From positions 1,742,501-1,806,500 of the forward strand of contig NZ_AP028127.1 of the NCBI RefSeq assembly GCF_037076425.1: 64,000 nucleotides of DNA, read 5' to 3'. Positions 1 to 64,000 of the stretch are shown here, in pieces. Made by a program: the position numbers and the translations under genes. Under the pieces are notes generated by a model. That model had not been told where the DNA came from. It made no database searches and saw only the letters and a list, made by a program, of their open reading frames with translations. How positions within the stretch are numbered: the first letter of the stretch is position 1; each line of letters begins with the position of its first letter. The stretch is from Turicibacter faecis (GTDB taxonomy: Bacteria > Bacillota_I > Bacilli_A > MOL361 > Turicibacteraceae).

Positions 1-360
1 AACAACAATTCCATTTTCTTGACTATTCATAATTTGCACACGTTTACTTAAATCCTCCACTTTTCTTTTCTTAGCCTCTTTAGAAGCTAGATCATAATCT
101 CCATCTCGTGTCAGTACTACATTAACACCTTGAAGCTTTAAATAATCCTCTACTTTTTTCGTAATAGATAGAACAATCTCCTTTTCAATGACACCACCTG
201 CTGATGAGGCCCCACCATCTTTTCCACCATGTCCCGCATCTAAAACTACCGTCACTGACGATTTATTATTCCACTTATCTTGATACTTTCCTAGTATAAC
301 TGGAATAAAGCTTAAAAACAACACGATTACTAATAACATTATACTTATTGTTTTCTTCAT
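1..360 (-). CDS. cwlD: N-acetylmuramoyl-L-alanine amidase, CwlD-like (partial, 3' end outside window)
   Basis: Only the first 120 codons are in the window. The protein starts with a membrane anchor or signal segment (about residues 5-23), followed by the start of an Amidase_3 domain: VVLDAGHGGKDGG, where His44 and Glu59 (in GVIEKE) fit the zinc ligands of this family. Such enzymes cleave the amide between muramic acid and the stem peptide. With an N-terminal anchor and this size, the spore-cortex enzyme CwlD, which helps make muramic-delta-lactam, is the best family match. The start is supported by AAAGGTGA eight bases upstream. The zinc-binding C-terminal half cannot be checked here, so a related LytC-type amidase is possible. 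Confidence 0.75.
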   Translation of the reverse strand, partial: MKKTISIMLLVIVLFLSFIPVILGKYQDKWNNKSSVTVVLDAGHGGKDGGASSAGGVIEKEIVLSITKKVEDYLKLQGVNVVLTRDGDYDLASKEAKKRKVEDLSKRVQIMNSQENGIVV

Positions 361-445
361 CCTCATCACCTTTGCGATTCTTTTTTTACAAGCTTATGAA
401 GGACCAATACCAAATATAATAAAAGCTCTAAAATTCGCAAATTAA

Positions 446-949
446 TTACTTTTTCACTGCACTAGGAACACCAACCGACGTTTTTCTTGGAGGCACATCC
501 TTTAACACAACGGCATTTGCTCCTATCATGCAGCCTTGTCCTAGGGTAATATTCCCAAGAACCTTTGCACCTGCACCAATTGTAACCCCATCTTCAACGG
601 TCGGATGTCGCTTCCCACTCGAGTCCCCACGTCCAACTCCCCCGAGAGTAACCCCGTGATACATTGTTACATCATCCCCAATCACACTCGTTGCCCCTAT
701 CACAACACCAGTGCCATGGTCGATAAATAAACGTTTACCGATGGTAGCAGCCGGATGAATCTCAATATTCAAAACACATCTAACAATAAACATCATCATC
801 TCAGCTAACAGCTTGAAATGATGTTGATATAAAAAGTGAGCTATGCGATACCAGAAAATAGCTTGAACCCCAGGATATAATAAAATAATCTGAAAAATAT
901 TTCGCGCAGCAGGGTCCCTTCGCTTAATTGAGTCAAAATATTCTCTCAC
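446..949 (-). CDS. cysE: Serine O-acetyltransferase (short form)
   Basis: The enzyme makes O-acetylserine from serine and acetyl-CoA, the first step of cysteine synthesis. The 167 residues hold the short helical N-terminal part and then left-handed beta-helix hexapeptide repeats (IHPAATIGKRLFIDHGTGVVIGATSVIGDD). Asp77-His78 and His98 match the catalytic residues of the family. It is shorter than the roughly 217-residue Bacillus enzyme because the C-terminal tail, which carries cysteine feedback and CysK binding in other species, is nearly absent; the protein ends soon after VPSAVKK. The start is GTG, preceded by AGGGAAGAG. It stands alone between a cwlD-like gene and a membrane protein gene. 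Confidence 0.9.
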   Translation of the reverse strand: MREYFDSIKRRDPAARNIFQIILLYPGVQAIFWYRIAHFLYQHHFKLLAEMMMFIVRCVLNIEIHPAATIGKRLFIDHGTGVVIGATSVIGDDVTMYHGVTLGGVGRGDSSGKRHPTVEDGVTIGAGAKVLGNITLGQGCMIGANAVVLKDVPPRKTSVGVPSAVKK

Positions 950-1183
950 TTCATCTCTTCCCTTCTTTATCTATGCTTGTTATTATCGTATGAAGTTTAT
1001 AAAAAGATTTGATTAAAAGTATTCACTATTTTTCAAAAAAGGTGAATTTCCCCCCACTTTTAGAAAAACCGTGATTAGACATTAATCTATCTTATAAAAC
1101 ATCCCATTTATCTTTTCAAAACACATTAAACCACCCCCTTCAAAAATTAGGCTACGCTAAACAACTAAATCTCCTCATAAAAT

Positions 1184-1220
1184 AAAAACCCCTCCTGTCT
1201 TTTCCACACAAAAGGGGTTT
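1184..1220 (-). terminator. Rho-independent terminator
   Basis: Read on the minus strand, AAACCCCT pairs with AGGGGTTT and is followed by TTTATTTTAT. It lies just after the stop codon of the coiled-coil membrane protein gene. Confidence 0.8.
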
Positions 1221-1224
1221 ATCA

Positions 1225-2064
1225 TTATTTTTTCTTACCTTCTAATTCCTCAATTCGTTGTTGCTGTGTTTCCAGTCTTTCGATTAATCGTTGGTGATTT
1301 TCTATTAATTGATGACTTATCTCCTTTAAATGTCTAATCTCATGATTTTGATTATCAATCATTTGCTTCATTTGTTTTCTATGATCATCTTCAATCAACG
1401 CGGATAACGCCTCTTTTAGATTATCCGCAACAAGATTCTCTAAATACCAAATCACATCTTTTGAACGATGTCGATACTTTTCAGGTAAAACTGTCTTCTC
1501 AACGAGTTCGCTTTCTAATTGAGAAATTTTTTGATCTATTTCATGAATTTCTTCTCGTAAATGATTGGCCAACAAGGAATGTTCAATATGTTGATAATCA
1601 TAGCTCTCTTTCGCCTCGTCTATCACAGCTTCTAGAGTTGGGATTGAAAGAGGTTTTTTTTGTTTTAAATAATATTTAACCCCCACATAATAAAATAAAT
1701 AAATCAATAACACAATAACAACAAACGAAAGAACCACCGATAAAAACTTTACACCGATCATAAAAAGCAAATAAGAAATAAGGACCCCAATAATTAAATC
1801 TAGTAACAGAGCTACCTCCCTAAAATCTTTTAAATTAAGACATAATTCCTCATACTTTTGATGCGCCTTAAAATCCTCACTCCCATAATACTTTTCTTTT
1901 ACCGAAGCAATATACTCCTTTTGTGTACTCTCAATTGTTAATACCAATGTTTTTTTCTTTTCTGCGCGTTCTTGTTCAAAATATCTCATTTGACTCATTA
2001 ATTCATCCGTCATCCAAAGATTACTTATTAAATCCTTTTTCGATAATTGACTTACCTCCGTCAT
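1225..2064 (-). CDS. Membrane protein with cytoplasmic coiled coil, unknown function
   Basis: I do not recognise a family. The 279 residues show a charged N-terminal region of about 85 residues, two adjacent hydrophobic helices (about 84-132, with VALLLDLIIGVLISYLLF and LSVVLSFVVIVLLIYLFYY), and a long hydrophilic C-terminal half rich in Glu, Gln, Lys and Leu with heptad-like spacing (from residue 165 to the end). The layout suggests a hairpin-anchored protein with most of its mass in the cytoplasm and a coiled-coil tail used for oligomerisation. The start is backed by GGAAGGAGAGGG. The gene is monocistronic with its own terminator, so the neighbours give no functional hint. Confidence 0.7.
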   Translation of the reverse strand: MTEVSQLSKKDLISNLWMTDELMSQMRYFEQERAEKKKTLVLTIESTQKEYIASVKEKYYGSEDFKAHQKYEELCLNLKDFREVALLLDLIIGVLISYLLFMIGVKFLSVVLSFVVIVLLIYLFYYVGVKYYLKQKKPLSIPTLEAVIDEAKESYDYQHIEHSLLANHLREEIHEIDQKISQLESELVEKTVLPEKYRHRSKDVIWYLENLVADNLKEALSALIEDDHRKQMKQMIDNQNHEIRHLKEISHQLIENHQRLIERLETQQQRIEELEGKKK

Positions 2065-2428
2065 CCTTCCCTCTCCTTCCTAAAACATCTTTTCTTTCTT
2101 CCCCGCTTAGTTAAGACAGGACTAGGTTCCCTCTAAAAGGAACAGGTGTTAAGTTATATTTTTATTTTACTACTCTTTTCACCTTTTGTCTTTTTTCAAT
2201 TAATATATGACACAATTAATTAATCTATGACTTCATTCTATATGCAATATCGCCTGATAATCCCTTAATAACTCATATCAAGAATCCTCTACCTTTTTAA
2301 GATGTACTCCCAAACTTAGTGGCAAAAGGGTGACAAATCGTTATTTTTTATCTCTGACGCCCTTTAAATGATGAAAAAAAGACTTTCCCGCTAACTGACG
2401 AGAAAGTCTTAAAATCGTTAATATGACG
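2065..2428. other. Intergenic region between pgi terminator and membrane protein gene
   Basis: These 364 bases are AT-rich and hold no convincing gene. They contain the pgi terminator near 2374-2410 and a short hairpin GTTCC...GGAAC at about 2127-2144 that lies in the leader region of the minus-strand membrane protein gene. I see no riboswitch or small frame with a ribosome binding site. Confidence 0.5.
2374..2410 (-). terminator. Rho-independent terminator of pgi
   Basis: On the minus strand AAGACTTTC and GAAAGTCTT form the stem around a CGTCAGTTAGCG loop, followed by seven T residues. It ends the yugI-pgi operon. Confidence 0.9.
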
Positions 2429-3781
2429 TTATTTTAAACGTGCTTCTAACTCTGCTTTTAATGCTTCATTACCTGGTTTTCCAAGTAAAGCAAACATATT
2501 TTTCTTGTAGGCCTCTACACCTGGTTGATTAAATGGATTTACTCCTAAAATATAACCACTCATTGCACATGCTTTTTCAAAGAAGTAAACTAAATATCCA
2601 AAGCTATATGCTGATAATTCAGGAACATCGATAATAAGATTTGGTACTCCTCCATCAACGTGTGCTAATAACGTTCCTTGGAATGCCTTTTTATTAACGA
2701 AGTCAATGGTTTGACCAGCTAAATAATTTAATCCGTCTAAATCAGTTTCTTCGGCCTCTAATACCACTTCACGAGTTGGTTTTACAACATTAATAACAGT
2801 TTCGAATAAGTCACGACGACCTTCTTGAATAAACTGTCCCATTGAATGTAAATCTGTTGAGAATGAAGCTGAAGCTGGGAAAATTCCTTTTTGGTCTTTA
2901 CCCTCAGATTCTCCAAATAATTGTTTCCACCATTCATTAAAGTAAAGTAACGCTGGTTCGTAGTTAATTAACATTTCAATCGTTTTACCTTTTGAGTATA
3001 ACGCATTACGGATAACAGCATATTGATAAGCTTCATTTTCTGCTAAGTTAGGGTTAGCATATTCTTGACGAGCATCGTTTGCCCCTCTCATCATTTCCTC
3101 AATATTAATTCCACTAACGGCAATCGGTAATAAACCTACCGCTGTTAATACTGAGAAACGTCCACCAACATTATCTGGAACGATAAATGATTCATATCCT
3201 TCACTTGTTGCTAATGTTTTTAAAGCTCCTTTTTGTGCATCAGTTGTTGCATAAATACGTTTATTTGCTTCTTCACGTCCTACTTTTTCAATTAATAATT
3301 TTTTAAACACACGGAAAGCAATTGCTGGCTCAGTTGTTGTCCCTGATTTTGAGATAACGTTAATTGAGAATGTTTTATCCACTAAATATTCAACTAATTC
3401 TTGAACATATGTCGAAGAAATATGATGCCCAACAAAAATAATTTGTGGTGCTTTACGTGTTGTCTTATCTTGTAAGTTATAAAAGTGGTTATTTAATGCC
3501 TCAATTGCTGCGCGAGCTCCAAGGTAAGATCCTCCGATTCCGATAACTAATAAAACGTCTGAATCAGATTGAATTTTAGCAGCTGCTTTTTGAATACGAG
3601 CAAATTCATCTTTATCGTAAGATTCAGGTAAGTCAACCCATCCTAAAAAGTCATTACCTGCTCCAGTTTGCTCATGAATTCGTTTATGAAGTACATTCAC
3701 TAATTCAGTTGCATAATCTAGTTCATGTTGTGCAACAAAAGACGCTGCGTTCTCATAATTAAATGATAGGAATTTTCCCAT
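2429..3781 (-). CDS. pgi: Glucose-6-phosphate isomerase
   Basis: The enzyme interconverts glucose 6-phosphate and fructose 6-phosphate in glycolysis. The 450-residue length matches the Bacillus-type enzyme. Visible signatures are [16 protein letters not shown] near residue 82, the phosphate-binding SKSGTTTEP near 145, and a [13 protein letters not shown]-terminus that carries the conserved active-site lysine. The ribosome binding site GGAGG lies 8 bases before the ATG. The gene is three bases downstream of the yugI-like gene and is probably cotranscribed with it, as the two are close in Bacillus. Confidence 0.97.
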
Positions 3782-3784
3782 TTT

Positions 3785-4156
3785 CTAGTCCTCCTTGTTA
3801 ACCCTTGCTATTTTATCGAGTGAATCTCGAATCCAAATGGGTAAGTGTTGGGCAAGCGGTGCAAATCCATTCGAAGTCTCAAAATTAGAGGCCTTCATAC
3901 GATTATTTCGGCCACTATAATTGGAAATTCCTTTTAAAGTTAACCGTGCTTGTCGGTTGTCAGAGTCAAACTTAAGAATTTTTACATCAATATACTGACC
4001 GATATTCACAAAATCACGTATATCCTTGACATATCCATCAGATAATTCTGAAATGTGAATAAGCCCCTGGCACTCATCACTCAACTGGACAAACGCTCCA
4101 TAAGGTTGAATACCTGTGACCTTTCCTCGTACGATACTCCCTTCTTTGATTTTCAT
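3785..4156 (-). CDS. yugI: S1-domain RNA-binding protein, YugI/GSP13 family
   Basis: An S1 RNA-binding fold covers about residues 1-75 (IKEGSIVRGKVTGIQPYGAFVQLSDECQGLIHISEL). A basic and variable tail of some 48 residues follows. Proteins of this family (general stress protein 13 of Bacillus, CvfD of streptococci) are small ribosome- or mRNA-associated regulators. The start is preceded by GAGGTG. The gene heads a two-gene unit with pgi, and a candidate promoter with TATGAT/TATAAT sequence lies at about 4187-4205 on the minus strand. Confidence 0.88.
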   Translation of the reverse strand: MKIKEGSIVRGKVTGIQPYGAFVQLSDECQGLIHISELSDGYVKDIRDFVNIGQYIDVKILKFDSDNRQARLTLKGISNYSGRNNRMKASNFETSNGFAPLAQHLPIWIRDSLDKIARVNKED

Positions 4157-4327
4157 TATTTACACCTCAGTTCATACATACATTCTCATTATATCATATA
4201 AATTTTTCCCATATAATCGCAATTATGAATTTTTTTTAACTTTATAAAATTTTAATTCTTCATTAGGAACAACGCCCCACCCGTTTAGGTTTTCGATTAT
4301 TACGCTAAGCCGCCTTATCGTTAACAA

Positions 4328-4365
4328 TAAAAAAGAAGCCTTGGACCACAGTCCCAAGACTTCCT
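4328..4365 (-). terminator. Rho-independent terminator of the yumC-like gene
   Basis: On the minus strand GAAGTCTTGGGAC pairs with GGTCCAAGGCTTC, apart from one G-T pair, and TTTTTTATTG follows. Confidence 0.9.
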
Positions 4366-4374
4366 AAACAATTA

Positions 4375-5364
4375 TTATTTCATCATCGCCGAACTATGTT
4401 TATGGCGATGCACCTTATCCGGATAAGCATACGCGATTGCAGCATTAATGGCTACAACAACCTCACCAAATCCAGTCGTAATCATTTTAATTTTCCCATC
4501 AAAGGTACAAGCATCTCCTGCTGCAAAAATACCACTTACACTCGTCTGTTGAGTGATATCTACACGCAACGCATTTTTTTCTAATTCAATATCCCAATTC
4601 TTAATTGGCCCTAACGATGAGATAAATCCGTATAAAACAATAATTTCATCTACCGAAAGGATTTTTGTTTCCTCTGTATCTACATTAATCAGCTCTACTT
4701 GATTCGCACGATCGCCCTGTCCCATCACATCTTTAGCAATGTATGGAGTTAAACAAGTAACATTCGCTTGTTTTAACCTTTCAACGCTAGACGCATGTGC
4801 TCTAAATTCATTACGTCGATGAACAATAGACACACTTTTAGCAACACCATCAAGCATTAACGCCCAGTCAACTGCTGAGTCTCCCCCACCAAAAATAACA
4901 ACATCTTTTCCTTTAAATGTCTCCATTGTCGATACAAAATAGTGGATATTAGTAAACTGTTCAGCACCTCCAACATCTAACTTTCGAGGTGTAAAGGCTC
5001 CATTTCCGGCGGTAATAACAATAGAACGTGAATAATGACATTCTTGATCCGTACAAATTTTAAAGGTTCCATCTTCTAACTTTTCAACCGTCTTCACATT
5101 CGTATTTGTGACGACATCAATACGATCTGTAAACTGATTCATTTGCACCTTTAATTGTTCAACCATTTCCCCCGCTTTAATTTTTGGGTGCCCTGGTAAG
5201 TCATAGATATATTTTTCTGGATAGAGTGCTGCAAGTTGCCCCCCAAGCTCTGGTAATGCATCAATAATCTTCGTTCTCATTCCGTGCATTCCCGCGTAAA
5301 ATGCTCCGTAAATTCCTACGGGGCCTCCGCCAATAATTGTTAAATCATAAATTTCATTTTTCAT
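4375..5364 (-). CDS. yumC: Ferredoxin/flavodoxin-NADP+ reductase, YumC type
   Basis: This FAD enzyme of the thioredoxin-reductase fold moves electrons between NADPH and ferredoxin or flavodoxin. The FAD motif IIGGGPVGIYGAF is at the N-terminus, the NADPH motif FGGGDSAVDWAL is near residue 160, and FAAGDACTFDG is near 285. No CxxC redox pair is present between these domains, which separates it from true thioredoxin reductase. I place the start at the internal ATG (329 residues) because GAGGTGG lies six bases before it. The longer in-frame extension has no such site and runs into the probable promoter. Neighbouring yuiD and yutG match the Bacillus neighbourhood. Confidence 0.92.
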   Translation of the reverse strand: MKNEIYDLTIIGGGPVGIYGAFYAGMHGMRTKIIDALPELGGQLAALYPEKYIYDLPGHPKIKAGEMVEQLKVQMNQFTDRIDVVTNTNVKTVEKLEDGTFKICTDQECHYSRSIVITAGNGAFTPRKLDVGGAEQFTNIHYFVSTMETFKGKDVVIFGGGDSAVDWALMLDGVAKSVSIVHRRNEFRAHASSVERLKQANVTCLTPYIAKDVMGQGDRANQVELINVDTEETKILSVDEIIVLYGFISSLGPIKNWDIELEKNALRVDITQQTSVSGIFAAGDACTFDGKIKMITTGFGEVVVAINAAIAYAYPDKVHRHKHSSAMMK

Positions 5365-5476
5365 CAGATCCACCTCGTCTTTGTTAAAATAACCCAAACT
5401 GTTTCCATTTATTATTAGTATATCTAAAACTTTCAATACAAACAATGTTTATACATTAAAAAATTATTTTCTAGCC

Positions 5477-5941
5477 CTAGATGAGGTGTAAACACCATCC
5501 ATAAATTAAAGCAATCGCTATTCCAAATAACGTACCAGCCAGTGTTTCTAATGGTTCATGGCCAAGTAATTCTTTTAGCTTTGTTTGATAAGTTTTATCC
5601 TGAAAAAACAACACATTGCCGCTATTAACTAAATCATCAATTAAATGATTTAGTAGCTTAGCATGCTCTCCCGCATGGCGTCTAATCCCCATTGCATCAT
5701 ATATGACAACCGAAGCTAAACAAAAAGAGATAGCAAATGTGGTTGAATGAAAACCATCTAAAACGGCAACGGCCGTCGTGAGTGCTGCAACAAAAGCAGA
5801 ATGTGAGCTTGGCATTCCTCCAGTTGAAAAAATGAGCATCGGTTGCCATTGCCTTTTCATGAGCAAGTGAAGAGGTACCTTAATCACCTGTGCTAAAATA
5901 TTCGCTAAAATAGCGCACTCTAAAGCATAGTTTAACCACAT
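5477..5941 (-). CDS. yuiD: Divergent PAP2 family membrane protein (YuiD)
   Basis: The 154-residue protein has several hydrophobic helices and the family signature GGMPSSHSAFVAALTTAVAVLDGF, in which the SSHSA element resembles the phosphatase motif of PAP2 enzymes. A later MGIRRHAGEHAKLLNHL carries the second conserved histidine. It probably acts on a lipid or isoprenoid phosphate in the membrane, but the substrate of the YuiD family is not established. The start has AAGGAGA eight bases upstream. It lies 24 bases after the yutG-like gene and is likely in one operon with it. Confidence 0.88.
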   Translation of the reverse strand: MWLNYALECAILANILAQVIKVPLHLLMKRQWQPMLIFSTGGMPSSHSAFVAALTTAVAVLDGFHSTTFAISFCLASVVIYDAMGIRRHAGEHAKLLNHLIDDLVNSGNVLFFQDKTYQTKLKELLGHEPLETLAGTLFGIAIALIYGWCLHLI

Positions 5942-5965
5942 AAAACGATCTCCTTTTAGTTCATA

Positions 5966-6454
5966 TTATTGCTGACGGCGATGGGCGATGCGACTCGCTG
6001 CCGCGGCAGCAATCGCGCCCACTAAATCATCCATAAACGTTTGACAACACCCATCTTTTTTACCACTTCTATCAATTTCGCCTAAAATACCAGGTTTTAA
6101 TTTATCTATATATCCATAATTAGTAAAACCAATCGATCCATAAACGTTTAAAATCGAAAAAGCTAAGACCTCATCAATTCCATATAAAGAATAGTCATGA
6201 TCAACCATCTGTTGTAATGGATCCCCTAACATGTTCATTTCTGCTAATTCATCCAGTCTTATCCCTGTTAAAACTGCATTTTGAACCTCACGTTTCTTTA
6301 ACACAGAACGCACATTTTCTAAACAAATATCAAGCGTTAACCCCTCATAATAACTTGATTGTAAAAAATAGGTTAATTCTGCAATTTGTTCAAGCGTTAC
6401 CCCTCTATCATTAATTTTACGAATAACTAATTCTTCTAATTCTTTTCGTTCCAT
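5966..6454 (-). CDS. yutG: Phosphatidylglycerophosphatase A-like protein (YutG)
   Basis: The 162 residues match the low-GC PgpA-related family by the central segment LAFSILNVYGSIGFTNYGYIDKLKPGILGEID and the C-terminal DDLVGAIAAAAASRI, where the aspartate pair fits the metal site. The N-terminal half is a soluble helical region typical of YutG. The family is annotated as phosphatidylglycerophosphatase A and would make phosphatidylglycerol from its phosphate. Function in this organism is inferred only from family. A GAAGGGATG site precedes the start. It is first in the yutG-yuiD unit and is divergent from the yutH-like gene. Confidence 0.85.
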   Translation of the reverse strand: MERKELEELVIRKINDRGVTLEQIAELTYFLQSSYYEGLTLDICLENVRSVLKKREVQNAVLTGIRLDELAEMNMLGDPLQQMVDHDYSLYGIDEVLAFSILNVYGSIGFTNYGYIDKLKPGILGEIDRSGKKDGCCQTFMDDLVGAIAAAAASRIAHRRQQ

Positions 6455-6542
6455 ATAAATTCATCCCTTCAATTATCATATTTACCTGTCACTTACGCAT
6501 AGATATAGAGTAGAAAGTATTTTAAATTTGAGGATGATCCGA

Positions 6543-7463
6543 ATGAAGGAGCTAATTAATTGGTATTATCAACTCCAAATTGACCATTTAGAACAATTAA
6601 ACGATATCTACTATACGAAATTAGGTGACCACTACATTTATATTATATCAGTTGGAAAGGAGAAGAACACAATTTTTTTCCACCTTTTACAACTTTTACA
6701 ATATAATAACTATCAACGTATTCTATTATCTAAGGACAATACAACAACCGTTTTATTTGAAGGAGAGCATTATTACGTCCTACAATCGAGCGTCATTTTA
6801 CATGAATATATTGATATTCGCACGTTACAAATTCCTACGATTTATCCAGAACCGTATGAACTTGCACCCGAATTAAAGGAACGTTGGACAGGAAAAAATC
6901 GATTACATGAAGAACAGCTAAACGTCTTAATTGAACAATTATCTGCTGAGAATCGTCTCCTATTCTTCGACCTAGCTACTTATTATATTCATCTAAATGA
7001 GCAGGCTTATACATTTATTAATGAACTTTCAGATATAAAATATCCAGTTTCATTATGCCATATGCGTCTTACTCCAACGACATATAAAGTTGAATGTTTC
7101 TGTCCTAAATTGCTAACGCTAGATAATAAAGCTAGATGCTACTGTGAGTATATCCGTCACCTTTATCTCGCTAATCAAGACCTCGTTCAGGTAAGAACCT
7201 TTGTCCAAATTATTAACAGGGTTAATCCATTAACAAATGAGGAATGGAAACTTCTATATGCCCGACTCTTCTTTCCAACGCACTTTTATGATGCTCTATT
7301 TAACTTAAGAGAAGGGGAAGATATCGATATCCCCCTAATCTATGAGCAAGCACTTTCCTATGCCAAACTCCTGTACCAACTGCCGTATGAAATCTATCAA
7401 AGTACGTTAATTGAACTACGTATTCCAGAATGGGTCAAAGCGGAGGCATTATCGAAAAATTAA
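6543..7463 (+). CDS. yutH: Spore coat-associated protein, YutH-like (CotS family)
   Basis: The 306-residue protein has the kinase-like layout of the CotS/YutH spore coat family but no clear ATP-binding or catalytic motif. Features that fit are the N-terminal LINWYYQLQIDHLEQLNDIYY and the long region from YHVLQ-type to MRLTPTTYKVECFCPKLL. The start is set at the third possible codon because GAGG lies nine bases before it and the earlier TTG and ATG overlap that site. Its position between yutG and the nifU-like yutI strengthens the assignment. It implies a sporulating organism, although the role of YutH itself is only partly known. Confidence 0.78.
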   Translation: MKELINWYYQLQIDHLEQLNDIYYTKLGDHYIYIISVGKEKNTIFFHLLQLLQYNNYQRILLSKDNTTTVLFEGEHYYVLQSSVILHEYIDIRTLQIPTIYPEPYELAPELKERWTGKNRLHEEQLNVLIEQLSAENRLLFFDLATYYIHLNEQAYTFINELSDIKYPVSLCHMRLTPTTYKVECFCPKLLTLDNKARCYCEYIRHLYLANQDLVQVRTFVQIINRVNPLTNEEWKLLYARLFFPTHFYDALFNLREGEDIDIPLIYEQALSYAKLLYQLPYEIYQSTLIELRIPEWVKAEALSKN

Positions 7464-7469
7464 AGAAAA

Positions 7470-7525
7470 GAGTAAAAAAAGAGATCCCACTTGAATATAC
7501 CTAGTAAAGGACCTCTTTTTTTTTT
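7470..7525. terminator. Bidirectional terminator between yutH and yutI
   Basis: AAAGAG(A)TCC and GGA(C)CTCTTT form a stem with T runs on both strands (TTTTTTTTT on plus, TTTTTTTAC on minus). It serves the two convergent genes. Confidence 0.8.
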
Positions 7526-7766
7526 ACATTAAATATTCATCAACATTCTCAACACCGATAACACCTGGGACTTCTTCTAATAAGATCTGTTCAATCCCAT
7601 CTTTTAAAGTAGAATCCATAGAAGCACATCCCACACAAGCACCTAACATCTGAACATAAACGATCCCATCTTCAAACTTTACATACTCTACGTCTCCACC
7701 ATCACGTTGGAGATACGGTCTTAACTTTTCTAAAATCTCAACAATCTGTTTTTCTGTTTCATTCAT
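7524..7766 (-). CDS. yutI: NifU C-terminal domain iron-sulfur scaffold protein (YutI/Nfu)
   Basis: The 80-residue protein is a single Nfu domain: LRPYLQRDGGDVEYVKFEDGIVYVQMLGACVGCASMDSTLKDGIEQ. The CVGC pair binds a [4Fe-4S] cluster at a dimer interface and hands it to target proteins. I choose the second ATG as start because GAGGTGA stands six bases before it. The upstream ATG would fall ahead of that site. It is convergent with yutH and lies in the same neighbourhood as in Bacillus. Confidence 0.94.
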   Translation of the reverse strand: MNETEKQIVEILEKLRPYLQRDGGDVEYVKFEDGIVYVQMLGACVGCASMDSTLKDGIEQILLEEVPGVIGVENVDEYLM

Positions 7767-7848
7767 CGATATCACCTCACCAGTCATTAATTAGATTATA
7801 AAACGTCCTATCTAAAAAGTAAACAGATATACATAAGGAGGAATTGAT

Positions 7849-8688
7849 TTGCAACCTATCTTTTTTACGAAGCTAACAACAGCTAGCACCTGTTACATTA
7901 TCTTAAATTACCTTGAACACCCCGTTCTCCCTTTAGATTATACCCATTTAGCCCAAAAAATGACCCATGAAGAAACTGGAATTAGTGCCGATGGACTCAT
8001 TATCTTGCTTCCCTCAGATCAGGCAGATGCGAAAGCCATTTTTTATAATAAAGATGGGTCATTAGCCAATACGTGTGCTAACGGACTAAAACTCATCGGA
8101 TATCATCTAGCGGAGATTGGACGGTTTACCGAGCCTTCAATTACAATTGAAACACGCACCACTCTTGCCACACTGAGTTTGGATCACTCGATAATATCGG
8201 TTGATTTAGGAATCCCTTATCCTTTAAACAATCTGTCAACCCCCCTTACACTGAATAGCCCAATCAGTGAGTTTTGCGAAGAAATTTCAACCTCATCTGA
8301 AAATTGGGAAGCAGATACGATTTCCATTGGAAATCCTCACTTTATTATTTATACAGATGATGATCACGAATATTTTCAAGATGAAATGAAATATCTGTCG
8401 AGTCAAAATGATGTCAATATAGGGGTTTTAACGATTATTCACCCTAGCGAAGTTCTTCTCACGACGTACGAACGCGGTCTGGGATTTACTTCTTCATGTG
8501 GAACAAATGCGGCAGCTGCTATTGCAAGTGCGGTCGCTCGGCGTCTTGTTAAACCTTACGATTGGGTAACGGTCCACTGCAGAGGGGCTGACCTTCAGCT
8601 AAAATGGGATGAAAATGGACACCTTATTGAAAAAGGATCCTGTACGAAAGTCTGTTGTGGAACGTACTTTTACCAAGAACAAGAATAA
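7849..8688 (+). CDS. dapF: Diaminopimelate epimerase family protein, divergent
   Basis: The fold and both active-site cysteines of DapF are visible: Cys76 in NTCANGL and Cys217 in SSCGTN, with GNPHFIIYTDD and YERGLGFT in the expected places. The enzyme normally interconverts LL- and meso-diaminopimelate for lysine and peptidoglycan. Several signatures differ: the N-terminal GxGNDF is replaced by TTASTCYI, CGNGxR by CANGLK, and CGTGA by CGTNA. The start is TTG with AAGGAGG seven bases upstream. Synteny with yutI and yutF supports the orthologue of B. subtilis dapF, but altered specificity cannot be excluded. Confidence 0.8.
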   Translation: MQPIFFTKLTTASTCYIILNYLEHPVLPLDYTHLAQKMTHEETGISADGLIILLPSDQADAKAIFYNKDGSLANTCANGLKLIGYHLAEIGRFTEPSITIETRTTLATLSLDHSIISVDLGIPYPLNNLSTPLTLNSPISEFCEEISTSSENWEADTISIGNPHFIIYTDDDHEYFQDEMKYLSSQNDVNIGVLTIIHPSEVLLTTYERGLGFTSSCGTNAAAAIASAVARRLVKPYDWVTVHCRGADLQLKWDENGHLIEKGSCTKVCCGTYFYQEQE

Positions 8689-8690
8689 AA

Positions 8691-8723
8691 TAAAAAGCCC
8701 ATCGAGGGCTTTTATTTTATTGT
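8691..8723. terminator. Bidirectional terminator between dapF and yutF
   Basis: AAAAGCCC and GGGCTTTT flank ATCGA, with A/T runs on both sides, between two convergent genes. Confidence 0.88.
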
Positions 8724-8724
8724 T

Positions 8725-9483
8725 TTAAATCGACCATTCCGTTAAATCTTTTAAAATGTGAGTCGGAGGCGTATCATAATTCATGACTTCATCCCTTGTT
8801 GAGACACCACCTTCAATATAAATCGTTGGCATTCCCGCATGAATTCCCGCCAAAATATCCGTAAAATAATTATCGCCAATCATCGCTACCTCAAGAGCGT
8901 CTAATCCAATTAACTCAAGTGCCTTTTCCATAATAATACGTTCAGGTTTCCCAATAAAAATTGGATTAACACCCGTCGCTACCGTAAGAACTGACGTCAA
9001 TGCCCCATTCCCCGGTAACAATCCACGTTCTGTAGGGATGGCAATATCACCATTCGTTGAAATAAACGTCGCACCGTTGCGGATAGCTAAGCAGGCTAAA
9101 CTTAACTTTTCGTAATTAATTTCCCGATCTAACCCAATAACAACATAATCCGGTTGATCATCTGTAATCGTCAACCCCTTTTCAAGCAGTGCCTTTTCTA
9201 AACCAACCTCACCAATCATAAAAACTTTCGCCTGTGGGTTTTCATCGTAAATATATTGGGCCGTCGCTAAAGAGGGCGTATACACTTGCTCTTCTGTTAC
9301 TGGATACCCAATTTCTTTTAAAAGGCCAGCCACCATTTCAGGTGTTTTCGTGCTATTATTCGTTAAAAATAAATACGGAATACCTTGTGCATTTAATTTT
9401 TTTACAAAAGACAATGTCTCATTAATTACTCGTGTTCCGTGATACGCAGTTCCATCTAAATCAATCAAATATCCTTTATACAT
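8725..9483 (-). CDS. yutF: HAD-family hydrolase, YutF/NagD type (TIGR01457)
   Basis: The 252-residue protein carries the HAD motifs: DLDGTAYHG at the N-terminus (nucleophile Asp9), LFLTNNSTKTPEMVAG for motif II, GKPE for the lysine of motif III, and AMIGDNYFTDILAG for the metal aspartates. Members are sugar- or nucleotide-phosphate phosphatases with a C2 cap; the physiological substrate of YutF is not established. The start follows GAGGAAG. It lies 12 bases downstream of yutD and is cotranscribed with it. Confidence 0.9.
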   Translation of the reverse strand: MYKGYLIDLDGTAYHGTRVINETLSFVKKLNAQGIPYLFLTNNSTKTPEMVAGLLKEIGYPVTEEQVYTPSLATAQYIYDENPQAKVFMIGEVGLEKALLEKGLTITDDQPDYVVIGLDREINYEKLSLACLAIRNGATFISTNGDIAIPTERGLLPGNGALTSVLTVATGVNPIFIGKPERIIMEKALELIGLDALEVAMIGDNYFTDILAGIHAGMPTIYIEGGVSTRDEVMNYDTPPTHILKDLTEWSI

Positions 9484-9495
9484 ATTTCTTCCTCG

Positions 9496-9798
9496 CTATT
9501 TCTTTGATGTTGACCAGTCATTAGAGTATTGCTTTGCAACAATTTTTTCTACTATATAATAAGGACATCCATACGCACAATACTCGGCTAGATACTCGGG
9601 AATCGTTTCACATTTTGAGTCCAATGGCACATTTTTACGATCATTAGAATAAAATCCTTTCAAGCGCAACTGTCCCCCAGAAAAGTCACCAACAATATAA
9701 TCGTACTTCTCAAGTATTTCCGTTAGCTTTTGATTAAACAATGTTTCATCAAACTCTATCAGATGAGTTTTCACTAATCGATAACGGTAGCGACTCAT
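9496..9798 (-). CDS. yutD: YutD family protein (DUF1027)
   Basis: The 100-residue protein matches the YutD family: an N-terminal segment with LIEFDETLFNQKLTEILEKYDYIVGDFSGGQLRLKGFY, then a conserved IPEYLAEYCAYGCPYYIVEK with two cysteines. No biochemical function is known for the family. I start at the ATG just after a GTG, because GGGGTGA is six bases before the ATG. It is the first gene of the yutD-yutF pair. Confidence 0.88.
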   Translation of the reverse strand: MSRYRYRLVKTHLIEFDETLFNQKLTEILEKYDYIVGDFSGGQLRLKGFYSNDRKNVPLDSKCETIPEYLAEYCAYGCPYYIVEKIVAKQYSNDWSTSKK

Positions 9799-9864
9799 CA
9801 CGTATCACCCCTTTACTTCGTCTATATTGACACTATTTTATCACAAACTATAAAAAATCACTAT

Positions 9865-9902
9865 TCTTTACGATTAAAACAGCTCTTTACGATTAAAACA
9901 GC
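9865..9902. repeat. Perfect 19-base tandem duplication
   Basis: The unit TCTTTACGATTAAAACAGC occurs twice head to tail (9865-9883 and 9884-9902) in the spacer between yunB and yutD. No gene or hairpin explains it. Confidence 0.95.
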
Positions 9903-10037
9903 GAGATATCAATCTAGATTCAGTATTAATAACTAAAAAGCAAGCAGCTAAACATTTATCTGACGTTTTACATCTCTTTTAAAGCAACCCCTTTTTTATT
10001 CTATCCATGGAAACCACATCCGTTGTTCGATAAATTT

Positions 10038-10880
10038 CTAATGCAATAGGATATTTTCCATTCCGTCCTTCACACTTTGATCAGGAGAAGCACTTGGTTT
10101 CTTTGCCCCCGTTTCACCCGCTTCATTTGTAAAAGGACTAAGCGGTGTCGTACTACTGCTACTTCCTATATAATAATACTCCGGAATTTCACCCGAAATC
10201 ATTTTAATGACAAGCGGTGTTGATACATTCACAACCGTTTCCTCTGACTTAAGTGGTAACCCAACTTTCAAACGGACACTAACTGTCAATAAGATTTCAA
10301 GCATCGCACTATTAATTCCATAAGGTTTAACATTCGTCTTAATATCAGTTTGTGCGTTTCCCATAACGGTCGCAGAAACCGGGAACCTAGGGCCATACTC
10401 ATGCAATAAAGATAAATTTAAAGCAGCCGTAAGTGGGACAGTAAGCAATACACCGTCCTCATATGGTCCACCATATATACTATCTAATCCTAATTCACTC
10501 AGATCGCCACTTTCAACCAAAAGCAATTTTTCCTCAACTTCCTGAGAGGTAGAAACGAGTAATTGATTCAATTTCGGCGTGTTAATATAAACCTGGCTCA
10601 CATACCCCTCTTTATTCTCATTAAAGCGAATGACATCATCAATATCAAAAGATACCAGTTCGCTATTTCCAACTGCCTCCTTGATAATCAAACTCGCGAG
10701 GTTCACGGTTTGGACGGACGCATAATCAACTACAATTGCATACACATTATGATACACAAAATAAGCCCCGTAAACTAGGCCTCCGATTACGCCAATACCG
10801 ATTAACCGTCGTTTCCATTTCTTTAAAAAGTTAGATTTCCTTTTCCCACTTCTTTTTCTTCGTCTCATGCGCCTTGACAC
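10038..10880 (-). CDS. yunB: Sporulation protein YunB
   Basis: The 280 residues have a very basic N-terminus (RRMRRRKRSGKRKSNFLKKWKRR), one membrane helix (about 26-45), and an extracytoplasmic domain with the YunB hallmarks VTVPLTAALNLSLLHEYGPRFPVSATVMGNAQTDIKTNV and PYGINSAMLEILLTVSVRLKVGLPL. In Bacillus it is made in the mother cell and needed for normal spore formation. The tail after residue 235 is Ser/Thr/Pro rich. GTG is taken as start because GGGGTG lies seven bases upstream, with the nearby ATG four codons later as an alternative. It is next to yutD as in Bacillus. Confidence 0.92.
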   Translation of the reverse strand: MSRRMRRRKRSGKRKSNFLKKWKRRLIGIGVIGGLVYGAYFVYHNVYAIVVDYASVQTVNLASLIIKEAVGNSELVSFDIDDVIRFNENKEGYVSQVYINTPKLNQLLVSTSQEVEEKLLLVESGDLSELGLDSIYGGPYEDGVLLTVPLTAALNLSLLHEYGPRFPVSATVMGNAQTDIKTNVKPYGINSAMLEILLTVSVRLKVGLPLKSEETVVNVSTPLVIKMISGEIPEYYYIGSSSSTTPLSPFTNEAGETGAKKPSASPDQSVKDGMENILLH

Positions 10881-11253
10881 TCACCAACACCCCGCTTTTA
10901 TTCTTGCTTTAATATATACATATTCATCCCTTTCTACCACTTGAACTAAGTTCTATAAAAGGACTAAATAAATAATTTCATTAAATCCCACCCTGTATCG
11001 ACTCACTCACTAATCTGACTATTCATCGAAAATAAAAACGATTATTGTACAAATTACACTTCTCATCTTTCTCCCCCACTCACGCATAATCAACCATCAT
11101 TTCGACACTTCAACACTCTATCCAACCTATCCGTGTATCTGCCCCCCTCATTTATTACCAATATTTGATATACGTTGACATTTCTAATAAATGTCTTTTA
11201 TAATAATAGTTATATATATATTACAAATAATTGGGATTTAGAGGTGAGGAATT
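10881..11253. other. Divergent spacer between yunB and a lacI-type gene
   Basis: The 373 bases are AT-rich and hold no gene that I can support. The last 80 bases contain the promoter of the LacI-type gene. The minus-strand promoter of yunB, expected to be a sporulation sigma-factor promoter, is not recognisable by eye. Confidence 0.5.
11175..11204 (+). promoter_or_regulatory. Sigma-A-type promoter of the lacI-family gene
   Basis: TTGACA and TATAAT are separated by 18 bases, about 50 bases before the start codon. Confidence 0.75.
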
Positions 11254-12234
11254 TTGGCGAATATTAAAGACGTCGCGAGACACGCTAACGTTTCCGTAGC
11301 AACGGTCTCACGAGTTATAAATAATAAAGGTTACGTGAATGAGCATACAAAAGAATTAGTTTTAAAGGCTATTAAAGATTTAAATTATGTTCCAAATGAA
11401 ATAGCCCGATCGCTTTATCGAAAATCATCAAAAATCATCGGTATCATTATCCCAGATTTAAAAAATGAATTTTTTAATGACATGATTGCTGGGATTGAAC
11501 AAGTTATCTTACAGCATGGTTATAAAACGATGCTATGTACATCAAGGGAAAGTCTAGAGCGCGAGAAAGAGTATCTTCAAATTTTCTCTACGAATAAAAT
11601 AGATGGTCTCATTCTATGTTCAAACTCACCCGACATTGCATCATATATTAACTTAGATATTCCCATCGTGGGACTAGATCGCATGATCAGCACCGAAATT
11701 CCTTCGGTTACCGCCGATAATTACATGGGAGGCATTCTAGCTGCTAATCGCCTCATTGAGGCTAATTGTAAAAACATTATTCAATTAAGAGGGCCTCATA
11801 CGTTAACTCCTGCTAACGATCGATCGGAAGGTTTTTTACAAACACTTAAAAAACATTCGGACATCCAAGTTCAAAGCCTTGAACTTGAGTTTACCTCTGA
11901 TACCACTCAAACGGATATTCAAGAATTTTTAAAGCAAAATCCAGAAATCGATGGAATTTTTTCAGCAAGTGACTTAATGGCTGCGAACTGTATCCGTTGT
12001 TTAAAAAAATTAGGACGTCGAGTTCCTGAAGATATTAAAATCATCGGGTATGACAACATTAGTATTTGTGAGTATACTGATCCGACGATTTCAACGATTG
12101 CACAACCCATTACAGAAATGGGGGAAATGGCCGCCGAAACCTTATTTAAACTCATTAATAATGAACCGATTAACCAGCTTCACATGACACTTCCAGTCGA
12201 ACTCATCGAACGTGAGTCTACTAAAAGTGAATAG
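11254..12234 (+). CDS. LacI-family transcriptional regulator
   Basis: An N-terminal helix-turn-helix (ANIKDVARHANVSVATVSRVINNKGYV) with the hinge LNYVPNEIARSLYRKSSKIIGIIIPDL is followed by a periplasmic-binding-like effector domain (about 60-326). It resembles the RbsR/CcpA-like carbohydrate branch, with a GIFSASDLMAANCI and KIIGYDNI segment typical of this fold. The start is TTG after GAGGTGAGGAA. It stands alone with its own promoter and is convergent with an MsmX-type ATPase, so its target operon is probably elsewhere. The effector cannot be told from the sequence. Confidence 0.93.
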   Translation: MANIKDVARHANVSVATVSRVINNKGYVNEHTKELVLKAIKDLNYVPNEIARSLYRKSSKIIGIIIPDLKNEFFNDMIAGIEQVILQHGYKTMLCTSRESLEREKEYLQIFSTNKIDGLILCSNSPDIASYINLDIPIVGLDRMISTEIPSVTADNYMGGILAANRLIEANCKNIIQLRGPHTLTPANDRSEGFLQTLKKHSDIQVQSLELEFTSDTTQTDIQEFLKQNPEIDGIFSASDLMAANCIRCLKKLGRRVPEDIKIIGYDNISICEYTDPTISTIAQPITEMGEMAAETLFKLINNEPINQLHMTLPVELIERESTKSE

Positions 12235-12268
12235 AGCCTTTTATCATGCTCCTAAAAATTTCTTTTTC

Positions 12269-12309
12269 AAAAAAAGCAGTTGGACTTTTTATCCAACTGC
12301 TTTTTTATT
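12269..12309. terminator. Bidirectional terminator
   Basis: AAAAGCAGTTGGA and TCCAACTGCTTTT form a perfect stem, with T or A runs on both sides, between the LacI-type gene and the ATPase gene. Confidence 0.93.
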
Positions 12310-13410
12310 TTATCGAATGCTCTCCTCTGTTTCTGGATCAAAAAAATGACATTTATTCATATCAAAGGCCAACTCTAACTGAAGATTACCTGCCACTAAA
12401 AAGCGGGAATCTATCACTGCCACGACTGACTGCGATTTAACGGTTGTTGTTATAATAACTTCATGACCAAGTAATTCCATCATTTCAATCGTTGCCTGAT
12501 ATTTGGCCTCTTGATATGTATCTAGAACGATAGGGTCAGCATAAATGTCCTCCGGTCGAATTCCCAAGACAATCGGCCGTTCTAAATAACCCCTTTTTTT
12601 CAATAAGGTAACCTTCCCCTTTGGAATGCGCAATGAAAAATCATCAATAACAAACGTATCCCCTACGACATTCCCCCGCAGAAAATTCATCGCATAAGAT
12701 CCGATAAACCCGCCTACAAACATATTTAGAGGAGATTCATATAACTCCTTCGGAGAGGCGACTTGTTGTATCCCCCTCTCATTCATCACAATAATACGTG
12801 AGGCCATAGTCATAGCCTCTAGTTGATCATGGGTGACATAAAGGGTTGTCGTTCCTAACCGCTTGTGTAATCGCATAATCTCTAAACGCATGGCCCCGCG
12901 TAACGGAGCATCTAAATTAGATAACGGTTCATCCATTAATAATAATTTCGCCTCTCTTACCATCGCTCGCCCTAAAGCCACGCGTTGCTGTTGTCCCCCA
13001 GACAATCCTCCAGGTTTACACGTTAAATAAGCTTCAAGCCCTAAAACAGCAGCAGCCTCTTTAACCCGACGATCTATTTCCCTCTTCGATAACTGTTGCG
13101 ACTTTAAACCAAACGCCATATTATCATAAACTGTAAAATGCGGATATAATGCATAGGACTGAAAAACCATCGCGATGTTTCTATCTTTCGGCGAAACCTC
13201 ATTCACCAACATTCCATCCACATAAATCTCTCCTGAGGAAACCTCTTCAAGCCCTGCTATCATTCGCAACAACGTTGATTTTCCACATCCCGATGGTCCC
13301 ACCAAAACGATAAACTCCCCGTCCAACACCTCTAAATTAAACTGACTGATGACCGAATTCCGCCCCCCCTTATAACATTTACAAACATTTTTCAACTTTA
13401 ATTGCGCCAC
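12310..13410 (-). CDS. msmX: Carbohydrate ABC transporter ATPase, MsmX/UgpC type
   Basis: The nucleotide-binding domain (about residues 1-235) shows Walker A GPSGCGKST, Q-loop FQSYALYPHFTVYDNMAFGL, signature LSGGQQQRVALGRA, Walker B LLLMDEPLSNLD and the switch histidine in VTHDQLEAM. The C-terminal 130 residues form the TOBE domain with GIRPEDI. The GTG at the ninth codon of the longer frame is preferred because GGGGGAG lies five bases before it and the result (366 residues) matches MsmX. No permease or binding protein is adjacent, which fits a shared ATPase that energises several sugar importers. Confidence 0.88.
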   Translation of the reverse strand: MAQLKLKNVCKCYKGGRNSVISQFNLEVLDGEFIVLVGPSGCGKSTLLRMIAGLEEVSSGEIYVDGMLVNEVSPKDRNIAMVFQSYALYPHFTVYDNMAFGLKSQQLSKREIDRRVKEAAAVLGLEAYLTCKPGGLSGGQQQRVALGRAMVREAKLLLMDEPLSNLDAPLRGAMRLEIMRLHKRLGTTTLYVTHDQLEAMTMASRIIVMNERGIQQVASPKELYESPLNMFVGGFIGSYAMNFLRGNVVGDTFVIDDFSLRIPKGKVTLLKKRGYLERPIVLGIRPEDIYADPIVLDTYQEAKYQATIEMMELLGHEVIITTTVKSQSVVAVIDSRFLVAGNLQLELAFDMNKCHFFDPETEESIR

Positions 13411-13604
13411 CTTTACTCCCCCAATATTACGCATTCATCCTTCACAAATCCCTCTTTGCCCCCTATTTCACCATAAATTTATACGCATCCTTCCTGCTTT
13501 ATCATAGTATATATTAAGTATATCATTCTTTATCTTTAGCACGGTAAACTTATTGTCGTTTAAAATAAAAAATGATTTACGATCTTTATACGAGGAGGTT
13601 TATT

Positions 13605-13904
13605 ATGCCTAAAAGTATTTCTATTTCCCAACTGAATCAATTGATGAGCACAAAGCCCCAACCCATCATCATTGACATTCGTGAACCTTATCAATTTGCG
13701 GGTTATCATCTTAATACGGCCGTTAATATCCCTTATCAAACACTCGTCATGTACCCCGAACGTTACCTAAATCGTACCACCACCTACTACTTAATTTGTG
13801 AGCATGGCGGTGAAAGTTACCGTGCCTGTATGATGCTCGAGTCAAGCGGCTACCATGTCATCAGTATTGCCGGTGGGTACAGCAATATGCGTTATCGATA
13901 TTAA
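13605..13904 (+). CDS. Single-domain rhodanese-like protein
   Basis: The 99-residue protein is one rhodanese domain: IIDIREPYQFAGYHLNTAVNIPY, then the active-site loop LICEHGGESYRACMML with the sulfur-carrying cysteine, and the closing GGYSNMRY. It probably carries persulfide sulfur or detoxifies thiols in the cytoplasm. GAGGAGG stands before this ATG and excludes the upstream codon. Small rhodaneses often accompany sulfur metabolism, but the neighbours here do not point to a pathway. Confidence 0.9.
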   Translation: MPKSISISQLNQLMSTKPQPIIIDIREPYQFAGYHLNTAVNIPYQTLVMYPERYLNRTTTYYLICEHGGESYRACMMLESSGYHVISIAGGYSNMRYRY

Positions 13905-13934
13905 AAAAGTGAGCTCAATGGCTCACCTTTTTAA
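13903..13934 (+). terminator. Rho-independent terminator of the rhodanese gene
   Basis: AAAAAGTGAGC and GCTCACCTTTTT pair around TCAATG directly after the stop codon. Confidence 0.85.
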
Positions 13935-14028
13935 TATCTAAGTCAAGATTAATAGTTAAATAATGACCCTACACAACATCAAGATTCCTGCCTAAACAAG
14001 TGTCGCAACGTGTGAATACGCACCTCAG

Positions 14029-14898
14029 TTACAAATAAAATCGCTTAGGAATGGGCGTTTGAAACGTTTGAAGCTCCTTTGTAATAGGGTGGATAAATCC
14101 AACAAAGTAACTATGTAATAAATGTCCCTCACTTAAAACAATCGCTTGTTCATCATACAGTGTATCTCCCACTAAGGGGTGACCTAAATGTGACAGATGA
14201 ACACGAATTTGATGCGTTCGTCCCGTCTCGAGCGTACATTCGACGAGCGTGTTTTCCGAAAATTTTTCAAGGACACGATAATGCGTCACAGCGTCATCTC
14301 CGTCTAAAACGACTCCACGCTTTACATTTCCTTCCTGTAACCTTGCAATAGGAGCGTTAATCGTTCCAGTTCCAGATAAATCGCCCTTAACTAACGTATA
14401 GTATTTGCGTTTCATATGTTTAATCTCATCGGTCATTAAATGATGAATGTGGCGATATTTTGCAACGACTAATAATCCCGATGTATCCTTATCTAATCGA
14501 TTCACAAAGTGAAGGGTCGAATCAAGTCCCCGCCTATTATAATAATGGACTAAAGCATTCGCTAATGTTTGATGAGGATACCTAATAGAAGGAATGGTCG
14601 GCAATCCCGCGGGTTTATTAATAACGAGCAAATAATCATCCTCGTATAGAATATCTAATGGATACTCATATGGTGTTAATCCTTCACTTCTTGATTCCTT
14701 TGGAAAGATAACAGTTAGCTGATCATTTAAACTTAACTGATAGCGGACGTTTTGTACACTCCCATTAACGAGGAGTTGCCCACCTCGATGTTTAGTCGCT
14801 ACAATCGCCTTTTTAGAAATTCGCTGTTGTTTTAAATATTGAAGCAATGACATTCCCGCTGCTTCCTCATTAATATGAAAAGTTAAAATTAGACTCAT
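14029..14898 (-). CDS. RluA-family 23S/tRNA pseudouridine synthase (YjbO-like)
   Basis: An N-terminal S4-like part (about 1-75, with ISKKAIVATKHRGGQLLVNGSV) is followed by the catalytic domain with INKPAGLPTIPS, FVNRLDKDTSGLLVVAK (the catalytic Asp is in RLDKDTSG), and LETGRTHQIRVHLSHLGHPLVGDTLY. It isomerises uridine to pseudouridine in structured RNA; the exact sites cannot be told from sequence. It follows nadK by 10 bases, reproducing the relQ-nadK-rluD gene order of B. subtilis (yjbM-yjbN-yjbO). GGAG precedes the start. Confidence 0.92.
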   Translation of the reverse strand: MSLILTFHINEEAAGMSLLQYLKQQRISKKAIVATKHRGGQLLVNGSVQNVRYQLSLNDQLTVIFPKESRSEGLTPYEYPLDILYEDDYLLVINKPAGLPTIPSIRYPHQTLANALVHYYNRRGLDSTLHFVNRLDKDTSGLLVVAKYRHIHHLMTDEIKHMKRKYYTLVKGDLSGTGTINAPIARLQEGNVKRGVVLDGDDAVTHYRVLEKFSENTLVECTLETGRTHQIRVHLSHLGHPLVGDTLYDEQAIVLSEGHLLHSYFVGFIHPITKELQTFQTPIPKRFYL

Positions 14899-14908
14899 CG
14901 TTATACTC

Positions 14909-15706
14909 CTATAAAAAATGCTGCTTTACTCGATTCCAAAATAATCCCTCTCGTCGTTTAAGGAAGGTGACGGAACGAGAAGATAAGGTGACCCGAATTT
15001 TCTGGATATTTTTATATGATTCATACAAATGATCCCGAGTAATCGTTACATCCTGAAAATTTTCCGATTGTAGAGTAACCGTCTGCTCTTCTGGAATAAT
15101 TAATGGAGACCCGATCGTTCTAAACACATTATTATTAATCGAGGCAATCTCAGTCATCTGAAACGCTCGTAGTGTTGGGTAAACGAGTGCCCCACCTAAT
15201 GATTTATTATAGGCCGTGCTTCCGGTTGGCGTCGAGAGACAAACGCCTGTTCCACGAAAAGACTCAAAAAACAAGTCATCAATCGTCACGTTTAAATGTT
15301 GCGTTCGAGAAGCATTTAAAAGCGTCATCTCATTAAAAGCATATAATTGATGACAAACTTCATGATTCGTTCGTTCACACTCACATAACACGATTGACAA
15401 GAGCGGATATTGACAAACACTCTGATGATCCTCTTGTAAAAAGTCAACCAATTCATCTAACTCACCCGGTAACCAATCCGTATAGTATCCTAAATGTCCC
15501 GTATGAATACCAATAAACTTAATCTGCTCAATTTGATTCATATAATAATGAACGGCATGCAATACCGTTCCATCGCCACCAATCGTTAAAACAATATCTG
15601 GATTTCCATGATCTATTTGAATGTTCCTCTCCAATAACTTTTCAATGAGCTGTTGTTTAACTTGCTCTGAAACTTCACGATCATTCGCGTAGATTGCTAC
15701 TTTCAT
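14909..15706 (-). CDS. nadK: NAD kinase
   Basis: The enzyme phosphorylates NAD to NADP. Key motifs are the DIVLTIGGDGTVLHAVHYY glycine-rich loop, HTGHLGYYTDW, YAFNEMTLLNA (the NE motif) and GTGVCLSTPTGSTAYNKSLGGALV. The start is the ATG at MKVAIYAND (265 residues), since AGGGAG lies eight bases before it; this leaves one base between it and the relQ stop codon, so translational coupling is likely. Confidence 0.95.
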   Translation of the reverse strand: MKVAIYANDREVSEQVKQQLIEKLLERNIQIDHGNPDIVLTIGGDGTVLHAVHYYMNQIEQIKFIGIHTGHLGYYTDWLPGELDELVDFLQEDHQSVCQYPLLSIVLCECERTNHEVCHQLYAFNEMTLLNASRTQHLNVTIDDLFFESFRGTGVCLSTPTGSTAYNKSLGGALVYPTLRAFQMTEIASINNNVFRTIGSPLIIPEEQTVTLQSENFQDVTITRDHLYESYKNIQKIRVTLSSRSVTFLKRREGLFWNRVKQHFL

Positions 15707-15707
15707 A

Positions 15708-16400
15708 TTAATCTCCCTTATGTTTCTTAATGAGGTAATCTTCATTTAAAGTGACCAAATTTGTGGCTGGTTCAATCACTCGATATTCATCGGACTGTCG
15801 TTTTTCAAATGTTTTTTGTGCTTCCGCTATTTCATCTCGAATTTCTGACATTTGTCCATCTAACCATGCGGCAGCTTCAGCTGCTTGTTTTAGTCGATCT
15901 TTAATCCCTTTAGGAATTTGACCCTCATATTTATAATTTAAAGAGTGTTCAATACTTGCCCAAAAATTCATCGCAAGCGTCCTAATTTGAAACTCAACCA
16001 TGACCTTTTTCATCCCATCAATCGTTTCTAAATGATAGTAGGCATGAATATGGTACGAGCGATATCCACTTTCCCGTTGCATCGAAATATAGTCGCGTGT
16101 TTCAACAATTTCTAAATCTTGACGCTTTTTAAGTAACTCCACCACCATATAAATATCTTCAACAAATTGACAATTAATTCGAATCCCAGCGATATCATAT
16201 ACACGACCAATTTCATGAATCGTAAGCCCCATTCGATCTAATTTATCTAAAATACTCGCAATCGTTTTAATACGGCCATCAACAAATTCAATAGGCGAAT
16301 GAAGCCCCTTCGTTTTATATTGCTGGCGAATTCCCCTTAAATTGATTTTCAACTCCTGCAAGGCTAATTCATACGGCTCAAAAAAACTTAACCAATCCAT
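15708..16400 (-). CDS. relQ: Small alarmone synthetase RelQ (GTP pyrophosphokinase)
   Basis: The 230-residue protein carries only the synthetase domain of the RelA/SpoT family: DIAGIRINCQFVEDIY, RESGYRSYHIHAYYHL and VMVEFQIRTLAMNFWASIEHSLNYKYEG. There is no hydrolase or regulatory domain. Such enzymes make (p)ppGpp in response to cell-wall or other stress and form tetramers. A C-terminal helical tail (about 170-230) is as expected. GAGGTGA five bases before the ATG at MDWLSFF decides the start. It leads the relQ-nadK-rluA operon and is divergent from a CYTH gene. Confidence 0.95.
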   Translation of the reverse strand: MDWLSFFEPYELALQELKINLRGIRQQYKTKGLHSPIEFVDGRIKTIASILDKLDRMGLTIHEIGRVYDIAGIRINCQFVEDIYMVVELLKKRQDLEIVETRDYISMQRESGYRSYHIHAYYHLETIDGMKKVMVEFQIRTLAMNFWASIEHSLNYKYEGQIPKGIKDRLKQAAEAAAWLDGQMSEIRDEIAEAQKTFEKRQSDEYRVIEPATNLVTLNEDYLIKKHKGD

Positions 16401-16527
16401 TAAATTCACCTCTACTTTTGACGTTAATTTCGTTTTCATTATGTCTCACTTTATTTTTAAAATATATTAAACACTCATTGATTATATCATGTCTTTGAGT
16501 CATAATTAAATAGAGGTGAGATGCTTT

Positions 16528-17100
16528 ATGGCGACAAATCTAGAAATTGAATTTAAAAATATGCTAACGGAAACGGAATATGACCGATTAATTCAAACGT
16601 TCAATATCCAAGAAGAGCAAATTTGGTTACAAAAAAATGTCTATTTCGATACAAAGTCCCACGATCTTAAACAAAAAGGAGCAGCCCTTAGAATTCGTGT
16701 CAAAAACAATACTTATGAGCTGACATTAAAAACAAAGCAAGACGTAGGTCTTCTCGAAACCAATCAAATCATTTCCAAATCTGAGTACAAGGCATTCAAA
16801 TATGACCATGTCTTAGTCAAAGGGCCTGTTTTAGATAGTCTACTCACACTAGGCATTGATGTGGACCACCTACAAGTTATCACAGATCTTGCAACTAAAC
16901 GCGCAGAAATTCCTTATCACAATGGAACCCTTGTCCTCGATAAAAGTTTTTACGGTGAAATCATTGACTTTGAAGTCGAATATGAAGTCTCAAACTTTGA
17001 AGAAGGACAAAAACAATTTGAAACATTTTTAGAAGAGTATCACATTGAACGTCGTCCCGCTCAAAATAAAATCAAACGGGCGATGGAGGCCATGAAATAA
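16528..17100 (+). CDS. yjbK: CYTH domain protein (YjbK-like)
   Basis: The 190-residue protein has the defining EIEFK (ExExK) motif near the N-terminus, then the alternating charged strands of the triphosphate tunnel fold (RIRVKNNTYELTLKTKQ, LDKSFYGEIIDFEVEYEV). CYTH proteins bind and often hydrolyse inorganic triphosphate or nucleotide triphosphates with divalent metal. Its position beside relQ matches the B. subtilis yjbK-yjbM neighbourhood and suggests a link to (p)ppGpp or polyphosphate metabolism. GAGGTGA lies eight bases before the chosen ATG. Confidence 0.9.
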   Translation: MATNLEIEFKNMLTETEYDRLIQTFNIQEEQIWLQKNVYFDTKSHDLKQKGAALRIRVKNNTYELTLKTKQDVGLLETNQIISKSEYKAFKYDHVLVKGPVLDSLLTLGIDVDHLQVITDLATKRAEIPYHNGTLVLDKSFYGEIIDFEVEYEVSNFEEGQKQFETFLEEYHIERRPAQNKIKRAMEAMK

Positions 17101-17111
17101 ACCGTGAACTG

Positions 17112-17229
17112 AGCTTAAACAAGCTAGTTTTTTTCTATCCGCCCTCGAAATGGGTAACCTCAAGACCCTACCGAGTCAATTATATATCTAACTATAAAAC
17201 TAGCTTAAACAAGCTAGTTTTTTTCTATC
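17112..17229 (+). repeat. Two direct copies of a 28-base terminator module
   Basis: A 28-base unit, hairpin AGCTTAAACAAGCT plus AGTTTTTTTCTATC, occurs at 17112-17139 and again at 17202-17229. In the second copy AAACTAGCTT pairs perfectly with AAGCTAGTTT; in the first copy one base disturbs the outer stem. Both have a T run on the plus strand downstream of the CYTH gene, so they act as tandem terminators. The 62 bases between them show no gene. Confidence 0.9.
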
Positions 17230-17294
17230 AACTTTCTAACTTTAAATCCTATATTCTGTAAGGATTTAATCACGCATCCAACTAGAAAACTCAT

Positions 17295-18428
17295 TTAAGA
17301 AAAGTCTTTTATTTGTTTCCAGCGCTCCCCTAACTGAGCATCCTCAATTAAATAAGGATCTAATTGTGCGTATAGACGTGGCCGTTTAACATATTCAAAA
17401 TACCCAAATTGAGACTTAAGCATTCCAAAGTGAACTAATAGGTCTAAATAACATTTAAGTCCAACAAGACAATGAGGGCCCTCCTTCAGTCGATAAAGTC
17501 CTTTTAATTTTTTTTGAATGTCAGATAAAGTAAAAACATCTTGCTCCTTATACTCACTCATGATGCATAAAACAACATAGGCCTGCCAAATAAATAATGG
17601 TTTTGTATAAACGGCACCCTCAATGGGCCACCCAATCACCGAAGGTAATAAAGATAGATTAATTAAAAATGGAGCACACAACCTTAAAAGGGCATACTCT
17701 TTTCGTTGATAAGCGGCAAACTTATGACAGCGGAAATCTTTTTTAAGGGCTAACCAATCCTCTAACCGGCGATTAACACGTAACTGATCATCTTCTACCA
17801 CCTGTTGAATCGTTAATTGATCTAATGAAAAAGTCTTCCTTATCGCCTCAATTTCTCGTTGGTTCATCCAAACAATCTGGTTAAAAATCGTAACCTTTCG
17901 TTCCCGCCAATTTAAATGAATTAAGGGCTGCTCTTTTTGTAACCTCATCACTCGGTTAACGCGATAAGTCGTTTTTAATCGGTTCAACTCACCAATAAAA
18001 ATCCAAATCACTTCAACCCGCGCATGGCGATAATCGGATATTCGTTGTTGGAAGACCTCAGGGGACATCATACTCTTTTGAATTTCAAACGCATAAGCCT
18101 TTCCATCCCACTCGAAATAAAGATCGGCAATTCGATTTCCCGATGGAAGACGATATTCCACTTCCACTTTTTTCGCCCCACAATCAATTAACCATTCCCT
18201 AAGAATTTCCTTACTCATCAAGTGGGCTTCACTTTCAGACTCGTGTTCACCGAAACGGCATGGCGTCTGATGAGCGAAATGCGCACGGCGCTTCGATCCT
18301 TGTCTTAAAATGACAGGAGCCCCACAGTAGGGACAAGAAAAATGCTTAGTCAACTTTAAATGTGGGAGTTGTTGGGATGAAATTTTTGTTAAATCAATTA
18401 ACACATCATTTTGCCTTGCTCGTAACAT
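17295..18428 (-). CDS. coiA: Competence protein CoiA
   Basis: The N-terminal zinc-ribbon-like part (FSCPYCGAPVILRQGSKRRAHFAH) is followed by a restriction-endonuclease-like core with ESEAHLMSKEILREWL, ADLYFEW and AFEIQKS, which fits the Asp/Glu-x-Lys catalytic pattern. The C-terminal 200 residues are variable. CoiA processes branched DNA during recombination of incoming DNA in competent cells. The length of 377 residues is usual. In B. subtilis coiA lies between mecA and the yjbK-relQ region; here the spx and relQ flanks are kept. Confidence 0.92.
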   Translation of the reverse strand: MLRARQNDVLIDLTKISSQQLPHLKLTKHFSCPYCGAPVILRQGSKRRAHFAHQTPCRFGEHESESEAHLMSKEILREWLIDCGAKKVEVEYRLPSGNRIADLYFEWDGKAYAFEIQKSMMSPEVFQQRISDYRHARVEVIWIFIGELNRLKTTYRVNRVMRLQKEQPLIHLNWRERKVTIFNQIVWMNQREIEAIRKTFSLDQLTIQQVVEDDQLRVNRRLEDWLALKKDFRCHKFAAYQRKEYALLRLCAPFLINLSLLPSVIGWPIEGAVYTKPLFIWQAYVVLCIMSEYKEQDVFTLSDIQKKLKGLYRLKEGPHCLVGLKCYLDLLVHFGMLKSQFGYFEYVKRPRLYAQLDPYLIEDAQLGERWKQIKDFS

Positions 18429-18476
18429 TTCATCATCACCTCAGTTTACTATACGCTAAACTGAGGTGATTTCCTT

Positions 18477-19289
18477 TTATAAAAGACCTTCTTGTTGCAA
18501 AAGTTCCGTTAATTGTTGCACCATCAAATCGATAACGCTAAGCAACTGCTTATCATAACGTGCGGCGTGAACAAATAATAATTCAATATGCTCCTTCATT
18601 AACTTTGGTAAGACTCGACATATTTCTTCTGTTATCTGGATAATCCGGTTTTCAGTCGGATAATATTGACGATTAAGAGCAAAAATGATTTCTAAATAGC
18701 ATTTTAAATAACCATTTAATAAATTTGAAAGATGAATACGATCACGATGCTCTAAAGCTCGCTCAAATCGAATATAGTAAGATTTATGACTTTGCTTTAA
18801 CAGCGGGTACTGAATGCTCACAATTCGTTGTCTCATTTGGTCTGAATAATGAGACGTATATTCCTCTTTCAACTTAGCCAACTGTTGATCACGGTCAAAT
18901 AATATATTCGAATTATGTACAAAATAGGCAATCTGCGTCGACGTATACCGAGTAATCATGGTTTCATCAATCGCATCCATGAGTTTTTTTTCGACGGTGC
19001 TCATCTCAAGATAACAAAGATCTAGTTCAACAGCGAAATCTCGTAACGAACAATGATCAATGTTTACTTCCCCCGGACAATCCAATTCCATAGACTCCGA
19101 AAATTTCACAAGAATTTGACGACGTTTCTCTTTCGCGATGGGTTGAGTAAAATAAATAACAATATTGATATCTGATAATTCATCTTGATAATTAGAAAAC
19201 TTAGAACCTGACATAGTAATCCCTGTCACCTCTTCAAGCGTTTTGAATTCGGCTATTAATCGGTGTAAAATTTCGTTCACATTAATCAT
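18477..19289 (-). CDS. Nucleotidyltransferase-fold protein with degenerate metal motif
   Basis: The start of the 270-residue protein has the Pol-beta-type nucleotidyltransferase pattern ITMSGSKFSNYQDELSDINIVIYF, where GS is followed by DIN in place of the usual DxD. A helical C-terminal domain (about 95-270) follows, as in DUF4037-type proteins. Loss of the second aspartate raises doubt about catalysis unless another acidic residue (Asp36 or Asp57 area) compensates. I choose the ATG preceded by GGGAGGGG. It lies between coiA and spx, the place mecA holds in Bacillus, but it shows no MecA similarity. Confidence 0.7.
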   Translation of the reverse strand: MINVNEILHRLIAEFKTLEEVTGITMSGSKFSNYQDELSDINIVIYFTQPIAKEKRRQILVKFSESMELDCPGEVNIDHCSLRDFAVELDLCYLEMSTVEKKLMDAIDETMITRYTSTQIAYFVHNSNILFDRDQQLAKLKEEYTSHYSDQMRQRIVSIQYPLLKQSHKSYYIRFERALEHRDRIHLSNLLNGYLKCYLEIIFALNRQYYPTENRIIQITEEICRVLPKLMKEHIELLFVHAARYDKQLLSVIDLMVQQLTELLQQEGLL

Positions 19290-19327
19290 TTTGCACGCCC
19301 CTCCCACGACATCTATTTTATGACATA

Positions 19328-19366
19328 ATAAAAAACAACTACCTCATCAACCATCCTAGTTGTTTG
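19328..19366 (-). terminator. Hairpin with T run (second terminator after spx)
   Basis: On the minus strand AAACAACTA pairs with TAGTTGTTT and TTTATTATG follows. It lies between the spx terminator and the nucleotidyltransferase-like gene, so it either backs up the first terminator or attenuates the downstream gene. Confidence 0.65.
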
Positions 19367-19425
19367 TACTGTTAAAATCACTTAGTACACTGTATGCAGT
19401 CCCCCTATGAAATAGAACTTAAACT

Positions 19426-19469
19426 AAAAAAACTCCGAGCATTAGCTATTGAATCTAATACCCGGAGTT
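19426..19469 (-). terminator. Rho-independent terminator of spx
   Basis: On the minus strand AACTCCG and CGGAGTT form the stem, followed by TTTTTAGTTT. The loop is long (about 23 bases). Confidence 0.7.
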
Positions 19470-19486
19470 ACCTTATAACAGAGAGT

Positions 19487-19948
19487 TTATCTCATTGATG
19501 CCTTTTCAATAAAATTATCTTTTAGCGCACGCTCTAATGCACCAACATATGAACAATTACAATTATCACAATTATTACAATAAATCACATTTCTTAATTC
19601 GCGCGGTAAAAAGCATCGAATTTCTTCATCATTATACCCCACTTGTAAGCGGTGCTTATCAACAATAATAGGACGGCGTAAAACACTCGGATTCTCAACA
19701 ATAAAATCGAGTAATTCATTGATCGTCATGTCGTCCGCATTCAAATTATTTTCCTTAAACGCCTTTGAACGTGTAGAAATAATATCTTCAAAACCATTTT
19801 CAGTTTTTTCTAAAATTTGTTTAATATTTTCACGTGTAATTTTTGTCACAAATAAATTTTTTTCCGTATATTTAATCCCGTATTCATCTAACCATTTCTT
19901 TGCCTTACGACACGATGAACAACTGGGAGATGTATAAATTTCAACCAT
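19487..19948 (-). CDS. spx: Spx-family regulator with cysteine-rich C-terminal tail
   Basis: Spx binds the RNA polymerase alpha subunit and redirects transcription under thiol stress. The redox switch Cys10-Ser-Ser-Cys13, Gly52 and the RRPI motif with Arg92 are all at the positions known from B. subtilis Spx. The length is 153 rather than about 131 residues: after FLPRELRN the usual end is replaced by IYCNNCDNCNCSYVGALERALKD and a short tail, giving four cysteines (124, 127, 130, 132) in a CX2CX2CXC pattern. In Bacillus the C-terminus is read by YjbH/ClpXP, so turnover may differ here. The gene has its own terminator. Confidence 0.9.
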   Translation of the reverse strand: MVEIYTSPSCSSCRKAKKWLDEYGIKYTEKNLFVTKITRENIKQILEKTENGFEDIISTRSKAFKENNLNADDMTINELLDFIVENPSVLRRPIIVDKHRLQVGYNDEEIRCFLPRELRNVIYCNNCDNCNCSYVGALERALKDNFIEKASMR

Positions 19949-20085
19949 TCATATCCCTCCATTGATAGCCCTTTGCTATCTCTATTATTGTACAATACCC
20001 TTTCAAGAGATACAACCTCTTAAATAAGAACACCTATAAAATTACCTTTTCCTTGTTTTCCCTTAGCAAAGATATCGACCCGTTT

Positions 20086-20132
20086 TGAAAAAAAGAGACT
20101 GTCACCTTTTTATTGGTTTCAGCCTCTTCAAA
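20086..20132 (-). terminator. Rho-independent terminator of the cstA-like gene
   Basis: On the minus strand AAGAGGCTG pairs with CAGTCTCTT (one G-T pair), followed by TTTTT. Confidence 0.75.
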
Positions 20133-20138
20133 GAATCA

Positions 20139-21593
20139 TTATTCACCTAATAAGTTTTTTGCCTGACACGGAACTTCCTGCTCTAACTTCCCTTTCATCA
20201 CACGGCGCATAAACCAGCTAAATAAAATAATAGCTGCTAAAATTCCTACCCCATTTGAGAAAGTTCCACTTAAGCGTAACCCCTCTTTTGCCTGTAGAAT
20301 GTATGATGTACAAATGAAAGTCATAAATGTGGCTGGAATCAAGGTAATCCAATAATTACGTTTATTTTTCAATAAGTAAACGGTTGATGTCCATAAACAA
20401 ATCGTCGCTAATGTTTGATTTGACCACGCAAAATAGCGCCAAATAATATTAAAATCAAATTGCGTTAAAATAATACAAATAACAAATAACGGAATGGCGA
20501 TATAAAAACGTTTAGCCACATGATCTTGCTTAATAGAAAAGGCATCTGCAATCGTTAAACGTGCACTTCTAAATGCCGTATCTCCCGAAGTAATCGGACA
20601 TGCAACAACTCCAAGAAGCGCCAATACCGCCCCTACTTTTCCTAACAATCCTGTTGAAATAATGTTAACGACACCAGACTGTCCACCCGATTCAACCAAT
20701 GCTTGATTTAAATGAGCTGTATCTCCGAAGAAAGACAATGAAACGGCACACCAGACTAAAGCCACAATTCCCTCGACAACCATGGCACCATAAAATACCT
20801 TTTTACTCTCTCGTTCATTCGAAACACAACGTGCCATCATCGGAGATTGTGTCGCATGAAAACCACTTAAAGCTCCGCAAGCAATCGTCACAAATAAAAA
20901 TGGGAAGACAGATAACTTTTCAGGATGTAAATTTTCAAGTGTCATTTCAACCATTGGGCGTGTTCCATTAAAGTGATTAATAAACATAGCCCCACATAAA
21001 CCAATCGCCATTAATAATAAAGCTGCACCAAACAATGGATAAATCTTACCGACAATTTTATCAACCGGTAAAATCGTAGCTAAAATATAATATAAGATAA
21101 TAATAACTGTCCAAAAGACTAATCCTTGACCCGTCATAGAAGCTAATAACCCTGCTGGTGAACTCACAAAAACAGTTCCAACTAAAATTAATAAAATGAC
21201 TGAGAACACGCGCATAATCATTTTCATGTGGTCACCTAAATAAATTCCAACTAATTCTGAAACAGACATTCCATCATGTTTCATTGAGATAACGCCACTT
21301 AAATAATCATGAACCGCACCCGCGAAAATCGTCCCAAACGTAATCCATAAAAAGGCTACCGGCCCAAATAACGCTCCAGAAATGGCTCCAAAGATTGGAC
21401 CCGTTCCCGCAATATTTAAAAATTGAATTAAGAAAACTTTCCACCACGGCATCGGAACATAATCGACATCATCTTGTAATTTAACAGCTGGTGTTTCCTT
21501 ATCCGGATTCACGCCCACCATTCGATCCACATACGTTCCATAAATAAAATACCCACCAATTAAAATACTTAAACAAACTAAAAATGTAACCAC
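20139..21593 (-). CDS. cstA: CstA-family peptide/pyruvate-type transporter
   Basis: The 484-residue protein is almost entirely hydrophobic, with about 14 predicted helices and the CstA signatures FLNIAGTGPIFGAISGALFGPVAFLWITFGTIFAGAVHDYLSG and GALSGFHATQSPMMARC. Family members import peptides or pyruvate during nutrient limitation. It is the short form without the C-terminal extension. I place the start at a GTG with AAGGAG seven bases upstream; the longer frame opens at an ATG only nine bases after a TATAAT box, where transcription should begin. A palindrome at 21638-21655 lies in the leader. Confidence 0.9.
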   Translation of the reverse strand: MVTFLVCLSILIGGYFIYGTYVDRMVGVNPDKETPAVKLQDDVDYVPMPWWKVFLIQFLNIAGTGPIFGAISGALFGPVAFLWITFGTIFAGAVHDYLSGVISMKHDGMSVSELVGIYLGDHMKMIMRVFSVILLILVGTVFVSSPAGLLASMTGQGLVFWTVIIILYYILATILPVDKIVGKIYPLFGAALLLMAIGLCGAMFINHFNGTRPMVEMTLENLHPEKLSVFPFLFVTIACGALSGFHATQSPMMARCVSNERESKKVFYGAMVVEGIVALVWCAVSLSFFGDTAHLNQALVESGGQSGVVNIISTGLLGKVGAVLALLGVVACPITSGDTAFRSARLTIADAFSIKQDHVAKRFYIAIPLFVICIILTQFDFNIIWRYFAWSNQTLATICLWTSTVYLLKNKRNYWITLIPATFMTFICTSYILQAKEGLRLSGTFSNGVGILAAIILFSWFMRRVMKGKLEQEVPCQAKNLLGE

Positions 21594-21637
21594 ACGTATA
21601 CTCCTTCCGCATCTCTCTCCTATAATAAAACAACTTG

Positions 21638-21655
21638 TGAAAAAATTACTTTTCA
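21638..21655. promoter_or_regulatory. Palindrome at the cstA promoter, candidate operator
   Basis: TGAAAA and TTTTCA flank six bases. The site lies directly after a TATAAT box (21663-21668, minus strand) whose -35 region is weak, so a bound regulator would sit at the transcription start. The regulator is not identified. Confidence 0.4.
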
Positions 21656-21782
21656 TGAAATCATTATACTATGAAATTAAAAAAATAAAAGTCTTTTTGA
21701 CATCTTTTTAAATTTTTTTTCACAAATGTAAGAAAAAAGATGATTGATTTTCTAAAATTGAAAATCGATCATCCTCTTTTAC

Positions 21783-22715
21783 TTACTTTTTTTGCCAGGC
21801 CTGAAGCTCTTCTTCTGTTCCTAAAACAAAATGTCCTGGTGAGACTTCTGTCCATTTTCCGGCATAATAATCTACCTTTGATTTATCATAAATAATTCGC
21901 TTACGATTACGTTCATAGTTAGGATCTGGTAATGGGATAGCCGATAGTAATGAACGCGTATAAGGATGAATCGCACGCTCATAAATATCATCCGCACTTC
22001 CTAATTCCACTAAACGGCCAAGGTGCATAACTCCGATGCGATCAGAGATATATTTAACCATCGATAGGTCGTGTGCAATAAATAAATAAGTTAAACCGAA
22101 CTCTTTCTTTAAGGTGTTCATTAAGTTAACGACCTGTGCCTGAATCGAAACATCAAGAGCCGAAATCGGTTCATCTGCGATAATAAATTCAGGATTTGTA
22201 ATTAACGCACGGGCAATTCCAATTCGTTGACGTTGTCCCCCTGAAAACTCATGCGGATAACGCCCTGCATGGTCCTTACTTAAACCAACAGCCTCTAAAA
22301 TTTTATAAACTTTTTCCTCACGGTCTTGTTTATTTTTAGCCAGTTTATGCACATCTATTCCCTCGGCAATAATATCGATGACACGCATGCGTGGATTCAA
22401 ACAAGCCATTGGATCCTGAAAAATCATCTGAATTTTTTGGCAAACTTCGGCCTTTTCTTTTTTCGTTAACTTTGTCGCGATATTTTTCCCTTTAAAATAA
22501 ACTTCTCCTGCAGTTGGTTGGTAAAGTCTAATAATACTACGTCCTGTCGTTGACTTTCCTGATCCTGATTCACCAACTAATCCGAACGTCTCACCCTTGT
22601 AAATGTTAAATGAAATATCATCAATCGCCTTTACTACCGTATTTGAGTTAATTTTAAAATACTGCTTTAAATTTTTAACCTCAAGTAAAACCTCACGTTC
22701 ATTCATCTTACTCAT
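21783..22715 (-). CDS. oppF: Oligopeptide ABC transporter ATPase OppF
   Basis: The 310-residue ATPase has Walker [15 protein letters not shown], signature EFSGGQRQRIGIARAL, Walker B EFIIADEPISALD and switch LFIAHDLSMV, then the OppF/DppF C-terminal oligopeptide domain with AIHPYTRSLLSAIPLPDP. It pairs with OppD to drive peptide uptake. The start is the ATG that overlaps the oppD stop (ATGAGTAA), with GGGGG eight bases upstream. It is the last gene of the opp operon. Confidence 0.95.
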   Translation of the reverse strand: MSKMNEREVLLEVKNLKQYFKINSNTVVKAIDDISFNIYKGETFGLVGESGSGKSTTGRSIIRLYQPTAGEVYFKGKNIATKLTKKEKAEVCQKIQMIFQDPMACLNPRMRVIDIIAEGIDVHKLAKNKQDREEKVYKILEAVGLSKDHAGRYPHEFSGGQRQRIGIARALITNPEFIIADEPISALDVSIQAQVVNLMNTLKKEFGLTYLFIAHDLSMVKYISDRIGVMHLGRLVELGSADDIYERAIHPYTRSLLSAIPLPDPNYERNRKRIIYDKSKVDYYAGKWTEVSPGHFVLGTEEELQAWQKK

Positions 22716-23757
22716 GAGCATATCCCCCTTTTTCTCTCAGACGTAATACAGCTGCAGGCGGTGTCACCTTTGGAGCTTGCTCATGCAATAACCAAGTGGC
22801 TGCATAATGTGTATCACTTACCTTAAACATTGGTGGCTGTTCCTCATAATCAATTTTTAATGCATACTCACTACGGAAGGCGAACGCATCCCCTTTTGGC
22901 GGTGTCAAAAGGTTAGGTGGTGTTCCTGGAATAGCATACAACAATTCATCACTTGTATCTAAATCAGGCATTGACGCAAGTAATCCCCATGTATAAGGAT
23001 GACACGGATTGTAGAAGACTTCATTGCTCGTTCCAATCTCACAAACACGTCCTGCATACATAACGGCCACGCGATCAGCAACGTTAGCAACGACCCCTAA
23101 ATCATGGGTAATAAAAATAACAGCAACATTTGTTTTTTGTTGTAAATCCTTAATGAGTTCTAAAATTTGTGCTTGAATCGTTACATCCAAAGCAGTCGTT
23201 GGCTCATCACAAATTAAAATACGTGGATTACAAGCCAATGCAATCGCGATAACAATTCGTTGGCGCATCCCTCCTGAAAACTGATGAGGATATTGATTCA
23301 TTCGCTTTTTCGCCTCATTAATTCCAACGAGCGTAATAAGTTCCTCCGCTTTGGCGCGTGCTTCTACTTTTGAACACCCCTGATGTTTTATAATAGGTTC
23401 CATAATTTGACGACCAATTGTCATCGTTGGATTTAAAGACGTCATTGGATCTTGGAAAACCATTGCAATTTCTTTTCCGCGAATCGATTGATACTCATGT
23501 TCAGATAAAGTCGCTAAATCAATATCTTCCCCATTATCTTTCGTATACGTAATCGATCCCCCTGTGATCCTTCCATTATCAGCTAAAATCCCCATGATTG
23601 ATTTAGAAGCTACCGATTTCCCTGATCCTGATTCTCCAACGATGGCTAACGTTTCCCCTTCATGTAACGTAAAGCTCACACCACGAACCGCAGAAACAGG
23701 ACCTGCGAATGTATCGAATGTAATATTTAAATTATTCACGTCTAATATTTTCCTCAT
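22708..23757 (-). CDS. oppD: Oligopeptide ABC transporter ATPase OppD
   Basis: Visible motifs are Walker [16 protein letters not shown]-loop [20 protein letters not shown], signature [16 protein letters not shown], Walker [12 protein letters not shown] and [28 protein letters not shown]. The C-terminal [15 protein letters not shown] is the oligopeptide-transporter domain. It is 349 residues, a usual length. It starts 21 bases after oppC and overlaps oppF by eight bases. Confidence 0.95.
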
Positions 23758-23778
23758 AATCTTCTCACCGTCCCCTTT

Positions 23779-25218
23779 CTACTCTCCGCGTAAACGTGGA
23801 TCTAATGCATCACGTAAACCATTTGCAAATAAATTAATAGCTAGCATTAAGTAAACCATAAAGAAGGCTGGAATCATCATTAAATAAACATAAGATAACA
23901 TCTTACTTGTTCCGTCACTTAATAATACCCCCAGTGAAGACATAGGAATTGGTAATCCGAGCCCAATAAATGATAACATGGCCTCAGTCGCAATCGCAGA
24001 TGGAATTGAGAATGTCGCCATAACGACTAATTGACCAATAATATTTGGAAATAAGTGTTTGAAGATAATACGTGAACTACTTGCCCCTAAGGTTGTTGAG
24101 GCCATAACAAACTCTTGATCTTTTAATTTTAAGTATTGTGCACGAACAACGCGAGCAACTGAAATCCACCCTGTTAAACTCATCGCTACGATTAAGATAA
24201 TAAATGCACCCGCTACATTGGATAAGTGAATATTAAAGAGACTTTCAACCCCTTGAATAAATGGTTTCTTTACACTACTAAAAATAATTAAAATAACCGT
24301 CGTTGGAATCGACCCTAAAATCTCAGTAATACGCATCATGACGTTATCAATAGCTGTTCCTCCATAGAAACCTGCAATCGATCCGTATAAAATTCCAAGC
24401 GTAAAATCAATAATTAATGATAAAAATCCGATAAGTAATGAAACTTGAACCCCCGTCCATAAACGCGTCCATACATCAAATCCTAATTCATCTGTTCCAA
24501 AATAGAAATATAAATGTTCAACATTCTTTTGAACATAGGCATTCACTTTAACCTTTAACATTTGAATCCCTTGATTATCAAGTTCTGTTTGATCTAATTC
24601 AAATGAATCTAAATTTGAATAAGTTGAATACTTACTCATCAATTCACTTGCAGGAACCTCTTCTGTTGAAGATGCCCCTCGTAATTGAATCGTAATCTTC
24701 ATCTCTTCCCCTTGACCAGACCAAGAAACAATTTCATAATCATTTGGATGATATTTAATGCCTAACGCCTCCACGAATTCAGCCTTTTTCAGTGGCGTAT
24801 TTAAAGCATTAACCTCTTCTGGAAGTGAACTTCCGACGAACAAATCAAATGCCGTCATTTTTTTCATACTCGTTCCATCAAAAATTCCTAGGTTTTCTAA
24901 TCCTTTTACCCGAGGAGGAAGGTAACTTAATCGCGATTTTTCAATTTGTTTTCCTGTTTCCTCATCAATTAAAATAGGCGTTTGATTGTATTTAACGGCC
25001 TCTCCATTTTCATGTTTTGGGCCAACAATCGGTGCTAAAAACGAACAAATAACTAATAATAAAATAGCATACATGGAAATTAAAGCAGCTTTATTTTTTC
25101 TTAGACGACGCCACGCATCCTGCCAAAACGTTAAACTTTCCGTTTTAATTTCATCGCTCTGCCCCTGATGCATAGGTTCTAATTCGAATAAACTTGGATC
25201 AAATTTTTTAGAAATCAT
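23779..25218 (-). CDS. oppC: Oligopeptide ABC transporter permease OppC with enlarged first extracytoplasmic loop
   Basis: The core has TM1 at about residues 42-65, the canonical FGTDELGFDVWTRLWTGVQVSLLIG at about 240, further helices, and the EAMLSFIGLGLPIPMSSLGVLL coupling region. At 479 residues it is much longer than usual OppC (about 300). The extra length sits between TM1 and the FGTD motif: about 170 mostly polar residues (67-238), where other OppC proteins have 30-60. This part faces outward and may contact the substrate-binding protein. It overlaps the oppB stop by one base (TAATG). Confidence 0.93.
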   Translation of the reverse strand: MISKKFDPSLFELEPMHQGQSDEIKTESLTFWQDAWRRLRKNKAALISMYAILLLVICSFLAPIVGPKHENGEAVKYNQTPILIDEETGKQIEKSRLSYLPPRVKGLENLGIFDGTSMKKMTAFDLFVGSSLPEEVNALNTPLKKAEFVEALGIKYHPNDYEIVSWSGQGEEMKITIQLRGASSTEEVPASELMSKYSTYSNLDSFELDQTELDNQGIQMLKVKVNAYVQKNVEHLYFYFGTDELGFDVWTRLWTGVQVSLLIGFLSLIIDFTLGILYGSIAGFYGGTAIDNVMMRITEILGSIPTTVILIIFSSVKKPFIQGVESLFNIHLSNVAGAFIILIVAMSLTGWISVARVVRAQYLKLKDQEFVMASTTLGASSSRIIFKHLFPNIIGQLVVMATFSIPSAIATEAMLSFIGLGLPIPMSSLGVLLSDGTSKMLSYVYLMMIPAFFMVYLMLAINLFANGLRDALDPRLRGE

Positions 25219-26177
25219 TATTTCGCACCTCCAGTTAAACGGATTCGAGGATCGATGACACCGTATAATAAGTCAATCACTAAAATAACAACGACATATA
25301 AAACGGCATAGAAGAAGGCAATCCCAAGTGTTAAAAATTGATCATTCATGGTTACCGAGTTTAACATTAATTTACTTAATCCAGGAACACCAAAGAACTG
25401 TTCAATAACTAAACTTCCGGTCATAATCGAAACAACCATTGGACCAACAACTGTAATAACTGGAATAAGGGCGTTACGTAAAGCATGATGGAAAATCACT
25501 TGCGATCTCGTTAATCCCTTTGCTCGCGCTAATAAAATATAATCCGTATTTAAAACTTCAATTAACTCTGATCGCATATAGCGCATTAATGAAGCAATAA
25601 CCGGAACGGCCAATGAAATGGATGGTAAAATTAACGATTTAAATTCGTCCATCGCTGACACGCCTCGAACGGTATCCATCGGTTGATATAGAAGTGGTAA
25701 CCATCCAAGTTTACTACAAATAAAGTATTGTAAGAATGCCGCTAGGACAAAGGATGGTATCGAAACTCCAAGTACCGAAATAATGGTAATTGTATGGTCA
25801 GCCCATGAATTTCGTTTCATTGCTGCAATAGCTCCGAATAAAATCCCAACAACCACTCCAATTAATAAGGCTAGGGCCCCCGGTTTAATCGTATAAGGAA
25901 TACGTGTTAAAACAAGATCCGATACTTCTTGGTTTTGAAGTTTAAACGAAATTCCGAAATCTCCTTGAACAACACCTTTCATATAACGAACGTATTGAAC
26001 TGGAATCGGGTCATCTAATCCATACTTTTGTTCTAAGATAATTTTTTGTGCCTCGGTTACTTTCTCCCCATCAAATGGGCTCCCCGGAATTAACTGAAGC
26101 AATAAAAAGTTTACTGTTAGAACCAAAAATAGTGTAATAATCATGTAACCGATCCGTTTTAAGATGTACTTAAACAT
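25218..26177 (-). CDS. oppB: Oligopeptide ABC transporter permease OppB
   Basis: The 319-residue permease has six hydrophobic helices, the N-terminal YILKRIGYMIITLFLVLTVNFLLLQLIPGSPFD typical for OppB/DppB, and the ATPase-coupling EAA-like loop DYILLARAKGLTRSQVIFHHALRNALIP. A GGGGGAGAA site precedes the ATG. It follows oppA across a 190-base spacer with two hairpins, which probably set the ratio of binding protein to permease. Confidence 0.95.
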   Translation of the reverse strand: MFKYILKRIGYMIITLFLVLTVNFLLLQLIPGSPFDGEKVTEAQKIILEQKYGLDDPIPVQYVRYMKGVVQGDFGISFKLQNQEVSDLVLTRIPYTIKPGALALLIGVVVGILFGAIAAMKRNSWADHTITIISVLGVSIPSFVLAAFLQYFICSKLGWLPLLYQPMDTVRGVSAMDEFKSLILPSISLAVPVIASLMRYMRSELIEVLNTDYILLARAKGLTRSQVIFHHALRNALIPVITVVGPMVVSIMTGSLVIEQFFGVPGLSKLMLNSVTMNDQFLTLGIAFFYAVLYVVVILVIDLLYGVIDPRIRLTGGAK

Positions 26178-26237
26178 GCTTATTCTCCCCCTTCGTATTC
26201 TCTCTCCCTCTTATTCATCATTCTGACTGAATAAAAA

Positions 26238-26285
26238 ATAGATTTAAAAAAATAATAATGAGCTATTGTCATTTTTTAAATCTAT
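26238..26285 (-). terminator. AT-rich hairpin in the oppA-oppB spacer
   Basis: On the minus strand ATAGATTTAAAAAA pairs with TTTTTTTAAATCTAT and TTTTTATTC follows. With the stem at 26313-26346 it forms a tandem that should partly stop transcription after oppA. Confidence 0.65.
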
Positions 26286-26312
26286 ATTTTAATCAACTTA
26301 TTTTTATGATAA

Positions 26313-26346
26313 ACAAGCATAAGACGACAAAATGTCTTATGCTTGT
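26313..26346 (-). terminator. Perfect 13-base-pair hairpin after oppA
   Basis: ACAAGCATAAGAC and GTCTTATGCTTGT flank eight bases, 20 bases after the oppA stop. There is only a short T stretch after it, so it may act as a leaky terminator or protect the oppA message from 3' decay. Confidence 0.75.
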
Positions 26347-26366
26347 AAAACTATAAATGATCTCAA

Positions 26367-28301
26367 TTAGTCTTGAATATCTACCCATTTATAGAAATAA
26401 TCAGGTCCAACCGCTTGCTTCCAATAGTTTACTAACTTCGGACTACGTAAATTAACAACACCTTTTTGATATAACGGAATTAACGCTTGATCTTCACCTA
26501 ATAAAATTTGTTCCGCTTCAACTAATGCATTCCAACGTGCTTCATAATCCGTTGCTAAATCCCCTGATTTTGCTGAATTAACTAACTCATCATATTTAGC
26601 ATTTGAATATCCAATATTATTATGTCCCCCACCTGTGACGAACATATCTAAGTAAGTCATTGGATCAGCATAATCTGGGCTCCATCCTGATAACGCTAAT
26701 TGATAGTCACCAGAAGAAACACGTGCTAATTTTTCTGGGAATGGAACCGGTGAAATCGTAACTGTTACACCAAATTCTCCTAAAACTTCTTGCACATCAT
26801 TTTGAATCGCTGATCCCATTTTAATTGCTGAATCTGCTGATTGAATTAAAATTTCTAAATCAACTGGTCCTGTTACTCCAGTTTCTTCCATGGCTTCTTG
26901 CCATAATTTTTTAGCTTCTTCTTTATTATAAGTGTTAAATCCTTCATATGTCGTACGGAAATCTTGTCCTTCAACTGATGTTCCTTCAGGTCCGTATGCA
27001 AAGTTTTTTGGTACTAAATAATCAGCAACCATTGATCCATTAGCTAATACTTCATCTGTAATAAATGATTTATCAATCGCCATATTAAGAGCTTTACGCG
27101 CTTTAGCATTAGCTAATAATTTAGTTACTGGTGTTGCGGCACCATTTCCTTGGTTAACTTCTAAATAGAATACGCCTGGATCTCCCTCAGCCACTGCATC
27201 TGGACGTGATCCATAAGTGGCTACGTTTGTTCCACTTAGCTTCGCTTCCATTACACTACCGTCTGTATATAAGCTTACCCATGTATTATTATCGATGTTT
27301 TCATTGACAACAAAATCTACACCATCTAACGCTACATTTTCAGCATCCCAGTAAGATTGGTTTTTAGTTAAATAGAAGCTTTTTGAAATTTTCCACTCTG
27401 TAAATAAGAAAGGACCGTTATATAAGAAATTATCAACTGTTGTTCCAAATTTATCTTCTGTCACTTCATTAACAAATTTTTCATTAACTGGATAGAATGA
27501 TGGGAACGCCATTAATGATAAGAAATAAGGTGTTGGAGCTTCTAATTTTACCTCAAACGTATAATCATCAACTGCTTTAAATCCTAATCCATCCATTAAT
27601 TGTTGCATATTTTGATTTGCTTCCTCAACAGAGGCAAATCCTAATCCTTTAATCGCCTCTTCAGCAGAAGCAATTCCCTCTTCTAATTCGGCTTTTGCTT
27701 CATCATATTGTTGTTGTGCTGTTTGAGAATCCGTATCTTTATAATCTGAAACTTTTAATGACGATAATGTTTTTGAATCTGCATTATAAGTCACTAAGTT
27801 TGATGCTAATCCTAAAGCATCTCCAGCCCCTTCAATTCCGGCAGTTTCTAACATAAAGTTATACTCCGCCCCTGTATTAGGGTCAATTAATTGATTCCAA
27901 GAATAAACAAAATCGTGAGCGGTAACAGGTGCATATTCTTCCCCATTCGCTTTTACCCATTTTGCGTCTTCATTTAAATGGAACGTATACGTTAATTCAT
28001 CTTCTGAGATATCCCAGCTTTTTGCTACCCCTGGCATGATTTCCCCATTTTCACCGAATGTCACTAATCCCTCTAAAATGTTACCTAACATTAAGAATGA
28101 TACTGAGTCTGTAGCCTGCCAAGGTAGTAAGCTCTTGATGTTTGACGTTTCTAATAATTTTAAGACTTTGCCACCCGATTTTGCTTCCCCTGCACTCGGG
28201 TTTCCGTTACTATCTGCTGGATTTGCATCACCTGATGAACAAGCGGCTAGCCCAAAAGCACAGAAAGCAGCGGCGAAAATTCCTACTAATTTCTTATTCA
28301 C
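26367..28301 (-). CDS. oppA: Oligopeptide-binding lipoprotein OppA
   Basis: A signal peptide ending in the lipobox FGLAACSS places the lipidated cysteine at residue 21. The rest is an SBP_bac_5 fold: LLPWQATDSVSFLMLGNILEGLVTF, the KWVKANGEEYAPVTAHDFVYSWNQLIDP region, and a C-terminal lobe with LALSGWSPDYADPMTYLDMF. At 644 residues it is about 100 longer than usual, partly from an acidic coiled-coil-like insert near residues 175-225 (QQQYDEAKAELEEGIASAEE). It starts with GTG after AAGGGGG. It is the first gene of oppABCDF. Confidence 0.95.
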   Translation of the reverse strand: MNKKLVGIFAAAFCAFGLAACSSGDANPADSNGNPSAGEAKSGGKVLKLLETSNIKSLLPWQATDSVSFLMLGNILEGLVTFGENGEIMPGVAKSWDISEDELTYTFHLNEDAKWVKANGEEYAPVTAHDFVYSWNQLIDPNTGAEYNFMLETAGIEGAGDALGLASNLVTYNADSKTLSSLKVSDYKDTDSQTAQQQYDEAKAELEEGIASAEEAIKGLGFASVEEANQNMQQLMDGLGFKAVDDYTFEVKLEAPTPYFLSLMAFPSFYPVNEKFVNEVTEDKFGTTVDNFLYNGPFLFTEWKISKSFYLTKNQSYWDAENVALDGVDFVVNENIDNNTWVSLYTDGSVMEAKLSGTNVATYGSRPDAVAEGDPGVFYLEVNQGNGAATPVTKLLANAKARKALNMAIDKSFITDEVLANGSMVADYLVPKNFAYGPEGTSVEGQDFRTTYEGFNTYNKEEAKKLWQEAMEETGVTGPVDLEILIQSADSAIKMGSAIQNDVQEVLGEFGVTVTISPVPFPEKLARVSSGDYQLALSGWSPDYADPMTYLDMFVTGGGHNNIGYSNAKYDELVNSAKSGDLATDYEARWNALVEAEQILLGEDQALIPLYQKGVVNLRSPKLVNYWKQAVGPDYFYKWVDIQD

Positions 28302-28346
28302 GCTGTTTCCCCCTTACGTTTTTTATTACCATAATTGGTATTTTTT

Positions 28347-28362
28347 GTATCGCTCACGATAC
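28347..28362 (-). promoter_or_regulatory. Hairpin in the oppA 5' leader
   Basis: GTATCG and CGATAC enclose TGAG within the leader of oppA, 46 bases before its start codon. It may be an operator or a stabilising 5' hairpin. Confidence 0.4.
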
Positions 28363-28370
28363 TTATTTAC

Positions 28371-28399
28371 ATTTTAACTTCCAAAATATAGTTTGTAAA
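28371..28399 (-). promoter_or_regulatory. Promoter of the opp operon
   Basis: On the minus strand TTTACA and TAAAAT are 17 bases apart, about 70 bases before the oppA start codon. Confidence 0.6.
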
Positions 28400-28594
28400 T
28401 CCTAATTTTAGTCTGTAATCGCTTTTATTATTTTTTTTGATTTTTTTTATTGACTATGACAAAAAACGTTCGTAATAAACCGTTCTGATTCTTTGAAATA
28501 CGTAGAATTATTATAAATTTAGTCATTTTTTATGACAAAGTCTTATTTTAGAGACTATCTCTGCTATAATAGAGAAAATATAAGGGGGGAATCT

Positions 28595-29026
28595 ATGATG
28601 CTAAAACAGTATCCTATCTTTTTCAAATCAATTTTATGGATAATAGGAATCACCTTTCTCTTTTTACTGAGACAAGGATTTTCCGCACTTCAATTCACGA
28701 ATACACTTTTTCTCGTCTCTTTGTTTTTCTTTTGTATCTATGCTTTCAAATGGATTTTAGATCAGGGGACCTTTTATACGTTCCAATACTCGTGGCAAAA
28801 AACAAAACGATACGTCCTTTTTTTTCTTCCAAAATATTGGACAACAAAGGATGTCAAAGATAAGAAAAATGATTACGATGAAGCAACTGGGGAGAAAATT
28901 TTTCATAGTTTTGAAGAATTTTATGAGTATAAGCAATCTAAAAGGTGGCTAGATATCAATCAACTGTTAAGTTCAACACTCATCCTACTGGCCTTAAGCT
29001 TTATCCTATCATTTGCTATTCTTTAA
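28595..29026 (+). CDS. Small membrane protein, DUF3899-like
   Basis: The 143-residue protein has two N-terminal hydrophobic helices (about 10-27 and 36-53), a polar middle with many Lys, Asp and Tyr, and a C-terminal helix (SSTLILLALSFILSFAIL). FLLRQGFSALQFTNTLFLVSLFFF resembles small Bacillota proteins of the DUF3899 type, but I cannot confirm it. The chosen start has GGGGGG five bases upstream, and a TATAAT box at 28565-28570 excludes the earlier in-frame ATG. A short palindrome AGAGACTATCTCT (28550-28562) sits just before the -10 box. Confidence 0.65.
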   Translation: MMLKQYPIFFKSILWIIGITFLFLLRQGFSALQFTNTLFLVSLFFFCIYAFKWILDQGTFYTFQYSWQKTKRYVLFFLPKYWTTKDVKDKKNDYDEATGEKIFHSFEEFYEYKQSKRWLDINQLLSSTLILLALSFILSFAIL

Positions 29027-29031
29027 AGTAT

Positions 29032-29072
29032 AAAAAAACTCATGCCCAAACGGGACATGAGTTTTTTTTTTT
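29032..29072. terminator. Bidirectional terminator
   Basis: AAAACTCATG and CATGAGTTTT form the stem with a run of T on plus and A on plus upstream, between the DUF3899-like gene and clpB. Confidence 0.9.
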
Positions 29073-29074
29073 AT

Positions 29075-31663
29075 TTAATTTTTTTCATAAGACAACTCGA
29101 TATTTCCATCAACGGCATCAACAATCACCGTTGTATCCATCTCAATATCGCCCGCAATTAAGGCACGAGCTAGTTTTGTTTCAATCGTACGTTGGATAAA
29201 TCGTTTCAATGGACGTGCTCCGTAAACTGAATCAAATCCGGCTTCAGCGACATAGGCATGAGCAGCATCTGTTAATCGAACTGTGATTCGTTGTTCTTCT
29301 AAGCGATGATTTAATCCTGCAATAAACTTATCAACGATTTGGTAAATAATTGACTCTGATAATGGATTAAATGTAATAATTTCATCAATACGATTTAATA
29401 ACTCTGGTTTAAAGTAATCGCGTAAAACTTCGAGCACTTGCTCTTGCGCTTGTTCAAAATCAGGGTTTTCAAGCAAAATATGTGACCCGATATTTGATGT
29501 CATAATAATAATTGTATTTTTAAAGTCCACCGTACGACCTTGAGAATCTGTGATACGTCCATCATCAAGGATTTGTAATAAAATATTAAAGACATCTGGA
29601 TGAGCTTTTTCAATTTCATCAAGTAAGACAATTGAGTAGGGTTTACGGCGAATAGCTTCCGTTAATTGTCCACCTTCTTCATAACCTACATAACCTGGAG
29701 GCGCTCCGACTAAACGTGAAACTGCATGTTTTTCCATATACTCACTCATGTCAATTCGAACAATATGTTCCTCACTATCAAATAAAAATTCAGCTAATGC
29801 TTTCGCAATTTCAGTTTTACCAACCCCTGTAGGCCCTAAGAATAGGAACGAACCAATTGGACGATGTGGATCCTTAATTCCTGCACGAGCACGAATAATA
29901 GCATCACCAACTAAATCAATCGCATCGTCTTGTCCCATCACTCGGCGTTTTAATTCATCTTTTAAGTTTAATAGCTTTTCACGTTCCCCTTGAACGAGCT
30001 TAGCTATTGGAATTCCTGTCCAACGGGAAATAATTTCGGCAATCTCTTCTTCCGTTACATTTTCACGCAATAAGCGTCCTTCTTTTCCAGACTCGTCGTG
30101 TTGCATCGTTTCCACTTCAGCAATCTGTTTCTCTAAACTTGGAATTTTACCATATTGCAATTCAGCTGCCTTTTCATATTCCCCACGAGCTTGGGCATCC
30201 TCTAACGCACGGCGTGCTCCTTCGAGTTCTTTTTTAAGATCCGCAACTCCATGGATGGCTTGTTTTTCTTTTTCCCACTGTAATTTTAACACTTTTAATT
30301 CATCTTTTAAATTTGCTAACTCTTTTTGTAAAGTTTCAAGACGTTGTTTACTATTCTCATCTTTTTCTTTTTTCAACGCCGCTTCTTCAATTTCAAGTTG
30401 TGTCACACGACGGCTAATACGATCGACTTCTTCTGGTAATGAGTCAATTTCTGTACGAATTGTTGCACATGCCTCATCAATTAAATCAATCGCCTTATCT
30501 GGTAAGAAACGATCGGTAATATAACGATCCGATAATGTTGCTGCAGCGACAATAGCTCGGTCAGAAATACTAACGCGGTGGTGGACCTCGAAGCGATCTT
30601 TTAATCCACGTAAGATAGACACAGTGTCTTCAACGGTCGGTTCATTGACTTGTACTTTTTGGAAACGACGTTCAAGCGCAGGGTCTTTTTCAATATATTC
30701 ACGATATTCTTTTAGCGTCGTTGCCCCAATACAATGCAACTCACCACGAGCTAGTAAAGGTTTTAACAAATTCCCGGCATCCATTGCACCATCTGTACGA
30801 CCTGCCCCAACAATCGTATGAATCTCATCAATAAATAGAATAATGCGTCCATCACTATTTTTAACCTCATTTAATACTGCTTTTAAACGCTCTTCAAATT
30901 CCCCACGGTATTTAGCACCTGCAACAAGTGCTGCTAAATCTAACTCAAAAATCACTTTATCTTTTAAACTTTCAGGAACATCCTGTCTCACAATACGCCA
31001 AGCTAATCCCTCAACGATAGCCGTTTTACCGACCCCAGGTTCACCGATTAAAACAGGATTATTTTTAGTCTTTCTCGATAAAATTCGAATAGCACGACGA
31101 ATTTCCTCATCACGCCCGATGACAGGATCAATTTTACCTGACTTAACATCCTCAACAAGGTCACGTCCATATTTTTCTAACACTTCATAAGTTGCTTCTG
31201 GATTTTGTGTCATCACTCTTGAATTCCCCCTAATCTGTGAAATAATTTCTTTTAGTTCTTTTTCCTTAATTCCATATTCTTTAATTAATTGCTTCATCTG
31301 ATAATCTTTCGATTCGAGCATCGCGAGCAACACATGTTCAATCGATAAATAATCATCTTTCCATGCGCGCGCATAATCATCAGCTTTTAATAACGCTCGA
31401 TTTAAATCAGCCGATACGTAAGGATCTCCTGTGGCACCTGTCACAGAGGGCTTTTTATCTAACATTTGCTTCAATGAATCTAATATATTATTTAAAGGAT
31501 AACCTGCCTTTGTAAAAACACGAGCAGCTAATCCGTCATGATCTTGTAATAAAGTCGTTAACAAATGCGGGGTATCAATCTCTTGGTGATGTAACGAAGA
31601 CGCAAGAGACTGTGCACCAACTAACCCCTGTTGCAACTTTTCAGTCATTTTATTAATATTCAT
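29075..31663 (-). CDS. clpB: Disaggregase chaperone ClpB
   Basis: The 862-residue AAA+ protein has the double Clp-N repeat (about 5-145), a first ATPase domain with [18 protein letters not shown], a coiled-coil middle domain (about 400-530, [29 protein letters not shown]) and a second ATPase domain with [18 protein letters not shown]. The middle domain separates ClpB from ClpC and ClpA. It dissolves protein aggregates with DnaK. The start is the ATG with GGAG eight bases upstream. A CIRCE element overlaps its promoter. Confidence 0.97.
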
Positions 31664-31704
31664 AATCATCACTCCAATCCTTCATCATTTCTGATGATAC
31701 TTTT

Positions 31705-31733
31705 ATTATACGCCTGTTTTAGCACTCAGTCAA
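31705..31733 (-). promoter_or_regulatory. Sigma-A promoter of clpB
   Basis: On the minus strand TTGACT and TATAAT are 17 bases apart, a near-ideal vegetative promoter. The -35 box lies inside the CIRCE element. Confidence 0.88.
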
Positions 31734-31745
31734 TAAGAGTGCTAA
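31719..31745. promoter_or_regulatory. CIRCE operator (HrcA binding site)
   Basis: TTAGCACTC-N9-GAGTGCTAA is an exact match to the HrcA operator consensus. Its position over the -35 region means that HrcA should repress clpB until heat shock. Confidence 0.97.
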
Positions 31746-31877
31746 TAATTTTTAATAATAGCGTTTTTATTTATAAACTAACAATTATCTCCATAACTAA
31801 TAGATTTAATAGCCTCTCAATAACTTTATTTAACTTCATAACCAACTATGATATGATAATTAAATGGAGGTGTTTCA

Positions 31878-32699
31878 ATGGAAACTAGAAAATTAATTGT
31901 CACAGACTTAGATGGTACAGCTTTGCAGAACTGGGAAACACTCGACCCAAAAACCAAAGAAGCTTTAATGAAAGCTAAAGAAGAGGGACATATTGTCGTC
32001 ATTGCAACAGGACGCCCAGCACGTGCGTCAGTCCACTTCTATAAAGAATTAGGACTTGATACCCCTATTATTAACTTTAATGGGGCATATATACATCATC
32101 CAGAAAATGAGAACTTTTCCGACATCGTTGCCCAAATTCCAACAGAAGTCATCATCACGCTCTTTGACTCAGAACTGAAAGATCTTATCGTTAATGCCTA
32201 CTGCGAATACAAAGATCATCTCTATGTGTTAAATCAAGGGGATAGTGTTCGCGATTGGTTCCATATCGAATCATGCACATCTGTTAAATATGGTCCATTT
32301 AAAGAAACATTAGACGAACATCCAAATGGATTTATATTAGAAGCTAAAGAAGGATGTACCGAGAAGGTCATGTCTTTCCTTCGTGAAAACTACGGTGACA
32401 TCGTAACCTGCCGAAACTGGGATGGCGATAATGCCAACATTATTGAAGTATTTAAATCAGATACGAACAAAGCAACAGCGATTGAGCAACTAGCAAAACA
32501 TTTCAACATCGAACAAAAAGATATTATTGCTTTTGGAGATGGTGATAATGACATTGAGATGCTGACGTATGCTGGAACAGGTGTCGCGATGGATAATGCG
32601 ATTGATAAGCTAAAAGAAGTCGCAAATGCGACCACAAAATCTAATAAAGAGAGTGGAGTTGCCCACTATATTCACGAATATATCTTAACGCAGAAGTAA
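31878..32699 (+). CDS. Cof-type HAD hydrolase
   Basis: The 273-residue protein has motif I VTDLDGTALQ, motif II ATGRPARAS, a C2-type cap domain in the middle, and the closing IAFGDGDNDIEMLTYAGTGVAMDNA of the Cof subfamily. These enzymes remove phosphate from sugars, nucleotides or cofactors such as pyridoxal or flavin phosphates; the substrate is not predictable here. GGAGG precedes the ATG. It is monocistronic and convergent with leuS. Confidence 0.92.
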   Translation: METRKLIVTDLDGTALQNWETLDPKTKEALMKAKEEGHIVVIATGRPARASVHFYKELGLDTPIINFNGAYIHHPENENFSDIVAQIPTEVIITLFDSELKDLIVNAYCEYKDHLYVLNQGDSVRDWFHIESCTSVKYGPFKETLDEHPNGFILEAKEGCTEKVMSFLRENYGDIVTCRNWDGDNANIIEVFKSDTNKATAIEQLAKHFNIEQKDIIAFGDGDNDIEMLTYAGTGVAMDNAIDKLKEVANATTKSNKESGVAHYIHEYILTQK

Positions 32700-32737
32700 A
32701 AAAAAGCTCATGGATAAAATCCATGAGCTTTTCTTCT
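32700..32737. terminator. Bidirectional terminator
   Basis: AAAGCTCATGGAT and ATCCATGAGCTTT pair perfectly around AAA, between the HAD gene and leuS. Confidence 0.92.
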
Positions 32738-35172
32738 TATTTTACAACAATATTCACTAATTTTTTAGGAACAGCAATTGTTTTAACAATTTCTTTACCC
32801 GCTACGAAATTTTGAACATTTTCATGAGCCATTGCTAATTCTAACATTTCTTCTTTTGAAATATTCGCCGCAACATCGATACGTGCACGTAATTTACCAT
32901 TAACTTGAGCGATAATTGTGATTGTATCAGATACTAACTTCGCTTCATCATAAGTTGGCCATGCTTCGTAAGTCACTGTATTTTCATGACCAAGAACAGA
33001 CCAAATTTCCTCCGTCATATGAGGAGCAATTGGATTTAATAATTTAACAAATCCTTCTACATACTCACGTGGAATACTTGTTGCTTTATACGCCTCATTC
33101 ACAAAAATCATCATTTGTGCAATCGCCGTGTTAAAGCTTAATTTTTCATAGTCTTCTGTCACTTTTTTAACCGTTTCATGGTAAACTTTATCTAATTTTC
33201 CATCGTTATCAACCGTGATTTTTTCTGTTAATGTGTGCTCTGGTGTGACAAATAAACGCCATACGCGATCTAAGAAACGACGGCTTCCATCAAGACCCTC
33301 TGTTGACCAAGCGATTGCTGCATCAAGAGGTCCCATAAACATCTCATATAAACGCAGTGTGTCTGCGCCATGTGATTCAACGATATCGTCTGGATTTACA
33401 ACGTTTCCTTTTGATTTAGACATTTTCTCGTTGTTTTCCCCTAAGATCATTCCTTGGTTAAATAAACGTTGGAATGGTTCTTTCGTCTCAACGATTCCTA
33501 AATCAAATAAAACTTTGTGCCAGAAGCGAGCGTATAATAAGTGTAATACCGCATGTTCTGCCCCACCGATATAAAGGTCAACTGGTAACCACTCTTTTAA
33601 TAATTGTTTTGCTTCTTCTGTATTTAATCCAACATAATCGTTACCTTGTTTTAAAATATATCCAATGTAGTACCAGCAACTTCCGGCCCATTGTGGCATC
33701 GTATTTGTTTCACGACGCCCTTTAACTCCATCTTCACGAACAACTTCTAACCATTCTGTTGCATTAGCAAGTGGTGATTCCCCTGTTCCAGATGGCTTAA
33801 TATTATCCATTACTGGTAATTCAAGTGGTAATTGGTCCGCCTCGAGTACAGACATTGTTCCGTCTTCCCATAAAATAACTGGGAATGGCTCTCCCCAATA
33901 ACGTTGACGTGAGAATAACCAATCACGTAATTTGTAGTTAACTTTGCGTGATCCACAGTCGTGAGCTTCTAACCAATCAATCACGGCCGTCTTCGCCTCA
34001 GTATTATTCATCCCATTAATAAAGTCAGATTCAATGTGAGCTCCATCACCTGTGAAAGCACCTTCTGATAAGTCTCCTTCAATAACTTGCTTGATTGGTA
34101 AATCATATTTGTTTGCGAATTCATAGTCGCGCTCATCATGTGCAGGAACTGCCATTACCGCACCTGTTCCATAGCTTGCAAGGACATAATCTCCAATCCA
34201 AACAGGAACTTTTTCACCTGTTATTGGATGAATCGCAAAGGCACCTGTTGGAACTCCCGATTTCTCTTTATTTAATTCCGTACGTTCAAGATCTGATTTT
34301 GCCTTCGATGATTCTTGATAAGCATGAACAGCTTCTTGATATTCTGGGGTTGTAATTTCACTTACAAGTGGATGTTCTGGCGCTAAAACGACATAAGTGA
34401 TTCCAAAAACAGTATCTGGACGTGTTGTAAAAACATCAAATGAAGCATCCGTTCCATCTACCTTGAAATTAATTAATGCCCCTTCACTTTTTCCAATCCA
34501 GTTACGTTGCATATCTTTAATGCTTTCCGTCCAATCTAGACCTTCTAAATCTTCTAATAAACGTTCAGCATAGTGAGTAATTTTAAGCACCCATTGCTTC
34601 ATCGGTTTTTTAATAACAGGATGTTCTCCACGCTCTGAAACCATTTTTCCATTCACGTTTAAAACTTCCTCATTGGCAAGAACTGTTCCTAATCCTTCAC
34701 ACCAGTTTACTTCAATGTCCTTAATTTCAGCAAGTCCCATGTTGTAAAGTTGTGTGAAAATCCATTGTGTCCATTTATAATATTTTGGATCCGTCGTATT
34801 TAACTCTTTATCCCAATCGTAAGAGAATCCTAACGATTGAATTTGTTGACGGAACGTATTAATATTAATATCCGTAAATTCACGTGGGTCATTTCCTGTA
34901 TTTAATGCATATTGTTCAGCCGGTAATCCAAACGCATCCCATCCCATTGGGTGTAAGACACGATATCCTTGCATACGTTTCATACGTGAAACAATATCTG
35001 TTGCCGTATAACCTTCTGGATGCCCGACATGAAGTCCAGCTCCTGATGGGTATGGGAACATATCTAATGCATAATATTTTGGTTTTGAAGAATCATCAGA
35101 TGTCTTAAACGTCTTATTTTCTAACCAATATTTTTGCCACTTTTTTTCAATCTGTTGATGATCGAATGCCAT
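32737..35172 (-). CDS. leuS: Leucyl-tRNA synthetase
   Basis: The class I signature HVGH ([16 protein letters not shown]) and KMSKS ([15 protein letters not shown]) are present, with the editing domain between them ([22 protein letters not shown]) and the C-terminal anticodon-binding part. The 811-residue length is normal for the bacterial enzyme. The start ATG has AGGAGG seven bases upstream; the longer frame extends into the leader. A tRNA-Leu-sensing T-box controls it. Confidence 0.97.
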
Positions 35173-35273
35173 AACATTACCTCCTATATACCCATTTAAG
35201 GGTATTCCTGTCACTTTTTAATCGGCAGTCCTTTTACACACAAAGCGATGAAGCGAGTTACCCTTTTTAAGCA

Positions 35274-35543
35274 TAAAAAAAAGTACCTTAAAACGAGCTA
35301 AGGACGTCATCGACGCGGTACCACCTTAGTTGCAAAAGCTAACCTTAAAAAGCTTTTACCCCTTCATTGTTTTAACGCCAAACAGGCGGCAGCTCTTACT
35401 TCTTTTCACAACTGCAACTCCAAGGTGAGTTCATAAGGGACTCTATACGAATTTCCACCAACCATTCGCTCTCTTTAATAGCCTCGTCTTACTACTAATC
35501 CTTTTCATCGTTTCTATCTATCTATAAGGTTATTATAGAAAAA
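35274..35543 (-). promoter_or_regulatory. T-box riboswitch leader of leuS (leucine specifier CUC)
   Basis: On the minus strand the leader carries the AGTA bulge of Stem I, a GGTTGGTGGAAA stretch, the specifier loop with GAACTCACC (specifier CUC, 35427-35429 on plus), and the T-box AAGGTGGTACCGCG (35314-35327) whose TGGTACC bulge pairs with uncharged tRNA acceptor end. The terminator stem GTCCTTA...TAAGGTAC with a long T run is at 35274-35305. Uncharged tRNA-Leu should prevent its formation and raise leuS expression. Confidence 0.96.
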
Positions 35544-35571
35544 ATTATATCAAACATTACCCAAAAAACAA
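35544..35571 (-). promoter_or_regulatory. Promoter of the leuS T-box transcript
   Basis: On the minus strand TTGTTT and TATAAT are 16 bases apart, just upstream of Stem I of the T-box. Confidence 0.65.
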
Positions 35572-35691
35572 GATTTTTTACAAAAAACCGTTGGAAAAAA
35601 CGTCCTTAGACAATATCACGTGCCTGCCCCTCCCTTTCTATGATAAAATATAGACGTCTAAATAAGTTTTGAATCGCTTAAAAAATTAGAA

Positions 35692-35864
35692 GGAACGCCA
35701 AACTAAAAAGAAAAGTACCCAAAATCTTAGAGAACAGATCCCGCTTCAAACAAGCGGCGCTTATGAGATTCAAGCGGTTCAAGAACGAATGACTGACCGC
35801 CTTGATCCGGAGAGCTTGAATCGTTCAGCATACCTGTTATCTTTGATATCATCGACAAGATACT
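35692..35864 (+). other. GC-rich structured leader or decayed frame before ytqA
   Basis: This stretch is clearly richer in GC than the AT-rich spacers around it. CCGCTT/AAGCGG (35741-35757) forms one hairpin, and GATTCAAGC (35767-35775) pairs perfectly with GCTTGAATC (35814-35822) in a second larger one, with GGTTCAAG/CTTGATCC inside. The same stretch is open in one plus frame for 57 codons up to a TAA at 35862-35864 with protein-like composition, but no start codon is near AGAAGGAA. I cannot decide between a leader RNA and a gene remnant. Confidence 0.5.
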
Positions 35865-35897
35865 AAATAAACGAAGCATTTAAAGGAGGAAAAAACG

Positions 35898-36851
35898 ATG
35901 AATAATCCCTTTCCATATAGTTACTCTGATAAACGATACCACACCTTAAATTATCATTTACGTGAAAAATACCATCAAAAAATATTTAAAGTCATGATCA
36001 ATGCAGGATTTACATGCCCAAACATTGATGGAACAGTTAAATATGGAGGATGCACATTCTGTAGTACAAAAGGAAGTGGAGACTTTGCCGGAAATCCGGA
36101 AGACAATTTAAAAACTCAATTTAACCAAGTAAAAGAAATGATGCATCAAAAATGGCCCGAAGCGGGATATATCGCCTATTTTCAAGCCTTTACGAATACT
36201 CATGCCCCGCTTGAAGTTTTACGAAAAAAATATGAAGCTGTATTAGAATGCGATGATAACATCGTCGCCCTTTCCATCGGAACACGCCCAGACTGCCTCC
36301 CAGATGATGTCGTTGAATATTTAGGAGAGCTGAATAAAAAAGTTGACCTATGGGTAGAACTGGGGCTTCAAACGATGCACGACCAAACAGGAAAACTCAT
36401 TAATCGCGGACATGACTACCAAACACTAGTTGAAGGAGTTCAAAAACTACGAGCAAAAAATATTGATGTCATCATCCATATCATTAATGGCTTACCAAAT
36501 GAAACACATGACATGATGCTCGAAACTGCCAAAGCAGTTGCCCAACTCGATGTACAAGGGGTTAAAATACACCTTCTTCATGTTATCGACGGAACACCGA
36601 TGCACAAAATGCTAACAAAAGGCAAACTAAAACTCATGGAAAAAGACGAATATGTAGACTTAGTCGTTGATCAACTCGAAATTCTTCCTCCTCATATGGT
36701 TATCCACCGACTAACAGGTGACGCCGTTCGTGAGGAACTCATTGGTCCGATGTGGAGCCTCAAAAAATGGGAAGTGTTAAACGCCATCGACGATCGATTA
36801 AAGGAAAGAAATACTTACCAAGGTCGCCTTTACAAAAAGGAGGAAAAGTAA
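35898..36851 (+). CDS. ytqA: Radical SAM protein YtqA (TIGR01212), likely MnmL
   Basis: The cluster-binding cysteines are Cys40, Cys52 and Cys55 in TCPNIDGTVKYGGCTFCS, the spacing of the TIGR01212 family. SIGTRPDCLPDDVVE, VELGLQTMHDQTGKLINRGHDY and IIHIINGLPNETHDMM complete the radical SAM barrel. B. subtilis YtqA was recently linked to conversion of carboxymethylaminomethyl- to aminomethyl-uridine at the tRNA wobble base, acting before YtqB. The pair is kept here with a one-base spacer, which supports that pathway. The start follows AAAGGAGG. Confidence 0.93.
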   Translation: MNNPFPYSYSDKRYHTLNYHLREKYHQKIFKVMINAGFTCPNIDGTVKYGGCTFCSTKGSGDFAGNPEDNLKTQFNQVKEMMHQKWPEAGYIAYFQAFTNTHAPLEVLRKKYEAVLECDDNIVALSIGTRPDCLPDDVVEYLGELNKKVDLWVELGLQTMHDQTGKLINRGHDYQTLVEGVQKLRAKNIDVIIHIINGLPNETHDMMLETAKAVAQLDVQGVKIHLLHVIDGTPMHKMLTKGKLKLMEKDEYVDLVVDQLEILPPHMVIHRLTGDAVREELIGPMWSLKKWEVLNAIDDRLKERNTYQGRLYKKEEK

Positions 36852-36852
36852 C

Positions 36853-37416
36853 ATGGCTCAGACACTAGAACGTATCCTTCCCTTCTCAAAACACTTACTC
36901 GAACGGGCTCTATCTCCCGGTGATGTTGCGATTGATGGAACAGCAGGAAATGGACACGACACCTTATTCCTAGCGGAACTTGTAGGGGAAACAGGTCATG
37001 TTTACAGTTTTGATGTTCAAAAAGAGGCGATTATCAATACACAACATAAATTAGAGGCTGCCAACCTCACTCAAGTGAGTCTCATTCATGATGGACATGA
37101 AAACCTGTCTAATTATGTGACCCAACCAGTGAGTGCTGCAATCTTTAATTTAGGTTATCTTCCTGGAAGTGACCAAGCCATCACTACCCACGGGGAAACG
37201 ACATGGAAAGCAGTCACTGATCTCCTCTCATTGCTCAAAAAAAACGGGATTATCATCCTTGTCATTTACCACGGGCACCTAGAAGGAAAAATCGAACGAA
37301 ATCATCTGGAGTCACGTCTTCATGAATTAGATTCAAAAATGTATCAAGTGCTCACCTATCAATTCACCAATCGAAAAACGGCCCCGTTTATTATTGCCAT
37401 TGAAAAACTCCATTAA
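36853..37416 (+). CDS. mnmM: tRNA 5-aminomethyl-2-thiouridine methyltransferase YtqB (MnmM)
   Basis: The 187-residue class I methyltransferase carries the SAM loop VAIDGTAGNGHDTLFLAELVG, VYSFDVQKEAI for the ribose-binding acid, and the family motif AAIFNLGYLPGSDQAITTH followed by ILVIYHGHLEGKIE. YtqB homologues methylate nm5s2U to mnm5s2U in the tRNA wobble position in Gram-positive bacteria. It is translationally close-coupled to ytqA (GGAGGAAAAG overlaps the ytqA end) and ends at a GAAA-tetraloop terminator. Confidence 0.92.
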   Translation: MAQTLERILPFSKHLLERALSPGDVAIDGTAGNGHDTLFLAELVGETGHVYSFDVQKEAIINTQHKLEAANLTQVSLIHDGHENLSNYVTQPVSAAIFNLGYLPGSDQAITTHGETTWKAVTDLLSLLKKNGIIILVIYHGHLEGKIERNHLESRLHELDSKMYQVLTYQFTNRKTAPFIIAIEKLH

Positions 37417-37446
37417 AAAAGGTTACCGAAAGGTAACTTTTTTTTA
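37415..37446 (+). terminator. Rho-independent terminator of ytqA-mnmM
   Basis: AAAGGTTACC and GGTAACTTT pair around a GAAA tetraloop, with eight T residues, immediately after the mnmM stop codon. Confidence 0.95.
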
Positions 37447-37616
37447 TCCTTATATATTAATAATGAATCTAGAGCCTTTTTATGTCCTATCTAAACCGCT
37501 AATCGTCCAAAACATTCGATTGCCAATTTCATTTTTTAGAAAAGCTCCACTTAAACAAGTAACTATACTAAAACATTATTTCATCGCGAGACTGTTTTCT
37601 CGTTGCCCAAGTTTCA

Positions 37617-37655
37617 GGGGGGGAGAGACGACAAAGCTCCTCTCCCCCTATTTTT
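37617..37655 (+). terminator. Strong GC stem at the 3' end of ytpB
   Basis: GGGGGAGAG and CTCTCCCCC form a nine-pair stem followed by TATTTTTA on the plus strand. The T stretch is on plus, so it does not fit the minus-strand ytpB transcript well; it may back up the mnmM terminator 170 bases upstream or block readthrough against ytpB. Confidence 0.55.
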
Positions 37656-38694
37656 AAGATCGGACGAATTTCTTTGTATGATGAAGTAAAAAGCGTGCCC
37701 TTAACCCTAAATTTTTCATGATTTTTTTTTCGAATGTTCTTAGCATTGGATTTTTCCTCAACCCTTCTGCTAAATATAGAGCAAACAATCCATCATTAAT
37801 CGTTTGGTGAAACACTTTCTCCGGTAAATGCTCCACCTCGCGTTGAACTCGCCGATATAATTCAAGGATTTGATCGATTCCTTCATCGTCATTCTTATAA
37901 TAAGAAAAAAAGTTTAGCTCGCCATCCGCTAAATCCTCTGGTAAATCAATTACATAATCTAACATGATATGTAGTTGCTGAACACCGGGAAACATGGACT
38001 GAAAAATACGGTCTGGAGTCACCTGATACTTTTCTTGATTCATCGCATAGGCAACCATCGTAAAAATTCCAAGCGTTGAACCACACGCCGCACCAAATTC
38101 AAACCAAGTAAGTCCTTCAGCTAACTTTTCATTTTCAACTTTTAATTGCTTCAGACGCTCTTCACGTTCGCTCACTTTTAAATGTTTATACACTTGTAAA
38201 TCCACGTAAAGTCGTGCTAAACGTGAAAAATAAGGTTGGTATCTTTTATAATTATCAATCGTTCTTAAACATCTTTGACAAATTCGTACGAGTAAATTCA
38301 AATACCCCGAATCGAGTTGTTGGGTTTGATACTGATAATAATGTTGACTTGGCGGCGTCAATTTAAAAACATCTAATAACGATTGATGCAATCGTCTAAA
38401 ATTTGTTTCGTTTATAATAGGAGTCTGATCCACTAGATTATCAAGATAATCGCAAATACTTTGATAGGCAGTCATAAAACATAAATAATCAGACTGTTTA
38501 CTTTGTGGGACTAAGGAGGCATAAAAAGATGCCCCATAACAATGAAATGCCTTTTGTTTGAGACTGGCTAATGCTTCTTTTTTTAATTTAGGATCTGTTA
38601 TTTGAGTCGCTTGCTTTTCATAAAAAATTAAGCAAGCTTTCGTTTTAGGCTGATAGAATCGATAAAAATTCATCATTAGAGCCGGATAAAACAT
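37654..38694 (-). CDS. ytpB: YtpB-type (DUF2600) tetraprenyl-beta-curcumene synthase-like protein
   Basis: The 346-residue helical protein has the metal-binding aspartate motif DYLDNLVD (Asp82, Asp85, Asp89), the DUF2600 centre FGAACGSTLGIFTMVAYAMN, and a second acidic region HIMLDYVIDLPEDLADGELNFFSYY. In B. subtilis YtpB cyclises heptaprenyl (C35) diphosphate to tetraprenyl-beta-curcumene, precursor of spore-associated sesquarterpenes. ytpB also lies near ytqA-ytqB and leuS there. GAGGTGA precedes the ATG. The start of the longer pathway (heptaprenyl diphosphate synthase) is not in this window. Confidence 0.88.
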   Translation of the reverse strand: MFYPALMMNFYRFYQPKTKACLIFYEKQATQITDPKLKKEALASLKQKAFHCYGASFYASLVPQSKQSDYLCFMTAYQSICDYLDNLVDQTPIINETNFRRLHQSLLDVFKLTPPSQHYYQYQTQQLDSGYLNLLVRICQRCLRTIDNYKRYQPYFSRLARLYVDLQVYKHLKVSEREERLKQLKVENEKLAEGLTWFEFGAACGSTLGIFTMVAYAMNQEKYQVTPDRIFQSMFPGVQQLHIMLDYVIDLPEDLADGELNFFSYYKNDDEGIDQILELYRRVQREVEHLPEKVFHQTINDGLFALYLAEGLRKNPMLRTFEKKIMKNLGLRARFLLHHTKKFVRS

Positions 38695-38821
38695 CTTATC
38701 ACCTCTTCATGCTACTTCCTATAGTTTAGGCTACCTCTTTAATATTCAAACAACATTTTATAAAAATATTCCTCATTTTAACAAAAAATATTACTCTCCC
38801 TATCAGTAACCGATTACAACC

Positions 38822-38854
38822 TCGCCTCTTTCATGCGAGTTTTCTATTTTTTTC
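38822..38854 (+). terminator. Weak terminator-like hairpin upstream of the GH13 gene
   Basis: CTCGC and GCGAG flank CTCTTTCAT and are followed by TTTTCTATTTTTTT. It sits before the TATAAT box of the GH13 gene and may stop antisense transcription entering from the ytpB side. Confidence 0.4.
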
Positions 38855-38906
38855 CCCTTAAAGATGATATAATAAATGTGCATTTATGGAAACGGAGGAA
38901 TAAATA

Positions 38907-41018
38907 GTGAGGGAGAGTAAATTACAAAAATTATTACATACATTAAGAAAGCATGACCAAAAAAATGACGTTTATAATTACGTGGTTCCAGATTTATGGA
39001 ATGCTTGGAACTATCAAGGGGAAGAAATGGTGCGCACGAGTTGGGGAGAGCTTATCGTCAATCCATACAACTTCTACAGTGAAGTAATCGAGTCTTACAT
39101 CTTACCAAAAGCAAAGGAAAACGTGAATTATAATCAGTCAATTAGTCAAATCAATCAAGCATATGAGGCTAAACCTGGCTATTTAGGGGGAGACTGGATC
39201 AAAGATTCAGTTGTTTATTCAATGATGGTACGTACATCGACGTCATGGGATCATGACCGCAGCGGTGATTTAGAAAATCATAACTTATACGATTTAAACG
39301 AAACGGGAACATTTGTTAAATCATTAGTCTTACTTCCGTTACTTAAAAAAATGGGTGTGGATACGGTTTATATGTTACCTATTTCAAAATTTTCATTAAA
39401 AGATAAAAAAGGTGAATTAGGATCTCCTTACGGAGTTTGTAATTTCTTTGAAATCGACCCAAGTTTAAAAGATAATATGACAGGTTCAGACTTAACTGTA
39501 GAAGAAGAATTCCAGGCATTCGTTGAAGCATGTCATATTTTAGATATGAAAGTCATGATTGACATCATTCCTAGAACGAATTCGGTTGAAAGTGACTTAA
39601 TTTTAGAACATCCAGATTGGTTCTACTGGGTATATACCGATACGTTCCATGAATATTACCCACCACATGTACCTGGACTTGGTAATACACTTGCGCCAAA
39701 ACCTGAATACTTACCACAAGTCTATTCATCACAATCTGTATGGAATCACATTCGTAAATTCTCATACGCACCAAACATCATCGATCCTCAAAAATGGGAA
39801 CGTGTCGTTGAAGAATACCGTCAAACACCAGGAGCTTCTATTTTAGATATCGTTAGTCGCGAATTTGGTTTAACTGTTGCACCTGCCTTCTCAGACCATA
39901 TTAACGACGTTCAACCACCTTGGACAGATGTTACTTTCTTCCGTATGTACATGGATCATCCAGTTGAGAGCCAAAAATATTTAGGTGGCCAAGATCTTCC
40001 TCCTTATATCTTATTCGATACAATTAAATCAAATTTATATAAAGGTAATATTATCAACGAAGGATTATGGGCAACTTTATCAAATATTATTCCATTCTAT
40101 CAACAAAATTATGGAATCGATGGGGCTCGTATCGATATGGGACACGCCCTTCCATCTGAATTAATCCATCGCATTATTGAAAATGCGCGTACAAACGATC
40201 CAGACTTCTGCTTCATCGCTGAAGAATTACAAGATGAAAATGCAAAAGTATCACGCGATAATGGATATAACATGATCATCGGATACGGATTCTACCAACA
40301 ACCTCGTACATTTGAACACCGCACACACAAATTCATGTATGAGTCACGACACTTACCATGTCCAGTATTTGCTGGAGGGGAAACACACGATACTCCTCGT
40401 TTAGCTGCTCGCGAAGGTGGACGCACGCTATCAAAAATGTTAACAGTGATGAATATGTTTATGCCTAACGGGGTTCCTTTCATTAACTCAGGGCAAGAGG
40501 TTTATGAAATTCAGCCAATGAATACAGGACTTGATTGCCGTGATTATGAACAATATATTTTACCGCACAACGATCGTTACTTCGGAAAATTAGCGTTATT
40601 TGATAAATTTGCAATTCACTACTTAAATCATATGCGTTGGGAATTACCTGATACATTAGAAGCTGTTTCACAAATTCGTAAAAACCATTTATCAACGTTT
40701 AGAAACTTAAGTAACTTCGTTCCACTTGGATTTGATAACTTAGGTGATCCTGCCATTGGATTTGGATACATTGAAGAAGGAAAACGTGGTCACTTCAACA
40801 ATAACACTTTCATTATTGTAGCAAGTACAGATATGTATCGTCCAATTGACGTAACAGTACACATTGAAGATTTACGTAAAAATTCAGGAAACACATGGTG
40901 TACAGGATCATTATTATTCTCAACTCATGAATGGCAACGTGAAGTTCATGAATTTGACAATAACCATAATTTACGTCTTCACTTACAACCAGGGGAAGTT
41001 AAAATCATTAAATTATAA
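38907..41018 (+). CDS. GH13 glycosidase/transferase, maltosyltransferase-like
   Basis: The 703-residue protein is an alpha-amylase superfamily enzyme. The nucleophile Asp410 lies in GIDGARIDMGHALP, the acid/base Glu439 in FIAEEL, and Asp495 in ETHDTPR. The region MIDIIPRTNSVESDLILEHPDWFYW resembles bacterial maltosyltransferases that move maltosyl units between alpha-1,4-glucans, rather than true amylases. There is no signal peptide, so it works in the cytoplasm on storage or imported glucan. GTG follows GGAGG at eight bases. No glg or mal gene is adjacent, and its codon use is richer in optimal codons than the neighbours, which suggests high expression. Confidence 0.85.
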   Translation: MRESKLQKLLHTLRKHDQKNDVYNYVVPDLWNAWNYQGEEMVRTSWGELIVNPYNFYSEVIESYILPKAKENVNYNQSISQINQAYEAKPGYLGGDWIKDSVVYSMMVRTSTSWDHDRSGDLENHNLYDLNETGTFVKSLVLLPLLKKMGVDTVYMLPISKFSLKDKKGELGSPYGVCNFFEIDPSLKDNMTGSDLTVEEEFQAFVEACHILDMKVMIDIIPRTNSVESDLILEHPDWFYWVYTDTFHEYYPPHVPGLGNTLAPKPEYLPQVYSSQSVWNHIRKFSYAPNIIDPQKWERVVEEYRQTPGASILDIVSREFGLTVAPAFSDHINDVQPPWTDVTFFRMYMDHPVESQKYLGGQDLPPYILFDTIKSNLYKGNIINEGLWATLSNIIPFYQQNYGIDGARIDMGHALPSELIHRIIENARTNDPDFCFIAEELQDENAKVSRDNGYNMIIGYGFYQQPRTFEHRTHKFMYESRHLPCPVFAGGETHDTPRLAAREGGRTLSKMLTVMNMFMPNGVPFINSGQEVYEIQPMNTGLDCRDYEQYILPHNDRYFGKLALFDKFAIHYLNHMRWELPDTLEAVSQIRKNHLSTFRNLSNFVPLGFDNLGDPAIGFGYIEEGKRGHFNNNTFIIVASTDMYRPIDVTVHIEDLRKNSGNTWCTGSLLFSTHEWQREVHEFDNNHNLRLHLQPGEVKIIKL

Positions 41019-41022
41019 GACA

Positions 41023-41056
41023 AAAAAAATCAGCGTTCTGTACGCTGATTTTTTTA
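41023..41056 (+). terminator. Rho-independent terminator of the GH13 gene
   Basis: AAATCAGCGT and ACGCTGATTT form the stem with a TTTTTTT tail. Confidence 0.93.
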
Positions 41057-41340
41057 TTCCCCGTCCCTCTAAAAAGAATGCTAACTACCGGATCCCCCTA
41101 TTTATCTCCCCTTTTTCGCAGCCCTAAACCTCATTTCTCTTAATAAAGCGTCTATGCCCACCCTAATCACCTCTAGTGCCTATTATTAAATGAGACTAAA
41201 CGCCTCAAGGTAAAGGAAATACGATACGAATAAGCATAAAATATCTAGTTTTTTCATATAATAAATACATAACCATATAAAGGTAATTAGTGTGAGAGAT
41301 TAATTATTGAATTGAAATGAATGATCATGAGGAGGAATCT

Positions 41341-41805
41341 ATGATGTACCGAAATATTTTAGTCGCTGTTGATGATAGTGAAAAATCAAAAACCGCTTTT
41401 AGATCAGCCGTTGAAACTGCACGTGCGTTCAATGCCAAATTAACAATCTGTCATATTAAAAAAAATACAATTATTTATACCCCAATCGATCCAACGGGAA
41501 TGCTCGCAACGACCTATATTTTTAAACAAGATTTCTCAGATTATATGGATGGTGTCTTAGATAAATTTAAAGAAGATGCAACGAAAGAGGGAATTAAAGA
41601 AATAGAAGTGGTTCAGACTTATAGCTCATCGCCAGGACTTGCGATTGCTGAAGTCATTGCACCCGGTTACGATGTCGATTTAATTGTATGCGGTGCAAGC
41701 AATAAATCTGGACTAGACCGTTTCTTATTAGGAAGCGTCTCTCTTGATATTGTTAAACATGCAACATGTGACGTGAACGTCATTCGTAATGGTGGTTCTC
41801 ATTAA
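41341..41805 (+). CDS. Universal stress protein (UspA family)
   Basis: The 154-residue protein shows YRNILVAVDDSEKSKTAFRSAVETAR at the N-terminus and the ATP-binding loop GASNKSGLDRFLLGSVSLDIVKHATCDVNVIR at the C-terminus (GxxxxxxxxxxxGS pattern). ATP-binding USPs serve survival under stress or starvation. AGGAGG lies five bases before the first ATG of an ATGATG pair. It is monocistronic with its own terminator; the IS30 element sits just behind that terminator. Confidence 0.92.
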   Translation: MMYRNILVAVDDSEKSKTAFRSAVETARAFNAKLTICHIKKNTIIYTPIDPTGMLATTYIFKQDFSDYMDGVLDKFKEDATKEGIKEIEVVQTYSSSPGLAIAEVIAPGYDVDLIVCGASNKSGLDRFLLGSVSLDIVKHATCDVNVIRNGGSH

Positions 41806-41833
41806 ATAGAACCTCGTGACCCCTTATCGATTA

Positions 41834-41880
41834 TAAAAAAGACAACGATTCAAACAATAAGAATCGCTGTCTTTTTTTTA
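41834..41880 (+). terminator. Rho-independent terminator of the usp gene
   Basis: AAAAGACA(A)CGATTC and GAATCG(C)TGTCTTTT form a long stem with one internal mismatch, followed by TTTTT. Confidence 0.9.
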
Positions 41881-41890
41881 TGAAGAATTG

Positions 41891-42835
41891 TCAATACAAA
41901 TGCGACAGTTTCTCATGAAATAGCTCGAATGAAGTTTTCCAACCTAAGCATTTTCGTGGTCGATGATTAATGAGGAGGAGGGCTTCATCAATCTCTTTCT
42001 CACTAACTCGTGCTAAGTCCGTCTTCTTCGGAAAGAATTCTCGAAGAAGACCATTGGCATTTTCATTACTTCCTCTTTGCCAAGAGGAATAGGCGTCAGC
42101 GAAGTAAACAGGAACCTTTAAATCTGCTTCTACTTTGGAATAACAAGCAAACTCTTTTCCTCGATCAACGGTATAAGTTTTAAAGGTGTCTTTAGGAAAA
42201 TGTTCATATAACTCACTAATCGCTCGGTACATTTCAGATGCTGAGCGATTTTCGATTTTAACGGCGACATAAAATCGTGTTTGACGTTCAATAAATGTAG
42301 CTAAACATCCTTTACTTTTACCACGGCTTGAAACAACTGTATCAAGTTCCCAATGACCAAATGCCTGACGTTTTTTTACCTCTTTCGGACGTTGATGAAT
42401 TGATGTCCCAATGTTAAATCGTCCGCGTGTTTCTCGTGGTTTTCGGCGTTTTCCCTTTTGCCTTAAACAGCTTAAATCCCCTAACAAAATCGTTCCGTCA
42501 TAAATCCAACGATAAATAGTTTTGAATGAAATAACACCCTTTAAAACCGTATTAGAAATTTGTTCAGGCGACCAGGTTAACTTTAAATAATGTTGGATGG
42601 TTTGAATAACTTCTTCAGATTTGGTCTCTGGACGATGACAAACTAAGCGACGTTGCTCGGCTAATTCATCTGCTAGCTCTGCTTGATACGTCTTTTGAGT
42701 ATTTCGTTTTAGTTCACGAGCAATGGTTGAATGATGACGATTTAATTGCCCCGCAATTTGTCTCGTTGAATAACCCAGTTTTGAAAGAACTTCTATACGT
42801 GTACGCTCAAATGTGTTAAGATGTTTATAACTCAT
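41891..42835 (-). CDS. IS30-family transposase
   Basis: The 314-residue protein has an N-terminal helix-turn-helix (LNTFERTRIEVLSKLGYSTRQIAGQLNRHHSTIARELKRN) and an rve integrase core. The catalytic triad is Asp165 (HWELDTVV), Asp224 (YTVDRGKEFACY) and Glu258 (RGSNENANGLLREFFPK), with the 33-residue spacing of IS30. All three are intact and there is no frameshift, so it may be active. AAGGAG lies nine bases before the ATG. The start codon is inside one arm of a 12-base inverted repeat. Confidence 0.96.
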   Translation of the reverse strand: MSYKHLNTFERTRIEVLSKLGYSTRQIAGQLNRHHSTIARELKRNTQKTYQAELADELAEQRRLVCHRPETKSEEVIQTIQHYLKLTWSPEQISNTVLKGVISFKTIYRWIYDGTILLGDLSCLRQKGKRRKPRETRGRFNIGTSIHQRPKEVKKRQAFGHWELDTVVSSRGKSKGCLATFIERQTRFYVAVKIENRSASEMYRAISELYEHFPKDTFKTYTVDRGKEFACYSKVEADLKVPVYFADAYSSWQRGSNENANGLLREFFPKKTDLARVSEKEIDEALLLINHRPRKCLGWKTSFELFHEKLSHLY

Positions 42836-42903
42836 AAATAGATCTCCTTGTTAAGAATTTGGTGTGGTAACTTCATTCTATAACAAAGAATTCTATTTAT
42901 GAG
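42831..42903 (-). promoter_or_regulatory. Inverted repeat that can sequester the transposase start codon
   Basis: CTCATAAATAGA (42831-42842) and TCTATTTATGAG (42892-42903) are perfect 12-base complements. In the transposase transcript the second copy (TCTATTTATGAG, holding the ATG) would pair with the upstream copy. Confidence 0.85.
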
Positions 42904-42994
42904 CTTTTTTTATTTGTCGCACTTAATATTACAATCTGTCTTATGAAAACAAATCATTTTTCCACCTCTTCAAAGGCATATCGCCTTGAATGAC

Positions 42995-43891
42995 TCATGA
43001 TTTAGAGTTAAACATATCAAATTCTTCGCAGAAATCCATGAAGCATTTAATCGGCACCGAAATATACTTATCTCGATGAATCGCACAAAATAACGAACGA
43101 TTAAGTTCATGGCCTTTGAGCCTATACACTTTTAGCGAGTGAAGTCGTTCCTCTCGAATCACTGACATATAAGGTACACAACTAACACCCATATTCAGTT
43201 TAACATAATTTAAGATTGCCTCTAAATGGCTTAATTCAATTGTCGAATTGACAGTAATCCCTTGGCTTTCTAAAAATTCCTCAAACCGCTCTCGTGTCCC
43301 ACTCCCACTTTCTCGAATAATAAAGACATTATCCTGTAAATCTGCGACCTCTAAATACTCCTTTTCGCGCCAATTATGCTCAGTTGAACTAATGAAGACA
43401 AGCTCATCCGTCCAGATATCTTTCGAAATAATCTCTTTTGCACCAATGCTCCCTTCAATAAAGGCGAGATCAACCTTATTCGTTAAAAGTAGCTCCTCAA
43501 TATGATGCTTATTATCAATAATCATCGATATTTTAATGTCTTTTTCTCGCTTATTAAATTCGTGAATCACATACGGCATAATATAGGCCCCTATCGTTGT
43601 ACTGGCCCCGATGACTATTTTACCTTGATGCGTCTTCGAATATTGAACTGCATCTACCGCCTCCTCGTAAATATTCAATAACCGTCTCGTATATTCATAA
43701 AAAATCTTTCCCTCATTAGTCAAATAGAGCTTTTTTCCTATTCGATCAAATAATCGTATACCCATTTCTGACTCTAATTCTGATATGCATTGACTAATCG
43801 AAGGTTGACTAATATACATTTCTTTGGCCACTTGGCTCATATTTAAGCACGTCGCTGTTTTATAAAAAATATGTAATTTTCTAATATTCAT
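42995..43891 (-). CDS. LysR-family transcriptional regulator (CysL/YeiE-like)
   Basis: The winged helix (MNIRKLHIFYKTATCLNMSQVAKEMYISQPSISQCISELESEMGIRLFDR) is followed by a two-lobed effector domain (about 90-295). The absence of cysteines at special positions and the IIRESGSGTRERFEEFL segment are typical of the CysL/YeiE branch, whose members control sulfur-related or YeiH-type transporter genes. A YeiH-family gene is 2.4 kb away, which fits. GGAGAGA precedes the ATG. It is downstream of the amidohydrolase gene in the same direction, with a 71-base spacer, so both may be one unit. Confidence 0.88.
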   Translation of the reverse strand: MNIRKLHIFYKTATCLNMSQVAKEMYISQPSISQCISELESEMGIRLFDRIGKKLYLTNEGKIFYEYTRRLLNIYEEAVDAVQYSKTHQGKIVIGASTTIGAYIMPYVIHEFNKREKDIKISMIIDNKHHIEELLLTNKVDLAFIEGSIGAKEIISKDIWTDELVFISSTEHNWREKEYLEVADLQDNVFIIRESGSGTRERFEEFLESQGITVNSTIELSHLEAILNYVKLNMGVSCVPYMSVIREERLHSLKVYRLKGHELNRSLFCAIHRDKYISVPIKCFMDFCEEFDMFNSKS

Positions 43892-43962
43892 TCTTATCTC
43901 TCCTTAACGACTAAACGAAACAAAACGAGGTGAAAATAAGTAATCACCTCGTTACACAATAA

Positions 43963-45582
43963 TTATTTTTTATAGATTGTGTTACCCTCTTTAATCGTTT
44001 CTAACACATTAATTTCTTTGATTTTTGATGACTCTACTTCTAATGGATTACGATCTAAGATGACAAAGTCAGCTAATTTTCCTTCTTCAATCGATCCCTT
44101 TGTCTCTTCCTCAAAATATTGGTAGGCAGCGTTTAAGGTTAAAGCTTTAATGGCTTCCATCACCGTTAAGCGTTGATCTTCTCCTAGGATACGACCACTC
44201 TGTGTTTGTCTATTAACCGCATTATGAATCGCTAAGATTTGATTTGGCATTTTAACAGGGGAGTCTTGATGTAAAGTAAAGTTCATATTTCTTCTTAAAG
44301 CCGATTTCGCTGGACTTAATCGATTAGCTCGCTCCGGACCGAAGACAGAATCATAATGATAATCTCCCCAGAACCAGATATGATCTAAGAAAAACGTTGG
44401 TATAATTCCTAATTCCTTCATCGCATCCAACTGATCTTCACGAACAGTTTGCGCATGAACCATAACAGGTCTTAAATCCGTTTGACTTCCCGTTTCTTCT
44501 AACGCTTTTTTATAACATCTAATAAATTGATCTGCCGCCGCGTCCCCATTACAGTGAACGTTAACTTGAATATTATTTTCAATTAATGATTTAAAATAAT
44601 CAGTAACCTCTTTATCTTCTTGTGTTCCATAACCACAATAGTCTTTTGATTCTCCTTCAGGAACTTCATAATACGGTTTAGTTAACCACGCTGTTTTACC
44701 TTGTGGCGATCCATCTAACCATGTTTTACCGCCTAATAATTTATAATGGTTAACATACTCTCTTTTTGGTGTTCCCTCATTTTTCAATAATTTTAATGTC
44801 ACGTGCTGAACTGCTTGTCCGACAACATCCATTATTAACTCATTTTTTTGAGCTGCTAAACTTAATAATTGATGAAGATTTTCATCAACCCCGGCATCTT
44901 GAGCAGTCGTTAATCCATACGAAGAATAGATTTCTTGTGCTTTTTTAATACATTTTAATAACGTCTCAATCGATGGGGCAGGAATAATTTTTCTTTTTTC
45001 AGGGGCTAAGCACGCATTTTCTTCTAAGACTCCATTCGGCTCATTTGATCCTTCGACTGTTCGAACAACCCCACCTTCAGGTACCTCATAGTCTGTTCCA
45101 ACATACCCCAATGCTTCAAGCGCTTTGGAATTCGTTGTAGAAATATGACCTGAAGCATGACTAACGAAGATTGGAACCTCAGTTGTAACCGTATCTAAAT
45201 CAAATTTAGTAGGGTGCTCCTCATTTTCAAACTTCGTATTATCATAACCGAATCCAATCACCCATTCACCAGCTTTAGGGGAATTATTTTTGACGTATTC
45301 TTTTAACATTGAAATAAATTCTTCCTTAGAATTTGCTTCGCTTAAATTAACAATCATTAACGTTTGAGCGACTGCCGTGATATGACTATGCGAATCAATA
45401 AATCCAGGCAACATCGTTTTTCCTTCTAAATCAACAAGCTCTGTCTCACTATCCTTTAACTCAAACACTTCGTCTTTAGAACCTACTTTTATAATTTTTC
45501 CATTTTCAATTAAAACGGCCTCTACAGTCGGCTGATTTTCATTCACCGTGATAATAGTTCCGTTAAAATACAATTTTCTCAT
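43963..45582 (-). CDS. Amidohydrolase family protein (YtcJ-like)
   Basis: The 539-residue enzyme has the Amidohydrolase_3 layout: an N-terminal beta-sandwich strand pair, PGFIDSHSHI with the HxH metal motif, HCNGDAAADQFI, VHAQTVREDQ and the late aspartate in LHQDSPVKMP, ending with GSIEEGKLADFVILDRNPL. There is no signal peptide. Substrates of this group are varied (N-acyl compounds, formamides, cyclic amides) and cannot be predicted. GAGGAG precedes the start. It is divergent from the YeiH-type gene across a 744-base spacer. Confidence 0.88.
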   Translation of the reverse strand: MRKLYFNGTIITVNENQPTVEAVLIENGKIIKVGSKDEVFELKDSETELVDLEGKTMLPGFIDSHSHITAVAQTLMIVNLSEANSKEEFISMLKEYVKNNSPKAGEWVIGFGYDNTKFENEEHPTKFDLDTVTTEVPIFVSHASGHISTTNSKALEALGYVGTDYEVPEGGVVRTVEGSNEPNGVLEENACLAPEKRKIIPAPSIETLLKCIKKAQEIYSSYGLTTAQDAGVDENLHQLLSLAAQKNELIMDVVGQAVQHVTLKLLKNEGTPKREYVNHYKLLGGKTWLDGSPQGKTAWLTKPYYEVPEGESKDYCGYGTQEDKEVTDYFKSLIENNIQVNVHCNGDAAADQFIRCYKKALEETGSQTDLRPVMVHAQTVREDQLDAMKELGIIPTFFLDHIWFWGDYHYDSVFGPERANRLSPAKSALRRNMNFTLHQDSPVKMPNQILAIHNAVNRQTQSGRILGEDQRLTVMEAIKALTLNAAYQYFEEETKGSIEEGKLADFVILDRNPLEVESSKIKEINVLETIKEGNTIYKK

Positions 45583-46326
45583 TTATTTCACTCCTCGTAC
45601 TGTTTATAAATAAGTCATTCACTAAGTAAAATGATTTGAACAGATAGTTTTCTCAATCATTCCTATATCAAATGAAAATATAGAATAGAAAACAAATACT
45701 TAATGACACATTTATCTATAAAGTGTCTAATAATATAATCACAAAAACCGACAAAAATATTCAAGAAGAACATTTTTTATCGTCTAAAAAATACTCATCG
45801 TCTCTTCATTGTTTATCAAGGATATAAAAATAAGTAACTTATTGGCCTACCCTCTCAATCCTATCTATGATTTCTCTATTCGTAAAAAATTAGAGATTTT
45901 ATTAAAAAATTCTCATAGAAAAAAAGATAAAAATCAATACTATAATAGATTTTATTTTAAAAAATAATGATCAGGCATCCATGTTTGATTCATGAGTTTT
46001 TTTATAGATTAAGTGTGATTAATCTGATTCTTATACATTTAAATGAATCCAATAATTAGACAACTTTATGAGATGTTTCTAATGAGTCAGATAATGGCTT
46101 TCTAAAGTCATATCCTCTTCATCATCATTTTCTCAAAAATTTAACATTTTTATTATAAAATTTTTTCTCAGATTTGTTAAATACATAAATGATATAGTTC
46201 TTATAACGAAATACCTATAAGACAGTATGTATAATTAATTCTTATATTTTTCATAAAAATTTTGTATTTAACAATTAATAAATAGGTAGTTACAATTATA
46301 CTGGATTAAACGAAAGGAGTCTCTTT
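45583..46326. other. 744-base divergent control region
   Basis: The region is very AT-rich and has no supported gene. It contains a LysR-type palindrome (46006-46025), no strong terminator, and presumably the promoters for the amidohydrolase and yeiH-type genes. The stretch after 46140 is almost pure A/T with several possible TATAAT-like boxes, none decisive. Confidence 0.6.
46006..46025. promoter_or_regulatory. LysR-type candidate operator
   Basis: AGATTAA and TTAATCT flank GTGTGA, a perfect 7-base inverted repeat of T-N11-A type within the divergent spacer, about 300 bases before the yeiH-type gene. Confidence 0.5.
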
Positions 46327-47355
46327 ATGAAAAAAAACAAATCAAAATTTATCCAAAATATAATTGACATTATTCCCGGATTTTTAGTTTCCCTCATCGT
46401 TGCGCTCATTAGTATGTTTATTGCTACATTCATTCCAAAGTTAGGAGCCGCATCAATCGCTATCTTCCTCGGAATGTTTGTGGGAAATGTATTCCTGAAT
46501 CAAAAAGTATTTCAAAAGGGATATAAGTTTTCTGAAACAGATTTACTCTCTTATTCAATCGTATTATTAGGAGCAACCTTAAGTATTTCTACCATTTCTG
46601 AAATTGGATTTTCAGGTGTTCTATTTATCGTTCTTCAAATGGCGATTACTGTTATAGGTGCTTTATTTATTGGAAAAAAACTAGGGTTTTCAGATAATTT
46701 TAGATATATGATGGCCAGTGGAAACGCCGTATGCGGTTCATCAGCCATTGCAGCAACAGCTCCTGTCATCGGAGCCAATGATAAAGAAAAAGGAATTTCC
46801 ATTACAATTGTCAATGTAACTGGGATTGTTCTTATGTTCTTACTTCCTTTAATTTCCCAAATTTTATATAATAACGAAACAACTCAAACATCTGCAATGA
46901 TTGGAGGAATCTTACAATCTGTAGGTCAAGTCGTTGCAAGTGGAGCAATGGTCAATGAGCACGTTAAAGATTTATCTACAATTTTCAAAATTGTTCGTAT
47001 CATCTTTTTAGTCGTTGTCGTATTTGGACTTGGACATTTAAAACATAAGTCAAATAAAGAGATTCTCGAAGAAGAAGTCGAAGAAATTGAAAAAGGGAAA
47101 ATAAAAATTCCTTGGTATGTTATTGGTTTCTTCATTACATGTGCTTTATTCTCTGCTCACATTATTAGCGATGATATCTCAGTTATGTGTAAGGAAATAA
47201 GTAATAAATTTGAAATTATCGCTTTAGCAGCAATTGGTCTTCGTGTTAATGTAAAAGATTTAATTAAACAAGGAAAAGCCGTCTCATTATATGGTTTATT
47301 TATCGGATTAATCCAAATATTAACTGCCATCCTTTTAATTGCCGTCTTATTATAA
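46327..47355 (+). CDS. YeiH/UPF0324-family putative anion exporter
   Basis: The 342-residue protein has about ten hydrophobic helices and the family signatures SYSIVLLGATLSI, MASGNAVCGSSAIAATAPVIGA and IALAAIGLRVN. The family is called putative sulfate exporter (TIGR00698), but substrates are poorly established. LysR genes of the YeiE type commonly sit next to it, as here. AAAGGAG precedes the ATG. An MFS gene follows in the same direction after 222 bases. Confidence 0.87.
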   Translation: MKKNKSKFIQNIIDIIPGFLVSLIVALISMFIATFIPKLGAASIAIFLGMFVGNVFLNQKVFQKGYKFSETDLLSYSIVLLGATLSISTISEIGFSGVLFIVLQMAITVIGALFIGKKLGFSDNFRYMMASGNAVCGSSAIAATAPVIGANDKEKGISITIVNVTGIVLMFLLPLISQILYNNETTQTSAMIGGILQSVGQVVASGAMVNEHVKDLSTIFKIVRIIFLVVVVFGLGHLKHKSNKEILEEEVEEIEKGKIKIPWYVIGFFITCALFSAHIISDDISVMCKEISNKFEIIALAAIGLRVNVKDLIKQGKAVSLYGLFIGLIQILTAILLIAVLL

Positions 47356-47493
47356 AATATAATTTTCTACGATATGAAAATACTAAGTCATATAGAAAGG
47401 TGAGATTGATCTTCTCTATCGATAAAACGAAAAATTCACGTACCAGTCAATCACTATTGTTATTTGATTCATGTGAAAAACAAACGAATAATA

Positions 47494-47536
47494 AGGTCGT
47501 CATTAATTTTCCCCCTAACAAATTTAATGACGACCT
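47494..47536. promoter_or_regulatory. Perfect 13-base inverted repeat before the MFS gene
   Basis: AGGTCGTCATTAA and TTAATGACGACCT flank 17 bases. No T run follows on either strand, so it is not a normal terminator. It lies 42 bases before the MFS start codon and may be an operator or a leader hairpin. Confidence 0.6.
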
Positions 47537-47577
47537 AACTAACCTTTCTAAATCTATAAAGAAAGAATGTACGATTT

Positions 47578-48867
47578 ATGAGAAAAAAAACATTTTTCTA
47601 TGGCTGGATTATCGTTTTAGCGTGTCTTTTAATCCAAGCCGTTCCTTATTCCCTCGTAGCTAATATTTTACCTACGTTTACGAATTTCGTTATCTCTGGA
47701 GAAGGGTTTACTTATACCGAATTTGCGTTTTTATTTACACTCGGAACTTTCGTCTCAGCACTCTGCTCCCCCTTTATCGGTAAACTCTACTCACGCCCTA
47801 ATCCTAATATTAAACGACTTTATACAGTAGGTTGCCTTCTTGTTGGGATTGGATTTGCTGCTATGTCCCTAGCTGGAAAAAATATTATTGTCTACTACGC
47901 ACTCTCTATCCTCCTTCAAATTGGGGTTTCCATCGTCTCCGCCATTGGGGTCCCAATGCTAATTAATAGTTGGTTCGTCGAAAATAAAGGAACCGCCATG
48001 GGAATTGCATTTTGCGGGGGAGGACTTGGAAACATGATTCTCCAGCAGTTAGCAAGTAAATGGCTTTCTAATCCAAGCATCGGTTATAAGGGCGCCTTCC
48101 TACGATTTGGGTTCATGGCACTCATCATTTCGTTGCCAATCGCCCTATTTGTTATGCGGCTCCCTCGCTCTAAGAAGGAACTGCAACACACGCCACTTAT
48201 TCATCCTAAAAAACAGCTCATACACGACGCTAACTGGGGATACTCCTTCAGTGACGTTCAAAAAATAAAATCATTTTGGGTATTCGCTCTTTCCTTTACC
48301 TTTATCGGCCTATACGTTGGAGGGATGTCCATTGAATTTATTCCTTACCTTCAAACATTAGAAAAAACAGGTGCCTTCACGCTAGGATCAGCCCTAGTTG
48401 CCTCGTTATTTGGATTTTTCTCCATCTTCGGTAATTTATCTGGAGGTTACCTATTTGATAAACTAGGGATTAAAAAATCGCTAATACTGGCAGGAATCCT
48501 TGTTGTCACGTGTGGCCTTTCATTAATTTTTGTTCCAACCTTTAATTTTCTTGGAATTATATTTTCCATTTGTTTAGGAATTTCTATGTTTTCATATATC
48601 ATCGGCCCATCCTATATGACAGGTGCTTTATTCGGTAACCGAGAGTTTGGTACCATCCTGAGCGTGGTTCAAATATTTTTCGCGATTGGATTTGGTCTAG
48701 GATCTACCCTTTTCGGAATAGTTGTCGATAAACATGGATTCCCAGTCGCTTGGATTTCAACGATTATTTATGCTATTATCGCCTACAGCGGATTACTCTA
48801 TTCCACTACGGCTATCATAAAATTAAATAAAGAGGCAAATGTCATCGAAACAAAAAAAATATCATAA
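47578..48867 (+). CDS. MFS transporter, oxalate/formate antiporter-like (OFA) family
   Basis: The 429-residue protein has twelve predicted helices. FYGWIIVLACLLIQAVPYS at the start and GNLSGGYLFDKLGIKKSLILAG and LGTILSV-type segments fit the OFA branch, whose members move small carboxylates. The ribosome binding site is weak (AAGAAAG nine bases upstream). It follows the YeiH-type gene and shares its control region, so both may serve one pathway. The substrate is unknown. Confidence 0.82.
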   Translation: MRKKTFFYGWIIVLACLLIQAVPYSLVANILPTFTNFVISGEGFTYTEFAFLFTLGTFVSALCSPFIGKLYSRPNPNIKRLYTVGCLLVGIGFAAMSLAGKNIIVYYALSILLQIGVSIVSAIGVPMLINSWFVENKGTAMGIAFCGGGLGNMILQQLASKWLSNPSIGYKGAFLRFGFMALIISLPIALFVMRLPRSKKELQHTPLIHPKKQLIHDANWGYSFSDVQKIKSFWVFALSFTFIGLYVGGMSIEFIPYLQTLEKTGAFTLGSALVASLFGFFSIFGNLSGGYLFDKLGIKKSLILAGILVVTCGLSLIFVPTFNFLGIIFSICLGISMFSYIIGPSYMTGALFGNREFGTILSVVQIFFAIGFGLGSTLFGIVVDKHGFPVAWISTIIYAIIAYSGLLYSTTAIIKLNKEANVIETKKIS

Positions 48868-48902
48868 AAAAAGGATTCCAACGAAAGGTTGGAATCCCTT
48901 TT

Positions 48903-48904
<2 letters not shown>
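48866..48904. terminator. Bidirectional terminator
   Basis: AAAGGATTCCAACC-type stem: GGATTCCAAC and GTTGGAATCC flank GAAAG, with T or A runs on both sides, between the MFS gene and tpiA. Confidence 0.92.
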
Positions 48905-50776
<1,872 letters not shown>

Positions 50777-50908
50777 GATGGCACCTCACGGTTAAAATTT
50801 GATGTTATTATATCACATGACATTTATGAACAAAAGATGAACACTATTATTTTCTATTTTTACGAGTTATTTCTACCTTTTTTCTACATCAAATCGTCAT
50901 TTTTAATA

Positions 50909-52819
50909 TTATTTTCGGCATTCTAAACGAGCAAGCTCATCCATGACCTCGATAAATTCTTCCATGAAAATACTTAAAATTTCCTCGTAGGCCCCATCCT
51001 CTTTCAGTTCCATTTCTAATTCACGACTATATTCGTACAGTTCATCTGCTCCAATTTGACCCGCTAATCCTTTAATCGTATGGACCATACGAATAGCCTC
51101 TTCTCGATTAGAATCAATGAGCTGAGGTAACTGTTCAGTCACCATATAGAAATGCTTTCTAAAATTGTGCGCGATGCGTAAATATAATCTCGTATTTCCT
51201 GCGACTCGCTCAAGGGCATAAGAAATATTTAACATCGTAGACATCTCAATCAACTGTTCAGGTTTTACTGGTTTAACATCTGTCGATTTAGCTTGTAAAA
51301 CGCGGTAAACTCCATTTGAAAGTGTATAGTGATCAACAGGTTTAGGAACGTATCCATCCACCCCATGCCTTAAAATGAAATCAAGCTCTTGACGCTGGCT
51401 AACACCTGTTAATAAAATCACTTTCGCCTCACTATTAATTAACTTAATGGCTTTAAAGGCCTCCGTTCCACTCATTCCTGGCATAATCACATCTAATAAA
51501 ATACAATCATAGGTATTTTCGGCCTTGGCGTAATGTTTAAGCGCCTGTTTTGGGTTTGAAAAAGCCGTCACACTATAACCGAATCCTTCAAGGAGCGCCG
51601 CCGTAATTTCTAAATTTGATGGTTCATCATCAATTAATAAAATCTTTCCAGCTCCATGTAACACCGATTCTTCAGTCACTAACTCCTCGATTCCGTGGTT
51701 AATCGGTAAATATAACGTAAATGTTGTCCCCTTACCGACCACGGAATCCACTTCAAGGGCCCCATTATGATTACGTAACGTTTCAACAACACTCGCTAAT
51801 CCCATTCCGGTTCCTTTACCGACATCCTTTGTCGTAAAGAACGGTTTAAAGATTTTAGGGAGTAAGCTTTCTTCAATCCCAGAACCTGTGTCCGAAACTT
51901 TTAAAATGGCATAATGATTCGGCGTAATCGTCGTATTTAACAAATTGCCCGGTATCTCTTCCAACTGATCATGGGTTAAAGATAAACGAATTTCTCCCTG
52001 TCCAGCAATTGCATCACGCGCGTTAATACATAAGTTTAAAATAGCATTGTTTAATTGTGATTCATCACCGAGAACATAATAATCTTCCGGCTCTACATTT
52101 AATTCGATACGAATTCGACGGTCAATCGTATGCTTTAACATATTCACTGTATCTTTCACAATTTGAACCAAATCAAGATTCATACGTTTATTTTCAGGCT
52201 TATGCGAAAAGTTAAGCAGCTGACGCGTTAATTCCGTTGAATGACGCACCGAGCGCTCAATCCCATCCATATAACGCAATAACGTTTCATCCGTTGTCAT
52301 CGTCTTCATCAAAGCCACATAACCCAAAATTCCATTTAACTGGTTATTAAAATCGTGACTCACCCCGCTCGTTAACTGCCCAAGCGCCTGTAATTTTTGA
52401 AGTTGGCCATCGATTAAATCGTGTTTTTTCTTGGCAGAAGAATCGATTAATAATCCGCGGACAATCACCGAACCCTCTGATTGAATAATCTTTTCGCACT
52501 TAATCGTCAACGTCTCCCACGGTTTATGTTTATGACGAATCATCACATCTTGCGTTAACTCCACACTCGGATCCAATAAGAAATTTTCAACAATTTCATT
52601 AATCGATTCATTATTATATAAACTTTGACTCTCTTTCGAATCTTCATCAAAATCTAACAATTGCTCAACGACTTCACTCACATACCAAATTTGTTCACTC
52701 ACGCGGTATTCAAAAAAGCCGCAAGCTAAATGAAGTAACTGTAAATACCAATTTGTTGCCCCTACTTCTAACTCTAATTCAGAACTAAATGTTAATTTAT
52801 TTATCTCTACAACTCTCAT
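50909..52819 (-). CDS. Soluble hybrid histidine kinase (PAS-HisKA-HATPase-REC-HPt)
   Basis: The roughly 636-residue protein has a PAS-like N-terminal region (about 1-135), an H-box SGVSHDFNNQLNGILGY with His155, an ATPase domain with LNLCINARDAI, SDTGSGI and KGTGMGLAS, a receiver with phosphoryl acceptor Asp443 (ILLDVIMPGMSG), and an HPt domain with His580 (RMVHTIKGLAGQIG). There is no membrane segment, so it senses an internal signal. The HDFNN H-box is of the NtrB/hybrid type. No response regulator gene is adjacent. The start is uncertain: a GTG 11 codons upstream is possible and neither has a good ribosome binding site. Confidence 0.88.
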   Translation of the reverse strand: MRVVEINKLTFSSELELEVGATNWYLQLLHLACGFFEYRVSEQIWYVSEVVEQLLDFDEDSKESQSLYNNESINEIVENFLLDPSVELTQDVMIRHKHKPWETLTIKCEKIIQSEGSVIVRGLLIDSSAKKKHDLIDGQLQKLQALGQLTSGVSHDFNNQLNGILGYVALMKTMTTDETLLRYMDGIERSVRHSTELTRQLLNFSHKPENKRMNLDLVQIVKDTVNMLKHTIDRRIRIELNVEPEDYYVLGDESQLNNAILNLCINARDAIAGQGEIRLSLTHDQLEEIPGNLLNTTITPNHYAILKVSDTGSGIEESLLPKIFKPFFTTKDVGKGTGMGLASVVETLRNHNGALEVDSVVGKGTTFTLYLPINHGIEELVTEESVLHGAGKILLIDDEPSNLEITAALLEGFGYSVTAFSNPKQALKHYAKAENTYDCILLDVIMPGMSGTEAFKAIKLINSEAKVILLTGVSQRQELDFILRHGVDGYVPKPVDHYTLSNGVYRVLQAKSTDVKPVKPEQLIEMSTMLNISYALERVAGNTRLYLRIAHNFRKHFYMVTEQLPQLIDSNREEAIRMVHTIKGLAGQIGADELYEYSRELEMELKEDGAYEEILSIFMEEFIEVMDELARLECRK

Positions 52820-52852
52820 ATCTTTTATTCTGTTAAAAAACAGGTACCCCAC

Positions 52853-53226
52853 TTTCTCTAAAGTAACTAATAAAAGTTTCCCCTAATTTAGGAAACCATA
52901 TACTACAATTATCCTAATTACCTTATTTTACTACACTCTATTCTATTATAGGTCTTTTAATAACAACATTCAATCTCTTCTGTATAAATGCGACATAAAA
53001 TAACAAAGTTGTCTATTTTTATCCCCAACTTTCCCCCCTTGACATATACTAGATTAGATAGTGACTAACCTCACATCGTTTAAAACTATCTCACAGTTTT
53101 AGATGGGCTCGAAAGACACTTATCCTTTTAAAAACAACACGCCTTCACTTATCCGATGACTTGCCTGCCATTGAAGCCCCCTGTCTTTTAAGACACCGTG
53201 ACATGACTCATCAAAAGGAGATTGTT
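52853..53226. other. Divergent spacer between the hybrid kinase gene and an unknown membrane protein gene
   Basis: These 374 bases hold no supported gene. TTGACA at 53039-53044 with AT-rich sequence behind it may be part of the plus-strand promoter. The rest is unremarkable. Confidence 0.5.
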
Positions 53227-53919
53227 ATGAAAAACAAACAACAAACTAAAAATAGGACCACTCCCTCTCCTAAACAAAAGGCGCCTCCACAACAACTCAC
53301 CCACCAATTTATTGAACTTTTATCTGAGAAAATCGATGAAGTTCAGACTATCATTAAGGATACGCCTATTCATTTAACAGAACCAGAGGAGACGGATTCG
53401 GACTTTTTAGATGATTTTGATCCGACTGACATGCGATTTCAAACACCAGATGCAGAAACTTTAACCGGTTCAAGTAGTCGTATAGTCATTCAAAATGATG
53501 CTGCCTCAAATAGCGGACAAAGTGCGGCGGCCATTGCCCGACGAACTTCCTTTCAATATGCTCCTAAAGAAACGAAATCCTATAATTATGGTTTTACGAA
53601 CAATGAATTTTTCGCTTTTATCGGATCACTTGATCCCGTTGAATATATTTTGGTCATTACTGTTATTGCTATTATTGTTGGCGTTGAATTTAACGTCTTT
53701 GAACTCCAAATTTTAGGGGGAGCACTCGTTGATATCGGGGTTACACTCGGGAATATGGTTGAACAACAACTCTTCCAACAAGCGAGAAAAAGTGAAATTT
53801 TCAATCGCGAACGTAATGAGGCCGAACAAAATGACTTTGATACACTCTATGACGATATCGATGCCTTACAGGCACAAATTAACGAACTTAAACGTCAGTT
53901 AAATAATCAACCATCTTAA
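53227..53919 (+). CDS. Unknown protein with central membrane segment and C-terminal coiled coil
   Basis: I do not recognise a family. The 230 residues begin with a Gln/Pro/Lys-rich stretch (about 1-25), then an acidic region (EPEETDSDFLDDFDPTD, about 52-68), a Ser/Ala-rich linker, a hydrophobic helix (VEYILVITVIAIIVGVEFNVF, about 139-159), a second weakly hydrophobic part (LQILGGALVDIGVTLGNMV), and a C-terminal Asp/Gln/Leu-rich coiled coil (from about 195). AAAGGAGA decides the start at this ATG. It is monocistronic and ends at a bidirectional terminator shared with a 23-codon frame on the other strand. Confidence 0.7.
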   Translation: MKNKQQTKNRTTPSPKQKAPPQQLTHQFIELLSEKIDEVQTIIKDTPIHLTEPEETDSDFLDDFDPTDMRFQTPDAETLTGSSSRIVIQNDAASNSGQSAAAIARRTSFQYAPKETKSYNYGFTNNEFFAFIGSLDPVEYILVITVIAIIVGVEFNVFELQILGGALVDIGVTLGNMVEQQLFQQARKSEIFNRERNEAEQNDFDTLYDDIDALQAQINELKRQLNNQPS

Positions 53920-53953
53920 AAAGGACACTCATTTATAAAATGGTGTCCTTTTA
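53918..53953. terminator. Bidirectional terminator
   Basis: AAAAGGACAC and GTGTCCTTTT flank a 15-base loop. T runs are present on both strands, so it can end both the unknown membrane protein gene and the small minus-strand frame. Confidence 0.88.
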
Positions 53954-53988
53954 ATCGCTTATATCTTCCTCATCGTCATAAAGATGAA

Positions 53989-54060
53989 TTAATCTTCTAG
54001 TTGATAACCAAAAATAACAACTTGAACCACAACTTCTAAAACTTCTAAAATTGCTTTCAT
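53989..54060 (-). CDS. Putative 23-residue hydrophobic peptide
   Basis: The frame opens at an ATG with AGGGAGG six bases upstream, an excellent ribosome binding site, and encodes 23 residues of mostly Val, Leu, Ile and Phe with acidic residues at regular spacing (MKAILEVLEVVVQVVIFGYQ, then three residues to the stop). It lies 40 bases before a terminator that also serves this strand. A helix with one acidic face is plausible. It may be a small membrane peptide, a type I toxin-like peptide, or a leader peptide. No promoter is evident. Existence rests on the site and terminator only. Confidence 0.5.
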   Translation of the reverse strand: MKAILEVLEVVVQVVIFGYQLED

Positions 54061-54455
54061 GCATAGCCTCCCTAAAACATAAATAATCGTCATCTACGGT
54101 GGTGCTCCATCCCTTTGCTCAATTTCAATGAGATAGAAATAGAACGTTTTCTACCTTTCACTCAACAACGTCGCTCGATGACCTTCCGTTTTATCCATCA
54201 GACCTTCATTGACATCGACGTTTTACTTCTTAAATTTTTTCCGGCTTTAAATCACGGATGTTCCTCAAATAGATTCAACCCATTTATTTAAAACTTCCTC
54301 CCATCTTGACCGTTGTCATCACGCCGTTCAACTAGCTAGCATCGAAAAATAGTCTCAACTGACGCAGACATCTTCATTCTAGTTCGCCTTCTGTAACGGT
54401 CACCCTTATGTTATAGAAAAAAAATCAAACTTTATTCAAATCATTTTTAAAAAAA
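54061..54455. other. Spacer upstream of the small frame
   Basis: About 395 bases hold no supported gene on either strand. The composition is less AT-rich than most spacers in the window. A structured RNA or long leader for the 23-codon frame is possible, but I see no known motif. Confidence 0.4.
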
Positions 54456-54482
54456 TAAAAAAAGGCGCAACGCCTTTTTTTA
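54456..54482 (-). terminator. Rho-independent terminator of the alpha/beta hydrolase gene
   Basis: AAAAAGGCG and CGCCTTTTT pair around three bases, with T run on the minus strand. Confidence 0.9.
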
Positions 54483-55448
54483 TTCATTCGTATTTTTTAC
54501 ATGAGTATCAATAAATTGATAGATATGTTGGAAGTATTCTGACTCCATCTTACTATCTGCCTCACAGTGTCCGAGTCCTTCAATATACCACAACTCTTTA
54601 TTCTCATGCGGAATAGCATCGTAAATATATTGACTACTTTCTGGGGGCGTCACTTTATCTTCCGTCCCATGGATCAATAGAACAGGAACCGTAATATTTT
54701 TTACAGCATTCACAGGTTGGATATCGTCATACGTTAAATCTTCTTTTGCCTTTAACACGACATTTCCGGCCCATTTCGCAAAGCCAACAGGTAAAAGCGG
54801 AATATCCTCGGCAATAATTCCAAGCTCAACGGCACTTTCCATCGTATGGTAAGGGGCATCTAAAATATAAAAATCAACATTTTTGCTCTCTTCATTTAAT
54901 TCAGTTTGCATCGTTGACGTGGCAGCCCCCATTGAAAATCCATGAACGCCGATGGTCCCATCTTGATACAGTGAGCGCGTGTAATCCGCAACCGCCTCTA
55001 AGTCAAAACGCTCATATAATCCAAACGTATAATTATCACCACCCGTTAATCCGGTATTTCGTTGATGATAAACGACCACATTATAGCCATTTTCTAAATA
55101 GTTGAACGCGACGTTCAACACTTCATGATAGTTACTCCCAATTCCATGAACAACAATCATCGCGTCAGATGTCTCCTGATTAGATTTGATATGAAGCGTT
55201 TCTACGTCATAATCATTGACTTCACTTTTGACAAAAACCGTCTCATGCTGATAACGATTAAGCGTGTCTAAAACCTTATCCTCACGCTCGGCATAAAAAG
55301 TTGGCATATCTTCCGCCTTTACGGATGGCTTTTTACCGACCGTTCCATCATAAACCATCCCACCAATAATCCAAGTCGCCGCACCTACAACGGTCGCCGC
55401 TGCCGTTGCCGCAATCCCAGATCCAATAATGACATTTTTCTTTTTCAT
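54480..55448 (-). CDS. Membrane-anchored alpha/beta hydrolase
   Basis: The 322-residue protein has an N-terminal membrane segment or uncleaved signal (about 5-33), then an alpha/beta hydrolase core: oxyanion region VVHGIGSNYHEV, nucleophile Ser in GFSMGAATS, acid in LIHGTEDKVTPP and the final histidine in EGLGHCEADS. The size and ALA-like arrangement resemble the YqkD/YtmA-type Bacillus hydrolases. It probably sits on the outer face of the membrane. The substrate is not known. GAGGTGAA precedes the ATG. Confidence 0.87.
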   Translation of the reverse strand: MKKKNVIIGSGIAATAAATVVGAATWIIGGMVYDGTVGKKPSVKAEDMPTFYAEREDKVLDTLNRYQHETVFVKSEVNDYDVETLHIKSNQETSDAMIVVHGIGSNYHEVLNVAFNYLENGYNVVVYHQRNTGLTGGDNYTFGLYERFDLEAVADYTRSLYQDGTIGVHGFSMGAATSTMQTELNEESKNVDFYILDAPYHTMESAVELGIIAEDIPLLPVGFAKWAGNVVLKAKEDLTYDDIQPVNAVKNITVPVLLIHGTEDKVTPPESSQYIYDAIPHENKELWYIEGLGHCEADSKMESEYFQHIYQFIDTHVKNTNE

Positions 55449-55550
55449 AACTTCACCTCACAAAAAAGTACTTTCCTCTATTATAACAATATTTATTTTG
55501 TATTTCAAACTTTTAACCTAAATTCCTTTTCTAATCTTTAAAGGCCACTA

Positions 55551-55569
55551 TTTCGTTGATGAAACGAAA
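55551..55569. promoter_or_regulatory. Inverted repeat upstream of the araC-type gene
   Basis: TTTCGTT and AACGAAA flank GATGA in the divergent spacer between the hydrolase and the AraC-type regulator. It is a candidate operator for either gene. Confidence 0.4.
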
Positions 55570-55676
55570 GAATTCGTCGCTTGCTCCAACAAAAAAATGT
55601 CATTAAAACTCGATTTTTGTTTCTTAACATTATATAATAAATCCAACAAATTGAAGAACGAATACGAGGATATAAC

Positions 55677-56681
55677 ATGAATTTTAACGTACAAAATGCG
55701 GAACAATTCCGTCATACACTCCTACAACAACTGAATTTTATAAAAAAAAATGAACGTTACTGTTCACTCTATCACCATCCAAACACGAAAGACCAAGGAC
55801 ATCTTTTCATTTATGAACGTCCTGGATACTATTATTTCGCTATCGCGGATTATACGATTCCCCACGCCTTTTCCATTCACTTTAATAACCCCCAACGCCT
55901 GATGAGATTTGGAACCGTCTATAAAGGAACGACCCAATTTCAATTAGAAAATAAACCGGTCTCCTCCTTCACACCGTCCTCTTTCTTCGTCGTCGAAAAA
56001 AACTTAATTGGGACACAAACATGGCAACAAGGGCAACATTTTCATGGCGCTGAAATTACGATTTACGAAGCTTATTTTAATGAAGTCATCGCTCCCCTAT
56101 TACAAACAACCATTAGCTTCGACTCTTTTATTGAAAACTACACGTATCATTACCTGCCGCTGGAGGTGATGAACGTGATTCAACACATGCAGACCCTTTC
56201 GCAAAAAAACAAACTTGATCCTCTAAGACTAGAAAGTTCCATTCTCGAATGTATTTCGCTTATTTTCACAAATATTGAACATTCCCCTGAAAATACGTTT
56301 ACCCATCAAATTGATTATGGGAAAGTAAAAGTCGGGAATCGCTATCTTAAATTAACAGTTACCGATATAAAGAGTATCCAACGAGCACATGATTTACTGA
56401 TTGAAAACTTTGCCACCCCTCCTACGATTGAAAAACTAAGCGAACTTGTTATGCTTCATCCCCAAAAATTAAAGGCCGGGTTTCAACACTATTACCACAT
56501 GACCATTGGAGAATTTATTACGACTCATCGCCTCTCCATTGCAACCAACCTTCTTTGCACCACGGAGATGAGTATTGCTGATATCGCCAAGCACGTCGGC
56601 TACCCTTATCCGAGTAACTTTATTAAAACCTTTAAAAAAGCCTTTAACTGTACGCCTCTCCAATACAAAAATAAACAATAA
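55677..56681 (+). CDS. AraC-family regulator (PchR-like)
   Basis: The 334-residue protein has a unique N-terminal effector region (about 1-220) and a C-terminal double helix-turn-helix (IQRAHDLLIENFATPPTIEKLSELVMLHPQKLKAGFQHYYHMTIGEFITTHRLSIATNLLCTTEMSIADIAKHVGYPYPSNFIKTFKKAFNCTPLQY). The lengthy N-terminal half and the DNA-binding part resemble PchR/YbtA-type activators that sense siderophores. It is convergent with the MFS exporter gene of the iron cluster, which supports a role there, but is not proof. GAGGATA precedes the ATG. Confidence 0.85.
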   Translation: MNFNVQNAEQFRHTLLQQLNFIKKNERYCSLYHHPNTKDQGHLFIYERPGYYYFAIADYTIPHAFSIHFNNPQRLMRFGTVYKGTTQFQLENKPVSSFTPSSFFVVEKNLIGTQTWQQGQHFHGAEITIYEAYFNEVIAPLLQTTISFDSFIENYTYHYLPLEVMNVIQHMQTLSQKNKLDPLRLESSILECISLIFTNIEHSPENTFTHQIDYGKVKVGNRYLKLTVTDIKSIQRAHDLLIENFATPPTIEKLSELVMLHPQKLKAGFQHYYHMTIGEFITTHRLSIATNLLCTTEMSIADIAKHVGYPYPSNFIKTFKKAFNCTPLQYKNKQ

Positions 56682-56716
56682 ATCCCAGTCCATTTAAATA
56701 GACTGGGATTTTTCAT
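56680..56716. terminator. Bidirectional terminator
   Basis: AAATCCCAGTC and GACTGGGATTT flank CATTTAAATA, between the AraC-type gene and the MFS gene. Confidence 0.92.
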
Positions 56717-57962
56717 CTTCTTTAATTAATCGAACATTCCATCTGACCAGTAAGGTCACTAAAAAAACAAAGAACGCGGCCATAAGGATTAACAAATAAA
56801 GTTTTTGAGATAAAACCTCTAAAAGACCACCAAATAATATTTGTCCAAGTGGAATACACAACGTCGCAAACGCCGAACCAAAGGCTAAAATTTTTCCGAG
56901 GATTGCTCCATCAACAGCCTGATATAAATAAGCCGCGCTTAGCACGTTGGCAATTCCAAGCACCCCCATAATAATCATTCCACAAACGGTGAAAAGCACA
57001 ACACTTGTCGCTGCATCAATAAAGCCGAAATGAAAAAGGTAAACAACTCCACCCATTAGCATCATCGAAACAGAGGTCAAATATAGAAGTTGATAAACTC
57101 GTTTAATATGAAAATGGTTTGGCCTATAAGTAATGATGAATCCTCCGACAATCATTCCAAGAGCAATCATCCCTTCAGCCCATCCATAAACCTCAGACGA
57201 TAAAGCAAACGTCACCTTAATCAAGTAAGGGGTTGCCACACTAAAGACCGGAACTAAAAATAAGTTATAAAATCCAGAAAATAAGAGCATGCGACAGACA
57301 ATTAAATTCTCATGTCTCAAATAATGATAACTTTCCTTCATATCGGTCATAAACGCCGCTTTAAATGATTGTTGTCCCTCCCGGCGTTGATGCGGAATTT
57401 CCAAAAATAACTCTAAGAGCGCAGAGAATAAAAAGCTAACTAAATTAATGATGACAACACCCGTAATCCCAAAAAAGCCGTATAAAAGACCTGCCAAAAT
57501 AGGACCTAAAAATTGGCTTAACGAAGCGACTTGCTGAATAATGGCATTGGCTCTTACTAAATGGTCTCGGCTGACAATCAGTGGAACACACGTATTAACA
57601 ACCGGTTGATAAATCGTAGAAATCGTTGACAACAAAACCATGACTGTTGCAATCACTAAAACATGGTCTTGGCCGTTAAAAACAATCCATACATAAACAA
57701 GCAATAATAAAGCACTTAAACTATCAAGCCCTATCATTAACCGTTTTTTATTCCCCCGGTCAGCTAACATTCCCGCAATCGGTGAAATCAAGACAACAGG
57801 AACCATTGAAAGGGCCAAAATAGCTGAAAAAATCCCGGCCGATCCCGTTAAATCCAGCAAATACAAAGACAAAGCAAATCGTTGAATCGAACTTCCAAAC
57901 AACGAAATAACTTGCCCTAAAACTAAAATATTAAAATTTTTCTCATATAACGTTTTTCCCAT
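56694..57962 (-). CDS. MFS exporter (MFS_3/EntS-like)
   Basis: The 422-residue protein has twelve helices. FNILVLGQVISLFGSSIQRFALSLYLLDLTGSA and SPIAGMLADRGNKKRLMIGLDSLSA are typical for the MFS_3 branch that includes the enterobactin exporter EntS and macrolide efflux pumps. It is last in the iron-uptake cluster, 22 bases after the ATPase gene, so it probably exports a siderophore or another iron-linked compound. GGAGACATC precedes the ATG. Confidence 0.87.
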   Translation of the reverse strand: MGKTLYEKNFNILVLGQVISLFGSSIQRFALSLYLLDLTGSAGIFSAILALSMVPVVLISPIAGMLADRGNKKRLMIGLDSLSALLLLVYVWIVFNGQDHVLVIATVMVLLSTISTIYQPVVNTCVPLIVSRDHLVRANAIIQQVASLSQFLGPILAGLLYGFFGITGVVIINLVSFLFSALLELFLEIPHQRREGQQSFKAAFMTDMKESYHYLRHENLIVCRMLLFSGFYNLFLVPVFSVATPYLIKVTFALSSEVYGWAEGMIALGMIVGGFIITYRPNHFHIKRVYQLLYLTSVSMMLMGGVVYLFHFGFIDAATSVVLFTVCGMIIMGVLGIANVLSAAYLYQAVDGAILGKILAFGSAFATLCIPLGQILFGGLLEVLSQKLYLLILMAAFFVFLVTLLVRWNVRLIKEDEKSQSI

Positions 57963-57984
57963 GATGTCTCCTAATGAATAACTT

Positions 57985-58770
57985 CTATCGCGCGATATTA
58001 AAATCTACACAAATAGGATATTGCTTACTTTCATCTAATTGTAGCGTTGCCTCAATCCCATACAACGTTCTCAAATGATCCGTTGTCACTACTTCTAATG
58101 GATGTCCTGCGAAAACCACTTCTCCTTCTTTTACCCCAACCAAATAATCAGCGAATTTTGTGGCATTATTTAGTTCGTGTAAAACCATGACAATCGTCCG
58201 ATTAGCTTCCTGATTTAATTTCTTTAGTAATAATAAAATTTCAAGCTGATGCGCCATATCTAAATACGTCGTCGGTTCATCTAAGACTAAAATTTCCGTA
58301 TCTTGTGCTAATGCCATCGCAATCCATGCGCGCTGACGCTGTCCACCCGATAAACGATCGACCGGACGATTCGCGAAATCAGAAATGCCGGTCACTTCCA
58401 TCGCCCAATTGATGAGTTCAATATCTTTTTGCTTTAAACCACCCATCGCACTTTGATAAGGAAAGCGACCATACGACACTAATTCCTTCACCAAAAGTCC
58501 TGATGGAACCGATGGACTTTGTGGCAAGACGGCCATCTTTTTCGCAATTTCCTTTGGAGCCTGCTCTTTTAACGCGACACCATTTAATAAAATATCCCCT
58601 TTTTTCGGCATAATAATACGCGCAATCGATTTTAATAAGGTCGACTTTCCACACCCATTCGATCCAATAATCATCGTTATCTTTCCCTTAGGAATTTCAA
58701 GATTCATATTTTTAATAATGTATTTATCATCATAGGCTACGTCTAACTGTGAAACTTTAATAGCTTCCAT
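57985..58770 (-). CDS. Iron-siderophore ABC transporter ATPase (FecE/FhuC type)
   Basis: The 261-residue ATPase has Walker A GSNGCGKSTLLKSI, Q-loop LPQSPSVPSGLLVKELVSYGRFPYQ, signature RLSGGQRQRAWIAMAL, Walker B EILVLDEPTTYLD and switch VMVLHELNNATKFADYLVG. The SVP and GRFPY features belong to the siderophore/haem/B12 group. The start is the ATG preceded by GGGAGGTG. It is 20 bases after the second FecCD permease. Confidence 0.94.
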   Translation of the reverse strand: MEAIKVSQLDVAYDDKYIIKNMNLEIPKGKITMIIGSNGCGKSTLLKSIARIIMPKKGDILLNGVALKEQAPKEIAKKMAVLPQSPSVPSGLLVKELVSYGRFPYQSAMGGLKQKDIELINWAMEVTGISDFANRPVDRLSGGQRQRAWIAMALAQDTEILVLDEPTTYLDMAHQLEILLLLKKLNQEANRTIVMVLHELNNATKFADYLVGVKEGEVVFAGHPLEVVTTDHLRTLYGIEATLQLDESKQYPICVDFNIAR

Positions 58771-58789
58771 TCTAACACCTCCCACAACA

Positions 58790-59791
58790 CTATTCTTTTA
58801 ACATTAAATAGATAAAATAAGGAACACCAACAATTGAAATAGTAATTCCGACCGGAATCTCAATCGGTGAAAACATATTTCTTGAAATCGAATCCGCTAT
58901 TAAAATAATAACACCACTCACCAACCAGGCAATCGGCAATTGTCTTCGATGAACTGGACCGACTAAGCGTTTTGCCAGTTGGGGCCCCAATAACCCTAAA
59001 AAGGCAATATTACCTGCAACAGCTGTTGCTAATGCAGATAACACAATCGCAAAAAAGAATAGACGTTTACGTTCCGCCTCAACCTTAACTCCAAGCCCTG
59101 TTGAAATTTCATCGCCTAAGTCTAAAACATCTAAAATCTTTGATTTATACAGGGTGAGCCCTAAAAATAAAAGAGCAGGCGGTAAAATTAAAAAGAAGAA
59201 TTTCCAACTACTTCCCCAAAGGCTCCCACTCGTCCACGTCAACACTTGGTTATAATCGCCCTGTGACATCTTTAACTGATAAAGAGAAATAAACGCATTA
59301 ATTCCAACATTTACTCCAATCCCCGTTAAAATTAACCGAGTCGGTACAATTCCTTTTTTATAACTTAATCGATAAATGAGAACCCCACTCACAAAGCTCC
59401 CGATGATTGCGACGATTGGCATGATAAAGAGTGAAAGATTTCCAATCTCACTATAATACGTCCGTTGTCCCGAAGAGATAAGCAACACAACCGCAAGAGC
59501 GGCACCTGCATTAATCCCAATCATCCCCGGTTCAGCTAACTCATTTCTTGTGACACTTTGCAACACACAACCCGATGTGGCTAAACAAACAGCGACCACA
59601 AGGGCGACACAAAGACGTGGGAGGCGAATATCAAAAATAGTGGCGTTTTGAAGCTTCGATCCATTCCCCATGAGCGTCGCTATCACCTCGTAAACAGACA
59701 TCTGATAACTTCCAAGACTAATAGCGACTAAAAAAATGGCCACTAACAGAAGACTTAAACTTAAACTGATGACAATCAATCGTTTATTCAC
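58790..59791 (-). CDS. FecCD-family iron-siderophore permease (second subunit)
   Basis: The 333-residue permease has eight to ten helices with family signatures TRNELAEPGMIGINAGAALAV, TGIGVNVGINAFISLYQ and AVAGNIAFLGLLGPQLAKRLVG. It starts at a GTG that overlaps the previous stop (TAGTG), with AAGGAGG seven bases upstream, so it is translationally coupled to the first subunit. The two permeases would form a heterodimer. Confidence 0.93.
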   Translation of the reverse strand: MNKRLIVISLSLSLLLVAIFLVAISLGSYQMSVYEVIATLMGNGSKLQNATIFDIRLPRLCVALVVAVCLATSGCVLQSVTRNELAEPGMIGINAGAALAVVLLISSGQRTYYSEIGNLSLFIMPIVAIIGSFVSGVLIYRLSYKKGIVPTRLILTGIGVNVGINAFISLYQLKMSQGDYNQVLTWTSGSLWGSSWKFFFLILPPALLFLGLTLYKSKILDVLDLGDEISTGLGVKVEAERKRLFFFAIVLSALATAVAGNIAFLGLLGPQLAKRLVGPVHRRQLPIAWLVSGVIILIADSISRNMFSPIEIPVGITISIVGVPYFIYLMLKE

Positions 59792-60774
59792 TAAGCGCCC
59801 TCCTTTCTCACCATCCAAATAAATAAAGGAACCCCGACTAATGAAGTAAATAAACCAATCGGTGTTTCGTAAGGCTGATTAACTAACCGTGCTAACACGT
59901 CCGCCCAAATAACAAGCGTTGATCCAAATAGGAAAGAAAGAGGCATAATCACCCGATAATCTTGTCCCACCCATCGTCGAATAATATGAGGAACAATCAG
60001 TCCAACAAATGCGATATTTCCGGCGACTGCCACACAAACTGCACACATCGGAATAATTAAGAGTAACGTTTGCATGCGAATTCGATTAGGATTTTCCCCT
60101 AATCCAATACAAACATCTTCTCCTAAATTAACAACATTAATTTTAGGTGCTAAAAACAAAGCGAGAATCGTCGTCAACACACCCACGATTAACACGAGTT
60201 GGACGCTCGCCCATGTCGTCGCGCGGAATCCACCCGCTAACCAAAACGCTAGATTCTGAGATTTATTCGTTAATAGGGCAATAACAGTTGCCATGGAAAT
60301 AAAAAAAGTACTCAAGGCAGTTCCTGCAAGTAATAGCTTTGACATATTCATATGACGCGCACTCTTCATACTAAAAAGTAAAACGAGGGTTCCGCTCACT
60401 AACGCTCCGATAAATGCCGCAAACATATAACCAAAAAGACCTAATAACCCTGAACTTGCCCCCATCAAAGCGATGGCGAATGTCGCCCCTTGAGTAATCC
60501 CCATAAGTGACGGTTCCGCAACAGGATTCCTTGTCACCCCTTGCATCATTGCACCCGTAATACCAAGAAGACCGCCTATAAAGGCGGTACAAATAGCTCT
60601 TGGTATCCGAACATCTCTAACTAACTGCATATCTAAAATATCTTCATAATGAAAAATACTATCGATCACTGTCTGCAACGGGATACTTTTCGCACCCGCA
60701 CAAATCGCAACAATTAGCCCGATTATTGCGAATAAACTGCATAACGTAACTAAAAGGGTTACTTTCTTATTCAT
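59791..60774 (-). CDS. FecCD-family iron-siderophore permease (first subunit)
   Basis: The 327-residue permease shows CTAFIGGLLGITGAMMQGVTRNPVAEPSLMGITQGATFAIA, LLLAGTALSTFFISMATV and GNIAFVGLIVPHIIRRWVGQDYR. The latter is the ATPase-coupling and substrate-pathway region of the family. Its start overlaps the end of the binding-protein gene by eight bases. Confidence 0.93.
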   Translation of the reverse strand: MNKKVTLLVTLCSLFAIIGLIVAICAGAKSIPLQTVIDSIFHYEDILDMQLVRDVRIPRAICTAFIGGLLGITGAMMQGVTRNPVAEPSLMGITQGATFAIALMGASSGLLGLFGYMFAAFIGALVSGTLVLLFSMKSARHMNMSKLLLAGTALSTFFISMATVIALLTNKSQNLAFWLAGGFRATTWASVQLVLIVGVLTTILALFLAPKINVVNLGEDVCIGLGENPNRIRMQTLLLIIPMCAVCVAVAGNIAFVGLIVPHIIRRWVGQDYRVIMPLSFLFGSTLVIWADVLARLVNQPYETPIGLFTSLVGVPLFIWMVRKEGA

Positions 60775-61717
60775 GCATACCCGCTAATAAACTTTGTACT
60801 TCATCAACAAATGCTAAACGTCCAATTGGGCTATAACCTTGATTAAAATATGGACTTGCCGGTAAAATCACAACATTCCCTTCTTTTACTGCCTTTGTTC
60901 CTTTCCAAATGCTGCTCTCTTCTAACGTTTTTAAATCCTCATCTGTTCCCACTGCAAAAATATAATCTGCCTCAATAGATGCTAATCCATCTAAAGAAAC
61001 AACTGGTAAACTAATATCTTCTTGCTCTGGCATTCCGACTGGTTTTAATAATCCCATATCATTATATAAAATCGATCCAAGTCCCGCTTGATCAAAAATG
61101 AATAAACTTCCCGCACTCGCTAAAAATGAAAGATACGTACTATCCGCTCCATAAGTCGCTTTAATTTGTTCACCGACTTCTTTTGCTTTCGCTAAATAAT
61201 TATCAATCCAAGCTTGTGCCTCGGCCTCTTTTCCAAATACCCCTGCCACATGTAAGAAATCCTCTTTCCAATCCACTTGTTTCATCTCAACCATCACAAC
61301 AGGCGCGATTTTTGATAACTGATCATACATCTTCTCTTGCACCGTAGAAATAATAATTAAATCCGGATTAAGCGCCATAATCGCCTCAACATCCATCTCC
61401 GCTAACATACTATATCCTAAAATTTGAGCATCAGCTAACGTCTCTTCTAAATAGGTTGGTAAGATTGTGTAATCATATCCATCACTATTAGCTGTCCCGA
61501 TAACCTCGTATCCGATTAACGATAAAATATCACTAGCTCCACTAATATCAACAATACGTTTTGGGTCCTTTGGAATTTCAACGTCACCCTTCACATCTGT
61601 GACCGTTACCATTTCAACTGTCTCTTGTTGATCCGGTTCCTTTGGTGACTTAGAACATCCAACAAGTAATCCAACTAAAACAAAAAAACTCATAAAAGAT
61701 AAAAATGCTTTTTTCAT
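60767..61717 (-). CDS. Iron-siderophore-binding lipoprotein
   Basis: A signal peptide ends in the lipobox LLVGCSKS (Cys21). The mature part is a class III binding protein of the FhuD/FepB family: VTVTDVKGDVEIPKDPKRIVDISGASDILSLIGY, NPDLIIISTVQEKMYDQLSKIAPVVMV and the C-terminal VVSLDGLASIEADYIFAVGTD. The ligand cannot be read from sequence. AAGGAGGACG precedes the ATG. It is the first gene of a five-gene unit, with a palindrome just after its promoter. Confidence 0.94.
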   Translation of the reverse strand: MKKAFLSFMSFFVLVGLLVGCSKSPKEPDQQETVEMVTVTDVKGDVEIPKDPKRIVDISGASDILSLIGYEVIGTANSDGYDYTILPTYLEETLADAQILGYSMLAEMDVEAIMALNPDLIIISTVQEKMYDQLSKIAPVVMVEMKQVDWKEDFLHVAGVFGKEAEAQAWIDNYLAKAKEVGEQIKATYGADSTYLSFLASAGSLFIFDQAGLGSILYNDMGLLKPVGMPEQEDISLPVVSLDGLASIEADYIFAVGTDEDLKTLEESSIWKGTKAVKEGNVVILPASPYFNQGYSPIGRLAFVDEVQSLLAGMHE

Positions 61718-61761
61718 GTTTGACTCGTCCTCCTTTAAATTTAACCATCTCGCATCAAATG

Positions 61762-61777
61762 GTTAGCATAAGCTAAC
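61762..61777. promoter_or_regulatory. Palindromic candidate operator of the iron cluster
   Basis: GTTAGC and GCTAAC flank ATAA. The site lies about 11 bases after the -10 box of the binding-protein gene, where a bound repressor would block transcription. The half-site GTTAGC resembles DtxR/IdeR half-sites, but the spacing differs, and it is unlike a Fur box. Confidence 0.55.
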
Positions 61778-61787
61778 TTATAGGATG

Positions 61788-61816
61788 ATTATACAAAATT
61801 AACCTCTTGGACACAA
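61788..61816 (-). promoter_or_regulatory. Promoter of the iron-siderophore cluster
   Basis: On the minus strand TTGTGT and TATAAT are 17 bases apart, upstream of the palindrome. Confidence 0.7.
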
Positions 61817-61986
61817 GAATTGCATCTCATTTCATTATTTTATCATCCGATTCCATTATCTTTCCTTTACACAAATCTACCTATCTGTCATTCCCTCCCT
61901 TTAATCTCAACTATGTTTAATATGTAAAAAAAACACCTATCTTATTCCAAATCTCTAAGTCTCGCTCAAATTTTTAGGCTAAAAAA

Positions 61987-62013
61987 TGAAAAAGAGCCGG
62001 AGCCGACTCTTTA
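61987..62013 (-). terminator. Rho-independent terminator of the acetyltransferase gene
   Basis: On the minus strand AAAGAGTCGG and CCGGCTCTTT pair with one mismatch, followed by TTCATTTTTT. Confidence 0.75.
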
Positions 62014-62056
62014 ACAGTCTTTCATTTAATCCATCGCTCGGCCAAAAGAAGTTGGA

Positions 62057-62572
62057 TTAATCAATTCCAAATTCTTTGGCATACTTGATCGTTCCACACA
62101 CCTTCGGTACCTCTTCTTTTAGTGGATACGCCATAAAATTCTCGCTTGGCACCTCAAAAGGTGGCTTAATTCCAAAGGTAGCTGCTGGTAAATAACCGGC
62201 CTTTGGGTAGTAAGTTTCACTGCCTAAGACAACCGAATAATCATAACCTAATTCACGCGCCCTGTTATGTCCCTCGTTGATTAAGGCAAGCCCAATGCCC
62301 GACCTTTGATAATCAGGAAGCACCGCTAACGGGGCTAGTGCTAACACCGTTTCGCGTCCCACCTTAGCCTCGGTAAACAAAATATAACCTACAATTTTCC
62401 CATCTATCTCGGCAACGAGAGATAAATCTTTAATAAACGCCTCTCCCTTCTTTAATGCCTTGACGAGCTCATGTTCATTCCCATCCGTGTGTTCTGCCTG
62501 CTCAAACGCCGCTTTAATCACTGTATGGATGATTTCATCATCCTTCGTCGTCTGTTTTCTTATCAACAACAT
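62057..62572 (-). CDS. GNAT-family N-acetyltransferase (YhbS-like)
   Basis: The 171-residue protein has the GNAT fold with the acetyl-CoA loop LAPLAVLPDYQRSGIGLALINEGHNRARELG and a YYPKAGYLPA segment as in YhbS. It probably acetylates a small molecule or protein amine. GGAGGGA precedes the ATG. It is monocistronic. Confidence 0.87.
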   Translation of the reverse strand: MLLIRKQTTKDDEIIHTVIKAAFEQAEHTDGNEHELVKALKKGEAFIKDLSLVAEIDGKIVGYILFTEAKVGRETVLALAPLAVLPDYQRSGIGLALINEGHNRARELGYDYSVVLGSETYYPKAGYLPAATFGIKPPFEVPSENFMAYPLKEEVPKVCGTIKYAKEFGID

Positions 62573-62683
62573 AATCCCTCCATCACATTTAATTCATTTA
62601 AACTAAGTATACCGTTGTAGCGTTAAGGCCTCAAGCTTCTTCTCCTCCCATCGTTTAAATACTCCCTCATCAAACGGCACCAT

Positions 62684-62719
62684 AAAAAATTGCCTACGAG
62701 CCGAAGCTAACGTAGGCAA
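62684..62719 (-). terminator. Rho-independent terminator of rlmCD
   Basis: On the minus strand TTGCCTACG and CGTAGGCAA form the stem, followed by six T residues. Confidence 0.92.
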
Positions 62720-62730
62720 CCAACATCCTC

Positions 62731-64000
62731 TTATTTTCGTTTTAATGGTTTGTTTTTACGAACAAGACGTACGACACATTCCACGTGAGACGTTTGAGGG
62801 AACATATCAATCGGTTGAATGTAATCAACGCGATACTTTTTCGTTAATTCTTTTAAATTTTTCGCCATCGTTGAAGGATTACATGACACATAGACAATCG
62901 TTTGCGGTTGAACGCGTTTTAACATTTCAATTAATTCTTCCCCTAATCCTGTACGTGGAGGATCCACAATCACAACATCCGGTTTGAATCCGTCATTCGC
63001 CCACTTTGGAACAATTTGCTCAGCCTTTCCAACTGCGTAATACGTATTAGTTAATCCGTTTAACTTCGCATTTTCCTTCGCATCATTAATCGCTTGACGC
63101 GTAATATCAACCCCGCGAACCTCGCTTGCTTTATCCGCAACCCATTGACCAATCGTTCCAACCCCACAATAAGCATCAACGACTTTCTCTGTTCCCTTTA
63201 AAGCCGCCGCATACTTCACTTGATTGTATAATTTAACCGTTTGTTCTGGGTTTAACTGATAAAAGGCACGTGGTGATAAATTAAATTTAAATCGTCCTAA
63301 CTCATCCGAAATAAACTTCTCACCCGCTACATGTTGCAACTCTTTTCCTAAAATCTCGTGCGTATCTTCGCCGTTAATGCTCACATACACCGATTTAACA
63401 TCTGGGCAGTATTTCATTAAATCTTTCGCCAACGAATACATCTTTTTAAAATCATTATTCGCAAAAACAAATGTCACCTGAACCTCACCCGTTTTAAACC
63501 CGCGGCGAACCACAATATAGCGTGCCGTCCCTTTACGCGTCTTCGGTGCATACGCAAATACTTTATAATCATCTAATAAATCAACCGCATGATTAATAAC
63601 CTTATTAATTTCCTCATACTGAACATCACAATCCGTCACATTTACTAACTCGCGTGAGTTCATACTATAAAATCCGACCATAATTCCATCTTCATCATAA
63701 CCGACCGGCATTTGCGCGCGATTACGATAATTATAAGGGTCATTCATTCCCATCGTCGGACGAATATCACACTCATCTGGATCTAAACTTGTATAGCGCT
63801 CAATGGCCTGAGACACAGCATCACGTTTAATACGTAATTGCTCTTGATAAGACATATGTTGTAATTGACATCCACCACATTGCCCATAAACTTCGCACGC
63901 CGGTTGAACGCGATGTTTTGATTTACGCTTAATACGAACCACTTCAGCCTCTGCATAACCATTTGCCACGCGTGTACACGTCGCGACAACCTCTTCGCCG
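62731..64000 (-). CDS. rlmCD: 23S rRNA (uracil-C5)-methyltransferase, RlmCD/RumA type (partial, 5' end outside window)
   Basis: The enzyme makes m5U in 23S rRNA with SAM. Visible are the [4Fe-4S] cysteines (ACEVYGQCGGCQLQHMSY), SAM loop VVDAYCGVGTIGQWVA, VIVDPPRTGLG and the nucleophile cysteine in YVSCNPSTMAKN. The frame stays open to the window edge: GEEVVATCTR before the first internal GTG matches the end of the TRAM domain, so the true start lies beyond position 64000. It is taken to be a whole gene in the genome. Confidence 0.93.
   Translation of the reverse strand, partial: GEEVVATCTRVANGYAEAEVVRIKRKSKHRVQPACEVYGQCGGCQLQHMSYQEQLRIKRDAVSQAIERYTSLDPDECDIRPTMGMNDPYNYRNRAQMPVGYDEDGIMVGFYSMNSRELVNVTDCDVQYEEINKVINHAVDLLDDYKVFAYAPKTRKGTARYIVVRRGFKTGEVQVTFVFANNDFKKMYSLAKDLMKYCPDVKSVYVSINGEDTHEILGKELQHVAGEKFISDELGRFKFNLSPRAFYQLNPEQTVKLYNQVKYAAALKGTEKVVDAYCGVGTIGQWVADKASEVRGVDITRQAINDAKENAKLNGLTNTYYAVGKAEQIVPKWANDGFKPDVVIVDPPRTGLGEELIEMLKRVQPQTIVYVSCNPSTMAKNLKELTKKYRVDYIQPIDMFPQTSHVECVVRLVRKNKPLKRK

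Follow-up and report, generated by a model that had tools for sequence, protein, structure and literature searches.

The analysed window, a stretch of 64,000 nucleotides from the 2.43 Mb single-contig genome of Turicibacter faecis, contains a gene block in which the Bacillus-type order is kept. According to the neighbourhood comparison, it comprises genes for a yjbO-like RluA-family pseudouridine synthase (14029–14898, minus strand), a yjbN-like NAD kinase (14909–15745, minus strand), a yjbM-like GTP diphosphokinase (15708–16439, minus strand) and a yjbK-like CYTH protein (16516–17100, plus strand), which adjoins coiA (17295–18428, minus strand). These are followed by a gene for a DUF4037 protein (18477–19307, minus strand) and by spx (19487–19948, minus strand). 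The presence of coiA, yjbK, yjbM, yjbN and yjbO around spx is common to Turicibacter, Mesobacillus and others. In Mesobacillus, a yjbH match sits between coiA and yjbK, whereas the two genes are adjacent in Turicibacter (16516–18428) and the corresponding slot is empty; YjbH has therefore been lost from this conserved block or was never inserted. The interval between coiA and spx, occupied in Turicibacter by the DUF4037 gene, is the place of mecA in Bacillus. As originally noted, mecA is not found there, nor was it detected anywhere in the genome of the window; MecA is absent from all 11 genomes searched (the window's genome and relatives) and present in both Bacillus-type controls. A DUF4037 gene between coiA and spx also occurs elsewhere (G003, L145), but G006 (L144), a relative from the same family, has none at this place. 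Directly upstream of spx and beside an oligopeptide transporter operon lies a gene for a CstA-family carbon starvation transporter of 505 amino acids (20139–21656). On the minus strand, the probable spx terminator (19431–19469) consists of the inverted repeat AACTCCG...CGGAGTT and a subsequent T run; it was read from the sequence, its loop being too long for the hairpin scan.

The spx reading frame extends from an ATG at 19948 to a TAA at 19487 and encodes a genuine Spx of 153 amino acids. The NCBIfam Spx model NF002459 matches it with 173 bits (cut-off 123), the match being confined to residues 1–121, and its closest solved structures are all Spx proteins. The core predicted by AlphaFold2 (pLDDT >90) adopts the ArsC-like fold found in Spx crystal structures and superposes onto B. 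subtilis Spx (pdb-code: 3gfk) with a TM-score of 0.95 (by target) and 55% identity over 116 columns. The genome holds a single Spx, as the second match is a distant ArsC-like protein of 21% identity; the Spx of Turicibacter sp. UBA7094 is 97% identical. The functional residues named in the original prediction, the redox pair Cys10-x2-Cys13 (codons 19910–19921, minus strand), Gly52 and Arg92, are all present; in an alignment of 57 Spx sequences Gly52 and Arg92 are invariant and Cys10 and Cys13 are conserved to more than 90%. The protein thus shares the ArsC-like fold, these four residues and about 55% identity with B. subtilis Spx (YjbD, NF002459). It belongs to the same family of proteins binding the α-CTD of RNA polymerase, and its fold and conserved residues suggest that it likewise binds the α-CTD and activates transcription.

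The two proteins differ in what follows the core. In B. subtilis, residue 131 is the last of Spx, cysteines are lacking from the tail, and YjbH delivers the protein to ClpXP, whereas Turicibacter Spx is about 22 residues longer, contains four clustered tail cysteines and a variable end, and occurs without yjbH. The four cysteines were confirmed at the predicted positions 124, 127, 130 and 132. They constitute a loop, C124-x2-C127-x2-C130-x-C132 (19553–19579, minus strand), which aligns with a C-x(2-4)-C-x5-C pattern of relatives; C124, C127 and C132 form a C-x2-C-x4-C motif, to which Cys130 is an extra. A fifth C-terminal cysteine, overlooked in the original prediction, is Cys112 within IRCFLPR (codon 19613–19615, minus strand), which the alignments reveal as specific to Turicibacter. 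At the cysteine frequency of the window (1.04%), at least four cysteines in some nine-residue segment of Spx are expected by chance with a probability of about 2e-4, and the maximum among the 44 long reading frames listed for the window is three cysteines in nine. Stronger evidence for the reality of the tail cysteines is their conservation. In the five distinct sequences obtained from six Turicibacter records, two of which are identical, Cys112, Cys124, Cys127, Cys130 and Cys132 are all invariant, although TGT/TGC exchanges are seen at each of the five codons and 8 of the 29 non-cysteine tail sites vary. This invariance despite synonymous codon change and varying neighbours shows that the five cysteines are under purifying selection. 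The last residues differ between Turicibacter species (KASMR, KASTN, NTSKRN, RTNKRG, QTEVK), so that the protein does not end in a conserved degron like that of B. subtilis Spx.

Cysteine-bearing tails are widespread in the GTDB phylum of the window, where at least two tail cysteines were found in 82 of 101 sampled Spx and in 16 of 21 families. The tail is thus not confined to one small clade but occurs phylum-wide. Spx of Bacillales and Lactobacillales end near residue 131 and lack tail cysteines. The phylum set comprises 98 distinct tails, 80 of them with two or more cysteines; among these 80, C-x5-C occurs in 69 and C-x(2-4)-C-x5-C in 52, the latter often reading C-P-x-[Y/F/G]-x-x-C, and CxxC pairs are found in 42 of the 98. 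The spacing is not rigid, as some lineages carry C-x4-C-x6-C or C-x-C-x4-C and several only two cysteines, for example C-x6-C, C-x8-C or C-x9-C. A core-only tree calculated with the tail excluded implies six or more changes of the cysteine set; as this tree is unrooted, gain and loss are indistinguishable at the base, and near relatives are over-represented in the sample. Where the set is lost while the tail helix is kept, the number of cysteines is mostly zero rather than one or two, as in the A. laidlawii group, L057/L060, L042, L044 and G006, a member of the window's own family. Gain and loss thus mostly concern the cysteines all together. Two genomes of another genus of this family (G005, G007) contain no true Spx but only a distant ArsC-like protein. 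In two Spx of family f23 (L207 of G209 and L208 of G176), Cys10 is kept but position 13 is a serine, and the set of tail cysteines is missing. A functionless, weakly constrained Asn/Cys-rich tail would fit the low predicted order and the loss in some lineages, but purifying selection on all five cysteines and their recurrence across the families make this explanation, which the comparative data disfavour, hardly credible.

The AlphaFold2 model of Turicibacter Spx suggests a helix at residues 116–122, a poorly defined cysteine loop and, with low confidence, a C-terminal helix at residues 134–152 (19493–19549, minus strand), which is also recognizable in the alignment (YxxALxRxL...). A second model, calculated for an Acholeplasma-type Spx, agrees with the first; in both, the core is ordered and the cysteine loop is of low confidence. 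In such models, a metal site might present itself as a cysteine-rich loop of this kind, flanked by two helices and unordered without a cofactor. A search of Pfam with the tail only gave no match, and a tail profile compared with the PDB sequences gave no meaningful match and indicated no homology to a known metalloprotein. The search for a fourth ligand among the Cys and His columns of the Spx core alignment yielded no column that follows the tail cysteines in its distribution.

The tail module might be a structural zinc knuckle, in which constitutively bound zinc folds a stabilizing or protein-binding C-terminal hairpin without any sensing function. Sites of three cysteines and an Asp or His can hold zinc, and both the frequent CxxC pairs and the conserved tail helix are compatible with such a role. 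However, the cysteines form a single C-x2-C-x5-C cluster rather than paired CxxC motifs, and they are easily lost while the helix is kept (A. laidlawii group, G006), which implies that the cluster is not needed for the helix. We therefore regard a purely structural zinc site as unlikely, although zinc as the bound metal is still a serious alternative.

With three or four clustered cysteines in a C-x2-C-x4/5-C arrangement, the tail has the spacing of FNR/WhiB-type sites; since the tail searches of Pfam and PDB were empty, this likeness is one of spacing. The C-x(2-4)-C-x5-C spacing of the relatives is of the kind used by E. coli FNR. In Fnr of B. subtilis and B. cereus, the cluster is held by a C-terminal extension with a C-x2-C-x4-C motif and an Asp (PMC3520743), and the spacing of C124, C127 and C132 in Turicibacter equals that of this [4Fe-4S] site (PMC3520743). 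Bacillus Fnr differs in its CRP/FNR fold, in its fourth ligand Asp141 and in its demonstrated cluster, and is not homologous to the Spx tail, so that the resemblance again lies in the spacing. Based on the FNR-like spacing and on the precedent of a C-terminal three-cysteine site in Bacillus Fnr, we tentatively favour an Fe-S centre. The variable spacing across the phylum is loose for one cluster type and counts against a metal centre, as do the low confidence of the loop in both models and the failure to find a conserved fourth ligand in the core or a homologous metalloprotein. SufB/D were found in 78 of 80 genomes, the two without it (G153, G176) lacking the cysteine set as well, and SUF is present in every cysteine-tailed genome searched; as SUF is nearly universal, its co-occurrence hardly discriminates in favour of an Fe-S cluster.

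Alternatively, the tail cysteines might tune Spx activity alongside Cys10-Cys13 without any metal, by reversible disulfides among themselves, to Cys112 or to a thiol of low molecular weight. Such a thiol-only switch would be in keeping with the disulfide by which Spx already works, with the lineages that retain just two tail cysteines and with the variable spacing. The dominant tail type, C-x(2-4)-C-x5-C, however, has three cysteines, whereas a switch based on disulfides alone would not usually have an odd number, and we consider this alternative rather doubtful, although it deserves attention. The original suggestion that the tail is a metal site or a disulfide is supported indirectly by the purifying selection, the FNR-like spacing and the mostly set-wise gain or loss. 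Among these readings, a C-terminal metal-binding redox module that acts on Spx itself, with Fe-S somewhat favoured over zinc, would be the best explanation, with about an even chance of being correct.

The accepted control of Spx is proteolysis through YjbH and ClpXP. It was originally proposed that the tail might face ClpXP or an adaptor and make the turnover of Spx dependent on metal or oxidant, in line with the binding of YjbH to the C-terminus of B. subtilis Spx (PMC7016130) and with the presence of ClpX and ClpP in the Turicibacter genome of the window. The gene content of the phylum, however, argues against this proposal. The YjbH model (PF13743) gave no match in the window's genome, with a positive B. 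subtilis control, and no strong match in 96 phylum genomes (38 + 58), in which a few weak, mostly partial matches of at most 48 bits were seen. In contrast, YjbH was matched in all 13 short-tailed Bacillales and Lactobacillales genomes with 175–268 bits. As this contrast is essentially one phylogenetic split, it cannot alone prove a substitution of YjbH by the tail, and a strict replacement was ruled out by two genomes (G052, G090) which lack both YjbH and the tail. Of the 73 searched genomes that encode a cysteine-tailed Spx, 52 lack ClpP and 21 possess it; among the genomes without such an Spx, 2 have ClpP and 15 do not. ClpX is also missing from most searched lineages of the ClpP-less cysteine-tailed kind. 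Many near-complete genomes of the phylum (G016, G018, G027, G038, G040, G049, G057, G059 and others) keep Spx while ClpX and ClpP, its classical protease, are both absent. A dependence of the tail on ClpXP was thus rejected, and judging from the gene content, degradation by YjbH/ClpXP cannot be the general role of the tail. Given also the lack of MecA and the variable extreme C-terminus in Turicibacter, turnover control as the main function appears very improbable; since Turicibacter possesses both ClpX and ClpP, the tail may have a local effect on Spx turnover there.

The cysteines are retained even in the absence of all four of YjbH, MecA, ClpX and ClpP, so that the proposed metal-binding module most likely influences the activity of Spx, i.e. 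RNA polymerase binding, and not the delivery to ClpXP. We propose the following scenario: Beyond the RNA-polymerase-binding core, the C-terminus of Spx would form a small helix/cysteine-loop/helix module, in the loop of which a single metal centre is most likely coordinated by three cysteines and a further ligand. Provided that a metal is bound, an oxidant-labile Fe-S cluster would be the first choice, with a somewhat better than even chance, and zinc the second. If the centre were gained, lost or oxidized, the tail might be reshaped and the engagement of Spx with RNA polymerase or its survival thereby changed. The centre would thus serve as a second sensor beside Cys10/Cys13, and the stress input, which in Bacillus comes in trans from YjbH, could be provided in cis by the tail. 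Metal binding and the identity of the metal are inferred here, as are the response to redox conditions and the consequences for Spx activity. A cysteine metal site in the Spx pathway has a counterpart in the N-terminal zinc site of B. subtilis ClpX, which is held to be inactivated by oxidation (PMC5506225); this site resides, however, on ClpX and not on Spx and has another cysteine arrangement.

Spx is the central thiol-stress regulator of low-GC Gram-positive bacteria. A search of the open literature, with subscription papers outside its scope, revealed no description of an Spx with such a cysteine-rich tail, and the cysteine-tailed Spx is thus a variant of a known regulator family that is seemingly undescribed in the searchable literature. 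The original observation of the tail was right and understated its extent; the metal or redox hypothesis attached to it is plausible, that of Spx stability mostly unsupported. Because the tail occurs phylum-wide while most relatives lack the Bacillus adaptor and protease, it has the appearance of a metal or redox sensor built into Spx itself. In its most far-reaching form, which we put forward as a tentative possibility, a phylum-wide Spx branch with its own C-terminal Fe-S sensor would combine thiol switch and cluster in a dual sensor and control transcription without YjbH and MecA and mostly without ClpXP. A phylum with Spx and conserved tail cysteines, no recognizable YjbH and mostly no ClpP makes Spx switching outside Bacillus directly testable, and the tailed Spx may represent a transcription factor by which abundant gut bacteria, as well as mollicute relatives, sense metal.
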